Source: a virus. Taken from it: 43,056 bases of DNA. Within the stretch, counting starts at the first letter, position 1. Each line of letters begins with the position of its first letter. A program made the translations under genes and the position numbers. The stretch covers positions 1 through 43,056 of IMG/VR virus record IMGVR_UViG_3300030106_007011; one strand, 5' to 3'. Under the pieces are notes generated by a model. That model ran no database searches and was not told the origin of the DNA. It saw only the letters and a list, made by a program, of their open reading frames with translations. Shown in pieces: positions 1-43,056 of the stretch.

Positions 1-571
1 AGGCTGCAATTTTTAAGCCTCTTTCATCGACAAATCCAGCAATGTCAATTAATGACTGCTCTAACGAAGTTTCATTCAAGTCAGCTGCAACGTTAAGAAC
101 ATTTGAAAAAGTACCACCTGTTGCGAGTGGGTGTGCAGAGTTAATTAATGATACTCCGTCTCCACCAGTTACAGTAGTTACTTGTGCATTGTTCAATACG
201 TTAGCTGCTTTCGTTTGCTTCGTATTTGCCATAGATCTAGCAAGAGCTCTTGTGTATCTACCCGCTAGTCTATCATATAGGTTGTCTTCGATCGCTTCTT
301 CAGTAATAGCAAATGCTAATGCGATTGTTTCGTGATTGTATCTCGCTGTGAAAGTTTCACCTGCTTGATCAAACACAACTCCTGCACCTTCTGCTTTAGT
401 TGGTGCGGAAGCAAATCCGCTTAACATTACTTCTTCTTCAAAAGCTCTGTCAGATGTTTCAGTAGTATAAATTTCAGCATGTTGATTTTCATATCTACTA
501 TATTCCAGGCCGAATAAAGCATTCAAACCCGGCTCTAGTTCTTTAACTAGTTGTGATCGTGATATCGCCAT
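1..571 (-). CDS. Major capsid protein, N-terminal part (3' end outside window)
   Basis: The frame opens at ATG 571 after a good Shine-Dalgarno (AAGGAG) and stays open for 190 codons to the left window edge, so the C-terminus is missing. The protein begins MAISRSQLVKELEPGLNALF, then has an acidic stretch near residues 35-50 and a segment with SITEEAIED-like character (here AITEEAIEDNLYDRLAGRYT, about residues 88-107). From memory this matches a capsid protein common in marine phages and related to Mu-type major head subunit (gpT) proteins; the family assignment is recall, not a search. Its place after scaffold-like and small head genes in one minus-strand operon fits a major head subunit forming the icosahedral shell. 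Confidence 0.75.
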   Translation of the reverse strand, partial: MAISRSQLVKELEPGLNALFGLEYSRYENQHAEIYTTETSDRAFEEEVMLSGFASAPTKAEGAGVVFDQAGETFTARYNHETIALAFAITEEAIEDNLYDRLAGRYTRALARSMANTKQTKAANVLNNAQVTTVTGGDGVSLINSAHPLATGGTFSNVLNVAADLNETSLEQSLIDIAGFVDERGLKIAA

Positions 572-586
572 AGTTATTCTCCTTTA

Positions 587-1165
587 TTACGCTATACCTG
601 CACCACTTCTATAGAAGTGATTGTTGATTCTAACAAGAACATTAGCATTAGCTGTGCTTGTATCAGAGTTATCTGGGTCCTGCGAAATGTCAATCGCTTG
701 AATAGCGAAAGTTGCAGTGATACCTGATACTGATACATCAAGCTGTGCTTTTGATATCCCTGTTGCTGTTACACCAGTAGTGTTTGTCACCGAATAATTC
801 TTGTACAAATCTGCTCTAGTGAAAGCCGCATCTGCATCTACCAAAAATACTGCATCAGGGTCATCGATTACAAATGCAGTAATATCACTTGCAGCGATTC
901 CACCTGGGTAGAAATTTGAAAATGTCGGCTTTTGAGTAGTTGGATCTGTGTAAAAACATCCGTTGAAAACGCCCACAACAGCATCTGATGTGTTAGCACC
1001 ATGCTTCTGAATGTTACCAGTTCCTAATGGTTCTACCAAATCTCCCTGATAAATCGCAGTAGCATATCCACTTGCAATCGTATATCTGTTTTGAGCTCCA
1101 GCTAATGGTGTTCCGTCTAGTTTTCTGTACGGTCTTAGACCGAACTTTTCACTTACGTTTGCCAT
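587..1165 (-). CDS. Probable head decoration/structural protein
   Basis: 192-residue protein directly upstream of the capsid gene, with an AAAGGAG Shine-Dalgarno before the ATG at 1165. It is rich in Gly, Ala, Thr, Val and Asp, has almost no long helix-forming stretches, and looks like an all-beta fold (repeated short hydrophobic runs such as AVVGVFNGCF and DPDAVFLVDADAAF). I do not recognise a named Pfam family. Position beside the major capsid gene and the beta-rich composition suggest a capsid decoration or minor head protein. A second capsid-like shell protein is the alternative. Confidence 0.55.
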   Translation of the reverse strand: MANVSEKFGLRPYRKLDGTPLAGAQNRYTIASGYATAIYQGDLVEPLGTGNIQKHGANTSDAVVGVFNGCFYTDPTTQKPTFSNFYPGGIAASDITAFVIDDPDAVFLVDADAAFTRADLYKNYSVTNTTGVTATGISKAQLDVSVSGITATFAIQAIDISQDPDNSDTSTANANVLVRINNHFYRSGAGIA

Positions 1166-1232
1166 AGTTGTTTTCTCCTTTAACTATATGTTTTTGTTAT
1201 CCAAGCTATCTCGGGTAGGTAATGCAAAAAAA

Positions 1233-1700
1233 TTACTTTTTACGACTACCACCAAAGGTAACTCTAGACTGTCTATCAATATTGATAGGCATGTCCGGGT
1301 GCTGTTCCTTCATAAGATCTCGATCAATCGCATCTGTTCTGTCTTGAGTTATTTTTTTAAAATACTCAGCACGACTTCTCAAAATCTCTTCCGGTATCCT
1401 TGCCAACACAAGGCCACCAATTCCGATTAAACCAGCATGTTTTCCTTCATGAATAACAGGGTAATCATTTTCACCAATCTCATTTAAAATGGTTTCGGCT
1501 TTAACAAATTCCCAACCTTCTCTAAGTTTTTTAGATACATTACCTGGATCCTCAAAACCGTTAGTTGAAGTTCTTATCCATCTGTGTGCATAACCTTGCG
1601 GTGCAGCTGGTGCATCCAAACTGGATGGTGGAGTCCAATCTTTTTTACGAGTTAACTTTTCTCTCGTACTAGACTCTCGTGAAGTTTTTACTTTAGACAT
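1233..1700 (-). CDS. Conserved phage protein of unknown function, head module
   Basis: 155-residue, strongly charged protein between the scaffold-like gene (1 base away) and the decoration candidate. The N-terminal third is basic and probably disordered (many Lys/Arg/Ser/Thr). The middle has a WIRTS..GFEDPGNV segment followed by a small ordered region (residues about 60-105, ending with GLIGIGGLVLARIPEE). The C-terminus ends in GGSRKK. I recall similar proteins at this spot in marine phage contigs but no function. Co-transcription with scaffold and capsid suggests a head assembly or minor head role (inference). Confidence 0.6.
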   Translation of the reverse strand: MSKVKTSRESSTREKLTRKKDWTPPSSLDAPAAPQGYAHRWIRTSTNGFEDPGNVSKKLREGWEFVKAETILNEIGENDYPVIHEGKHAGLIGIGGLVLARIPEEILRSRAEYFKKITQDRTDAIDRDLMKEQHPDMPINIDRQSRVTFGGSRKK

Positions 1701-1701
1701 A

Positions 1702-2688
1702 TTATGCTCCTTCCTTCACGTATTTTGCGTATTCCTCTAGTGGCACCCCTAATTTCTTAGCGATAACTACCTGTGATTTGGTGAGTTTCACAGACTTGCG
1801 TCCTCCCGATCTTCGACTCACAGAGGCCACGTTCTGGACGGGTTCTTTGGCCTTGACTTCAGTCGACTCTTGGGCAAATTTCTGAGGGAAATACTCCTTC
1901 ATACGTTTGTTTATTTGATTATAGTATTCGTCAGTCTCCCCGTCAATTCCCTCCTGCAAAAGATCTTCATGTATTCCCATTGCAGCAGAAGTTAACACCC
2001 TGTCCGTACCAAACCATGCATTGTCTTCTGCCCATTGTTGAGCTTTTTGACTTATTTTAGGTTGTGGTTGTTCAGGTTCAGCGGGAGCTGCTGCAACTTC
2101 TTTTTCCTTTGACTCTTTTTCTGCAAGAGTCATAGAAACTTTTTCTTTCTCAACTGCTAACTTAGTCAGGTTGTCCTGAGCTTCAGTGATTGCCTCAGCA
2201 TCTTGAGTTTCATAAGCAGCTTTTAATGCAGCCTTAGCTTTGTCTCTTTCAGAGTCAATTCTTGCATTATATTCTTTAAGATAATTAGTATCAGTTTCCT
2301 GAACTTTTTTTTCAGCTGTTTCAAATTTGCTTTTTAATCCTCTAGCATATTCTACTGCAGCTTTTTCTCTTCTTTCTGCTTCTTTAATTTGAAATGTTAG
2401 TTTCTTTATTCTTTTTTGAACTTTTTCTGAATAATCTTGTAAATCAGTATCCTCAGTTTTTTGTTCAAACTTTGGTTCTTCTTTTACAGGTTCAGGTTCT
2501 TGTTCTTTTGTTTCTTGAAGTAATTCTTTTGCAGTTTTACCACCTGTAACATCGGTGTAACCAAGATCTACTTCTTCTTTTTTTTCAAATGCTTCATTAC
2601 CAGTTTGTGGTGTTTCAACATTTACTTCTTCTTCTTTAACGCCATCAGTATCTAATTCTACATCGGCAGTTTTATTTATATCTTCCAT
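1702..2688 (-). CDS. Probable scaffolding protein
   Basis: 328 residues, very rich in Glu and Lys, with a low-complexity acidic N-terminus (about residues 1-90). A long predicted coiled coil follows (about 85-210, heptad-like KRIKKLTFQIKEAERREKAA), then an ordered C-terminal part ending with basic RRSGGRKSVKLTKSQ and KKLGVPLEEYAKYV. This composition, length and location two genes before the capsid gene are typical of phage scaffolding proteins, which organise capsid subunits during procapsid assembly and are then lost. A strong Shine-Dalgarno (AAGGAGG) precedes ATG 2688. No protease domain is visible in it or beside it. Confidence 0.65.
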   Translation of the reverse strand: MEDINKTADVELDTDGVKEEEVNVETPQTGNEAFEKKEEVDLGYTDVTGGKTAKELLQETKEQEPEPVKEEPKFEQKTEDTDLQDYSEKVQKRIKKLTFQIKEAERREKAAVEYARGLKSKFETAEKKVQETDTNYLKEYNARIDSERDKAKAALKAAYETQDAEAITEAQDNLTKLAVEKEKVSMTLAEKESKEKEVAAAPAEPEQPQPKISQKAQQWAEDNAWFGTDRVLTSAAMGIHEDLLQEGIDGETDEYYNQINKRMKEYFPQKFAQESTEVKAKEPVQNVASVSRRSGGRKSVKLTKSQVVIAKKLGVPLEEYAKYVKEGA

Positions 2689-2697
2689 TTGTCCTCC

Positions 2698-3144
2698 TTA
2701 AAAATGGTGCAAAATATCAGATGGATTATTAATTGTAGAAATGACTTCATCGTCATTTAATACTCTTACTTCACCACCTTCAATTTTGAATCTGGATCCT
2801 GCGTACCTACTAAAGATAACCCAATCATTCAGTTTACACCAAGGTCCTTTAGGAAATTTTTCATTATCATGATAACAAAGATCTCCCATTTTAAGCACAA
2901 GACCACATACTGTAGTCATTTGTATAGTTTCTTGTGTAGTATCAGATAAAATAATACCACCTTTAGTTTTTTTTGGCCCTGCATAAGGCAAAACCAAAAG
3001 TCTATAACCTGTTGGTGATGGTAACTTCTCTAATACTGATTTATTGATCGCTTTTGGATCGAGGACTGTTTCTACTTCTTGTTTTTCTTTGTATGCATCA
3101 AGAAGTGCTTCAGTCCGTTTCGGTGTCTCCGTGGACTTGTTCAT
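2698..3144 (-). CDS. Phage-encoded GroES-like co-chaperonin
   Basis: 148 residues. Residues about 40-137 follow the Cpn10/GroES pattern: a start strand (PSPTGYRLLVLP), a mobile-loop region ending in the hallmark GGIILS (about 62-67; bacterial GroES has GGIVL), a turn with GLVLKMGDLC, the LNDWVIFSRYAG strand (bacterial VGDIVIF) and a final DDEVIST. A 40-residue charged N-terminal extension and a short PSDILHHF tail are extra to standard GroES (about 95 residues). Phage co-chaperonins such as T4 gp31 pair with host GroEL to fold the capsid protein; the position just upstream of scaffold and capsid fits that. The gene start overlaps the upstream gene by 35 bases. Confidence 0.85.
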   Translation of the reverse strand: MNKSTETPKRTEALLDAYKEKQEVETVLDPKAINKSVLEKLPSPTGYRLLVLPYAGPKKTKGGIILSDTTQETIQMTTVCGLVLKMGDLCYHDNEKFPKGPWCKLNDWVIFSRYAGSRFKIEGGEVRVLNDDEVISTINNPSDILHHF

Positions 3145-3328
3145 CTTTATACTCCGTTCGTGTCAGCAGGTCTTTTAGATCCTGTTGCAGATCCTCTAAT
3201 GATCTGATTTGACCCCTAACATATTGTAGTTTTTCCATGGTGTCAACACCATATATAGCGTGATCTTTGAGTTGGAGTATTTTCTTTTTAATCTGCCTTT
3301 GTACTAACGATATTGTATCTATATCCAC
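3110..3328 (-). CDS. Small helical protein of unknown function
   Basis: 72-residue, mostly helical protein (MDIDTISLVQRQIKKKILQL..., LEDLQQDLKDLL) with an acidic C-terminal tail. It starts exactly at the last base of the methyltransferase gene and its end overlaps the GroES gene by 35 bases, so all three are probably translationally coupled. I recall similar short proteins next to scaffold/GroES genes in marine phages but not a function. Coding is supported by the tight coupling and codon pattern. Confidence 0.6.
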   Translation of the reverse strand: MDIDTISLVQRQIKKKILQLKDHAIYGVDTMEKLQYVRGQIRSLEDLQQDLKDLLTRTEYKDEQVHGDTETD

Positions 3329-3921
3329 TATTTAACTCTTTCAAAACAAACTTTGCTTTTACCTTGCTCTATTGGTTTAAAATTCCAATACAATAGAGAT
3401 CCTTTTATTACATCATAATTAGCTACCCAATAATCATCAACAATAATTCTTGTGCCTACTCTAGATCGATCTGCAAACCATAAAGCTTCTCTTAAAATAT
3501 CTTTTGTAGTATGTGGGCCATCAAGTAAAACTAAATCAAACACAGTGTTAGAAAGATTGAATATATTCATATAATCAGTATCCGTCATATTATAAAATTT
3601 AAAATAAGGATTTCCTGAAAAATCTTTTACCATTTGATCTCTCATTGAATTAGAATAAGTAGGTGGCTTTGTTCCTGTTTCTTTCCATGAAGCTTTTCCA
3701 TCAACATGTTGATATTCTAAATCATTATAGGGATCGATTGCATAATGCTGATAATCTACTTTGCCTATTCTGGGTGTAATAGTCATCATAATGATTTGTG
3801 ATCCTAAACCTTCTCTTACACCTATCTCACAAGTTGTGACGGATTTTGGTTTATCATAAAAGGGTAAAGTCTCACACCACTTTTTTAAAAGTTCATATTC
3901 TACGCTGTCACCTCTAATCAT
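3328..3921 (-). CDS. Class I SAM-dependent methyltransferase-like protein
   Basis: 197 residues. Near residues 29-42 a glycine-rich SAM loop (TTCEIGVREGLGSQ) follows a hydrophobic strand; FDLVLLDGPHTTKDI (about 128-142) is a motif IV-type strand with Asp134, and RIIVDDYW (about 158-165) provides the paired acidic residues common in the Methyltransf_24/macrocin-type O-methyltransferase group. The target is unknown: the domain is solitary, with no DNA-recognition region, so a small-molecule, glycan or protein substrate is more likely than DNA. It lies inside the head operon and overlaps the upstream gene by ATGA. Confidence 0.7.
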   Translation of the reverse strand: MIRGDSVEYELLKKWCETLPFYDKPKSVTTCEIGVREGLGSQIIMMTITPRIGKVDYQHYAIDPYNDLEYQHVDGKASWKETGTKPPTYSNSMRDQMVKDFSGNPYFKFYNMTDTDYMNIFNLSNTVFDLVLLDGPHTTKDILREALWFADRSRVGTRIIVDDYWVANYDVIKGSLLYWNFKPIEQGKSKVCFERVK

Positions 3922-4124
3922 ATTTTAAATTCTTGTAATATTTTTAATTTTTCTTCAGCGTTTGCTATTTTTTCTACAAGTTTATCTATCTCTTCTAAAT
4001 GTTGTGGGTGCTCTCCAATACCAACAGGTTTTTCTAAATATATTTGAATTGTTGCATCTGCTTCTGAGATTTGTGCATTATATTTATCCTCTAATGCCTT
4101 CAAAAGACTTTGTCTAAGATTCAT
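3918..4124 (-). CDS. Small coiled-coil protein of unknown function
   Basis: 68 residues, nearly all helix: MNLRQSLLKALEDKYNAQIS, a PVGIGEHP turn, then LEEIDKLVEKIANAEEKLKI. The stop codon overlaps the next ATG (ATGA), which argues for real translation. I recall short proteins of this type in marine phage head modules; no function can be given. The helix-turn-helix hairpin shape could serve as a small virion or assembly cofactor (inference). Confidence 0.6.
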   Translation of the reverse strand: MNLRQSLLKALEDKYNAQISEADATIQIYLEKPVGIGEHPQHLEEIDKLVEKIANAEEKLKILQEFKI

Positions 4125-4142
4125 AACGAATCTTTACCTTAA

Positions 4143-4427
4143 TCATGCTTTTTTTGCAAATGTTTTGACATTTGTTGGTTTACCACCAACACCTTGTGCT
4201 ACTGCTCTTTTTCTAGCTACAGCTGATTTTCTTTGTCCCTCTGTCATTCTTCTTGCTTTTGCTAATGGCACACATTTTGGATATTTACGTTTTGCATCTG
4301 CTTTTTGTTTTGATCTACCGCATTTAGCAAAAGACCCATCTGCTTTTTTACTACCTATATCTACCCATTTTTGTTGGAACCATTTCTTTAGTCCTCCAGA
4401 CTTCATATACTGGATGTTCTTTTGCAT
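4143..4427 (-). CDS. Small very basic protein (DUF5872-like), unknown function
   Basis: 94 residues with about one third Lys/Arg. Recognisable pattern: LKKWFQQKWVDIGSKKADGS (10-30 region), then KCGRSKQKADAKRKYPKCVP with two Cys, then ARRMTEGQRKSAVARKR. From memory this resembles DUF5872, found in phages and some giant viruses, but I could not search. Stop and next gene's start are adjacent (4427/4428). The charge suggests nucleic-acid binding or packaging in the head (inference). Confidence 0.6.
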   Translation of the reverse strand: MQKNIQYMKSGGLKKWFQQKWVDIGSKKADGSFAKCGRSKQKADAKRKYPKCVPLAKARRMTEGQRKSAVARKRAVAQGVGGKPTNVKTFAKKA

Positions 4428-4877
4428 TTAGAACGTGCCTTTGAAATCTATACCTTTGATAGCAGCTCCACCACCTCTTGATAGTTTGATTGATTTTAAA
4501 GTTTTAGCTTGACCTGCATGAGCTTGAGATGCTTTTTCTAATTTATTTGCAACTTTCATGATTGCACCTTTGTTTGCTTTTTTAACTTTGGATTTTTTAA
4601 CAGGTTTTCCAATAGCAATCATAATCATCATCTTGCCTTTTTTAGCTTTCATCAATCCTGACTTTTGTAATCTACCGGTTCCTGATTGTGATCCTGCAGT
4701 TACAGCCATACCAACTTTAGCAGGTTTTGGTCCTCTAAAATCTTTTCTCTTAACTCCTGATGGATCTTTGATTTTACCTGCACAGATTTTACTTGCGTAT
4801 GCGTTAGCATATGCTGACGGATATACTTTAAATTTTCGCTTCGCTGCGGCTTTACCTCTCGGACATAGTTTAGTCAT
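4428..4877 (-). CDS. Basic Lys/Gly/Ala-rich protein, unknown function
   Basis: 149 residues, strongly basic. The N-terminus LCPRGKAAAKRKFKVYPSAY, then a KICAGK segment, forms a small Cys-containing block partly like the neighbouring 94-residue basic protein, so the two may share an ancestral element. The rest is low complexity with KAKKGKMMIMIAIGKP (short hydrophobic run) and repeated Lys patches. It begins inside the stop codon of the preceding 47-codon gene (ATGA). A DNA-condensing or minor head protein is possible but not shown. Confidence 0.6.
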   Translation of the reverse strand: MTKLCPRGKAAAKRKFKVYPSAYANAYASKICAGKIKDPSGVKRKDFRGPKPAKVGMAVTAGSQSGTGRLQKSGLMKAKKGKMMIMIAIGKPVKKSKVKKANKGAIMKVANKLEKASQAHAGQAKTLKSIKLSRGGGAAIKGIDFKGTF

Positions 4878-5017
4878 AGTTTTCCTTGTGCTTTAAGTTT
4901 TTTAATATCACCCTTTGTAAGTCCTGTTAAATCAACTTTAGGTTTTACAGAATCAATAGTTGGTGCTACTCTTTCTGGTGTGAATAATTTTTTTATCCAG
5001 TTCCATATTTTTTTCAT
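4874..5017 (-). CDS. 47-residue small protein
   Basis: Short gene with a strong Shine-Dalgarno (GGAGGAAAAAA before ATG 5017). It begins within the stop codon of the holin-like gene (ATGA) and ends within the start of the next gene (ATGA), so it is coupled on both sides. The peptide starts MKKIWNWIKKLFTPERVAPT, an amphipathic Trp/Lys-rich helix, followed by SVKPKVDLTGLTKGDIKKLK. The double coupling is good evidence for translation. Function unknown; the amphipathic N-terminus next to a holin-like gene hints at membrane association (inference). Confidence 0.6.
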   Translation of the reverse strand: MKKIWNWIKKLFTPERVAPTIDSVKPKVDLTGLTKGDIKKLKAQGKL

Positions 5018-5400
5018 TTTTTTCCTCCGTTACGGAATATTTGTGTTCCTTTTATACCATAAATTGAAGCCACAACCAAGATCCATAAATTAGTAAACCA
5101 TGATGGGAGCTGTGAGAACATTTCGAAGAATAATTTTACCTTATCCATAGCAGTTGGGTCATCTGATATAACAGCCCAAGCCAAAACTACCACTGGCAAA
5201 CTAAGAATTATAAGGACTGCCTCATCTTTCCAGTCTGATTGACGAGCCTCTAACAATTTACCTTGGTATTGTTCCTCACCTCGTGCCATACGATCAGCAT
5301 GTAATAGTTGTGCCTCAGACATCGCCATTTTCGTCTTTTGTTTGTTAGCGTAAATTTTACTTCCTGCTGAGACTGCTAATTTTATTGCGCTTAACCACAT
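5014..5400 (-). CDS. Putative holin-like membrane protein
   Basis: 128 residues. After a short hydrophobic N-terminus (MWLSAIKLAVSAGSKIYA) and a polar helix (to about residue 58), there are two clear membrane segments: AVLIILSLPVVVLAWAVI (about 60-78) and LPSWFTNLWILVVASIYGI (about 97-115), followed by a basic tail. The DWKDE...P...W.....G architecture resembles the 3TM holins of the GTA_holin_3TM type as I remember them. It would permeabilise the inner membrane at lysis. It sits in the head operon; no endolysin is adjacent, so the assignment is tentative. Its first 15 codons are overlapped by the end of the homing endonuclease gene. Confidence 0.55.
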   Translation of the reverse strand: MWLSAIKLAVSAGSKIYANKQKTKMAMSEAQLLHADRMARGEEQYQGKLLEARQSDWKDEAVLIILSLPVVVLAWAVISDDPTAMDKVKLFFEMFSQLPSWFTNLWILVVASIYGIKGTQIFRNGGKK

Positions 5401-5719
5401 AATATTTCTCCTGTCTTCTTTTACTCATAAAGTTTATCATTTTATCAATAATTGCAAAAGCCCTTGGCCCTCTGTCACGCCAACACCAAGTATCTTTGTG
5501 TTTTAATTTACGTCTTTTTGCAAAAAATAACCACCCCCCAAACATATCTTTAAATCTAAGTATTAGATCTTTATCAGCCATTTCAACTTTACACTCAAAA
5601 ATACGTCCTCTATTTTTACCTTTTGACCAAAACCCAAAACTTCCCTCACCGTCAAAAAGACCAGCAAGATAAATTATTTTAAACTTTTTTGATAGCTTTT
5701 CGTAACTGTTTTTTGACAT
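5357..5719 (-). CDS. LAGLIDADG-type homing endonuclease, single motif
   Basis: Starting at ATG 5719 the product is 120 residues. The motif IYLAGLFDGEGSF (about residues 16-28) is a LAGLIDADG helix with the catalytic acidic residue, followed by beta-rich Lys/Trp-rich sequence and a helix (FAIIDKMINFM) typical of single-motif enzymes that act as dimers. The open frame extends further up to a GTG at 5785, but that N-terminus only mirrors the overlapping 47-codon gene in another frame, so I take 5719. It overlaps the gene before it by 41 bases and the holin-like gene after it by 44, an unusual insertion without visible intron. It cuts DNA to spread itself. Confidence 0.75.
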   Translation of the reverse strand: MSKNSYEKLSKKFKIIYLAGLFDGEGSFGFWSKGKNRGRIFECKVEMADKDLILRFKDMFGGWLFFAKRRKLKHKDTWCWRDRGPRAFAIIDKMINFMSKRRQEKYYVVKRNKISSLSRK

Positions 5720-5822
5720 TTTTAAGTTTAATCCCTTGTGGATTTGGTCCTCTTTTAGGCGGTGGCCCAAATTTGACTCCTCCACTTAGTCCTTTACGCT
5801 TTTTTTGTCCTTCTGATCGCAT
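5679..5822 (-). CDS. 47-residue basic Gly/Pro protein, conserved in marine phages
   Basis: ATG 5822 to TAA 5679. The peptide contains GLSGGVKFGPPPKRGPNPQG followed by Lys-rich KLKNVKKQLRKAIKKV. I recall the GGVKFGPPPKRGPNPQG block in many marine phage contigs directly downstream of portal-region genes, which supports this frame over the overlapping GTG-started extension of the endonuclease. It overlaps the 95-residue gene upstream by 29 bases. Function unknown; the basic charge fits a DNA- or portal-associated role (inference). Confidence 0.65.
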   Translation of the reverse strand: MRSEGQKKRKGLSGGVKFGPPPKRGPNPQGIKLKNVKKQLRKAIKKV

Positions 5823-6081
5823 TTTTACCTGCTTTAAATATTCTAGCTACTTCTGATTTACCCATAACCTTAGCACGTTGCTCTCCAACAGTTAAGATTT
5901 GTATTTTTCTTGCAAACGGTTTAGATATCTTCTTAACTTTTGCAACAGTTTTACGAGCATCAGTAGGAGTCGCAAACTTAATTCCAACAGTATCCTTAGG
6001 ATTCTCATCAGTATACAACCTCCTACCCGAACCTTTGGGTTTTTTACCAGTTCCTATTTTTGGGTCCCTATTTTTTCTCAA
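5794..6081 (-). CDS. Small basic protein downstream of portal gene
   Basis: 95 residues, about 30% Lys/Arg, starting at a TTG (6081) that follows a GAGAG Shine-Dalgarno-like stretch inside the portal gene end; no ATG is available. Conserved-looking blocks: GTGKKPKGSGRRLYTDENPK, IKFATPTDARKTV and ARKIQILTVGEQRAKVMGKS. I recognise this as a recurrent neighbour of portal genes in marine phages, with no assigned function. It overlaps the portal gene by 14 bases. Confidence 0.6.
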   Translation of the reverse strand: MRKNRDPKIGTGKKPKGSGRRLYTDENPKDTVGIKFATPTDARKTVAKVKKISKPFARKIQILTVGEQRAKVMGKSEVARIFKAGKNAIRRTKKA

Positions 6082-8395
6082 GTTTTTCTCTCGCTACTTT
6101 TAATCTCTCGTCAGATTGTTCATCTTGTTGTTGAAGTTTATCATAATCGTAATTTAATCTTGCAGCAGCCCTTTCATTCTCTTGATCTTGTTTAAATTTA
6201 ACTTCTTCTGCTTTTCTTTGCATATCCATAGCTCTTAAATCAACTTCTTGTTGTTTAATTCTAACAAGTGGGTCTTGTTTAGCAGCATTTGACTGCATTT
6301 CAGTTTGTACAAGCTCAGAAGTTATTCTCGCTGCAACTTTTGCGACCTCTGCATCAAACATAATCTTAAAATTTTCAGGATCTTGTTGTGACATGACCAT
6401 CATTTGCTGATCTTGCATCATCATTGCCTTAACCTCTGCCTTCGCTTTGAATGAAATGTGATCAGATATGTGTGATTGCATCAATGCATAAACTTGTGGA
6501 TTAATTTGAACCATTCTTGATGCCATAAATGCCATATGTGCAGCTATGTGTGCATCGTGATCTTGAAATTCAAACGCAACAAGCAGTTTCATTTGTAATG
6601 CTCGTGCATTTTCTTTAGCTGGATCTAACGGTTCAGGTTGTTTTGGCGGTGGTTTAAGTATTGCCTCGATTTGTTTTGTACCTAATGCCTCGTAAACTCT
6701 TCTATATGCTTCATGAAGGTTGTGCATTTGAGGATTTGAACTAGCAATTTGTAATTGTGTCTGTGCAAGAGTAACTCTTTGAGCCATAGACATAATATTT
6801 GGGTCTGCAACGGGTAAAATATCTATTCTATTATCAAAATCAGAGGCTTTTATTTCTCTTGGACCACCATAAACATCATAAGGATACGTTGGAGGTAAAG
6901 ATTCACCACAAATTCTTGCTAAAATTTTAAATTCTAAACGCATTGCATAGTAACAACGCTTATGGACACCACTCATAACACGTGAACCACGCTCCATTAG
7001 TGCCATCGTAGTCCCAACAGCTCTATTTTGAACATCATTACCTATATTTGAGTCAGTGATGGCTGCAAATTTTTGTCCTGCTTGTACTACAAAACCTAAA
7101 AGGTTGTATAAAGTAGTGCTTGGCTCTGTAAAAGGTAGGTTGAAAAACTGATCTCTAATATTTCCACCTGGTGCATCAACATCTCTAAACTCTCCAGGTT
7201 GTATCGGTTGATCGTCATCTCTTACTCTAATACCTCTAGATTTAAATCCTGCTGGTAAATTTTTTAAAGTACCTGCATCAATCAATTGTCTTAATGCCTG
7301 GGTTGCTGTTTGTGATAAACCACCAATCATATGAGTTAAACCAAAACCATAAAAACCTAATCCTGGTAAAAATTTATAATGTACAAAATATTCTATTCTT
7401 GAATAGCCTGGATCTTCCGCTTTGTAATTTCTATAGATAGATAAAATTTCTCCTGAACCTTCATCAATAGTCACTAAGTATGGTATTTTAATTTTTTTAG
7501 CTTTGTCATCGAACTCTTCATAGTCCTCTAAGTGTAAGTCTACATGCATTTCTAAAATATTATGTAGATAATCATCACCAGTTCTTTTTATTCCTTCTAA
7601 TTGATTTAATTTTTTTTGAACTTCATCAGGCTCAGTATTTGATTCAATTAATTCTATATCTCTATAAAATCCAGCAGCTTGTTTTTTAAGAACTTCGTTT
7701 TGTGTCATTTTAATGACATGTGTTATTCTCTCGCAATCTTTTAAATCCGATGCAAAGTAAGGAACTACTAAATCTTCAGCAGGTACAAATTTAGATACAG
7801 GTCGATCTAGTAATGCATCATAATAAATTTTTTTAAATGTAGATCCTGATAGTGGTAAATAAAATAACATCTGATCCATGTCAGTTGTAAATTCTTCCAT
7901 CTCCTCCATAAGAAGGTAATTCATGTAATCTTTAACTCTTTCAGATTGTTGTTCGATAGCCGGTGTAATTAAACCTACAGTTTGTGTACGCACTGGGCCA
8001 TCACTTGGTACTAGTTCTTTATATGCTTGTGCTTGGAACTGTGTAACTGACTCTGCTAATAATGGATGGGTGACACCGGAAGCTCCTTTAAATGGCTTTG
8101 TTACTTCTTGATATTTAGTTCCTAACAAATCTAACCCTTTTATGTAAGCATCTTCCCATTCTTTTCTTGAAAGTTTATCTTTTTTATATTCCTGAATAAG
8201 TTCTCTTGCCATGTCTTTGAGAGTTCTCTCATCCATGTTATTTGCAAGATTAGCATTGAAATCATCTTGAGGTCTTTCTTCGACCACTTCTTCACCTTCA
8301 ACTTGTACGTCTACTGGTAAGCCCTCAGGTGTTACCTCAGTTTCTTCAATTTTGTCTTCTTCGACAACAGTTTGATTGTTATTTTCTACAGCCAT
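6068..8395 (-). CDS. Portal protein
   Basis: 775 residues, the size of large podovirus (P22-type) portals. Residues about 60-140 carry DMARELIQEYKKDKLSRKEW, GLDLLGTKYQE and PFKGASGVTHPLLAESVTQF, which I recognise from marine phage portal proteins. The middle contains a long beta/helix region (LLDRPVSKFVPAEDLVVPYF, YFVHYKFLPGLGFYGFGLTH). The last 150 residues are a Gln/Ala/Lys/Glu-rich coiled coil, the likely barrel. The dodecameric portal sits at one head vertex, docks the terminase during packaging and anchors the tail. Gene order terminase, two others, portal supports this. Confidence 0.85.
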   Translation of the reverse strand: MAVENNNQTVVEEDKIEETEVTPEGLPVDVQVEGEEVVEERPQDDFNANLANNMDERTLKDMARELIQEYKKDKLSRKEWEDAYIKGLDLLGTKYQEVTKPFKGASGVTHPLLAESVTQFQAQAYKELVPSDGPVRTQTVGLITPAIEQQSERVKDYMNYLLMEEMEEFTTDMDQMLFYLPLSGSTFKKIYYDALLDRPVSKFVPAEDLVVPYFASDLKDCERITHVIKMTQNEVLKKQAAGFYRDIELIESNTEPDEVQKKLNQLEGIKRTGDDYLHNILEMHVDLHLEDYEEFDDKAKKIKIPYLVTIDEGSGEILSIYRNYKAEDPGYSRIEYFVHYKFLPGLGFYGFGLTHMIGGLSQTATQALRQLIDAGTLKNLPAGFKSRGIRVRDDDQPIQPGEFRDVDAPGGNIRDQFFNLPFTEPSTTLYNLLGFVVQAGQKFAAITDSNIGNDVQNRAVGTTMALMERGSRVMSGVHKRCYYAMRLEFKILARICGESLPPTYPYDVYGGPREIKASDFDNRIDILPVADPNIMSMAQRVTLAQTQLQIASSNPQMHNLHEAYRRVYEALGTKQIEAILKPPPKQPEPLDPAKENARALQMKLLVAFEFQDHDAHIAAHMAFMASRMVQINPQVYALMQSHISDHISFKAKAEVKAMMMQDQQMMVMSQQDPENFKIMFDAEVAKVAARITSELVQTEMQSNAAKQDPLVRIKQQEVDLRAMDMQRKAEEVKFKQDQENERAAARLNYDYDKLQQQDEQSDERLKVAREKLEKK

Positions 8396-8397
8396 TC

Positions 8398-10311
8398 TTA
8401 ATTGTACCTCATTGTGTTAAATATATCTACCACAAGTCCTCCTTGAGACTTATAGGTTTTTTGTGTTTGTCTCATCATTGGCGTTACTTTTATAGCAAAC
8501 GCATCAAAATACAACCTTGGATCATTAGCATCAATAAAAGGTTTTGTGCCACCTGCATCTTGTTTTGCAAACGCATCCATGTGATATTTACTTTTAATTT
8601 CTTTGCCTTTAAGAGGATGATCTGTTGGATATTTAAAAGTATTAGTCCCTGTTTGTTTGTAGGGTTTACTAGGATCAGATAATGATATTTTTGTGGGTCC
8701 TGCTTTTGTATTATAGAACCTTGCTAATCTTGACATTACATCTGGTAATATTGCTTTACCTCTTTTACCAATTCCTTTACCATTTGCATAACCATAAAAT
8801 CTTTCGTTACCTGCTTTATATCCTTGTCTGAAACTTAATTTATCAAACGGTGCTACAGCGATAAAATCAACATTTTCTCTAGCAGCCTTTTGTGATAAAT
8901 ATTTAATAGCATGATCTGCATATGCATCAGACTCAACCATAGGAAAATAGTCTCTCATTTCACCTGACCTAACGCTTGTCATTTTTGTTAATTTTTTATT
9001 AACATTATCTAAAGTTGATTTAATTGCATTTACTCTTCCAAAATCTTGAACATCAATCGCTTCGTTTAAATCATTCATTAATTTGCCTCTTCTATTAATT
9101 AACAAATTTAACTCGACATCTGCATTAAATGGATTTGTTCTAAATTCTCCTGATAGTTGTTGATTTTTTTGTAATGCTTTTGAAATAGATTGATTCACAT
9201 CTGATTGTATTTCATTAATCATGAATACTTTTTTACCCTCAGGTGTAAATCTTGTGTCATACCTGATGTGATAAATATTATTTGTGTTAGGTAATATGTC
9301 AGAAAAGTGACCGCCTTTATCTCTTAGTTGAGTATTAGTAACTATATCTTCAGGTAAATGAAAAATTGTTTCTCTATAATCTTTGCCACCTTGTAAAGTA
9401 TAACTTGTTTCAGTTTGATATTTAGTTTTATTATTTCTTAAAGGTGCAGCAGCTATATTAAGTTCAGCTTCAGCTTTGTTAAGTAAAGCTTTATCCTGCT
9501 CTCTTACGTCAGGTCTCGCCTTTGCTCTTCTTAATGTATCTCTTAAAGTATTAAATGCTGATTTGCCTACTTGAGCATTTTTCATACCTTCCATTTGGTA
9601 TAAGGCATCATCAAAAATCGAAACTAAATCAGTATCAGCACTGAACTTTTGTTTAAGTTTATTAATCGAATCAGTCATACCTTTTAAAGCCACTTCAAAC
9701 TTTTCTTGTGCACCTTTTTGCACACCAAGTTCAATAGCTTGTAATCTATTTATCGGATTTAATTTAAGCATGGCACCAACTTCGTTGGCATCTAATTTAA
9801 GACCAAATTTTTTAGCAGCATAAAGTAATCCACCTGTCAGGTCTCCTGCATCATTAAATATTGCTAAATTAGAATCAAATAATTCTTCTCTGGATACGTT
9901 AACTTCTTTACCGGCAAAAGGGCCACTATCATATTTAAATCGTTTAGGTTCTCTAACCGTTTTAGTTGCAGGTTTACCAAAAATTTTAAAATTTACTTTC
10001 CGTGTTGATGTTAAATGATTTAGCCATTCATCAGCTGAATATTTAGATCTACCAATTCTCATAGCCCAATCATAAGTAGATGAACCAAAGGCAGGTGCAA
10101 TGTCATCACCCATCTGTAATGGTTTTGTTTTTTTTAATACAACTGGTGGATTTCTAATTTCTCTAGTAGCTAACTCTTGACCTTGGGCCTGTGATGGTTT
10201 TGGTTCGTAAGTTATTTGACGTTGTTGTTGTCCGGTAGCCGGTGTAGCTGATTCTTTTTTACCGCCAAGAATTCTACGTCCCAGTCCTGTAAGAATATTC
10301 TTCAGGGACAT
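8398..10311 (-). CDS. Polyvalent-protein-like virion-associated protein
   Basis: 637 residues between terminase and portal. Residues about 75-230 have a conserved-looking block (STYDWAMRIGRSKYSADEWL, FAGKEVNVSREELFDSNLAI, LKLNPINRLQAIELG). A second block (about 300-370) reads YRETIFHLPEDIV, a His-Phe segment, NIYHIRYDTRFTPEGKKVFM and INEIQSDVNQS, which matches my memory of the 'large polyvalent protein associated domain' (xxEIQSD). The third (about 455-600) has VESDAYADHAIKYLSQKAAR and VDFIAVAPFDKLSFRQGYKA. Polyvalent proteins are thought to be delivered into the host with phage DNA. That this one is ejected or enzymatic is inference; no catalytic residue set can be named. Confidence 0.6.
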   Translation of the reverse strand: MSLKNILTGLGRRILGGKKESATPATGQQQRQITYEPKPSQAQGQELATREIRNPPVVLKKTKPLQMGDDIAPAFGSSTYDWAMRIGRSKYSADEWLNHLTSTRKVNFKIFGKPATKTVREPKRFKYDSGPFAGKEVNVSREELFDSNLAIFNDAGDLTGGLLYAAKKFGLKLDANEVGAMLKLNPINRLQAIELGVQKGAQEKFEVALKGMTDSINKLKQKFSADTDLVSIFDDALYQMEGMKNAQVGKSAFNTLRDTLRRAKARPDVREQDKALLNKAEAELNIAAAPLRNNKTKYQTETSYTLQGGKDYRETIFHLPEDIVTNTQLRDKGGHFSDILPNTNNIYHIRYDTRFTPEGKKVFMINEIQSDVNQSISKALQKNQQLSGEFRTNPFNADVELNLLINRRGKLMNDLNEAIDVQDFGRVNAIKSTLDNVNKKLTKMTSVRSGEMRDYFPMVESDAYADHAIKYLSQKAARENVDFIAVAPFDKLSFRQGYKAGNERFYGYANGKGIGKRGKAILPDVMSRLARFYNTKAGPTKISLSDPSKPYKQTGTNTFKYPTDHPLKGKEIKSKYHMDAFAKQDAGGTKPFIDANDPRLYFDAFAIKVTPMMRQTQKTYKSQGGLVVDIFNTMRYN

Positions 10312-10320
10312 CGGTCCCTC

Positions 10321-11493
10321 CTAGTACATTTTTGTAGGTTTATTTCTACCTAGTTTGCATTTTACTTTTATAGACTTACCAGATTTATAACCCATGGGTT
10401 TATTCATCATCATGCCACCACCCATTCTCTTTTGAACTTTTGCTTTATCTCTATTATACGCAGAACGAAAATCTCTTGCTCCTTTTAAAATAGCCATTGT
10501 TGTTTTTGAAACATTTAAAGCTTTTTGTCTTGGACTTTTAACCAATCTTTTTGCTTTTTGAATATCACTTTCAGTAAGTCTGTCTTTGTTTTTCATAGTA
10601 TTAGCATCGCCACCTGTATTGTATTTCTTCATCATGCCACCGCCCATTTTACCTTGAGCCTTAAGTCTTTCAGTAGCAGCGGCTAAACCACCACCCATTT
10701 TTTTCTTTTTGTTTTCTTTTCTTTTTTCCATAAATTTTTTAATACCTGCTGCTGTTGCAGCTACCGCTGCTGCAGCTGCACCTATTTTTCCACCCTTAGG
10801 TATTGGAAGTCGTCCAGATAATTTTTTTCTTCTTTCCAAAAATCTACTCGCTTCTTTTTTTGTAGTTTCTAAATTTTTCTCTATCTGTTTTTTTGTTGTA
10901 AATGGACCTGGTTTAGCTTTTGGAAGATCAGGATTTACTCCTGTTTTTGCCATTATTTCTATTTTACTTCTTGGAGTTTTCTTGAAAAAACTTTCATGAG
11001 CTGGACTAAGTTTACCAGTTTTTTTATCAATTATACCTTTCTCTTGCATTTTAAATTTATCATCAAAAGTTAATCTACCTCTTTTAGCTTTCATAACTTT
11101 ACCATGATTCATTCCGCCTCTTTTTCTACCAAGAATTTCTTTCATCTTTTTAGCTTTCATAGAAGTCATACCAAAACCCACAGGTAACATCATACCTTTC
11201 TTTTTCATTTTTTTTGCACCAAGACCTAAAGCTGCTGCACCAAGTGCTGCTTTCATAACTTTACCAGGTTTTACTTTTTCATCTTGTAAACCTTTACCTC
11301 TACCTTTTGCTTTTTCTGCTCTAAGGACTGCAAAATCTTTTTCGTCAATTTTATCAAATGGAGGAGCTTTTTTTGCAATTTTTGCTTGGCCACCTGTTAA
11401 ATACTTATTTTCTTTTGCTCTTTCTTTAGCAAGACCTCTTTCTTCTTGTTCCTTTTTTAATTGCTCAGGCGATTTCATACTTCTTCGTGGCAT
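10321..11493 (-). CDS. Lys-rich basic protein with MGGG(M) repeats
   Basis: 390 residues with Lys near 20% and many Met, Gly and Ala. Features in order: charged N-terminus; AALGAAALGLGAKKMKKKGM (about 85-105); GGMNHGKVMKAKRG; AAAAAVAATAAGIKKFMEKR; then repeated MGGG-type motifs (KKKKMGGGLAAA, QGKMGGGMMKKYNTGG, KRMGGGMMMNKPMGYKSG) and the end KVKCKLGRNKPTKMY. I recall the MGGGMM repeats and this CKLGRxKPTK ending in other marine phages. It lies right after the large terminase gene. A histone-like head protein or DNA-organising role is plausible from charge alone, not demonstrated. Confidence 0.6.
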   Translation of the reverse strand: MPRRSMKSPEQLKKEQEERGLAKERAKENKYLTGGQAKIAKKAPPFDKIDEKDFAVLRAEKAKGRGKGLQDEKVKPGKVMKAALGAAALGLGAKKMKKKGMMLPVGFGMTSMKAKKMKEILGRKRGGMNHGKVMKAKRGRLTFDDKFKMQEKGIIDKKTGKLSPAHESFFKKTPRSKIEIMAKTGVNPDLPKAKPGPFTTKKQIEKNLETTKKEASRFLERRKKLSGRLPIPKGGKIGAAAAAVAATAAGIKKFMEKRKENKKKKMGGGLAAATERLKAQGKMGGGMMKKYNTGGDANTMKNKDRLTESDIQKAKRLVKSPRQKALNVSKTTMAILKGARDFRSAYNRDKAKVQKRMGGGMMMNKPMGYKSGKSIKVKCKLGRNKPTKMY

Positions 11494-11501
11494 AATTACT
11501 C

Positions 11502-13034
11502 CTAATAATATTTATAATCTTTTTCTAATTTCATTGGTGGGTCATCCCAATCGTCCGAGTACGTTGAAACAAATCCACCTTGCCGATATCTTAACACAGC
11601 TTGGGTCATGCTGTCTACATAGTCATCGTATTGTCCGTTAGGAAATGCTGCTACTTCCTCTATTACCTCTTGAGCAAAATGTTGATCTAAAGGGGCATAT
11701 ACCATACCAGACTCAAATACTGGGGCACAGCTATTTATACGTGTATGCTTATCTCTGCCTCTTGCTGGTACATAATCTACTACAGGTATACCTGCTCGTC
11801 TTAATTCATGTATTAATGGTTGACCTGAGGCTTTAGCCTCAATAATTACGGTTTCCGGTTCCCAGTAGTGATATTGCTCTAATGCAACATTTTTAAGCTC
11901 TGGAAAGTCATACCGACCCTTGAGTGCATCAAGAAGTATTATACATTTTTCATAACCTTGCACCGGTTCAAAAATACCCCACGTTGTAATTGCACTGTAA
12001 TCAGCAGTTTCTTTTTTACTAAATGCGGTATCATAAGATTGTATTACGTGTAGTAGTTTTGGTAAATGCTCCTTATCGTAATCTTGCCACCATTCCCTTT
12101 TTACAATTGCACCTTCTTCTGAGGTTGGGTCCTGCATGTATTGTGCATTCCAATTTTTTGTTGAGATTGAAGCTTTGACAGATAATAAATCTTCTTTACT
12201 CCAATACTCAGGCCAAACAGGTTCATCGTTTGGTAAGATTGCAGGAAACTCAATCACTTTCCATTTGTCTGCTTTTATTTCTGATTGAGCCTTAACTAAT
12301 CTTCCTGTTAAATCATCCGTTGCCCAACGAGTCATAACAACTAATATTCTTCCTCCAGGTTGTAAACGTTGTCTAGGTCCAGAGCTATACCACTCATATG
12401 CTCGTTCCATTGCAGAGTCTGACATTGAATCTTGTTCAGTATGTGGGTCATCGATAATAAGTAAGTCCGCCCCTCGTCCTGTGATAGAACCGCCTACCCC
12501 CGCTGCAAAATATTCGCCCCCATGATTAGTCTCCCATCGGCCTTTTGCCTTACTATCCTCTCGCAGTGTAACATTACCAAAGATCTCTTTATACTCCTTG
12601 GTGTTCATTAAGTTTCGAACTTTGCTACCGAACCTTGAAGCAAGTTCAGCATTATGTGAAACTTGCATAATTTTTTTCTTTGGATACTTACCAATAAACC
12701 AAGCGGGGAATAAATAAGATGCAAATTCAGATTTAGTATGTCTAGGAGGCATATTGATAATGAGCCTCTTATCATCACCGTCTGCTATATTTTCAAAGGC
12801 TCTAGCTATTATTTGATGGTGCCCCATTTTCTTTGGGTCCTTTGTTTTTCTGTAAATAAAATCTTGCCAAACACTTTCTGCAAAAACTAAAAAATTATCC
12901 TGGCATAACTTGATCCACTCTAATTGCTTTCTAAGAATTCTATCTTTTATTTCTTCTTCTGTAAGATTTTCAATATTCATACCGTTTGGGACCCTAGTAT
13001 ATTTATGTATATTGCTTTGTAAACCTCTTTGCAT
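11502..13034 (-). CDS. terL: Terminase large subunit (ATPase and nuclease)
   Basis: The ATPase half has an atypical Walker A (NMPPRHTKSE, near residue 95-104 of this start), a Walker B (LLIIDDPH, about 190-197) and the coupling-like VVMTRWATDDL. The nuclease half has QSYDTAFSKKETADYS (first Asp), IIEAKASGQP, and a final DDYVDSMTQAV with the metal-binding Asp pair, all standard for TerL. It cuts concatemeric DNA and pumps it through the portal. Start is uncertain: TTG 13052, ATG 13034 and ATG 12980 are all in frame and none has a good Shine-Dalgarno; I give 13034. The small subunit is about 3.9 kb upstream, not adjacent. Confidence 0.92.
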   Translation of the reverse strand: MQRGLQSNIHKYTRVPNGMNIENLTEEEIKDRILRKQLEWIKLCQDNFLVFAESVWQDFIYRKTKDPKKMGHHQIIARAFENIADGDDKRLIINMPPRHTKSEFASYLFPAWFIGKYPKKKIMQVSHNAELASRFGSKVRNLMNTKEYKEIFGNVTLREDSKAKGRWETNHGGEYFAAGVGGSITGRGADLLIIDDPHTEQDSMSDSAMERAYEWYSSGPRQRLQPGGRILVVMTRWATDDLTGRLVKAQSEIKADKWKVIEFPAILPNDEPVWPEYWSKEDLLSVKASISTKNWNAQYMQDPTSEEGAIVKREWWQDYDKEHLPKLLHVIQSYDTAFSKKETADYSAITTWGIFEPVQGYEKCIILLDALKGRYDFPELKNVALEQYHYWEPETVIIEAKASGQPLIHELRRAGIPVVDYVPARGRDKHTRINSCAPVFESGMVYAPLDQHFAQEVIEEVAAFPNGQYDDYVDSMTQAVLRYRQGGFVSTYSDDWDDPPMKLEKDYKYY

Positions 13035-13119
13035 AGCAAACCGTGTACCCAAACGCAGATGGCAAAAGACGTGTTTTTTTTAGCAGCTAAAAATTTAAAA
13101 AGAGCCTTCTAACAGATAC

Positions 13120-13145
13120 ACCAATAGCCCGTACGGGCTATTGGT
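13120..13145. terminator. Perfect 26-bp palindrome upstream of terL
   Basis: ACCAATAGCCC, GTAC, GGGCTATTGGT: an 11-bp stem with GTAC at the centre, directly after the stop of the 95-codon frame's gene and before terL. On the plus strand it is followed by TTT; on the minus strand no U-run follows at once (a T-rich stretch comes about 20 bases later). It may end or pause the upstream minus transcript, or be a protein-binding palindrome. A GATACACCA word, the same as the iterons at 17.8 kb, overlaps its left arm (13115-13123). Confidence 0.5.
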
Positions 13146-13155
13146 TTTCACATGA

Positions 13156-13419
13156 TTATTCTGGGTTGTGCAGAGCTTGTACCAATGTTGAAAATTTATT
13201 TAAAACATTTGTTTTAAATTCATCAACAACAGGGTTACCTACATTTTCAAGTATGTGCTTTTCACACTCACCCATTAATAACTGAAACATGATTTCGTAA
13301 TTGAGTTGTTTCTTAACTCCATTATCAATAACCATGTCAGCTAGTTGAGTAGGGGTCTTCTCCCCTACTCTTTCAGCTAGTACTTTAGCAATGTTAATAA
13401 GGTCATTATTTGGCATCAT
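13156..13419 (-). CDS. Small helical protein of unknown function
   Basis: From ATG 13419 (GGAG three bases upstream, with a second ATG at 13416) the product is about 87 residues; the frame also runs up to 13443, but that would lie deeper in the upstream gene and lacks a ribosome site. Sequence features: IAKVLAERVGEKTPTQLADM, a Gln/Leu-rich helix and a MGECEKHIL segment. No family recognised. It overlaps the upstream gene by 14 bases, so both are probably read from the promoter at about 13.79 kb. Confidence 0.55.
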   Translation of the reverse strand: MMPNNDLINIAKVLAERVGEKTPTQLADMVIDNGVKKQLNYEIMFQLLMGECEKHILENVGNPVVDEFKTNVLNKFSTLVQALHNPE

Positions 13420-13732
13420 TATCTCCGATTGCTTTGTACTCACAATAAGCTATTTCAGTTGTAAACTTATTGTATAAATCGTTATGAGCAATTTTGAAAT
13501 TTGCTGTTTCAAATTTCTTTCGCTTACGATTTATTTTTTGTAATCCAAAACTATTTCCTTGTTCATCTTGAACAATGATTAAGTTTTGTTTTGTTCTCTC
13601 AAAGCAATCCACAATGTTTTGTTTCATTGTGTCCAACTCTTTAGCTAGTCTGTTTGCTTTAAGTTTCATTTGGACATAAGACAAGATTATTTTCTTTTCA
13701 TCTTGCTTTAGTCTTTTTGCTACTTGTGTCAT
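13406..13732 (-). CDS. Small protein with coiled-coil N-terminus, unknown function
   Basis: 108 residues. The first half is a helix (KRLKQDEKKIILSYVQMKLK, ANRLAKELDTMKQN) with a Cys, the second half a small mixed domain (NLIIVQDEQGNSFGLQKIN, then RKRKKFETANFKI). This layout, a helical N-terminus followed by a small Lys-rich domain, recalls the longer protein at 28540-29091 but I see no clear identity. AGAGAGG Shine-Dalgarno before ATG 13732, about 40 bases after a predicted transcription start. Confidence 0.55.
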   Translation of the reverse strand: MTQVAKRLKQDEKKIILSYVQMKLKANRLAKELDTMKQNIVDCFERTKQNLIIVQDEQGNSFGLQKINRKRKKFETANFKIAHNDLYNKFTTEIAYCEYKAIGDNDAK

Positions 13733-13777
13733 AGACCTCTCTTTGTTGTGTTAATGTATTCTTATGAATACTTTATA

Positions 13778-13805
13778 ATCTTATTAAATCCCATGATTAT
13801 TGCAA
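13778..13805 (-). promoter_or_regulatory. Sigma70-like promoter with ATGGGAT in spacer
   Basis: On the minus strand TTGCAA (13805-13800), 16-base spacer, TAAGAT (13783-13778). The spacer contains ATGGGAT five bases after the -35. Predicted start near 13771, about 40 bases before ATG 13732. It is nearly identical in layout to the promoter at 14682-14709 (same ATGGGATTT..TAAGAT core). Nothing experimental; consensus and repetition are the evidence. Confidence 0.65.
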
Positions 13806-13808
13806 CAG

Positions 13809-13991
13809 TTAATTTAATCTTTTTACATTTATTTTTTTAAGTATTGGCTCAACCTCTACTTGTACAGATTTTGCACCAAATAGCCGACCAAATAGCCGAC
13901 CTGCCGACTGGGTAATCTCTAAAGTCCTCTTATCTTGTTCAATTTGCCCTGCCTTACGAGAACGAGCCGAGCCATTATTCTTTTTTTTCAT
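13809..13991 (-). CDS. 60-residue basic protein of unknown function
   Basis: Starts at ATG 13991 inside the end of the upstream gene (17-base overlap). The N-terminus is basic (KKKNNGSARSRKAG) and contains a GRLFGRLFG duplication encoded by two direct copies of a 13-base word (near 13877-13901). No family recognised. It may be a genuine coupled gene, but its short length and repeat make this uncertain. Confidence 0.4.
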   Translation of the reverse strand: MKKKNNGSARSRKAGQIEQDKRTLEITQSAGRLFGRLFGAKSVQVEVEPILKKINVKRLN

Positions 13992-14160
13992 CTTCTAACT
14001 CCGTAATATAATCATCTATTTGTCCACTAACACGATTGGGTATTTCCGTTTTAGTTTCCGTGTACCACGTGCCGTCAGGTCTTTCCCATTCTAAAACTAT
14101 CGCCCAACTCTTGACACGACACGAGCCGACATTGTCGGCTCGTTTCTTTTCTTTCGGCAT
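13975..14160 (-). CDS. 61-residue protein of unknown function
   Basis: Chosen start is ATG 14160, which overlaps the stop of the previous gene as TAATG, so it is likely coupled; the frame extends to 14214 but that is inside the upstream gene. The peptide is MPKEKKRADNVG, then SWAIVLEWERPDGTWYTETK, then an acidic end. The middle looks like a small beta-hairpin domain. The DNA encoding residues 6-13 forms a perfect 10-bp hairpin (14121-14143). Unknown function. Confidence 0.5.
   Translation of the reverse strand: MPKEKKRADNVGSCRVKSWAIVLEWERPDGTWYTETKTEIPNRVSGQIDDYITELEDEKKE
14121..14143. repeat. Perfect hairpin inside a coding region
   Basis: ACGAGCCGAC, ATT, GTCGGCTCGT: 10-bp stem with 3-base loop, followed on the plus strand by TTCTTTTCTTT. 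It lies near the 5' end of the 61-codon gene. On the plus strand it looks like an intrinsic terminator that would stop antisense transcription; on the coding strand no U-run follows. It also includes ACGAG, as in the nearby repeat island. Confidence 0.5.
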
Positions 14161-14588
14161 TACCAACTGCACCAATATTCTACGACCTTGCCCTCGCTTA
14201 TGGCTTGTTCGCAAAATTTTAAAAATTTGATGTCTTGCTCTTTGTACTCTTTGACTGATTCCTCTTGGAACTGTTGCCCCCAGAAAAATCCATCTTCAGC
14301 GTGATAGTCAGAAAAACCTTTTTCTATCTGTTGTCCTAACTCTTTAACGACATCTTCGGTCAAATAACAGGGTGCTTCTTGGTCAGCATTAAAACCTAAA
14401 TGTGCTAACATACCCTCTACTTTTATTGCAGGGTTTTGTTCTGCCCATTTTCTAGCCATGAACTCTTGAAGCCTTGCGTGTTTTCGCCAAACGAAAACCT
14501 TCTCCCTATCTCCATAATCATCTTCATTAAAGTACTTTTCCCAATCTACTTTTTTACCACGAAGATGTGCGTGTTGGTCTAATCCCAT
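14160..14588 (-). CDS. Conserved phage protein (MGLDQ family), unknown function
   Basis: From ATG 14588, which has a strong GGAGAAG Shine-Dalgarno, the product is 142 residues beginning MGLDQHAHLRGKK. Typical blocks follow: VFVWRKHARLQEFMARKW, a PCYLTEDVVKEL segment, FFWGQQFQEESVKEYKEQD and the C-terminal SEGKVVEYWCSW. Proteins with this MGLDQ.., WRKH.RLQ.. and terminal Trp-rich pattern occur in many T4-like and cyanophage genomes, sometimes mislabelled 'phosphoglycerate kinase'; the true function is unknown. The frame continues to a GTG at 14675, but that segment folds as a structured leader, so I exclude it. Confidence 0.7.
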   Translation of the reverse strand: MGLDQHAHLRGKKVDWEKYFNEDDYGDREKVFVWRKHARLQEFMARKWAEQNPAIKVEGMLAHLGFNADQEAPCYLTEDVVKELGQQIEKGFSDYHAEDGFFWGQQFQEESVKEYKEQDIKFLKFCEQAISEGKVVEYWCSW

Positions 14589-14611
14589 ATCTTCTCCTTT
14601 GTTATTTTTAA

Positions 14612-14675
14612 GTGACGTGGGTATGCTCTTGTCTAGCAAGGCGAACACTTTATGTGTTCTGTCAATCCACGTCAC
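14612..14675 (-). promoter_or_regulatory. Structured 5' leader, apparent three-way junction
   Basis: Read on the minus strand: closing stem GTGACGTGG (14675-14667) with CCACGTCAC (14620-14612), 9 perfect pairs; second stem GAACAC/GTGTTC around a 5-base loop (14659-14643); third stem CTTG/CAAG around a 5-base loop (14640-14628). The Shine-Dalgarno and ATG 14588 follow after a short A-rich linker. The predicted transcription start is at the first base of the closing stem. The fold could be a riboswitch, an autoregulatory protein site or a stability element; it matches no class I know. Confidence 0.5.
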
Positions 14676-14681
14676 CCTATT

Positions 14682-14709
14682 ATCTTATCAAATCCCATTA
14701 ATGATGCAA
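14682..14709 (-). promoter_or_regulatory. Sigma70-like promoter with ATGGGAT in spacer
   Basis: Minus strand TTGCAT (14709-14704), 16-base spacer CATTAATGGGATTTGA, TAAGAT (14687-14682). Predicted start near 14675. It shares the ATGGGATTTrATAAGAT core with the promoter at 13778-13805. It drives the leader RNA and the MGLDQ-family gene. Confidence 0.65.
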
Positions 14710-14924
14710 CCCCCTTTTTTATTTTTTTTTCTGTAAAACATTTACATAGCATGAAGTACGCTGGGGGGGGAAGCTCAGTGTCCTGGCTTGTGCGCTGGTG
14801 CCAAACCCTAAACGAGACAAGGTGCATCATAATAGTCCTGCGAGAACGAGCACCAGGATCCCAGTACTGGCCAACGTAAGTGTTGGCCACATGAAGAGAA
14901 ATACTAAATAAACGACAGCTATAG
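14710..14924. other. Intergenic stretch at left end of G+C-rich island
   Basis: No convincing gene. It has a T-rich tract next to C5 (about 14711-14732), a G8 run (14763-14770), a copy of CAGTGTCCTG (14776-14785; repeated at 15457-15466), two AACGAG words, and a hairpin GGCCAAC/GTTGGCC with 6-base loop (14869-14888). A GTG-started 72-codon frame crosses it but runs into the promoter at 14.7 kb and has no ribosome site. Confidence 0.5.
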
Positions 14925-15104
14925 TCACCTAACTTCTCCAGCTGCAGGGTCTACATCCTTCACTTCACTCTCCGCCCAGCTGTTACCATTAGCGATGCAG
15001 CGAGATCCAGGTCCCCCGGTAAGAGCGTATACTTTACCGGCCACTGGTTTATCCTCTTTCTCGAGAATCCGGACGTCATCATTGTTTCGAACTTTTCCTT
15101 TCAT
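14925..15104 (-). CDS. 59-residue protein of unknown function
   Basis: Short gene with a near-perfect Shine-Dalgarno (AAGGAGGAAAAG before ATG 15104) and its own promoter (15133-15161). The peptide starts MKGKVRNNDDVRILEKEDKP, then VAGKVYALTGGPGSRCIANG and an acidic end (WAESEVKDVDPAAGEVR). The first half reads like a single small beta domain. Base composition is richer in G+C than its surroundings, like the rest of the island. No family recognised. Confidence 0.6.
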   Translation of the reverse strand: MKGKVRNNDDVRILEKEDKPVAGKVYALTGGPGSRCIANGNSWAESEVKDVDPAAGEVR

Positions 15105-15132
15105 CTTTTCCTCCTTGGTTAGCGCAGCTCAG

Positions 15133-15161
15133 AACATAAGATGAGATGGGATATTTGTCAA
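15133..15161 (-). promoter_or_regulatory. Strong sigma70 promoter with ATCCCAT in spacer
   Basis: Minus strand TTGACA (15161-15156), 17-base spacer AATATCCCATCTCATCT, TATGTT (15138-15133). Consensus -35 and optimal spacing. Predicted start near 15126, about 22 bases before ATG 15104. Confidence 0.75.
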
Positions 15162-15355
15162 CTTCTTTTATTTTTTATTTTCTCGAGTCGGGCTTCGAAA
15201 TACCACTGGTGTTCTTCGGGAAGTCTTGCTATCGCATCAGCACAAAGATCCGTCAGCTCAGTCATACGCTGCTGGAGCTCATTTACTTTACTTTGGTAAG
15301 AACGAGCTTTGTTTTCTGTTTGAACGAGGCCGATGTCTTCATTGAACTCTGTCAT
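15158..15355 (-). CDS. 65-residue coiled-coil protein
   Basis: ATG 15355 with GGAGAAAC ribosome site and a consensus promoter directly upstream. Mostly helical: MTEFNEDIGLVQTENKARSY, QSKVNELQQRMTELTDLCAD (heptad-like), then LPEEHQWYFEARLEKIKNKR. Two AACGAG words of the repeat island fall inside the gene (15301, 15323). A longer frame to 15394 would start within the promoter and is rejected. No family recognised; early expression is likely from the promoter. Confidence 0.6.
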   Translation of the reverse strand: MTEFNEDIGLVQTENKARSYQSKVNELQQRMTELTDLCADAIARLPEEHQWYFEARLEKIKNKRS

Positions 15356-15379
15356 GTTTCTCCTTTGTTGTTTTCCTAG

Positions 15380-15408
15380 ACGATACGATATCATGGGATA
15401 ATTGTCAA
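15380..15408 (-). promoter_or_regulatory. Strong sigma70 promoter with ATCCCAT in spacer
   Basis: Minus strand TTGACA (15408-15403), 17-base spacer ATTATCCCATGATATCG, TATCGT (15385-15380). Predicted start near 15373; ATG 15355 follows a good ribosome site. Same -35 and heptamer placement as the 15133-15161 promoter. Confidence 0.75.
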
Positions 15409-15594
15409 CCAGCTGTCCTGCAGGAGCCCCCAGCTGTCTGCTGCCCGGGAGAGCCCCAGTGTCCTGTAAACGAGAACGAGGTTCGCCTTTCTAACGAGAA
15501 CGAGAAACGAGCACCAGCTGCAGGATCTCGTCTCCAGGCCCCGTGCAACAACAAAGAGGTAAAATAACACGAGGCCAGGAAACGAGAACGAAGT

Positions 15595-15996
15595 TCACGT
15601 TACTTCAGTCACCAGCTCCCGGAGGAGACGCTGCTGGACCGTTGGCCAGTGTAACGGGAACGAGAACGAGGCAAACGAGATCAGTGAACGAGGATCAGTA
15701 AAACCGGACACCGGTCTGTACAGTTTAAGAGACCTCTTCGAAGGGGTCTCTGCCAAGATAAATACATTCCCACCTGCTTTAACATACCTGTTTATCCAAA
15801 CGATTTGCCACTTATTTAGTTTAGGGTAATTATGTTCATCAGATTTAAGTTCAACCCAAAAAATTTTACCGTCACTAACACCGTGAATATCTGGTATTCC
15901 ATTAATTGTACTAGATTCTATGCGGGTTAAAAAGCATTTGTTAAGTCCTTTTTTTACTTTCTGCCACAACAAACTTTCTCTGTTTTTACTAGACAT
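15595..15996 (-). CDS. VRR-NUC-type nuclease with repeat-derived C-terminus
   Basis: 133 residues. The catalytic core is the PD-(D/E)xK pattern: GIPDIHGVSDGKIFWVELKS with Asp36, Glu49 and Lys51, preceded by a basic helix and followed by NKWQIVWINRYVKAGGNVFI, as in VRR-NUC/Holliday-junction-type phage nucleases. Such enzymes cleave branched DNA or act in recombination and packaging. Residues about 97-133 (GFTDPRSLISFASFSFPLHW onwards) are encoded by the AACGAG repeat tract and are not part of the fold. This tail looks like an appended, repeat-driven extension. The next gene upstream ends 13 bases away. Confidence 0.75.
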   Translation of the reverse strand: MSSKNRESLLWQKVKKGLNKCFLTRIESSTINGIPDIHGVSDGKIFWVELKSDEHNYPKLNKWQIVWINRYVKAGGNVFILAETPSKRSLKLYRPVSGFTDPRSLISFASFSFPLHWPTVQQRLLRELVTEVT

Positions 15997-16009
15997 CTAT
16001 TAACTAAAC

Positions 16010-16525
16010 TTAAAGCACAACTATGTTAATATTAGTTCGAATAGGTGTATCAGTTTGGCTTACTGGCCTGTGCTTTTTTAGGCCATCAAATACTAACATT
16101 GAGTTAGCTTTTGAATAAAACTTCTCTCCAGATTCAAACTCTGTATACCCATTACAGGTATTTAAGCTATATAAATAAACTGTGTGAGGATATCTCTCAT
16201 CTCTATGAAAACAATACTTAGTTGGTTCAGGATACCAAATGTAATTATTAACCCAAGCTCTTTGTATAGATGTAAAATTTATTCTACCCATTATAGGAAA
16301 CATTATTTGGTCAAAATATTCCGAAAATTTCTTCTCAGGTTCTAACGTAAACAGATAATGTTGCTGCTTAATTTTAGCATCAAAGTCTATCTTTTGAGGC
16401 AAATAAATGTCATTGTTATGAGTAATGTCTGTCGTCTCATTTAACCAAGTAAAATTTCTTGACCACATAATATTGCACAAACCTTTGTGCAAAGGCTCAG
16501 GCAAAAAGTTCTCAATCAGTTTCAT
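16010..16525 (-). CDS. 2OG-Fe(II) oxygenase-like protein
   Basis: 171 residues with the double-stranded beta-helix motif set: CFHRDE (His107, Asp109), KKHRPV (His152) and PIRTNINIV (Arg163 for 2-oxoglutarate). The strands between are as expected (PHTVYLYSLNT, FESGEKFYSKANSMLVFDG). The family uses Fe(II), O2 and 2-oxoglutarate to hydroxylate proteins, nucleic acids or small molecules; the substrate is unknown. It overlaps the upstream gene by 4 bases (ATGA). It is one of four such genes in the window. Confidence 0.8.
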   Translation of the reverse strand: MKLIENFLPEPLHKGLCNIMWSRNFTWLNETTDITHNNDIYLPQKIDFDAKIKQQHYLFTLEPEKKFSEYFDQIMFPIMGRINFTSIQRAWVNNYIWYPEPTKYCFHRDERYPHTVYLYSLNTCNGYTEFESGEKFYSKANSMLVFDGLKKHRPVSQTDTPIRTNINIVVL

Positions 16526-16821
16526 ATTTTAGTTACTTTTACTATAACTGAATTAGGAATAATAGTAGTATTTCCTATCTCCTCTATCTCTCCATTATCT
16601 TTAGTGCTGCAATCAGAAAATAATCTAGTAATACCCTTGGCCTGACTAAACAAATGACCTTTAGATGTACACTTAGCTAATTTAGACTTCTGTAATTCTT
16701 CAAAACTACACCAACTAGCATTTGATACAATATCCAACCAATCAACAGAAACCATTGGATATTTATCTCTCCAATTTTTAGCTTTTTTATTAATTGTTAT
16801 TTTCTTTTTACTTTTAGTCAT
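16522..16821 (-). CDS. Conserved phage protein of unknown function
   Basis: 99 residues: basic N-terminal 20 residues, then VSVDWLDIVSNASWCSFEEL, KLAKCTSKGHLFSQAKGITR, a CSTKDNGEIEEIGNTTIIPN end segment. I recall the W.DIVS..SW...E / C.S.GHL / IPN..V pattern as a small conserved phage family of unknown role, in T7-like and marine phages. A start overlap of 8 bases with the preceding frame and ATGA overlap with the oxygenase suggest coupled translation. Confidence 0.6.
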   Translation of the reverse strand: MTKSKKKITINKKAKNWRDKYPMVSVDWLDIVSNASWCSFEELQKSKLAKCTSKGHLFSQAKGITRLFSDCSTKDNGEIEEIGNTTIIPNSVIVKVTKI

Positions 16822-16963
16822 CTATCTTAACCTTGATATTACCAACAGATGTAAAGATTGTAGAGTTGTGTACTTGGTTAAAGACCGTTAAAAACTCAGA
16901 CCAACTAGCTTTTTGTAATTTCTTCAAAATCTTTGGACTCAATTGTTTTTGAGTTGTGCCCAT
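16814..16963 (-). CDS. Possible 49-residue protein overlapping terS
   Basis: From ATG 16963 the frame encodes GTTQKQLSPKILKKLQKASW followed by SEFLTVFNQVHNST and a short beta-like end. Its first 59 bases overlap the end of the small terminase gene in another frame, and its end overlaps the next start by 8. The KASWSEF segment faintly recalls NASWCSFEE in the following protein, possibly a degenerate copy. No ribosome site is obvious, so this is a weak call; the alternative is an untranslated 83-base spacer. Confidence 0.35.
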   Translation of the reverse strand: MGTTQKQLSPKILKKLQKASWSEFLTVFNQVHNSTIFTSVGNIKVKIDD

Positions 16964-17423
16964 CGATCTTATCTGAAAGCTCTTGTAATTTTTTTTCAAG
17001 TTGCTCACGTGACATACCCTCCAAGCCTGTAACTGTTACTTCTTTACGATCTACAAAAGCACCTGCTAATTGGCCAGATCTATATTCAGCATTAATAGCA
17101 GCTGCGTATTGATCTTTTTTCTCAGCTTTGTCAGCAAGTCTTTCGAATCTTTTGTATCTTCTAAGGTTATCACTTTTATATTTTTGTAGTTCCTTTTCAA
17201 ATCTTTTATCATAATAAGAGGCCACATGTGGATTATACTTTCTGCTTAACAGTTGAGATGCATATGATGCATAACCCTTCTCTTCCTTCATAACATAACC
17301 TGCTCTTTTTAAAGCTTCAGCTTGTGTAATAGAACCATGATCTTGAACCAATATCTCCACAAACATTTTTTGTTTTGGAGTTAGGTCATCATCAGTTCTT
17401 AACTCTTTCTTTTTTAAACCCAT
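16905..17423 (-). CDS. terS: Terminase small subunit
   Basis: 172 residues. The N-terminal half is the DNA-binding region: LTPKQKMFVEILVQDHGSIT, QAEALKRAGY, then YASYASQLLSRKYNP, the helix-turn-helix pattern of Terminase_2-type small subunits. A helical oligomerisation region follows (about 70-110) and a C-terminal coiled coil (SREQLEKKLQELSDKI). It recognises the packaging site and hands DNA to TerL. It is separated from terL by about 3.9 kb of small genes and the repeat island. Start ATG 17423. Confidence 0.8.
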   Translation of the reverse strand: MGLKKKELRTDDDLTPKQKMFVEILVQDHGSITQAEALKRAGYVMKEEKGYASYASQLLSRKYNPHVASYYDKRFEKELQKYKSDNLRRYKRFERLADKAEKKDQYAAAINAEYRSGQLAGAFVDRKEVTVTGLEGMSREQLEKKLQELSDKIDGHNSKTIESKDFEEITKS

Positions 17424-17425
17424 AA

Positions 17426-17692
17426 TTATTTCAATAAATTAATATCTTTAATTAACATTCGTCTTTTTTTTCTGTTATAAAGTGGATTAGAAATAGTAAC
17501 ATCTTTTTTACTTAATTTAGTTTTAAGTTCATCCCTAATAGCAGATTTTACATCTCTTTTTGCTTGTTCTCTCGTACCACCACTTTCTTTCACAATCTGT
17601 TGTGTTTTTCTAGTGCCGGTTTTAAAAAGTTTTTTAGCTGCACTTTTGATAGGTGTGGTAAGTAAACCTCCTATTAACATTTTTTTTCTCAT
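17426..17692 (-). CDS. Small basic protein upstream of terS
   Basis: 88 residues, highly basic: MRKKMLIGGLLTTPIKSAAK, KLFKTGTRKTQQIVKESGGT, REQAKRDVKSAIRDELKTKL and a Lys/Arg end. The only start is ATG 17692, at or next to the predicted transcription start, so the mRNA may be leaderless. It stops two bases before the terS start. No family recognised; DNA binding is a guess from charge. Confidence 0.5.
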   Translation of the reverse strand: MRKKMLIGGLLTTPIKSAAKKLFKTGTRKTQQIVKESGGTREQAKRDVKSAIRDELKTKLSKKDVTISNPLYNRKKRRMLIKDINLLK

Positions 17693-17699
17693 ATTTTTT

Positions 17700-17728
17700 A
17701 TTATATAGATTATTTCATCAAAAAGTAA
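17700..17728 (-). promoter_or_regulatory. Putative promoter upstream of terS operon
   Basis: Minus strand TTACTT (17728-17723), 17-base spacer, TATAAT (17705-17700). The consensus -10 puts the transcription start within a base or two of ATG 17692, leaving no room for a Shine-Dalgarno. The -35 is weak, so phage or host activation may be needed. Confidence 0.45.
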
Positions 17729-17764
17729 CTACCCTAAAAACTTCTGATTGCGTTCCCGCAAGAC

Positions 17765-17871
17765 TGGTGTATCCATAGATACACCATAGATACACCATAG
17801 ATACAGCATTAAATCGTCTTAAATTGTTGTTATTATTACATTATTTCTCTCTAGATACACCAGATACACCA
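17765..17871. repeat. GATACACCA iteron-like repeats
   Basis: Direct copies of GATACACCA at 17778, 17789, 17854 and 17863, a one-mismatch copy at 17800 (GATACAGCA), and an inverted copy TGGTGTATC at 17765-17773 that forms a 9-bp hairpin with the first direct copy (loop CATA). The first three are spaced 11 bases apart, about one helical turn, typical of sites bound side by side. They lie in a gene-free, A+T-rich region. A further copy is at 13115 upstream of terL. Candidate origin, packaging or regulator site. Confidence 0.55.
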
Positions 17872-17875
17872 CTAT

Positions 17876-17889
17876 TACCCCCTGGGGTA
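17876..17889 (+). terminator. Short G+C hairpin followed by T-rich tract
   Basis: TACCCC/GGGGTA with CT at the tip, followed on the plus strand by CTTTTTCTTT. It has the form of a small intrinsic terminator in the plus direction, although no plus-strand gene lies to its left. Confidence 0.35.
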
Positions 17890-18087
17890 CTTTTTCTTTA
17901 TTAGGGGTCTAGATAATCTATATAATAGAAATTATCCGGTGGCCGGTGTCCCGTAATATTTCGTAATATTACAAGGTTACTTTAGAACTATTATAAACTA
18001 GGATTCATTTGCAGGATATTTCTAATTATGGTATTAATAAGACATGGAAAATTTTTTAGTTAGTTTTTCATACGAATACTCATCATT

Positions 18088-18128
18088 CTCCAGGGGGATA
18101 GTTAGCTCTCTTGGTCATCCCCCGGGAG
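18088..18128. terminator. Long G+C-rich hairpin after 18152-18574 gene
   Basis: CTCC-A-GGGGGAT pairs with ATCCCCC-G-GGAG (11 pairs plus one mismatch) around a 17-base loop. It lies just downstream of the minus-strand gene ending at 18152. No U-run follows on the minus strand, so it may be a factor-dependent terminator, an RNA-end protector, or a DNA structure. Confidence 0.4.
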
Positions 18129-18151
18129 TAAAATTTATTTTCCCACCATGA

Positions 18152-18574
18152 CTACATTAACCTTTTATTATTCTCCTGAGCTATCAAATCTCTAATCTTC
18201 TTTCTCTCCTCTTTAGAACTAGCATTTCGATACAGTTTATATAACTCTCTATAATTAATCCAAGACTGCTGTAACCTATTAAAAATAATTTTTCTATCCT
18301 TAATCATTTTAATGTACTCACCCCTAATAAACTCCGGATCTAAATCAGCGGACCAACACACATCTTGAAAATCTTGAGTATTACCTAAAAACCACTTATG
18401 GGCATCATGCTTCCAATAAGTTTCTTTTTTAAACACGCTACCGGATAATGCATCTTCTAGAGCTTGTACAATGATCGCTTGAAACAATCTTTGTTCAGGA
18501 TCAGTTTTAGGTTTTATAAGTTCGTTTGCCAACTTAATGCCCAAAGTTCTTAATAAGCTTGGTGAGCAGGTCAC
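18152..18574 (-). CDS. Conserved phage protein of unknown function
   Basis: 140 residues, mostly helical: KTDPEQRLFQAIIVQALEDA, YWKHDAHKWFLGNTQDFQDV (several aromatic residues), LDPEFIRGEYIKMI and a basic C-terminus. I recall the DPEQRLFQA...ALEDA / DAH.WF / DFQDVCW pattern in marine and other phages near replication or terminase genes, without function. The ATG at 18574 lies 40 bases inside the upstream gene; a downstream start is possible. Confidence 0.6.
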   Translation of the reverse strand: MTCSPSLLRTLGIKLANELIKPKTDPEQRLFQAIIVQALEDALSGSVFKKETYWKHDAHKWFLGNTQDFQDVCWSADLDPEFIRGEYIKMIKDRKIIFNRLQQSWINYRELYKLYRNASSKEERKKIRDLIAQENNKRLM

Positions 18575-18734
18575 GGTATTCCCTTACTTGTTTAAGCGGA
18601 TATCTCATATAAATGGCATGTTCTACACTCTCATGAATACCTTCTATAAAATCCATACGCTCCAGGCCATCGTCCATGGATTTAACTAACTCAATCGTAT
18701 CGTTAATGAATTCTTTAGATGTCTTCATCTGCAT
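18534..18734 (-). CDS. Small acidic/helical protein of unknown function
   Basis: From ATG 18734 (or ATG 18728, after GGGGAT) the product is about 66 residues: KTSKEFINDTIELVKSMDDG, LERMDFIEGIHESVEHAIYM and a basic end. An upstream GTG/ATG extension to 18773 lacks a ribosome site. It overlaps the next gene by 41 bases. No family recognised. Confidence 0.5.
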   Translation of the reverse strand: MQMKTSKEFINDTIELVKSMDDGLERMDFIEGIHESVEHAIYMRYPLKQVREYRDLLTKLIKNFGH

Positions 18735-18778
18735 CCCCACGCTGCGGGAAAAGATATGGATGTATGGTAGCAACGTGG

Positions 18779-19030
18779 TTATGCATTCTTGACAATCAAT
18801 TTTAAGCCTCTGGTCTCAGCTGCCTTTTTTCTGCCCGATTGCCATCTTTTCTCAATTTTATCAAGAAAAGATAAATTAAAATTTCCTAACCCATAATCAT
18901 TACCACAGTACAACTGAAACATTAAACTCGTCAGCTCATCGTATGTCTTTTTATTAGGACAAATCATTACTAATTTATCCAAAGCCGAATCAAGTGCTTC
19001 TTCACTACTTTTTTTAATAGCTTTACCCAC
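18779..19030 (-). CDS. 83-residue protein of unknown function
   Basis: ATG 19030 preceded by an A-rich leader with a GGATA-type site. Sequence: KKSSEEALDSALDKLVMICP, a YDELTSLMFQLYCGNDYGLG middle and a basic end with KRWQSGRKKAAETRG. No family recognised. First gene after the promoter at 19138-19164, with a leader of about 100 bases that contains AAGCCT/AGGCTT arms. Confidence 0.5.
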   Translation of the reverse strand: MGKAIKKSSEEALDSALDKLVMICPNKKTYDELTSLMFQLYCGNDYGLGNFNLSFLDKIEKRWQSGRKKAAETRGLKLIVKNA

Positions 19031-19137
19031 AAAATATCCTTTTATTAAAGTTAATTTGTTTGTCGTTGTTAGTGATTAATAAGGTGTTTTGAAAGCCTCA
19101 CCTTTTCATTTAGGCTTAGGAATACATATGTAATCTT

Positions 19138-19164
19138 ATTATAAAATTTGTGACTTGTTTGCAA
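19138..19164 (-). promoter_or_regulatory. Promoter with AAGTCACA in spacer
   Basis: Minus strand TTGCAA (19164-19159), then ACAAGTCACAAATTT (15 bases), TATAAT (19143-19138), with TAAGAT just beyond as an alternative -10. It shares TTGCAA..AAGTCACA with the plus-strand promoter at 20402-20431. The -35 touches the terminator of the preceding operon. Confidence 0.5.
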
Positions 19165-19194
19165 CAAAAAAAGGGCCAGTCTCCCGGCCCTTTT
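19164..19194 (-). terminator. Intrinsic terminator
   Basis: AAAAGGGCC/GGCCCTTTT stem (9 bp) with an 8-base loop; on the minus strand the 3' side continues as a 7-T run. It follows the stop of the ribbon-helix-helix-like gene (19234) by about 40 bases. It would also work weakly in the plus direction. Confidence 0.85.
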
Positions 19195-19233
19195 CCAACC
19201 CCAAGTTTAAGGTTAACCATCCAACTTGCAGGT

Positions 19234-19455
19234 TTATTTACCACTTCCATTAAGTAATTTCTTACCCTGTGATAGTAAATTCTCTTTCATGGTTTGATAA
19301 CTTTTCCCCTCTTTTTTAGCTATCTTTTTGACCTCATCATCGACTATTTTGGCAATCATTGAGCCAGGTCTTCTAAAACCCTGCTGCCCCATTGCTCTAA
19401 TAACACAATAAGTATTGATATCAACTGCACACGATTTCCATTTTTTTATGTTCAT
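19234..19455 (-). CDS. Ribbon-helix-helix-like DNA-binding protein
   Basis: 73 residues. KWKSCAVDINTYCVIRAMGQ reads as a beta-strand (SCAVDI) followed by a helix, then GFRRPGSMIAKIVDDEVKKI as the second helix, the size and order of Arc/CopG-type ribbon-helix-helix regulators. A basic helical tail follows. I recall relatives in marine phages starting MNIKKWKS. It would bind operator DNA as a dimer. It is the last gene before a strong terminator, with a TAAGGAG ribosome site; it is a candidate reader of the repeated promoter heptamer. Confidence 0.55.
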   Translation of the reverse strand: MNIKKWKSCAVDINTYCVIRAMGQQGFRRPGSMIAKIVDDEVKKIAKKEGKSYQTMKENLLSQGKKLLNGSGK

Positions 19456-19464
19456 TGTTTCTCC

Positions 19465-19548
19465 TTAAAATAGTAAGTATGCAATGCCTCCAAAAATAAA
19501 TAATAAAATTTTTGCAGGAATTACGGTTAATATAAAAATAAAGATCAT
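19465..19548 (-). CDS. 27-residue membrane microprotein (candidate)
   Basis: ATG 19548 lies one base after the stop of the upstream gene, and the frame ends shortly before the ribosome site of the next gene. The peptide is almost entirely hydrophobic: MIFIFILTVIPAKILLFIFG then GIAYLLF, one membrane helix. There is no clear ribosome site, so translation would depend on coupling. A second 27-residue membrane frame with the same arrangement is at 24295-24378. Confidence 0.35.
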   Translation of the reverse strand: MIFIFILTVIPAKILLFIFGGIAYLLF

Positions 19549-19549
19549 G

Positions 19550-19813
19550 CTAAAAATCAGGTCTTTCATCATACCCCCTTAACTGATCTTGTATTAGTTC
19601 ATTCGCTATTCTTTCATTGATTGGATATATTGGAAAATTTTCAAAGTTCATTGCACATTGTTGTAATTTATTCATTACAACTTGATACTCATCATCTTTG
19701 AATTCTAATTGTTGCCCATCAATAGCTAACCTAGGAAGTTCGTTTAAAATTTTTTTAACATCGTCTGACCAAGTTTCAAAAATCTCACTGTCGCTTCTAA
19801 TTTTTTTCATCAT
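19550..19813 (-). CDS. 87-residue acidic protein of unknown function
   Basis: Begins MMKKIRSDSEIFETWSDDVK, continues with ILNELPRLAIDGQQLEFKDD and ends with IANELIQDQLRGYDERPDF. Mostly helical and acidic; no family recognised. It overlaps the upstream gene by 17 bases and is read from the promoter at 20107-20134. Confidence 0.5.
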   Translation of the reverse strand: MMKKIRSDSEIFETWSDDVKKILNELPRLAIDGQQLEFKDDEYQVVMNKLQQCAMNFENFPIYPINERIANELIQDQLRGYDERPDF

Positions 19814-20081
19814 ACTTCCATAGATTAAATTTACTGTTTATTTCGTTTATACCTTGATGGAACTTAATTTTACCACTTAAGATATCTTTACAGCCCATTG
19901 TTCGGTATTCTTCTCCATTCACAGATAGTGTTAAGTTCAAAGTTGCTTCATTAAATGATACAGTAAACTCATGCACCATATCAGCAACCTTAGGTTTAAC
20001 CTCCCATTCAGGTCTTAGTATCAAAGCTTCACCAAGTTTTTCAGCCGCACTCAGATCAGCTTTCTCTTTGTCATTTTTCAT
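19797..20081 (-). CDS. 94-residue protein of unknown function, leftward early gene
   Basis: ATG 20081 after a GAGGAT ribosome site and a promoter. Helical charged N-terminus (MKNDKEKADLSAAEKLGEAL), then a beta-rich part (VHEFTVSFNEATLNLTLSVN, GEEYRTMGCKDIL). Looks like a small two-part protein; no family recognised. First gene of the leftward transcript from the divergent region at 20.1 kb. Confidence 0.5.
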   Translation of the reverse strand: MKNDKEKADLSAAEKLGEALILRPEWEVKPKVADMVHEFTVSFNEATLNLTLSVNGEEYRTMGCKDILSGKIKFHQGINEINSKFNLWKYDEKN

Positions 20082-20106
20082 GTTATCCTCATTGTTGTAT
20101 CATTTA

Positions 20107-20134
20107 AATATAAACATTTTGATGGGATATGCAA
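20107..20134 (-). promoter_or_regulatory. Promoter with ATCCCAT in spacer
   Basis: Minus strand TTGCAT (20134-20129), 16-base spacer beginning ATCCCAT, TATATT (20112-20107). Predicted start near 20100, about 20 bases before ATG 20081. It lies in the 63-base gap between divergent transcripts, so the heptamer could affect both directions. Confidence 0.6.
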
Positions 20135-20144
20135 GGATAATTTT

Positions 20145-20399
20145 ATGAAATATGTGCTAATAGTTTACTTATGTTCATTCGCAGCTCAAACCTGTGATAC
20201 TGGAACTATACCAGGAGTCGAGTTTAATTCTTATAAAGATTGTGCAAAATATGGTTATAATTTTTCTGCTGAGGCCATAGACAAATTTGAAGAAGAAGTC
20301 GTAAATACTGGCAGACTAGCTGTAAAATTTGAGTGTAGAGAAGTTAAAATCTTTGATGAAATGATAGTGCCTCCACCAAAACCTAAAACACCTGCATAG
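20145..20399 (+). CDS. Small secreted-type protein with paired cysteines
   Basis: 84 residues. The N-terminus MKYVLIVYLCSFAAQTC is hydrophobic like a signal peptide or a membrane anchor. Cys residues at about 10, 17, 33 and 65 could pair after export. The mature part has FNSYKDCAKYGYNFSAEAID and ends in PPPKPKTPA. An AAGGAT ribosome site precedes ATG 20145. I recall similar MKYVLIVYLCSF proteins in marine phage genomes, function unknown; superinfection exclusion or envelope change is a guess. Confidence 0.6.
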   Translation: MKYVLIVYLCSFAAQTCDTGTIPGVEFNSYKDCAKYGYNFSAEAIDKFEEEVVNTGRLAVKFECREVKIFDEMIVPPPKPKTPA

Positions 20400-20401
20400 T
20401 G

Positions 20402-20431
20402 TTGCAATTAAGTCACATTTTGATATATAAT
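20402..20431 (+). promoter_or_regulatory. Promoter with AAGTCACA in spacer
   Basis: TTGCAA (20402-20407), 18-base spacer TTAAGTCACATTTTGATA, TATAAT (20426-20431). The start would be near 20437, which is the A of the ATG, so the transcript may be leaderless. It shares the spacer word with the minus-strand promoter at 19138-19164. Confidence 0.6.
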
Positions 20432-20436
20432 AATGC

Positions 20437-20715
20437 ATGAAGCTATATCGCATCCAAGCAAAGTATAAAAATATATATATTAATGAGATGCTTGAGGCTA
20501 AGAGCGATAAAGCTGCCCTTGAGGAGTTTAGCAAAAAGGTTACCTCAGGGGATGTAACAGAGAATGAAGGTTCTGGATTAGAAGATCCGGACTTTTTATT
20601 TTTAACCTATGAGGAGGTTGACCGAGATGCAACTACAAAAGTTAATATCGGAGAAACTTCAGCTGGAGTCCAAGTGGGCAACACAAGCGTTAGCTCAGGG
20701 CAGAGTAACTCCTGA
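20437..20715 (+). CDS. 92-residue protein of unknown function
   Basis: MKLYRIQAKYKNIYINEMLE, then EAKSDKAALEEFSKKVTSGD, an acidic stretch and DPDFLFLTYEEVDRDATTKV; the last 30 residues are Ser/Gly/Val-rich and overlap the next gene in another frame. The N-terminal beta-alpha pattern looks genuine. There is no ribosome site because the predicted transcript starts at the ATG. Confidence 0.5.
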   Translation: MKLYRIQAKYKNIYINEMLEAKSDKAALEEFSKKVTSGDVTENEGSGLEDPDFLFLTYEEVDRDATTKVNIGETSAGVQVGNTSVSSGQSNS

Positions 20716-20815
20716 CATGAAGTGGATTGATATAAAGATCAAAAATCTTAGAACTAAGATCAATGATCAAAGTGTTGAAGACGCTAAAAGCGGTCTTTAT
20801 GATATTGCTAGTTAA
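20627..20815 (+). CDS. 62-residue helical protein of unknown function
   Basis: ATG 20627 follows GAGGAGG at 9-base spacing; an upstream in-frame ATG at 20609 lacks one. The peptide MQLQKLISEKLQLESKWATQ, then ALAQGRVTPDMKWIDIKIKN is helical with a turn. It overlaps the end of the preceding gene by 89 bases. No family recognised. Confidence 0.5.
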   Translation: MQLQKLISEKLQLESKWATQALAQGRVTPDMKWIDIKIKNLRTKINDQSVEDAKSGLYDIAS

Positions 20816-20862
20816 ATAAAACTAGCGCAATAACTCTTTTCGTTATAAAGTGTAGGGGACTT

Positions 20863-21039
20863 ATGCCCTCAAATAAAACCATAGTCATTAATAATTATAA
20901 GAAATATTGGATTACTGATACAAAAAAAGGTCATCTGATAACCATCTGTCATGGAGATGAAGATCAAGTTTTAAAATTAAAACTCAATTGGAAATCAAGA
21001 CATAGAGGAGCTGCGGGTAGAGTTATAAATGATAAATAG
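20863..21039 (+). CDS. 58-residue conserved small protein
   Basis: ATG 20863 with AGGGGA ribosome site. The peptide has YKKYWITDTKKGHLITICHG, then DEDQVLKLKLNWKSRHRGAA and a short end. I recall similar short proteins (WvTDTK..LITI.HG) in marine phages; no function known. It overlaps the oxygenase start by 11 bases. Confidence 0.55.
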   Translation: MPSNKTIVINNYKKYWITDTKKGHLITICHGDEDQVLKLKLNWKSRHRGAAGRVINDK

Positions 21040-21664
21040 TATTACAGCTTTTGGTGCTACGCCAATCAGTCATGAAAAAGTAGATTTTAAATTAAATGAA
21101 GAACAGATGAATTATATCTTATCATTAGAATATAATTCAAGAGATTTTGTAAAAGATAAATTAAAAGTAACAAAAGATATTTTCATTTTAAATAATAATG
21201 TGATGAAAAGTGTCAGAGAATTTTTAACAATTAAAGTCGAAGAGTACAAAAAAAATGTTCTACAGATAAATAATGATTTAAAATTAACTTCAAGTTGGAT
21301 TGCAATTAATAAAAAAAATTCAAAACATCATTCACATACTCATAGAAATAGTTTTCTTAGCACTGTTTATTATATAAATTGCAAATCAGGAGCATTGGAT
21401 ATAGAAATAGCAAGATCTCCTTTAGAACAAGGATATTATTTTGAATACGATATAATTCAAAACAATGTTTTTAATAGCAGGGTATTGACCCTAGATGTTA
21501 AAGATCAATCTTTGGTTATCTTTCCAAGTTGGCTTGTTCATGGCACCCATGTTAATAAAGATAATGATGATAGAATTATATTAGGAGCTGACTTTATGAT
21601 AGAAGGACTTTTTGGCAGTAGAGAAGCAAATGATCTAATTGAAATAAAATTAAAAGATTTTTAA
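21029..21664 (+). CDS. 2OG-Fe(II) oxygenase-like protein (TIGR02466 type)
   Basis: 211 residues. SSWIAINKKNSKHHSHTHRN is the strand and metal-binding region (His101, 103, 105), FLSTVYYIN a core strand, LVIFPSWLVHGTHVN the distal His (171, 174), and DRIILGADFM the 2OG Arg182. The HxH pairing rather than HxD, and the SW..N / H.H.N / S..YY / FPS...H order, fit the phage-associated TIGR02466 group. Substrate unknown. It is the last large gene of the plus-strand island. Confidence 0.7.
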   Translation: MINSITAFGATPISHEKVDFKLNEEQMNYILSLEYNSRDFVKDKLKVTKDIFILNNNVMKSVREFLTIKVEEYKKNVLQINNDLKLTSSWIAINKKNSKHHSHTHRNSFLSTVYYINCKSGALDIEIARSPLEQGYYFEYDIIQNNVFNSRVLTLDVKDQSLVIFPSWLVHGTHVNKDNDDRIILGADFMIEGLFGSREANDLIEIKLKDF

Positions 21665-21753
21665 AAAAGCATTCAGTGTCGCATCCAGAATAAAACCCCT
21701 GCGTTGACAGACCCTCTAGAATTCAACAAAATAAAAAATCAAAAAAACGTTCA

Positions 21754-21762
21754 TGGTATAAT
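21754..21762 (+). promoter_or_regulatory. Extended -10 promoter
   Basis: TGGTATAAT is a perfect extended -10; the -35 position is A-rich with no match. A start near 21768 precedes the ribosome site of the 41-codon gene by about a dozen bases. Confidence 0.5.
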
Positions 21763-21789
21763 AGGATATAAATAAAAAAAGGAGAGCTC

Positions 21790-21915
21790 ATGGTATGGTA
21801 TCATCCAAACTATTATAAGGAACTTAAAAAAATCCTCGAGTCCGAAAAAAAGAAGGAGTTGGAGAACAATCAGGACAAGGAACCCGAGTCTGACTCTGAA
21901 GATAAATCGGAATAG
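21790..21915 (+). CDS. 41-residue charged protein
   Basis: ATG 21790 after AAGGAGAG. The peptide is MVWYHPNYYKELKKILESEK followed by Lys/Glu-rich sequence with an acidic Ser/Asp/Glu end. It has its own promoter and a following hairpin terminator, forming a complete little transcription unit. Aromatic start plus charged helix; unknown function. Confidence 0.55.
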   Translation: MVWYHPNYYKELKKILESEKKKELENNQDKEPESDSEDKSE

Positions 21916-21923
21916 TTTTAACG

Positions 21924-21944
21924 CCCTTGCACTTTGTGCAGGGG
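21924..21944. terminator. Hairpin between convergent genes
   Basis: CCCTTGCAC, TTT, GTGCAGGGG: 9 pairs including one G-U. It lies between the convergent 41-codon gene and polA. The T-tracts on either side are short (TTTT just before on the plus strand; GTTAAAAC after on the minus), so it is a modest bidirectional terminator. Confidence 0.55.
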
Positions 21945-21947
21945 TCA

Positions 21948-23816
21948 CTATTCTTTAGCTTCTCCCCAGGATCGTCCGATTGCAATATCAACTTTGGAAG
22001 GCACTCTAAGTTCTTCAACAGCATTCTCCATTAAATTTTTTATTCCTTCAATTTCTTTATCAGAGCCCACAGAAAAACATAATTCATCATGTATCTGAAG
22101 AATAGGTTTATAACCCGCCTTATAACAGTTTATCATGGCCTGTTTTGTTTGATCTGCAGCAGAGCCCTGTATTAATCTATTCAAAGCTTTATATGTAAAA
22201 GCTCTTCGTATGTTGTTACCGTAATGGGCCTTAGCAGCCTCATAATCCATTGCCTTATTCATCCCAAAGGAATTGGGCTCCCACATGTCGAATCGGCATT
22301 TACGCCCCTTTATTGTCCGAATAAAGCCATATTTAGAAGCAGAATTAGATACCTCAGTTGCTAATCCTTTTACAAAAGGCACCCTTTCACCATATTTTCT
22401 TAATAATTGTTCTGCTCTATCTTTTGAAATACCAAGCTCCTTACTAAGTTTTGCTTTACCCATGCCATAAAATAAACCAAGATTGATTGTTTTAGCTTGG
22501 GTTCTAGTTATCTGTGCCATATCAGCTACTATTTGATGAAAATCTGCAGCTTCGTTTTTGTAAGATTCAATAAACTCCGCTGCACCAGAAAATTGATCAT
22601 TAACAGATGCAGCGTAGTGTGCAACAAGCCTAGGCTCTTGTTGTGAGTAGTCAAAGCTACCCCATTGCCTACCTTCTTCAGGTAGAAACAAACTTCTAAT
22701 TTTGTTTCCAAACTCTTTGTTTCTTGCAGGAATTTGTTGTAAGTTAGGATTTGAATATGATAAACGTCCAGATACAGTGCCACCTTGGTCAGATCTTAAT
22801 TGATTTATTTCAGAGTGTATCCTACCTTTGTAAACGTAACGTTGAATGGAGTCTATGAATGTTGAATGGAATTTATTTATTTCTCTTGCTTGTCTTATTA
22901 GTTGCGCTATCGGGTTATCACAGTTTACTAACCAGTTTTGGGTAAAGCTTGGCTCTCCGGTTTTCGGTGTCCGTGGGTAATCAACACCTATTCTATCAAA
23001 TATCTGAGCAACACTTCTTGCAGCCCATATGTCTACATCAAGTGTGGTCTGAGATTTTATTTCATGTAAAACCTCAGACTCTTTTTTTTTAAATTCTTTT
23101 TTTAATTGTGCAGCCTTTTCTTCATCTACTCTTATCCCTGTCTGTCTAGTTTCAATTAAAATGGGTAACAATTCCATTTCCATGTCCCACACGTCAAACA
23201 AGTTTTGTTTATTTATTTCTGTTTTAAATCTTTCCCACAACCTTAAAGTTAAACCTGCATCCTGTTCAGCATAAAACCCGACATAACCCGCAGGAAGTTT
23301 CCAAAGATCAGCTTTAGCATCTATGCCCCACTCTTTTGCCTTTTCATTTAAAAATGTTTCGTTTTTTATTTCACCTAAATAATCTTTAGCACACGCATTT
23401 AAACTAAAACTAAATCTATTCTCATTAATTAATGCAGCTGCGATCATAGTATCAACAATTTTACCTTTTATCTCAAAGCCATTTACAAGTAACCAACCTA
23501 CATCATAAGAAGCATTATGAAAAATTTTTGTGGCAGGAGTTCTTAATACGTGTTGCATCCAAGCACACGTTACAGCTTGATCCATATTACCACCTGCATC
23601 ATGTGATATTGGGAAATACCATTGTTGCCCTAATGCAGCTACGGCAAATCCTACAATACGGCCATCAAATGTAGCCCAACCAGATCCTTTTGTTTTAATA
23701 TTTGGATCTTTTGTTTCAAGATCAATAGCTATTTCTGATGCTTTTGATAAGTCAGGATACTCGCTAGGACATATCCAATCTGAATCATTGTAAACAAAAT
23801 TTAATTGATGGGTCAT
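21948..23816 (-). CDS. polA: DNA polymerase I, family A, with 3'-5' exonuclease
   Basis: 622 residues, no 5'-nuclease domain. Exonuclease motifs: AIDLETKDP (about 30-38), NASYDVGWL (101-109), YAEQDAGLT (182-190). Polymerase motifs: FDYSQQEPR (motif A, Asp389), RTQAKTINLGLFYG (motif B; Arg438, Lys442) and LQIHDELCFSV (motif C; His576, Asp577, Glu578). The position equal to E. coli Phe762 is Leu446 (codon at 22481-22479). Motif A has Gln and Pro where DYSQIELR is usual, a form I know from marine phages. It copies the phage genome. It overlaps the oxygenase gene by 4 bases. Confidence 0.95.
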   Translation of the reverse strand: MTHQLNFVYNDSDWICPSEYPDLSKASEIAIDLETKDPNIKTKGSGWATFDGRIVGFAVAALGQQWYFPISHDAGGNMDQAVTCAWMQHVLRTPATKIFHNASYDVGWLLVNGFEIKGKIVDTMIAAALINENRFSFSLNACAKDYLGEIKNETFLNEKAKEWGIDAKADLWKLPAGYVGFYAEQDAGLTLRLWERFKTEINKQNLFDVWDMEMELLPILIETRQTGIRVDEEKAAQLKKEFKKKESEVLHEIKSQTTLDVDIWAARSVAQIFDRIGVDYPRTPKTGEPSFTQNWLVNCDNPIAQLIRQAREINKFHSTFIDSIQRYVYKGRIHSEINQLRSDQGGTVSGRLSYSNPNLQQIPARNKEFGNKIRSLFLPEEGRQWGSFDYSQQEPRLVAHYAASVNDQFSGAAEFIESYKNEAADFHQIVADMAQITRTQAKTINLGLFYGMGKAKLSKELGISKDRAEQLLRKYGERVPFVKGLATEVSNSASKYGFIRTIKGRKCRFDMWEPNSFGMNKAMDYEAAKAHYGNNIRRAFTYKALNRLIQGSAADQTKQAMINCYKAGYKPILQIHDELCFSVGSDKEIEGIKNLMENAVEELRVPSKVDIAIGRSWGEAKE

Positions 23817-24298
23817 TTATTATCCTTATTCATCACTTCTAAGTTAAAAGATAAAGAAATCCTAACTCCCTCTGCAGGAGCTAAACCTTTATGTAAAATT
23901 TTTGAATCAAAACAAACTAATCTATTTTTTTTAAAATCTATAATTTCATCACCAATTACTAATTCACCACTATTGTGTAATGATTTAGTCACAAAATATA
24001 CAGCTGTAATATCGTTTGGGTCATCGTGAAATGATCCATTCATGCTTGGATGTTGAATATTAATATGTATACGGTGCACTATTAATTTAACCATAAATAA
24101 CTTTCTTAATTTTGCCATTAAAAATATAGCTATTGGATTTTCATGATCTATATCAGATGAATAAAATATATTATCTTCATCCTTGCCAGAGTTTGACATT
24201 TCATTATAAAAATGTGGGTATTTACGTAAGAAGTAATTACTTAAAAAATCACTAAAATCACTATCCAACCAATTATCAACAATTTTTGTTTTAATCAT
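23813..24298 (-). CDS. 2OG-Fe(II) oxygenase-like protein
   Basis: 161 residues with GSFHDDPND (His91, Asp93), SKILHKGLAP (His136) and GVRISLSFN (Arg146), the complete Fe/2OG set. Strands RIHINIQHPS and AVYFVTKSLHNSGELVIGDE lie between. It resembles the prolyl-hydroxylase-like 2OG-FeII_Oxy_3 group. It is ATGA-coupled to polA and to a membrane microprotein upstream, so it is probably expressed with the replication genes; a nucleic-acid or replication-protein substrate is possible but unproven. Confidence 0.75.
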   Translation of the reverse strand: MIKTKIVDNWLDSDFSDFLSNYFLRKYPHFYNEMSNSGKDEDNIFYSSDIDHENPIAIFLMAKLRKLFMVKLIVHRIHINIQHPSMNGSFHDDPNDITAVYFVTKSLHNSGELVIGDEIIDFKKNRLVCFDSKILHKGLAPAEGVRISLSFNLEVMNKDNK

Positions 24299-24378
24299 TT
24301 TTCATTATTCCATAAAAGAAATAGTAAGCATATAAAACCAAATATCATTAGCACTATCGACAATGAATATACATACAT
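24295..24378 (-). CDS. 27-residue membrane microprotein
   Basis: Its ATG (24378) overlaps the stop of the DUF3310 gene as TGATG and its stop overlaps the oxygenase start as ATGA, filling the gap exactly. The peptide MYVYSLSIVLMIFGFICLLF, LLWNNEK is one membrane helix with a polar end. The perfect two-sided coupling supports real translation. A similar candidate lies at 19465-19548. Confidence 0.5.
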   Translation of the reverse strand: MYVYSLSIVLMIFGFICLLFLLWNNEK

Positions 24379-24617
24379 CAAGAGTAGTCTCTTTCCTTAA
24401 TCATTTCTAAATAATGTATAGCTTTATCTATGTCTTTTACTTTTCCCTTTAATTTATGCCTACAAATATATTTTATAGCGTTGCCCTCAGCAAATGGTAA
24501 ATTATTTTCGTTAATAAAATAAGCGGGTTGAATTTTCATTTTAGAATAATGATTTCCATCAACTTGTTTATTTAGAGAGTCGTAGGTTAATTCTTTGAAT
24601 AAATCTTTATGAGTCAT
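24378..24617 (-). CDS. DUF3310 protein (T7 gp1.7-like nucleotide kinase family)
   Basis: 79 residues: KQVDGNHYSKMKIQPAYFIN, then LPFAEGNAIKYICRHKLKGK and DIDKAIHYLEMI. The HY..M.IQP / N.IKYI.R...K....D..KA..YL pattern is diagnostic of DUF3310. T7 gp1.7, a member, has nucleotide kinase activity, so a role in nucleotide supply is likely. It overlaps the helicase gene end by 11 bases. Confidence 0.8.
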   Translation of the reverse strand: MTHKDLFKELTYDSLNKQVDGNHYSKMKIQPAYFINENNLPFAEGNAIKYICRHKLKGKVKDIDKAIHYLEMIKERDYS

Positions 24618-26220
24618 AGTTTGCCTCGTATAATTTAAAATATTTTCCTAAAGGGAAATTATACTGATGATTAGTTCCAAGCAAGTGTAAAGTTTGTTTG
24701 GATCTTGTTGCTCCTGTATACCAAACTCTTAATTCTTTAACTTTTTCTGGTAAATTTTTTTTATCGTAATGTGATGGAAAATTACACTTACTTGCTAGTA
24801 CAACATTATCTGCCTCACCACCTTTTACTTGATGTATTGTATCAATAATAATTTTTGGTGGTTGTGATAAATCCACACCTTCGTTCATTAATTTTTTAAA
24901 ATATTGTTTATCTTTATCTTTAAATTTTCTTTTAAACACGTCCTCCCATGCAGCTCTTTCATCTCTCATACCACATCTAAGATGCAGCTCATCAAAATTA
25001 AATACTTGATTAGCGTGGGCAAATGACCATTTTTTGCTGTCCGATGACCGGTATCCGTGGTCTATATTTAATAAAAATTCATACATTGTACATGCTTCTT
25101 CTCTAGTAATGGAACCACCTTGACAGATTTTATTCCAATACTCAATTGCAGCAAATTGATTTGGGTCAAATGATTTATTATTTTTTTGATCTTGATAATA
25201 CAAACCAAGATTCTTTGCCTCTGCTTGAAGTTCTTTCTTCACATCATTAATTCTGGCTAACACCATCCAATCACCCTCTAAATCCCATGGCACTTTTTTT
25301 AATCCATTCCATCTAAAAATAGCACCCTCTTTACCATTAGAATAAAAATCTTTTTCGATCCGATTATCACCCATTGAGTGTAATAAACAGTTTGAAAAAA
25401 AATGTATATTTTTATTTAATCTAACTGATTTTTTTAGGACCAAAGATTTACCTGGAAAGTTTTGAAAAAATTCTACTTCAGCTCCATTCCATTCATAGAT
25501 AGCTTGATCATCATCTCCTGCAATATAAACTTTATCAACTCCCTCAGCTATCTTAACAACCATATCCCACTGTAAAGGTGTTAGATCTTGAGCTTCATCA
25601 ACCATTAATACTTTAAACGGTAATACTAAACCATCATCAATAAACTTTTGCACCATATCTGTGAAATCTAGTCTGTCCGGTGTCCGTTTTCCGTTTTCAA
25701 GTTCCATAGATTTAAACTCTTCGTACCCTGCAACAATAGATTTAAATTGTTGTAATCTCACAGCTTTTCTTGATTGTTGTTTATATAACCACACAGGATC
25801 TACTTTCATGTTTCTAGCTCTATCATAAATTTGTAACGACCAATTATTAAATACTTTTTGATCATCATGGCCCTCCTTGTAATTAACTTTTATTGTCCCG
25901 TATTGAGTATGAAACATAAGCATATCTGCCTTTGGATCTAAAACGGGAATTTCAGCAAACTGTTGTCTGGCCAAAGAATGCAGGGTTCTGAAATATCTAA
26001 AATCGTCTTCATCGTACTCTTTAAATCTTTTTCTGACTCTTGAAACACATTCATTAACTGCTTTGTTGGTAAATGATATGTAACAGATTTCATCGGGTGA
26101 GTGTCCTCTCTTAAGATAACGCTCAACTCGTTTGAGTAAGTTCTCAGTTTTTCCAGTTCCTGGTGGTCCAAAGATTTTAATTGTCTTCCCACGCAGCTTT
26201 TGCCTTAATAAATTTGACAT
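24607..26220 (-). CDS. SF1 (UvrD/Rep-like) DNA helicase
   Basis: 537 residues from ATG 26220 (a GTG at 26238 is the alternative). Walker A GPPGTGKTE (about 18-26), motif Ia-like ICYISFTNKAVNE, motif II VLMVDEAQDLTP (about 204-215), motif III VYIAGDDDQAIYEWNGA (about 231-247), late motif V TIHQVKGGEADNVVLAS and motif VI VWYTGATRSKQTLHLL. These are the complete SF1A set. It unwinds DNA during replication or recombination. It overlaps the primase gene by 44 bases, so the two are coupled. Confidence 0.88.
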   Translation of the reverse strand: MSNLLRQKLRGKTIKIFGPPGTGKTENLLKRVERYLKRGHSPDEICYISFTNKAVNECVSRVRKRFKEYDEDDFRYFRTLHSLARQQFAEIPVLDPKADMLMFHTQYGTIKVNYKEGHDDQKVFNNWSLQIYDRARNMKVDPVWLYKQQSRKAVRLQQFKSIVAGYEEFKSMELENGKRTPDRLDFTDMVQKFIDDGLVLPFKVLMVDEAQDLTPLQWDMVVKIAEGVDKVYIAGDDDQAIYEWNGAEVEFFQNFPGKSLVLKKSVRLNKNIHFFSNCLLHSMGDNRIEKDFYSNGKEGAIFRWNGLKKVPWDLEGDWMVLARINDVKKELQAEAKNLGLYYQDQKNNKSFDPNQFAAIEYWNKICQGGSITREEACTMYEFLLNIDHGYRSSDSKKWSFAHANQVFNFDELHLRCGMRDERAAWEDVFKRKFKDKDKQYFKKLMNEGVDLSQPPKIIIDTIHQVKGGEADNVVLASKCNFPSHYDKKNLPEKVKELRVWYTGATRSKQTLHLLGTNHQYNFPLGKYFKLYEANYDS

Positions 26221-27751
26221 GTTTATTTTTATGCTCACTCTGTTTTGGTAATGCTACTACCCAATGTCGGGTCTGTATACCCTTAAACTTAGATTTTGGT
26301 TTTGCACCGCCAGTTTCTAAAAATTTAGTACATTCTTTTTCGTTCCAATTATAACCCATTTTTTTCATAAAAGATTTAAAAGTCTCTAGTTTAAACCTCA
26401 TCTCAATATCATCTTTCCAAATATTACCAGAATCTATTTGATCAAACTCTGTGGTGTCTTCTACGTCTTCTAAAAATCTTGCCATCCTTGAATTAAATAC
26501 ATCACCTAATTCTTCAACAGAATCGAAACCCTCCATGTCTTGCTTGTTCGCAACAAGTTCTTCTAACCAATCTCTGTAAGGATCTGGATCTCTTTTGGTA
26601 GGTTTTAAAGGTCTCCACACAATATCATAATTTAATAATTGCTCTCCTAATAATTGTTGTTGATATAATTGTTTTGTAGATAATCTTATTGATTTACCTT
26701 GAATAGGTAAAATCCAATATGGTTCAGGATAAGAATTTACTTTAGTAAGTTTACCTACTTCTGGTAAAGCTTCGTTAGCACCAATTCCGTGTTTACGTCT
26801 AAGACAGGTGCTTGATGAACAATGCATTCGTGCGATAGATGTTTTACATTTATATGCATATTCCTTATTCTCAACACCTCTAAAAATATTTTCTAATTCT
26901 TTTGGATGTAATTTTTCATCACATACTTTTGTCATCATATTCCTTGTCCAATCTTGGTACATAATAGGATCAGGATTAATTTTTTTTGCTAAAACAGCTA
27001 CGTTAAACATTGCATCATTTCTACCTTCACCTTTTTTAACTTTATTTTTCATAAAATTAACTACACATGGCGGATAGTCTTTTGTTTCATCATCTTGAAA
27101 TACTTTTAATTTATTAAATTCTTTTGTTGTTAACCTATAATTTGAAATAAATTTAAATAAATTTTCTAACTTAATTGAATTACCATCATTATCCATGGCA
27201 ACTCGAGTTGTCATGTGAGCTTTTTGATATGGTAAACTTACAAAATTACCTTTTCTCTTATCTTTCCAATCTACAGGAGTAAGATCAACTTCATCTTGTG
27301 CAGGAAATATATCTGTTGTTGTATCATTAACACCAAGATCAGATGCGATCTCGATAAGTTTTCTTCTCATTGATGATGCAGCAACTACACCATCAATAAA
27401 TAAAATTAAATGGAGTCCGTTCGATTTTGATCTGAACGGGATGAGTGGGTACCCCCTTTTCCGTATAACTTGTATAACTTCTTTATGTTGTATATTGTAG
27501 CGATCAACATCGATGACCCCCCAACTACATGTATTATCATCTCTGATAGGGACAGACCCATAATATTTTTCTCCTTTCAAATGTTCTAACCAATGTTCTC
27601 GTGTCATTGGTTCTGGTTCAATCCAATGTCTGAATTCTTGCTTACCATCACGGTCACGTTTGTGACCTAATGGTGTTGAAGCTCCAAAATATGATTGTGA
27701 CCCCTGAAAGAGTTCTACAAACTCTTCCAGGGTTTTGTCAAGTATGTCCAT
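26177..27751 (-). CDS. AEP-type (TOTE-like) DNA primase
   Basis: 524 residues. WGVIDVDRYN (about 77-86; Asp81 and Asp83) is the metal-binding motif, PFRSKSNGLHLILFID (105-120) carries the S.S.G.H motif, and GNFVSLPYQ resembles the third motif of archaeo-eukaryotic primases, as in the TOTE conflict-system primase domain. A region near residues 300-325 has four Cys/His in YKCKTSIARMHCSSSTCLRR, a likely zinc site of the PriCT type. The C-terminal 150 residues are a separate helical domain. It makes primers for PolA. Confidence 0.75.
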   Translation of the reverse strand: MDILDKTLEEFVELFQGSQSYFGASTPLGHKRDRDGKQEFRHWIEPEPMTREHWLEHLKGEKYYGSVPIRDDNTCSWGVIDVDRYNIQHKEVIQVIRKRGYPLIPFRSKSNGLHLILFIDGVVAASSMRRKLIEIASDLGVNDTTTDIFPAQDEVDLTPVDWKDKRKGNFVSLPYQKAHMTTRVAMDNDGNSIKLENLFKFISNYRLTTKEFNKLKVFQDDETKDYPPCVVNFMKNKVKKGEGRNDAMFNVAVLAKKINPDPIMYQDWTRNMMTKVCDEKLHPKELENIFRGVENKEYAYKCKTSIARMHCSSSTCLRRKHGIGANEALPEVGKLTKVNSYPEPYWILPIQGKSIRLSTKQLYQQQLLGEQLLNYDIVWRPLKPTKRDPDPYRDWLEELVANKQDMEGFDSVEELGDVFNSRMARFLEDVEDTTEFDQIDSGNIWKDDIEMRFKLETFKSFMKKMGYNWNEKECTKFLETGGAKPKSKFKGIQTRHWVVALPKQSEHKNKHVKFIKAKAAWEDN

Positions 27752-27752
27752 A

Positions 27753-28529
27753 CTAGAATGGTGTTTTGGCTACTTGCTCTTCGTTGTTGTGGTTTGCTCT
27801 CACTGCTCCCTTTTTACATGAATTGTAAAAATCAAAAGCAGCTTTAATTGTTTCTTCGCTCTCCACTTGTCCAATATGCTCGATTTCCCAACCATACCAA
27901 GATCCTAAATTGTTTTTTTCTAAAACTGTTTTAAGACTATAAGATTGAGTAAATGGTGCAGGTCTAAAAAAACCTTTACCATCTTTTTTCTTGGCTCTTA
28001 GACTCATCATCATAGAATTCCACTTTTTAGATTTTTTTCTTTGAGTGGATTTCATAGTGATTAAAGCTGTAGAAGATTTTTCTGGTTCTACTACTAAAAC
28101 ATAGTGAGAAGCAGTTTCCTCTACGTAGTTACCATTTTCAAGGCGATCTTTACCATCATCGCCTCTCTTTGTTTTACTCATGATATCCGAGTCAGCCGGA
28201 TATACATTGATAGGAGCGACAGCACCTTTATCTCTGTCTTTCCATTCGATGTACTCTAATTTATAAAAACAAGGAATTACTGTAATCCCTTCTTGTCCAT
28301 TATAAAGTTCATCTGTCACTGTATTATATATCATTCCAGGCCTTGCCTCAGTTATAAACTGACTATCACCTTGAGTGACTTGTGGTGATAACTGTCCTAG
28401 AACTTTTAGAAATGGTAATGCAAGACTTTTTGAATCTACATTATCAAATCCTTCATCAGCAAATTGCTCAATGTTAACATTAGCAATTTCCCCTGCAGGT
28501 TTTTTAACTGCAACGTCTTTTATTTTCAT
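27753..28529 (-). CDS. Conserved replication-module protein, candidate ssDNA-binding protein
   Basis: 258 residues. LALPFLKVLGQLSPQVTQGD, then ARPGMIYNTVTDELYNGQEG, ITVIPCFYKLEYIEWKDRDK and HYVLVVEPEKSSTALITMKS alternate in an OB-like beta pattern; an acidic/Asn tail ends the protein. I recall this family next to AEP primases in marine phages, sometimes suggested to bind ssDNA, but I cannot verify that. It starts one base after the primase end's preceding gap in the same operon. A recombination accessory is the alternative. Confidence 0.5.
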   Translation of the reverse strand: MKIKDVAVKKPAGEIANVNIEQFADEGFDNVDSKSLALPFLKVLGQLSPQVTQGDSQFITEARPGMIYNTVTDELYNGQEGITVIPCFYKLEYIEWKDRDKGAVAPINVYPADSDIMSKTKRGDDGKDRLENGNYVEETASHYVLVVEPEKSSTALITMKSTQRKKSKKWNSMMMSLRAKKKDGKGFFRPAPFTQSYSLKTVLEKNNLGSWYGWEIEHIGQVESEETIKAAFDFYNSCKKGAVRANHNNEEQVAKTPF

Positions 28530-28539
28530 GTGTTCTCCG

Positions 28540-29091
28540 TTACTTGTTCGTTATTTTTGTTTTATTTGCGATGTATACTCCGAACATGTCAAAAGGTAAT
28601 GGTTTACCACCTTCAACTTGTTCTCTAACAAAAGCTTTTAAAGTCATGGGTTCAACTTTTTCTTTTTTGTTGTAAGCAAATCCATGCTCTTCACAAACTT
28701 TTATTAGTTCCGAGACTTGGTTGTCTTGGCCTCTGTTGAAAGAAGCTGTTACGGTATTCTTAATTAAATCTTCGAACCCATTACTTCTTAACCAACTAAA
28801 AGCCTCCTCAACACGTGACTCAGGAATTTTTGCTGCATAGAATGGTTTAACTTCAATAGTAGAACCATCATCTAATTTTAACAAAGATACACCTGCTTCC
28901 TGCATCATCTCTGGAATAACTCTCTCTTCGAAATCTCTACATTTATGTTTCAAAAGAGATAATTTTTCTTCGTCTTCTTTTATTTGTTGTTGTATTTTTT
29001 TTAGGTGATTACATTTTTCTGAAATAGCTTTTACACTAGTTTTATCAATATCAACCTTTGAAGATATTTTTTCAATATCAATTTGTGCCAT
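28540..29091 (-). CDS. Coiled-coil replication-region protein, unknown function
   Basis: 183 residues with a TAGGAGG ribosome site before ATG 29091. Residues 20-60 are a coiled coil (HLKKIQQQIKEDEEKLSLLK) with two Cys. A beta strand pair follows (GVSLLKLDDGSTIEVKPFYA), then a helical domain with RVEEAFSWLRSNGFEDLIKN and LKAFVREQVEGGKPLPFDMF. The last block is recognisable from other marine phages, unnamed. First gene of the leftward replication operon. Confidence 0.5.
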   Translation of the reverse strand: MAQIDIEKISSKVDIDKTSVKAISEKCNHLKKIQQQIKEDEEKLSLLKHKCRDFEERVIPEMMQEAGVSLLKLDDGSTIEVKPFYAAKIPESRVEEAFSWLRSNGFEDLIKNTVTASFNRGQDNQVSELIKVCEEHGFAYNKKEKVEPMTLKAFVREQVEGGKPLPFDMFGVYIANKTKITNK

Positions 29092-29130
29092 ACAATCCTC
29101 CTATAAGCCTTCTAATTTAATTCTTGACGA

Positions 29131-30588
29131 ATGCAAGTAAAAAATTTATTTATACAAAAGATGTGGAAGTACCCGTATAAAACTCAACCCTATGAGCATC
29201 AACGTAATGCATTAAACGAATCAGCTGAAAAACCACAATGGGCATATTTTATGGAAATGGGCACTGGTAAAACAAAAGTAACTATAGATAACATGGCTTT
29301 TCTTTTTTTTCAAAAAAAAATTGATTCTACACTTGTTATTGCACCTAAGAGCGTATATCTTAATTGGGAACTTGAAATTGAAACACACTTACCAGATGAA
29401 TTAGAATATAAAACTTTTAGATGGAATATAGATAAACCAAGAAATTATGAGGGTTTTAATAAATTTAAATATTTAAAAATATTTTTAATGAATGTAGAAG
29501 CTTTATCAACAAAAAGGGGTTTTGATGGAGCTAAAGATTTTCTTAAACAAAATAAATTAAATTTTGTAGTATTGGATGAATCAACCACAATAAAAAACAG
29601 ATCAGCAAAAAGAACAAAAAACACTTTAGAATTAAGAAAATTATCTCATATAAGGCGAATATTAACAGGATCCCCAATAACAAAATCTCCATTAGATCTT
29701 TTTACACAATGTCAGTTTTTAAGTCCAGAACTATTAGGTTTCAATAGTTATTTAGCTTTTAGAAATAGATACGCAGAAATGACTGATATTCCAGTCGGCT
29801 CTGGAAGATATATTAGTGTTCCAAAATATTACAAAAGACTTGAAGAATTAGAACATAAATTAAAAGGCTTCTCAACTAGAATACGAAAAGACCAATGTTT
29901 AGACCTGAAGCCGAAGGTACGTCAGAAAAGATACATTGAACTGGAAGGTGATAGCAAAAAAATATACGATCGTTTAAGAACATCAGCACTTGCGATAATT
30001 GAAGACAGTACAGTATCATTTTCAAATAAGCTTACAGAAATAATCAAATTACATCAAGTATGTAATGGATTTATTAAAAATGATGAGGGCAGATTACTTG
30101 CTTTACACAGTAAAAAAATTGATGCACTACATGAAGTTATTGAAGAATCAGATGGTAAAATTATTATTTGGGCAAATTACTTATGGAATATACATGAGAT
30201 TATTCATGCTTTAAAAACAAGGTATGGAGAGGAGTCAGTTGTTAGTATTTTTGGTGAAGTAAATGTCGAAGATAGAAAAAAAGCAGTAGAGCTTTTTCAG
30301 AATGATTCTAATGTACGTTTTTTTGTTGGAAACCCAACAACTGGTGGTTTTGGTCTTACCCTTACAGCTTGTACTAATGTTATTTATTTTTCAAATAATT
30401 ACAATTTAGAGGTTAGGAAACAATCAGAAGATAGAGCTCATCGTATGGGGCAGACAGGGACTGTCGTTTACACTGATATTGTTGCAAGAAATACTCTTGA
30501 TGAAGCCATAATGAAATCGTTAACAAGTAAAGGACAATTAGCAGCTAAAACTCTAGGTGAAGAAGATCTAAGAGATTGGTTATTGTAA
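29131..30588 (+). CDS. SNF2-family DNA-dependent ATPase
   Basis: 485 residues, a compact SF2 motor. Walker A MEMGTGKTK (about 41-49), APKSVYLNWELE (Ia region), VVLDESTTIKN (motif II, 146-156; DES instead of DEAH), RRILTGSPIT (III), and in the second lobe IIIWANYLWN (IV), GGFGLTLTACTNVIYF (V) and RKQSEDRAHRMGQTG (VI). No chromodomain or nuclease is attached. Such phage enzymes translocate on dsDNA or remodel protein-DNA complexes. It is the only large plus-strand gene in the right half and overlaps the nuclease gene end by 9 bases. Start 29131 has no ribosome site; 29161 is an alternative. Confidence 0.85.
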   Translation: MQVKNLFIQKMWKYPYKTQPYEHQRNALNESAEKPQWAYFMEMGTGKTKVTIDNMAFLFFQKKIDSTLVIAPKSVYLNWELEIETHLPDELEYKTFRWNIDKPRNYEGFNKFKYLKIFLMNVEALSTKRGFDGAKDFLKQNKLNFVVLDESTTIKNRSAKRTKNTLELRKLSHIRRILTGSPITKSPLDLFTQCQFLSPELLGFNSYLAFRNRYAEMTDIPVGSGRYISVPKYYKRLEELEHKLKGFSTRIRKDQCLDLKPKVRQKRYIELEGDSKKIYDRLRTSALAIIEDSTVSFSNKLTEIIKLHQVCNGFIKNDEGRLLALHSKKIDALHEVIEESDGKIIIWANYLWNIHEIIHALKTRYGEESVVSIFGEVNVEDRKKAVELFQNDSNVRFFVGNPTTGGFGLTLTACTNVIYFSNNYNLEVRKQSEDRAHRMGQTGTVVYTDIVARNTLDEAIMKSLTSKGQLAAKTLGEEDLRDWLL

Positions 30589-31239
30589 CTTGTTATATTG
30601 CTCTACACGTTCCAAAAATTTATCCCCGTATTCTTTCAAATCAGCCTCTGAGAGCCTAAATTCCTGATATTGGAGGTCACGGGTACAAATACTGATTACC
30701 CCCTGCTCTATGGGCCCGTAATTCGCAGTATGGGCTAAATAATAGGCACCTAGCTGTAATTTATAGTCTTCTACCCATTCTTCTTTTTTTGGTCTATTTG
30801 CTTGTTTCCAATCGACTATACTTGGTTTTCCATAGGCTATTGCTGTTAAATCACACGTACCAGCAAATTTATTTTGATATTCTAGGCTTATTTCATTACC
30901 CCATATTTCATCTAATTTTATATTGTCCAAAATGGTTTTTGCCATCATTCTAGGCTTTGTGCCATCTTCTGCAGCATTATAATAACCTTGGCCATTTAAA
31001 GTATATTCAAGCACCTGATGCATCTCAGTTCCAATGGTTGATGCTTGTTTCATAATTTTATCTGCTTCAGCATCACCAACTTTTCTACGCCAATTATCTA
31101 AAAAACGTGTGTCTTTAGTAGCTGATAATATTGTTGTAACACTAGGAACTTTTACATTATCCACTAAATACTTACGGCCAGTTGTATCTGAAAATCTATT
31201 ATAATGTTTATAGGGATATTTCCTTATAACCTTCATCAC
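30580..31239 (-). CDS. Cas4/RecB-like PD-(D/E)xK exonuclease
   Basis: 219 residues. ASTIGTEMHQVLEY (His74) is the motif preceding the catalytic core, YQNKFAGTCDLTA gives Asp130, SIVDWKQ gives Asp143 and Lys145, and YKLQLGAYYLAH gives the Gln-Tyr helix. These are the hallmarks of the RecB/Cas4-type nuclease group. It probably degrades DNA ends for recombination or host DNA turnover. It converges on the SNF2 gene with a 9-base tail overlap. The four Cys of Cas4 are absent, so no iron-sulphur cluster is expected. Confidence 0.75.
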   Translation of the reverse strand: MMKVIRKYPYKHYNRFSDTTGRKYLVDNVKVPSVTTILSATKDTRFLDNWRRKVGDAEADKIMKQASTIGTEMHQVLEYTLNGQGYYNAAEDGTKPRMMAKTILDNIKLDEIWGNEISLEYQNKFAGTCDLTAIAYGKPSIVDWKQANRPKKEEWVEDYKLQLGAYYLAHTANYGPIEQGVISICTRDLQYQEFRLSEADLKEYGDKFLERVEQYNKLQ

Positions 31240-31248
31240 TCGCTTATA

Positions 31249-31425
31249 CTAAAAATGATTTGAAAGTACAGCTAAAAGAATTGCTAGTAATGCACCTGAT
31301 ATGTATTTCTCTAATCTCCCGATTCGTTCTTCAATTTTATCTATTTTATCAAAAGTTTGTTTCTGCATAAGTCTGCAGATTTTTTCGTGATGATCAATTC
31401 TATCTATTGCTGTTCTTTTAGGCAC
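31249..31425 (-). CDS. 58-residue coiled-coil plus membrane protein, lysis accessory candidate
   Basis: GTG 31425 lies 6 bases after GAGAGG, inside the end of the 1053-residue gene (8-base overlap). The peptide has AIDRIDHHEKICRLM, FDKIDKIEERIGRLEKYI and a C-terminal membrane helix (SGALLAILLAVLSNHF). A coiled coil followed by one C-terminal membrane segment is the XhlA/haemolysin-type layout often found beside phage holins. The nearest holin-like gene is at 5.0-5.4 kb. No endolysin is visible nearby. Confidence 0.55.
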   Translation of the reverse strand: MPKRTAIDRIDHHEKICRLMQKQTFDKIDKIEERIGRLEKYISGALLAILLAVLSNHF

Positions 31426-34400
31426 GTGGTACCTCTCTTCTTCTAGCTGCTGCTATTGTTGTTGGATCATTTGGAAATAAATCAGCAACTTGTTGTGATG
31501 TCACTTGTCCGGTAGCCGGTGCTGCTGGAGCTTGAGGTGGTGTTGCAACAGGACTTTCAAGTTGCAAGTCATCCATAACAGCTGTTTTTTCCACTTCCTC
31601 GATTGGTGCCTCTTCTTCCTCAACCATAGCTTCATTAGCTGTTGCAGTTGATAGCATCGTAACTGCATTATTATCTACCTCAAGATTACCCGATGACCCT
31701 GAGAAGTCATCTGCAAACAATGTTTCAAAAGTTTGCTTTGGTAAAGTCTTTTCATCATAATTTGGTGATGGTACTTTTGATTCAAGTTGTAATAATCTTT
31801 CTGTAATTTCATCTGGATTAACATCCTTTGGATTTACTCTAGGTATATCAGCATCATTTTCAGATAAATAATTCATCAATCTTGCAAAAGCTTCTCTTTT
31901 TTGTGTTAACCCTAATCTGCCTACAACACCTGGAGTTTTTAATACGTTTGCAATAGTTTGAATATCTCTACCTTTAAAATATCTTCTTCCTATACCTAAT
32001 ACACCTGGCACACCATCACCAACTTTTTTACCCATCAATAATGCAATTTGTTCATCGGGATTTAACGCATCATTAAATGCTCTCATAGCAATAGGATCGG
32101 TTAATATTTGTCCTGCACGTCTACCTAATAAAATAAATAATGCTGGAGCTAATGGGTTTATAGCAGCTGAACCTCCAAGAACTACTGCACCTGCGAATGA
32201 ATTTAAACCACCTAATTGTAATCTTCTTTGCATGAAGGTAGAGGTATCAGCGATGGGTGTATCAGAAACAGCTTTCATGTAAGTTAAAAATTTTTCAAAC
32301 TCTTTAGCTTTGCCTCTACCACCTAAAATTGTAATTAATTTTTCCTTAGCAACATCATCAGTAGGATCTGCAATACCAAGCTCTCTCATAAACTTGTTAA
32401 TATTGAAACCTGATGTATCTTTCGGACTAAATTTTATTTTAGTTGCATCAAATATGCTGTTGCCTGTTCGTACTTTTGTAATATCAAAATCTAACGCACC
32501 ACCTCTTTTTGACATAGCTTCCATAACATCAACAGTTCCATTGATACCTGCTTTAACAGTTGCATCATTCATTATTTCATCAATCATTGTTCTTCCTGCA
32601 GGGGATGCTGCTGAATCAAAACCTCTGTAAAATGAATTAAACATCCATCTTGCCTTGGCTGCATTGTATAGTGCTTCACCACCACCTTTAATAACACCTA
32701 TTTCTTGACCAGTTTTTTTTGATACAATTTTATCTGCACCTAAAAGTTGTCTGAATTGTTTGATTGCTGTTGAGTCTCCTCTTGTAAACACATCTGTGGC
32801 TAAATCATTAAAAAATTTTTGGGCTTTCTTTTGTTCTATACCACCAATACCTGCAAGTGCCTTATTAGTGAACGTAGTGTTATCATAAGCTTTAAATGCT
32901 TTTGTAATGTTAGCTCTTTGATAAAAATTCATTAACGTAGCAAAAGTATCATTAGCTCTATATAATTGATCTTTAAGTTGTTCAGATTGTTTTAATACAA
33001 AATTTAAATCAGCGTCTGCAGCTGCTTTACCGGCTGTTTTAGTGAGATTGTCGTAAGATGCTTTAAACGCTTCATCTCTCATAAAAGTTTCTTTTGTAAT
33101 AGCTCCGCCAAATGAGTTTAAATCTTTTTCTAAAGCCTCTCTTATTGACCATAATGTCGGTCGAATATTTTGATAAGTTGTTGATTCAATAGCTCTATTT
33201 AAAGTTTGCATTAGACCTCTGTATTGTTTGGGTGTAACAAAATCTTCAACTTGGTTTACATATCTAAAAAATGAGGCTAATGGGTCTCCAGTGTTTGTAA
33301 GTTTTTCTATCGCTTTTACATCAACCTCACCTAACGCATCTGATGCAAAATATTTTACACCAGGAAATTGCATACCAAGTTCATCAACATACTGTTTAGC
33401 AACGCTTTTAGTTGAAGCCATGGGTATTACTTTTGGATTTTTTATAACATCTGCTAATGCCTCAAAGCCCCTATAACTAGCATTTATTAAATTTGAATTT
33501 TGTATGAAAGCTTCATTAGCTTGTTTAAATACAGTGGCTGAAAGCATTCCTGTTTTAATTAGTGGTCCATAATTTAATACTGATGTATTTAAATAGTTTC
33601 TTCCTGCTTTTTGTTCTGCACCTTGTAGTGCTTCTCTACCAATACCATTAATAAAAGGCATAATACCAAGAACTTTAAAGTATTTATTTGCCATACCACC
33701 TAATAATCCAACACCTTCTTGTGCTGTCATAACTAAAGGAATGGGTAATCCTTTATCTCTTGCAATTCCAACTAACTCTTTTGCATCTTTAGATTTAGCC
33801 CCTATTACAGCTCTACCAAGTTTTCCTAAACTTTTTGTAATAAAAGGTGTTAATAGTGCTGCACCTGCATTCCAAGCTGCAGCTGAAAACACTGAGTCAG
33901 CAGCGTTAGCTAACATATTAGTATTAACTTCTCTTGGAGTCATATTTTCTAAATCATTTGCAATTGCATCCATCACCTGAACACCTACAGTTTCATTAAG
34001 CATGTCATAAGTGATTGATCCTGCACCAGCTCCTGCTGTACCACCAAGCACAGAATATACTTCTGTCATGCCAAGTGGACTTGCTAAAACTCTACCTATT
34101 GTGGGATCAGCTGCTTTAGCAAATAGTTTCATAGCACCACCTAATAATTTAAATCTACCTGGTAGTCTTGCAGTTAGTTTGTCTGCAAAATTGTTAAACA
34201 TTTTTGTTCTTGCAAATAAACCTGTATATTTATCTCCTGGTATTTTAGACTTTGCTTCTGAAAATATTTTTTTTCTTTGTAAAATATATGGTGCAATACT
34301 TCCAATTAAATCACCAGCTAATACAGCTTCAGATCTACCATCTAATACACTATCCTGTTGTTGTAACCTTACACCGATAGGATTCTCAGAAGCTGCTTTC

Positions 34401-34579
34401 ATTAAGGCTACATCACTGGCAGCTCCTCTTCTTTGTGTTGCTATTTGACCAGTGGTTGGTCCTTTAATAAGTCCTCTTTTTATAGCTTCATCTACTAAAC
34501 TTCTTTCCCTAGGTGAAAGTTTATTTGGATCAAATGTTTTATTATCGATTGCATCTTGTATTTCTTTTAAAGTAGCCAT
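31418..34579 (-). CDS. Large internal virion / DNA ejection-type protein
   Basis: 1053 residues, largely helical, Ala/Lys/Leu-rich, with a likely amphipathic/membrane-compatible section (about 185-260: GGTAGAGAGSITYDML, SAAAWNAGAALLTPFITK) and another hydrophobic stretch near residues 770-800 (AGAVVLGGSAAINPLAPALF). No lytic transglycosylase motif is visible. The acidic, Pro-rich C-terminus (last 80 residues) looks flexible. Very large helical proteins with Gly/Ala hydrophobic patches at the end of a podovirus structural operon are typically ejected core proteins (T7 gp16-like in role). It starts on the last base of the preceding gene. Confidence 0.6.
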   Translation of the reverse strand: MATLKEIQDAIDNKTFDPNKLSPRERSLVDEAIKRGLIKGPTTGQIATQRRGAASDVALMKAASENPIGVRLQQQDSVLDGRSEAVLAGDLIGSIAPYILQRKKIFSEAKSKIPGDKYTGLFARTKMFNNFADKLTARLPGRFKLLGGAMKLFAKAADPTIGRVLASPLGMTEVYSVLGGTAGAGAGSITYDMLNETVGVQVMDAIANDLENMTPREVNTNMLANAADSVFSAAAWNAGAALLTPFITKSLGKLGRAVIGAKSKDAKELVGIARDKGLPIPLVMTAQEGVGLLGGMANKYFKVLGIMPFINGIGREALQGAEQKAGRNYLNTSVLNYGPLIKTGMLSATVFKQANEAFIQNSNLINASYRGFEALADVIKNPKVIPMASTKSVAKQYVDELGMQFPGVKYFASDALGEVDVKAIEKLTNTGDPLASFFRYVNQVEDFVTPKQYRGLMQTLNRAIESTTYQNIRPTLWSIREALEKDLNSFGGAITKETFMRDEAFKASYDNLTKTAGKAAADADLNFVLKQSEQLKDQLYRANDTFATLMNFYQRANITKAFKAYDNTTFTNKALAGIGGIEQKKAQKFFNDLATDVFTRGDSTAIKQFRQLLGADKIVSKKTGQEIGVIKGGGEALYNAAKARWMFNSFYRGFDSAASPAGRTMIDEIMNDATVKAGINGTVDVMEAMSKRGGALDFDITKVRTGNSIFDATKIKFSPKDTSGFNINKFMRELGIADPTDDVAKEKLITILGGRGKAKEFEKFLTYMKAVSDTPIADTSTFMQRRLQLGGLNSFAGAVVLGGSAAINPLAPALFILLGRRAGQILTDPIAMRAFNDALNPDEQIALLMGKKVGDGVPGVLGIGRRYFKGRDIQTIANVLKTPGVVGRLGLTQKREAFARLMNYLSENDADIPRVNPKDVNPDEITERLLQLESKVPSPNYDEKTLPKQTFETLFADDFSGSSGNLEVDNNAVTMLSTATANEAMVEEEEAPIEEVEKTAVMDDLQLESPVATPPQAPAAPATGQVTSQQVADLFPNDPTTIAAARRREVPRA

Positions 34580-36765
34580 TATAAGTTAACCTTTTCTAAA
34601 CCTTTTTCTATTTCCTCTAAACTTAAATCACCTGTCAACGCTTCTTCAATTACACCTTTTTTAAATGTTTGAATATCTGCTAGTTGTCTTAAATTGTTAA
34701 TCGTAGTTTCTAATCCACCAGCTTGTCTATACAATTCTTCTTGTCTTCTAATATCTCCTTCAAGTTGTTGTGATATAGCAGTGATTGAAGCTCTTACGTC
34801 AGCAGAAGATCTTGCTAAAGAAAATATGTTTACGATTTCTCTTGCAGCGTTGATATCTCTTTGTGTTAAACGATCTTGATCTTTAAATGTATTTGCTAAA
34901 GCATAAGTAAGAGTGACTTCCTGCACAGCTAATTTTTCTTGATCTTCTCTACTTAAACCAGAGAAGAAACCTGTTTTGCCTAATCTTTGTTTTGTTTTTT
35001 CAATTAAATTATCTTTACTTAATAATTCTTTAGCCTCTTTTTTAGCTTCATCACTTAAATCAGACTCATCAATTTTTCTGTATTCATCTGCTTGTAGTTT
35101 TAATACTTTATCTTCTAATTGACCTAATGTTAATTGTGAAACATCATTATCTAATATGTCTAAGCCTACTAGTTCTTTTGCAACACCACTTAACCTTCTA
35201 GTAAACTGGTCAACAGAAAGTGCGGCACCGGCTTTAACTTTTTCATCAGACTCATCTATCTGATTTAAAGTTTGTAATACGTCTCTTGTTACAGATAGTG
35301 CATTATATCTGTTACCTAATACGTCTTGTATTTCAAATAATCTTTTTCCAATATCTTTTTTTGCTTTAAAATCTTCAAAAGTTCCTATTACATTACCCGC
35401 TGAATCTTTAATTGGACCTGATTGAGATATAGGAATAAGTTGCTCTTGACCATCTGGTCCTAATCCACCCGGTAAAAATGCTGTTCCACCCTTACTTATA
35501 AATCCATTATAATTTCTTAGCTTACCATCTGCACCTCTAAATTGCACAACTCCTGGAGTTAAATCAGGTCGGACAGTTTTAGAAGCATCATTTAAAAACT
35601 TCATGTGATCCAAAGCTGCATTTAAAGATGCCTCTCTTCTGTTACTTCTAAGTTCACCCTCTTTAAGTTTTACAGTAACATAATTGTTTACTGCTGGACC
35701 TAAAGCTTGTCCCATCACTTCTACTGCACCCGCAAGACCACCTTTTCTTGTAGTGCCAGTCAATAAACCAGATGCTAAATTAGCTAAAAATAATAAACCT
35801 GCTTGAGAACCTTGACCCTCATCCATTTCATTATAATATTTTTTTGCAAGTCTTATAGTTTGATCAAATGTGGGATCTCCAGGTACACTTACACCCGTTT
35901 GAGCAGCTGTTGTAGCTTTTTTATCTTGTTCTTTTTCATTTTTATCTAATTGAGTGTCTTTTTTATCTTCAGTTATTGCAGGTATATTTGCGACAGGATC
36001 ATCAGGAGTACCTCCAACTAAACTAGCAGACTGTATTTTATCTAAACTTGCATCACCCTCTGGTCCTTCAAACTGTTCGCTCAATAATACATCACCTTCA
36101 TCTTTTAACCTTTTTGTATTTATACTAGGTCTACCTGCTCCAGGTTTTGGTTTACCTGGCTCTACTGCAGCAATTTTTGGTTTTACAGGCTCTGGTGGCT
36201 TAGGCACAAACTTACCAAATAATTCTTGATCTGTTACGCCTTCACTCATTATATCTGTGGCCTTTAATCTATTTTGTCTTGCAAACTCCGCACGTTCTTT
36301 GGGTGTCATAGCATTAATTCTTTTTCTTTCATCAATACCTGCTTTAACTCTGTTTTGAACCGCAGCAATAGTTCCTAAACCTACCAAAGATGGAACTAAA
36401 CCAATGGAACCGACTGCTAAACCTGGGAGAGCTCTTGCAGCACCATAAGAACCTAAAGCTTGTAAACCAAGCCTTGGTATATTAAAACCTTGATCTATTC
36501 CAAATGCATCAGCTACTTTATCTCCACCTTGAAAACCAAGTTGTACAGGGATGCTAAAAAATTCTTTTCCAAATCTTACTGATGGCCTTTGCCCAAATTG
36601 TGTCATTCGAGCTCCTAAATTTTGTGCAAATGTTGGTTGTGGTGGACCTTGCATTGGATTTGGTAGAGCTAAAACTCCACCCCCGTTTGCTCTTCTAATT
36701 GGTTTAATATGACCTTTTTTAAGTGCCTCTTTTCTAAACATAGGTCTATTTAAAACTTTATTCAT
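34579..36765 (-). CDS. Large virion structural protein
   Basis: 728 residues. The start MNKVLNRPMFRKEALKKGHI with KPIRRANGGG is an element I know from many marine phage virion genes. Residues about 95-130 are hydrophobic (ALGSYGAARALPGLAVGSIG, VPSLVGLGTIAAV). A Pro/Lys-rich linker spans about 185-300, then a helical domain follows to the end (VLGNRYNALSVTRDVLQTLN, ARSSADVRASITAISQQLEG). Its place between the two other putative ejection proteins suggests an inner-core or tail component. No enzymatic motif. Confidence 0.55.
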   Translation of the reverse strand: MNKVLNRPMFRKEALKKGHIKPIRRANGGGVLALPNPMQGPPQPTFAQNLGARMTQFGQRPSVRFGKEFFSIPVQLGFQGGDKVADAFGIDQGFNIPRLGLQALGSYGAARALPGLAVGSIGLVPSLVGLGTIAAVQNRVKAGIDERKRINAMTPKERAEFARQNRLKATDIMSEGVTDQELFGKFVPKPPEPVKPKIAAVEPGKPKPGAGRPSINTKRLKDEGDVLLSEQFEGPEGDASLDKIQSASLVGGTPDDPVANIPAITEDKKDTQLDKNEKEQDKKATTAAQTGVSVPGDPTFDQTIRLAKKYYNEMDEGQGSQAGLLFLANLASGLLTGTTRKGGLAGAVEVMGQALGPAVNNYVTVKLKEGELRSNRREASLNAALDHMKFLNDASKTVRPDLTPGVVQFRGADGKLRNYNGFISKGGTAFLPGGLGPDGQEQLIPISQSGPIKDSAGNVIGTFEDFKAKKDIGKRLFEIQDVLGNRYNALSVTRDVLQTLNQIDESDEKVKAGAALSVDQFTRRLSGVAKELVGLDILDNDVSQLTLGQLEDKVLKLQADEYRKIDESDLSDEAKKEAKELLSKDNLIEKTKQRLGKTGFFSGLSREDQEKLAVQEVTLTYALANTFKDQDRLTQRDINAAREIVNIFSLARSSADVRASITAISQQLEGDIRRQEELYRQAGGLETTINNLRQLADIQTFKKGVIEEALTGDLSLEEIEKGLEKVNL

Positions 36766-36773
36766 TTTATCTC

Positions 36774-37619
36774 CTATGCCTGTTTTGCACCTTGATACGC
36801 TGCGAATGCTCCTATTCCTGTTCCAACAGCTTGTGCTAACGGGCTTGTTGTTGGTGCAGTGCTTAATGTTAAACCTGACTGTGTTTTAGGTCCTGCAGCA
36901 TACAAGTTAGCTAAGAACTCAGCTCTTTGATAAGGTTCATAAGCTTGTTGTAATTGTGTAGCTCTTTGTGCATCTAATGCTTGTTGTGCTAATTGCCTTT
37001 GCACTCCACCAGCACCTAATAATTGTTGTAAGTCTGATTGAGCCATTTGTTGTTGACCTGCACCTAATTGACCTAATTGTTGACCAGCTAGAAGGCCAAG
37101 TCTTTGTTGATTTTGAGCAGCTCCTAATGCGCTTTGAAATCCTTGGGCTTGTGCTCTGCCTACTGCTTCTAATCTTCTTCTTTCCATTTCAGCTTGTTGC
37201 ACTCCCTCTCTTGCTCCACCAAAAGCACCAGCTCCTACAGCTTCTGCTGCTAATTGATTTCGACCCATCTGTGCTTGTCTATTTATTTCATCAATGACAA
37301 ATGATTGAAATGGATTAAAAAATTGAGAAATTTGTTGTTGTCCTGCAGGTGCTGCTGCCCCTAGTACTTGTGCAATACCTTGTTGAACTGTTGGTGCACC
37401 TACACCAGTTGTTCCGGCAGCCGTCAACCCTTGTTGTTCTAAAGCTGATAATGGTGCAACTTGAACATCTGGTAAATCAATTGGTTCTTGTGCAACCTGT
37501 CTAGCGATGTCCATTAACTCTAGTTTACGTTGTTCAATACCTGGTGCCTCTCTCACAAAAGAAGTTTGTGATGTAGGTGTTGATGGTGATCTAGATCCGC
37601 CTCCGCCAAAAAAACTCAT
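36774..37619 (-). CDS. Gln/Ala-rich internal virion protein candidate
   Basis: 281 residues with a GGGG/Ser/Pro N-terminus (MSFFGGGGSRSPSTPTSQTS), then QQISQFFNPFQSFVIDEINR, QLAAEAVGAGAFGGAREGVQ and a long Gln/Ala/Leu helix (about 150-245). The FNP...V.DEI...GAGAFGG.R pattern is familiar from podovirus internal or ejection proteins of marine phages. It is co-transcribed with the two giant virion proteins. No catalytic motif. Confidence 0.6.
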   Translation of the reverse strand: MSFFGGGGSRSPSTPTSQTSFVREAPGIEQRKLELMDIARQVAQEPIDLPDVQVAPLSALEQQGLTAAGTTGVGAPTVQQGIAQVLGAAAPAGQQQISQFFNPFQSFVIDEINRQAQMGRNQLAAEAVGAGAFGGAREGVQQAEMERRRLEAVGRAQAQGFQSALGAAQNQQRLGLLAGQQLGQLGAGQQQMAQSDLQQLLGAGGVQRQLAQQALDAQRATQLQQAYEPYQRAEFLANLYAAGPKTQSGLTLSTAPTTSPLAQAVGTGIGAFAAYQGAKQA

Positions 37620-37620
37620 A

Positions 37621-38079
37621 TTATATCCATTTCTCTAGTTGTACATGTTTCTTTTGCCATCCCCATTTTTTAGAAACTTTTTCCCAACCAGGTCTGGCCA
37701 TAATACTCATGCGTTTACATTTATTTAATTTTGCAAAACTAGTAACTTCTTTTACTAAATTATCTTCCCAAAGTTCTCTTCTTTTACCTGTACAAATTAT
37801 TATTTCATATTGTGCATAATTAGGAAGATCAGCTATTCTACCTACACAAACACCAAAAACTTTATTTTCTTCTTGCTCATCAGATCCAAACATAATCCAA
37901 CACTGTAATTTATCTTTTTGAAGTTCATCATAAAACCATTTGGAATCTGCATATTTACCTGAATAAGCCAACGCTTCAGAAACCATAAATTCCATTAATG
38001 GCCAAAATCTTTCTATATCTTTTGGCTCTATAGGAAGTATACTTACTAATGGTTTAATTTTTTTTTGTGCTGTCGCCAT
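37621..38079 (-). CDS. GNAT-like fold protein in the virion module
   Basis: 152 residues resembling a single GNAT domain: KDIERFWPLMEFMVSEALAY (helices 1-2), ELQKDKLQCWIMFGSDEQ and KVFGVCVGRIADLPNYAQYE (strands), LVKEVTSFAKLNKCKRMSIM (helix and strand) and PGWEKVSKKWGWQKKHVQLE. The acetyl-CoA loop (Q/RxxGxG/A) is not clear, so it may be a structural GNAT fold, as in the T7 gp13-type internal virion protein. Located among ejection-type genes, and its start overlaps the upstream gene by 26 bases. Confidence 0.6.
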   Translation of the reverse strand: MATAQKKIKPLVSILPIEPKDIERFWPLMEFMVSEALAYSGKYADSKWFYDELQKDKLQCWIMFGSDEQEENKVFGVCVGRIADLPNYAQYEIIICTGKRRELWEDNLVKEVTSFAKLNKCKRMSIMARPGWEKVSKKWGWQKKHVQLEKWI

Positions 38080-39016
38080 TTCTATCCTTTAATAAATCAA
38101 AGACACGTTTGTATCTTTTTTGTTGTTCATAAAAGTATATGGCACCTTTTTCCCTCATGTCCTTCATGCTATTTGGATTAGCACCTGCTATGATTCCAGC
38201 ACCTAATACTCCATCTGCTCTTGTTACAAACTCTCCATCTGCTAATTGAGCTAACATTGTATCCTCGTCTTTATCACCAACTCCTGCTCCATCTTCTACA
38301 TATCCACTGGCTCTAACATAATTGTTAGAATCATTTTCATCGTGAGTCATTTTTGATGGAAGGTAGTTTACACCACCTTCATTAAATTTTTTTATTTCTG
38401 CTATACCACCTTCTTTTAATCCTACTTTTTCAATTGCATATGGTCCTGATTGGAATCGACCTCTGTTAGCAGGATCAGCTTCAGGAATGTAAACTCCTGT
38501 ATATTCTTTTTCTTCACCTGTGATAGGATCTATATAACTATAACCTGGTCTTTCACTAGCCAACTTTGCGTAACCTATATTGTATGTTGGTTGATACATA
38601 TCTACAGGACCAGGATCAAAAGCACCACCTAAAAACATACTAGCAGCTAAAGCTGATGATACTCTTGCTGGGCTAAAGTCTTCACCTGATTTACCACCTT
38701 TTCTAAGAATGTCCGTAAAACTTCCTAAGCCTGTAAGTGGGTTAGTCGAAGCTTGAGTTGCTCCTCTAGTTGTTATTCCATATTCAGCAGGTCCTCTAAA
38801 TAATCCAGCTCCTTTTGTTGCAGTAGCAGCACTTGTGGCAGTTGCAGGATTTAAAAGTGATCCACCCATTGAACCCAATTGATAACCAGTAAAAGCTCCT
38901 CCAGCTGTACCAAGTAACCTTCCTAAACCAGTTGCTCCAGCATCTTTCGATGCCCTATAACCTTTATAACCCCCATAAAGTGTTGCACCAATTTTTAATA
39001 ATGTTATTGGATCCAT
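38054..39016 (-). CDS. Virion-module protein with conserved DGEFV C-terminal domain
   Basis: 320 residues: hydrophobic Gly/Ala/Leu N-terminus (about 1-65, GAFTGYQLGSMGGSLL), Thr/Ser-rich linker, and a conserved C-terminal domain (about 215-305) with SGYVEDGAGVGDKDEDTMLA, QLADGEFVTRADGVLGAGII and EKGAIYFYEQQKRYKRVFDL. The DGEFV segment recalls the LxPGEFV endings of tape-measure-like proteins. I recall this C-terminal block in many marine phages. Tail or ejection role likely, not shown. Confidence 0.55.
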   Translation of the reverse strand: MDPITLLKIGATLYGGYKGYRASKDAGATGLGRLLGTAGGAFTGYQLGSMGGSLLNPATATSAATATKGAGLFRGPAEYGITTRGATQASTNPLTGLGSFTDILRKGGKSGEDFSPARVSSALAASMFLGGAFDPGPVDMYQPTYNIGYAKLASERPGYSYIDPITGEEKEYTGVYIPEADPANRGRFQSGPYAIEKVGLKEGGIAEIKKFNEGGVNYLPSKMTHDENDSNNYVRASGYVEDGAGVGDKDEDTMLAQLADGEFVTRADGVLGAGIIAGANPNSMKDMREKGAIYFYEQQKRYKRVFDLLKDRNGDSTKKN

Positions 39017-39064
39017 TTGTTAAACATTCTCCTTTTAAGATCTTAAATATGAAATATTACCATT

Positions 39065-39898
39065 TTACTTGTTCAATATCAACTCATCGGCAAATCGTCC
39101 AAGATAAGTGAATTCACCAGTATGGCCTATATAATCGTTAATATAGCAATAACATTTGCCACCTATATTCTTCCATAACCGACAAAAAGCAAAGTCTTCT
39201 CCGGTGTACGTTTTTGTTTTTTCATCGTACCATGTATCAAAAAAGTTCCACATATTAGGTTTATCAACTAATTCACCATTAATGACAGTCTTTTGTATGA
39301 TAGATTTATTTGGATACTTCTCAATCATTTTATCAAAAACTGATCTTTTAATTAACATACATCCTGTGGGAGCATGTGTTACTTCAATTACACCATCTTT
39401 CATTGGCACATCTTTGTCATTTTCTACTTTAATAGGATATTGAAGAATGGCTTTTGATAATTGTGTTCTATTCTTAATTAATCCTGCTTGAGTTTTGTCA
39501 AATGCTCTTTCCCAGTTTGCAGTTTTTAATGCGTATGGGGCAGCTATCACGTCTATATTTTTATCTAGCATTTTAAAAATAGTTTCAGGCTCAACTGAAA
39601 TATCAGAATCTATAAATAAAAGGTGAGTTGCCTTTGAAGATAAAAAATCAGCCACACATAAATTTCTACCTTGAGTAACCAAAGATGATTTTATTAATTG
39701 AAACGTTGTGGCAATACCTTTTTTAATACACTTTTTTTGAATTTCAAGTAAGCATTGAGTATAATGTATACTAACATCACTATGGACAGGTGTTCCAATA
39801 TATAAATAAATTTTAGGTTTTATTAATTTATCTTTTTGTTCTTTCCACATTGGTTTTATTTTTTCTTCATGTGGAGGTTGTTGATCTATTCGTTGCAC
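39065..39898 (-). CDS. GT-A-fold glycosyltransferase
   Basis: 277 residues. IYLYIGTPVHSDVSIHYTQC starts the nucleotide-sugar domain, HLLFIDSDISVEPETIF carries the DxD motif (Asp97, Asp99), DVIAAPYA follows, and TYTGEDFAFCRLWKNIGG provides the catalytic ED pair (about 244-245). This is a GT2/GT-A-type transferase. The product would glycosylate a virion protein, the host surface or DNA; nothing shows which. It is followed directly by a GT-B enzyme gene upstream. Confidence 0.75.
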   Translation of the reverse strand: MQRIDQQPPHEEKIKPMWKEQKDKLIKPKIYLYIGTPVHSDVSIHYTQCLLEIQKKCIKKGIATTFQLIKSSLVTQGRNLCVADFLSSKATHLLFIDSDISVEPETIFKMLDKNIDVIAAPYALKTANWERAFDKTQAGLIKNRTQLSKAILQYPIKVENDKDVPMKDGVIEVTHAPTGCMLIKRSVFDKMIEKYPNKSIIQKTVINGELVDKPNMWNFFDTWYDEKTKTYTGEDFAFCRLWKNIGGKCYCYINDYIGHTGEFTYLGRFADELILNK

Positions 39899-40831
39899 TT
39901 ATAATCCTTTTATTTGTAAAGCCCCTTTTAAAAAATTACTCCACTCCATGCCTTTTTTTTCCCACGAGTAAAATCTTTTATAAAATTTTTGTTGCTCTTC
40001 AAGATGATCCTGTATAAAATCTTCATGCAAATATTGTGATGCAACTTGTATTGCTTCAGCGGTGTCTTTAGCCATAGTCTCGTAGTCTGCATTATAATTT
40101 ACATAAACAGGCCACTCAGCACATGTTTCATACAAAGCACCAAAATTATTTGTAATAACATGAACACCAGATGCCAACGCCTCAAGTGCAGATACACATG
40201 ATGTTTCTTCAAATGTGCTTGGATATACAAACATATCATAACTAGTCATTACTTCTCTAATATGCTCATTTGGTTTATATCCAATGTAATTTACATTTGG
40301 TAATGATTTTGCTTGTTCAAATAATGGGAGAAATTCACTGTCATGATGTTTTTGAAACTCACTTCCATAAATTAAAGTAGATGAATAAACGTCTAAAGTA
40401 ATTTTAGGATTAGTTATTTCTTGCATCGCTCTTAACAATACATTTAAACCTCTCCAAGGTGTACAGTGGTGTATTAATTTAATAGGGTCGCCTTTCTTAT
40501 AAATTTTTCTTTTTGGAAAATTATCAATACCATTTTTAATAACAACTGATCTATCTGTAGGAATATCAAAAAAATATCTAAACTTTTCATAATTCCAATG
40601 ACTGTTAAACACATACCAATCGTACTCTTCGTGTCTTGATTTATCTGAAAAAAAAGGTTGTAGATTTGGTTGATCCCAAGAATTTTTCTGCCAAAGCACG
40701 TTTAATTTATTTGGGTCTTTAGGAACCTTACCTGGTATAGAAGTGCATATTTGTACTTTATTTAAAATATCTTCGCTTACGTATTTTTTTAACAGCTCAT
40801 GCTGTATTTCAGTTGCGCCTCTAGGTTCCAT
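39899..40831 (-). CDS. GT4-type (GT-B) glycosyltransferase
   Basis: 310 residues. VVIKNGIDNF, KLIHHCTPWRGLNVLLRAMQ, and VNYIGYKPNEHIREVMTSYD lead to PSTFEETSCVSALEALASG, the EX7E signature (Glu209, Glu217) of GT4 enzymes that use nucleotide sugars with retention. The N-terminal acceptor domain is short (about 90 residues) compared with typical GT4 proteins of 370 or more. It abuts the GT-A gene by one base, forming a pair in the structural operon, so virion glycosylation is plausible. Confidence 0.75.
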   Translation of the reverse strand: MEPRGATEIQHELLKKYVSEDILNKVQICTSIPGKVPKDPNKLNVLWQKNSWDQPNLQPFFSDKSRHEEYDWYVFNSHWNYEKFRYFFDIPTDRSVVIKNGIDNFPKRKIYKKGDPIKLIHHCTPWRGLNVLLRAMQEITNPKITLDVYSSTLIYGSEFQKHHDSEFLPLFEQAKSLPNVNYIGYKPNEHIREVMTSYDMFVYPSTFEETSCVSALEALASGVHVITNNFGALYETCAEWPVYVNYNADYETMAKDTAEAIQVASQYLHEDFIQDHLEEQQKFYKRFYSWEKKGMEWSNFLKGALQIKGL

Positions 40832-41028
40832 TATTTTTTTGTTAATGCACCCATTATAAAATTTGGTACTTTGACCTCTAAATCTTGTCTTAAGTCCTCT
40901 TGCACTGTATCAGTGTTTGGATCTAAGACATCTGCATCAAACTCTTCTTTACTAGCATATATCTTACCAGTTCTTTTATTTTTAATTATTTCTTTTGCTT
41001 CAGCTTTAATTTTAGGTAGGTCAGTCAT
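40831..41028 (-). CDS. 65-residue conserved protein of unknown function
   Basis: ATG 41028 has an AAGGAAG ribosome site; the longer frame to 41142 is the shadow of the 42-codon gene. The peptide MTDLPKIKAEAKEIIKNKRT, then GKIYASKEEFDADVLDPNTD and VPNFIMGALTKK. The NK.TGK.Y.S..EF..DV.DPNTDT pattern recurs in marine phages as I remember it; function unknown. It is one base from the GT4 gene. Confidence 0.6.
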   Translation of the reverse strand: MTDLPKIKAEAKEIIKNKRTGKIYASKEEFDADVLDPNTDTVQEDLRQDLEVKVPNFIMGALTKK

Positions 41029-41029
41029 G

Positions 41030-41158
41030 TTATCTTCCTTGTCGATTGTATTTCTTATAACTTCTTTTTTCAGATTTTGAAAGTCTTTTTTTGTGACGGC
41101 CTGGACGTTTTCTAGGTTTTGGTCTTGGAACATAATGTACAAATTTTTGTCTAGCCAT
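41030..41158 (-). CDS. 42-residue basic protein (KFVHYVPRPKPRKRPGRHKK type)
   Basis: ATG 41158 to TAA 41030, overlapping the oxygenase end by 8 bases and stopping one base before the next start. More than 40% Lys/Arg. The start MARQKFVHYVPRPKPRKRPG, then RHKKRLSKSEKRSYKKY is a sequence I recognise from cyanophage and other marine phage genomes as a short conserved protein with no known function. Nucleic-acid binding is likely from composition. Confidence 0.65.
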   Translation of the reverse strand: MARQKFVHYVPRPKPRKRPGRHKKRLSKSEKRSYKKYNRQGR

Positions 41159-41714
41159 TTGAAAAGTCTATATTAAATGATATTGAGATTCTAGGTTTAT
41201 CTTCATAATGTGGTTCAACTAGATGCATAATATTTGAAGGAAACAAAATGAATTGATTTGCTTGTGGTTGAATATTATATCTTACAAATGCAAAGTTTTC
41301 TAAATATCTATCATTATCATTAAACTCTTCAGCAAGATTATTTTTCATAAAAACTAAATTACCATTTTCTTTAGGCACTTGTACGTAATATATGCCTGAA
41401 AAATTAGCTTTATGAATATGTGGTTTGTTAAAATCATATTTATTATTTTTGTTTATCCAAGCATAAATTTTCATATTAGTTTTATTTTTAAACTTGTAGT
41501 TGTCTCTTAATAAAACACCCGCTTGTTCTAACAAAGTATTTAAAACAAATGGACAATCTACGTGAGGTGTTTGGTAACTACCAATTGTTATGTCAGTATT
41601 TTTTTGTTTATGGTTTATATATTTTTCTAATAATTCAACAATTCTATTATCAAGTTGTGGATTTAATAGTTTAGTATGTAAAAAAGAATCCGAAAAAATT
41701 TCTGTTTTAGCCAT
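41151..41714 (-). CDS. 2OG-Fe(II) oxygenase-like protein (TIGR02466 type)
   Basis: 187 residues. KIYAWINKNNKYDFNKPHIH is the strand plus metal site (His99, His101), FSGIYYVQVP the core strand, LFPSNIMHLVEPHY the distal His164, and KPRISISFNID the Arg175. HxH and SG.YY place it with the oxygenase at 21029-21664 rather than the HxD types. Its location in the structural operon, between glycosyltransferases and small virion proteins, hints at modification of a virion protein or glycan (inference). Confidence 0.75.
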   Translation of the reverse strand: MAKTEIFSDSFLHTKLLNPQLDNRIVELLEKYINHKQKNTDITIGSYQTPHVDCPFVLNTLLEQAGVLLRDNYKFKNKTNMKIYAWINKNNKYDFNKPHIHKANFSGIYYVQVPKENGNLVFMKNNLAEEFNDNDRYLENFAFVRYNIQPQANQFILFPSNIMHLVEPHYEDKPRISISFNIDFSNG

Positions 41715-42048
41715 TCTCTTGTGATCTATCTATTTGTGCATAACTAATTATACCTTGAAGTTCATTACCAGTTCCAGCAGTCATTTTAAGAATATCATTT
41801 TCTTCTAAAACTAATGTTTGTGTAATTATATTTTCTACAGTATTAGCAGCTATTGCCTTTCTCCAAATCGCAAAAGTAGCTGAAGCTGAATTATCAGTAA
41901 CCTGAACAGATAAATTTACTGGTCCGGATGAACTATTATCTATCTGTATTTGTTTAATTAAACATCTTGCACCTGAAGGAGATGTAAGGACAGAGTTAGT
42001 GGCAGTGTCTGCTAAATTTATACCTGCATTTTTATATTGAATAGTCAT
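41707..42048 (-). CDS. Small beta-rich virion protein
   Basis: 113 residues: MTIQYKNAGINLADTATNSV, CLIKQIQIDNSSSGPVNLSV, TDNSASATFAIWRKAI, EDVLVLEE-like VLEENDILKMTAGTGN and ISYAQIDRSQENG. Short alternating strands indicate a beta sandwich, like phage tail-associated or capsid fibre decoration proteins. I recall the MTIQYKN...ISY..I.RSQENG frame from marine phage structural modules. Its ends overlap both neighbours by 4-8 bases. Confidence 0.6.
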   Translation of the reverse strand: MTIQYKNAGINLADTATNSVLTSPSGARCLIKQIQIDNSSSGPVNLSVQVTDNSASATFAIWRKAIAANTVENIITQTLVLEENDILKMTAGTGNELQGIISYAQIDRSQENG

Positions 42049-42209
42049 AATAAAAACCAGTTAAAAGTGTCTTGTTCATTTTTTAGTTCTTGTTGATAAG
42101 AAGTATTTAATTTATCTTGCATTGTTCGTAAAGACTGATTAATTTGTCTTTGATTCTCCTCTTGGTAATCACTTGAAGGTTCAGGAATAACTATGTCTAC
42201 CCTAGCCAT
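42045..42209 (-). CDS. 54-residue conserved virion-module protein
   Basis: Start ATG 42209 follows AGGTGG; the longer frame upstream is the shadow of the next gene. The peptide is MARVDIVIPEPSSDYQEENQ, RQINQSLRTMQDKLNTSYQQ and ELKNEQDTFNWFLL, a helical protein I know as a recurrent small neighbour of tail genes in marine phages. Function unknown. Confidence 0.6.
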   Translation of the reverse strand: MARVDIVIPEPSSDYQEENQRQINQSLRTMQDKLNTSYQQELKNEQDTFNWFLL

Positions 42210-42714
42210 ATTGACCACCTCTTTGTGCATCTTGATTTGCTGCTGCCATACCTGCAGGTGTTGAAGCACCAGGTCCATCAAAGTCACCTCTATCAATTGC
42301 TAATTGTAGTTGTTTAGTTGCACCTCTATTAGCTGCTTGATCTCTAGCTATTTTATCTCTCTTTGTTTGTTTATATGCATTATATTTACTTCGTATGCCT
42401 CCTGCTAAAGCTCCAATACCAACCGCAATAGGGTTTACACCTAAACCTAATCCAAAAACGTTTCCTAAATAATTTCCTAATCCTAAAACATTACCAAGTT
42501 GACTTATACCTAATTTTTTACCTGCATACTCAATAGCTCTATCTCTAATGATATTACCTAAAACTTTTTTTGGGTCAGGTATTTGAGTAGGAGGTGTAGG
42601 TAAAAAAGCATTAGATTCATTAATAGGTAAGATTGATGCAAATGGTTTTTCTTCAACTAACGGTGCTATACCTAATCTATCTTGATTATTCATTGGTAAA
42701 AAATCTTGTTCCAT
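42202..42714 (-). CDS. Gly/Leu/Ala-rich virion-module protein
   Basis: 170 residues. Pro/Glu-rich N-terminus, then IIRDRAIEYAGKKLGISQLG, a Gly/Leu repeat-like stretch with NVLGLGNYLGNVFGLGLGVN (about 82-103), AVGIGALAGGI, and a charged C-terminus ending GGQYG. The Gly-rich hydrophobic middle resembles membrane-active or ejection proteins. It shares its first base with the stop of the tail gene upstream. No family recognised. Confidence 0.5.
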   Translation of the reverse strand: MEQDFLPMNNQDRLGIAPLVEEKPFASILPINESNAFLPTPPTQIPDPKKVLGNIIRDRAIEYAGKKLGISQLGNVLGLGNYLGNVFGLGLGVNPIAVGIGALAGGIRSKYNAYKQTKRDKIARDQAANRGATKQLQLAIDRGDFDGPGASTPAGMAAANQDAQRGGQYG

Positions 42715-43056
42715 TATCCTCTCATTCCATCAGGTTGTACGTCTGCTCTAAACGTGCCGTATCTCCAACTTTGATCTGTAGATAAATTTTCTATTCTTAG
42801 ACTAGCAAATCTAGATCTTGCACGGGTGTTAACTTTATCAGTAGAACTATTTATTGTAAATGGTCCAAGGGGTGATGATGAACTACTATCTTGTGGGTAA
42901 TTTTTTAATTTTATTGTTACTTGAGCATCTCCTTGTATTTGTTTAAAGTCAGGGACAAATCTTCTCATACTCATAAAAAATTGACCATCACCTCCCACTG
43001 TTAAATCAAAATCACCTGATTGTATAAATGCCGGGATAGCTGTTTTATTACCCTCG
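42714..43056 (-). CDS. Tail adaptor/stabilisation-type virion protein, C-terminal end only
   Basis: The frame is open to the right edge, so the N-terminus is missing; 113 residues are visible. Beta-rich sequence: IQSGDFDLTVGGDGQFFMSM, FKQIQGDAQVTIKLKNY, then TRARSRFASLRIENLSTDQS and WRYGTFRADVQPDGMRG. The ending RxRxRxxSLRIE...WR.G..R.D.QPDG.R is one I know from the 'phage stabilisation'/tail tubular-type proteins of podoviruses and marine phages. It would form part of the tail or head-tail connection. Confidence 0.6.
   Translation of the reverse strand, partial: EGNKTAIPAFIQSGDFDLTVGGDGQFFMSMRRFVPDFKQIQGDAQVTIKLKNYPQDSSSSSPLGPFTINSSTDKVNTRARSRFASLRIENLSTDQSWRYGTFRADVQPDGMRG

What the first reader, a model, noticed from the sequence alone, without database searches (positions are those of the whole stretch)
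14612..14675. Leader RNA with a perfect closing stem and two inner hairpins
On the minus strand the leader of the MGLDQ-family gene has a 9-bp perfect closing stem, two inner hairpins and then the Shine-Dalgarno. The predicted transcription start coincides with the first stem base. The compact three-way junction is what small riboswitches or autoregulatory sites look like, yet it matches no class I can name (not purine, glnA, preQ1 or SAM types).
Basis: partly seen in the sequence, partly recalled or inferred. Interest (0 to 1): 0.6.

Follow-up and report, generated by a model that had tools for sequence, protein, structure and literature searches.

The report
Swappable structured RNA in phage leaders
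A folded RNA really does sit at the very start of this marine phage message; it is one of dozens of unrelated folded RNA pieces that SAR11-type phages gain, lose and swap at the start of their messages, probably to protect the message or to act on the host, and no RNA library we searched lists them.

Summary
The 64-nt minus-strand leader (14675-14612) is a three-way junction: 9-bp closing stem, two hairpins, then a free Shine-Dalgarno (SD). Its fold z-score is -5.6. A covariance model found one diverged copy, L176, with a compensatory pair in each of the three stems and 21 of 22 unpaired bases unchanged; RNAalifold recovers the same structure. Rfam has no match.

The interpretation changes. 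In relatives the same spot, between a conserved promoter and the SD, is either empty (145 of 193 leaders) or holds one of about 20 unrelated structured RNAs, singly or in tandem. Proteins 98-99% identical differ by presence or absence of the RNA. The window's RNA is identical in L082, whose protein is only 50% identical, and in L176 it precedes a different gene. A second promoter type shows the same pattern: 40 of 129 long leaders share a module with a leader of another gene family. Helices start at the predicted transcription start.

So this is one member of a repertoire of portable RNA leader modules in SAR11-type phages. Autoregulation by MGLDQ is unlikely. Function is inferred: most likely 5'-end protection of mRNA; an RNA effector or ligand sensor remains possible.

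The parts
14682..14709 (-). sigma70-like promoter, -35 TTGCAT (14709-14704), 16-nt spacer, -10 TAAGAT (14687-14682); predicted +1 at about 14675-14676
   Evidence: conserved as TTG(C/A)..TGGGATNTGATAAGA before MGLDQ in most relatives; sequence read
14667..14675 (-). P1 5' strand GTGACGTGG (closing stem, 9 bp)
   Evidence: one compensatory and one G-U change in L176
14660..14666 (-). junction J1/2 AUUGACA, unpaired, invariant in the 3 copies
14643..14659 (-). P2 hairpin GAACAC-auaaa-GUGUUC
   Evidence: A-U to G-C compensatory change in L176
14625..14642 (-). P3 hairpin GCCUUG-cuaga-CAAG-a-GC
   Evidence: G-C to A-U compensatory change in L176
14621..14624 (-). junction J3/1 AUAC, unpaired, invariant
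14612..14620 (-). P1 3' strand CCACGUCAC
14594..14600 (-). Shine-Dalgarno AAAGGAG, outside the folded domain (mean unpaired probability 0.75)
14160..14588 (-). MGLDQ gene, 142 aa, start ATG 14588; function unknown
   Evidence: hundreds of relatives in IMG/VR; no Pfam, PHROGs or NCBIfam hit, no significant PDB match

Best explanation
The leader is a self-contained three-way-junction RNA domain ('class A') that forms the 5' end of the MGLDQ mRNA. It is one of a large set of structurally unrelated RNA modules that SAR11-type phages insert, lose, stack and exchange between a promoter's start point and the ribosome-binding site, in front of different genes. Shown by sequence: the fold, its covariation, the insertion site, and the portability. 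Inferred: its main job is in cis, as a folded 5' cap-like domain that starts at +1, leaves almost no single-stranded 5' end for RppH, RNase E or RNase J to use, and leaves the SD free, so that the phage mRNA lasts longer. The conserved unpaired bases would then build the tertiary fold, perhaps a block to the 5'-3' exonuclease RNase J.
For: Fold z = -5.6. Compensatory pair in each of 3 helices, 100% of cells paired, slid controls 24-57%. 7 of 8 window-L176 differences fall in stems and 1 of 22 unpaired bases differs. Empty and occupied leaders differ by a clean insertion between the -10/+1 region and the SD-side linker. 145 short and 45 long leaders among 193. Opening-pair probability rises sharply at the predicted +1 for two promoter types (25 and 78 distinct leaders; shuffles flat). 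The same modules precede different gene families (40 of 129 long leaders, 9 families). The SD stays outside the domain. SAR11-family genomes encode RNase J (22/26), RppH (22/26) and RNase E (24/26 above cut-off). A 5'-terminal stem-loop is a known mRNA stabiliser, and B. subtilis RppH needs at least two unpaired 5' nucleotides (PMC3997798).
Against: No transcript data; +1 is predicted. Modules also occur second or third in tandem (19 module pairs are first in one leader and later in another), where a 5'-end function is not needed. Invariant loops and very rapid turnover are more than a plain stabiliser requires. Most relatives do without any module. SD accessibility is slightly lower in occupied leaders (0.64 against 0.76, p = 1.5e-4).
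Confidence: 0.45

Rival explanations
1. The modules are autonomous RNA effectors: accessory small RNAs (decoys or inhibitors of host nucleases or defence proteins) carried at the 5' end of strong transcripts and perhaps cut off; the downstream gene is incidental.
For: Dozens of unrelated folds with conserved cores; presence or absence between phages with 98-99% identical proteins; tandem stacking in interchangeable order and in front of unrelated genes; fast turnover typical of accessory anti-host genes; class Z keeps a core of more than 40 nt while its closing stem covaries.
Against: No known target; no terminator or processing site seen; the strict start at +1 and the constant SD-side linker fit a cis role better.
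Confidence: 0.27
2. Cis-regulatory sensor: each class is a riboswitch or protein-binding operator that tunes translation of the operon.
For: Conserved unpaired residues within covarying stems look like aptamers (classes A, E, Z); some classes look like H-type pseudoknots by eye (B, C; sequences).
Against: No terminator and no conserved SD-sequestering alternative in class A (L176 has no recognisable SD); one gene carries about 20 different classes and one class precedes different genes; no Rfam riboswitch.
Confidence: 0.18
3. A put-like transcript element that binds RNA polymerase and suppresses pausing or termination, as in phage HK022.
For: Structured RNA directly downstream of phage promoters is the HK022 put layout (PMC9378689).
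Against: put is one conserved RNA, whereas here there are dozens of unrelated folds; only weak terminator-like sites in the operon.
Confidence: 0.06
4. A DNA-level mobile element or DNA operator, with RNA folding incidental to the inverted repeat.
For: Terminal inverted repeats; gain and loss at one site.
Against: The ends covary as base pairs within classes, including G-U pairs on the sense strand; classes share no end sequence; modules start at +1 rather than at random sites.
Confidence: 0.04

Closest known systems
5'-terminal mRNA stabiliser stem-loops (E. coli ompA, papA)
   Same: structured RNA at the extreme 5' end, SD left free
   Different: one hairpin of little sequence constraint; here complex folds with invariant unpaired bases, exchanged as cassettes
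HK022 put RNA
   Same: phage RNA fold right after a promoter, acts in cis
   Different: put is a single conserved family; the folds here are many and unrelated to each other
Small riboswitch aptamers (SAM-II/V, preQ1, purine)
   Same: about 60-nt leader fold with conserved junction bases and variable stems
   Different: no Rfam match, no expression platform seen, class not tied to one gene
Viral exoribonuclease-resistant RNAs
   Same: compact multi-helix fold, sometimes in tandem; host has a 5'-3' exonuclease (RNase J)
   Different: those lie in eukaryotic viral RNAs and need a ring pseudoknot, which was not shown here
RNA anti-CRISPRs and other phage decoy RNAs
   Same: accessory, variable phage RNAs
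   Different: those copy CRISPR repeats; no such copy was detected here by the Rfam scans

Membership tests
Any Rfam 15 family | score above the curated cut-off | tested here: not met
   0 matches in the window and in 46 relatives' loci; best sub-threshold score in the leader 19.8 bits against a cut-off of 70
Conserved structured RNA | compensatory changes in the proposed helices | tested here: met
   one double change in each of 3 helices between window/L082 and L176, only 3 distinct sequences; 16/500 shuffles reach it; RNAalifold gives the same fold
Autoregulatory operator of MGLDQ | RNA class follows the downstream protein | tested here: not met
   same class at 56-57% protein identity, other or no class in nearest relatives, different first gene in L176
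Riboswitch | ligand-dependent expression platform (terminator or SD switch) | tested here: inconclusive
   no terminator; SD unpaired 0.75 in the window, 0.49 in L082; ligand not testable here
5'-terminal stabiliser | 5' end of the transcript buried in a helix | tested here: inconclusive
   met for the predicted +1 only: pairing rises at +1 in 103 distinct leaders; the true +1 is unmeasured
5'-terminal stabiliser | longer mRNA half-life | not testable with these tools
   needs an experiment
put-type antiterminator | put sequence and structure or RNAP readthrough | not tested
   no put model was searched separately; readthrough needs an experiment

The most novel reading that the evidence does not exclude
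SAR11-type phages carry a gene-cassette-like pool of small structured RNAs that act on their own (in trans, or as general transcript shields), mounted at the +1 of phage promoters and exchanged between genes and phages like accessory genes: an RNA counterpart of phage accessory-gene hot spots.
Probability: 0.3. Interest if true: 0.92.

Novelty: new variant of a known kind. Interest (0 to 1): 0.72.

Why it matters
SAR11 phages are among the most abundant viruses in the ocean, yet their transcripts are almost unstudied (own knowledge). A diverse, modular set of structured RNAs at transcript starts, absent from Rfam and, for the modules tested, from the sequenced isolate phages, would be a new layer of phage gene control or host take-over. 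It also supplies dozens of compact RNA folds with conserved cores, and a direct assay: swap, delete or mutate a module in front of a reporter.

Tried and rejected
Rfam at gathering and relaxed thresholds: nothing credible. Exact-pattern scans of viral contigs for class A found only L082 plus chance coding hits; my patterns demanded bases that L176 changes, so more copies may exist. Class A in 297 SAR11-order genomes: none, with strict filters. MGLDQ in isolate phages: none; leader and 11 pooled modules in isolate phages: none. Protein function: no family or significant fold; the best PDB fold hit, YfbM, has E 0.37 and TM 0.32 and was rejected. GTG upstream start rejected. Autoregulation rejected by the mismatch with the protein tree. 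The first genome-wide fold scan timed out and was rerun more coarsely. Counting modules shared across genes first gave 59 leaders; removing segments that hold small ORFs left 40.

Full report
What is there. On the minus strand a sigma70-like promoter (TTGCAT, 16 nt, TAAGAT; 14709-14682) is followed 7 nt downstream by GTGACGTGG, the first strand of a 9-bp perfect stem that closes at CCACGTCAC (14620-14612). Inside are two hairpins, P2 (14659-14643) and P3 (14642-14625, one bulged A), with unpaired AUUGACA before P2 and AUAC after P3. A free SD (AAAGGAG, 14600-14594) and the ATG at 14588 follow. The fold is far better than shuffles (z -5.56; lowest z of 2150 windows in the record, scanned there on the + strand). 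Rfam has nothing.

It is a real RNA. L082, from another phage, carries the identical 64 nt although its MGLDQ protein is identical at only 79 of 157 alignment columns. A covariance model of those two found a third copy, L176:548-619 (81.8 bits, E about 1e-22). Between window and L176, 7 of 8 differences lie in stems: three compensatory pairs, one in each helix, and one A-U to G-U change. Only 1 of 22 unpaired positions differs. The limit is depth: three sequences, only two of them distinct in the core.

The site is a slot. In 193 relatives with a recognisable promoter, 145 leaders are short (47 nt or less) and 45 are long (48-230 nt), nearly all of them structured. About 20 unrelated classes occupy the slot, alone or in tandem (for example F then G in L131). 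Phages whose MGLDQ proteins are 98-99% identical differ by presence or absence of a module (L265/L266, L260/L261, L163/L159, L281/L296), and alignments show a clean insertion between the promoter and the SD-side linker. The class is not random on the MGLDQ tree (28 changes among occupied leaders; shuffles 35) but is far from following it; class A sits at three separate places, with empty or other-class neighbours.

It is not tied to MGLDQ. In L176 class A leads a 91-aa zinc-ribbon-like gene. Class K of L110 recurs in L048 before a different gene. That gene family has its own promoter type (TTGACA..TCCCAT..), whose leaders are often 80-300 nt and packed with similar modules. Over 129 long leaders, 85 share a module of 35 nt or more with another leader and 40 share one with a leader of another gene family, after segments holding small ORFs were removed; 19 module pairs are first in one leader and later in another. 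Class E (5 sequences) and class Z (7 sequences) also show double changes, in 4 and 6 pairs, mostly in their closing stems.

Position. Averaged over 25 distinct leaders of the first promoter type and 78 of the second, the probability of opening a helix jumps at the predicted +1 (about 0.25 at -3 to 0.78 at 0 and 0.93 at +5 in the first type; 0.49 at -1 to 0.92 at +1 in the second), while shuffles stay flat. So unrelated folds begin at the same nucleotide.

Host. The window's terminase is closest to pelagiphage HTVC023P (71% DNA identity over most of the gene), and MGLDQ relatives lie on contigs of two SAR11 assemblies. Isolate phages in the collection have neither MGLDQ nor the modules tested. 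Genomes of that SAR11 family encode RNase J, RppH and RNase E.

Mechanism. The best-supported inference is a cis-acting folded 5' domain that hides the 5' end and keeps decay enzymes off, while the SD stays free. Known precedents are 5'-terminal stem-loops such as ompA, and the rule that B. subtilis RppH needs at least two unpaired 5' nucleotides (PMC3997798). The conserved loops, tandem stacking and rapid turnover are not fully explained by this and leave room for an RNA effector or a sensor. Autoregulation by the MGLDQ protein is disfavoured.

Caveats. +1 is predicted, not measured. Class A has three copies. Module boundaries in tandem leaders are approximate. The long-leader survey relies on regular-expression promoters and may include some small ORFs.

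Noticed in passing
L048:2200-2430, L052, L059, L235, L267, L141 and other P2-type leaders: Long leaders of the TTGACA..TCCCAT promoters hold one to three structured modules each, about 37 rough clusters with two or more members.
   Followed up: partly
L061:2159, L104:1782, L045:2320, L294:1677 (module Z): 62-nt RNA with a conserved core (about 45 nt) and a strongly covarying closing stem; looks like an aptamer or catalytic core.
   Followed up: partly
modules U, V, X (L100:481, L052:2219, L075:2306): The palindrome TGATCA recurs in several otherwise unrelated modules; possible kissing-loop dimer site.
   Followed up: no
upstream of the MGLDQ promoter in most relatives (e.g. L011, L101): Conserved palindrome TTTAGAATNATTCTAAA, a likely repressor operator; not seen at that place in the window.
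   Followed up: no
window 13793-13779 (-): Second copy of the promoter (TGGGATTTAATAAGA) before the 108-aa gene; leaders of that gene in relatives are nearly always short.
   Followed up: partly
window 15497-15576, 17737-17816, 19137-19216 (-): Strongly folding stretches that may hold further modules.
   Followed up: no
L176:620-640: The gene after the class A copy has no recognisable Shine-Dalgarno; its module-free relatives (L158, L168, L173) look nearly leaderless.
   Followed up: no
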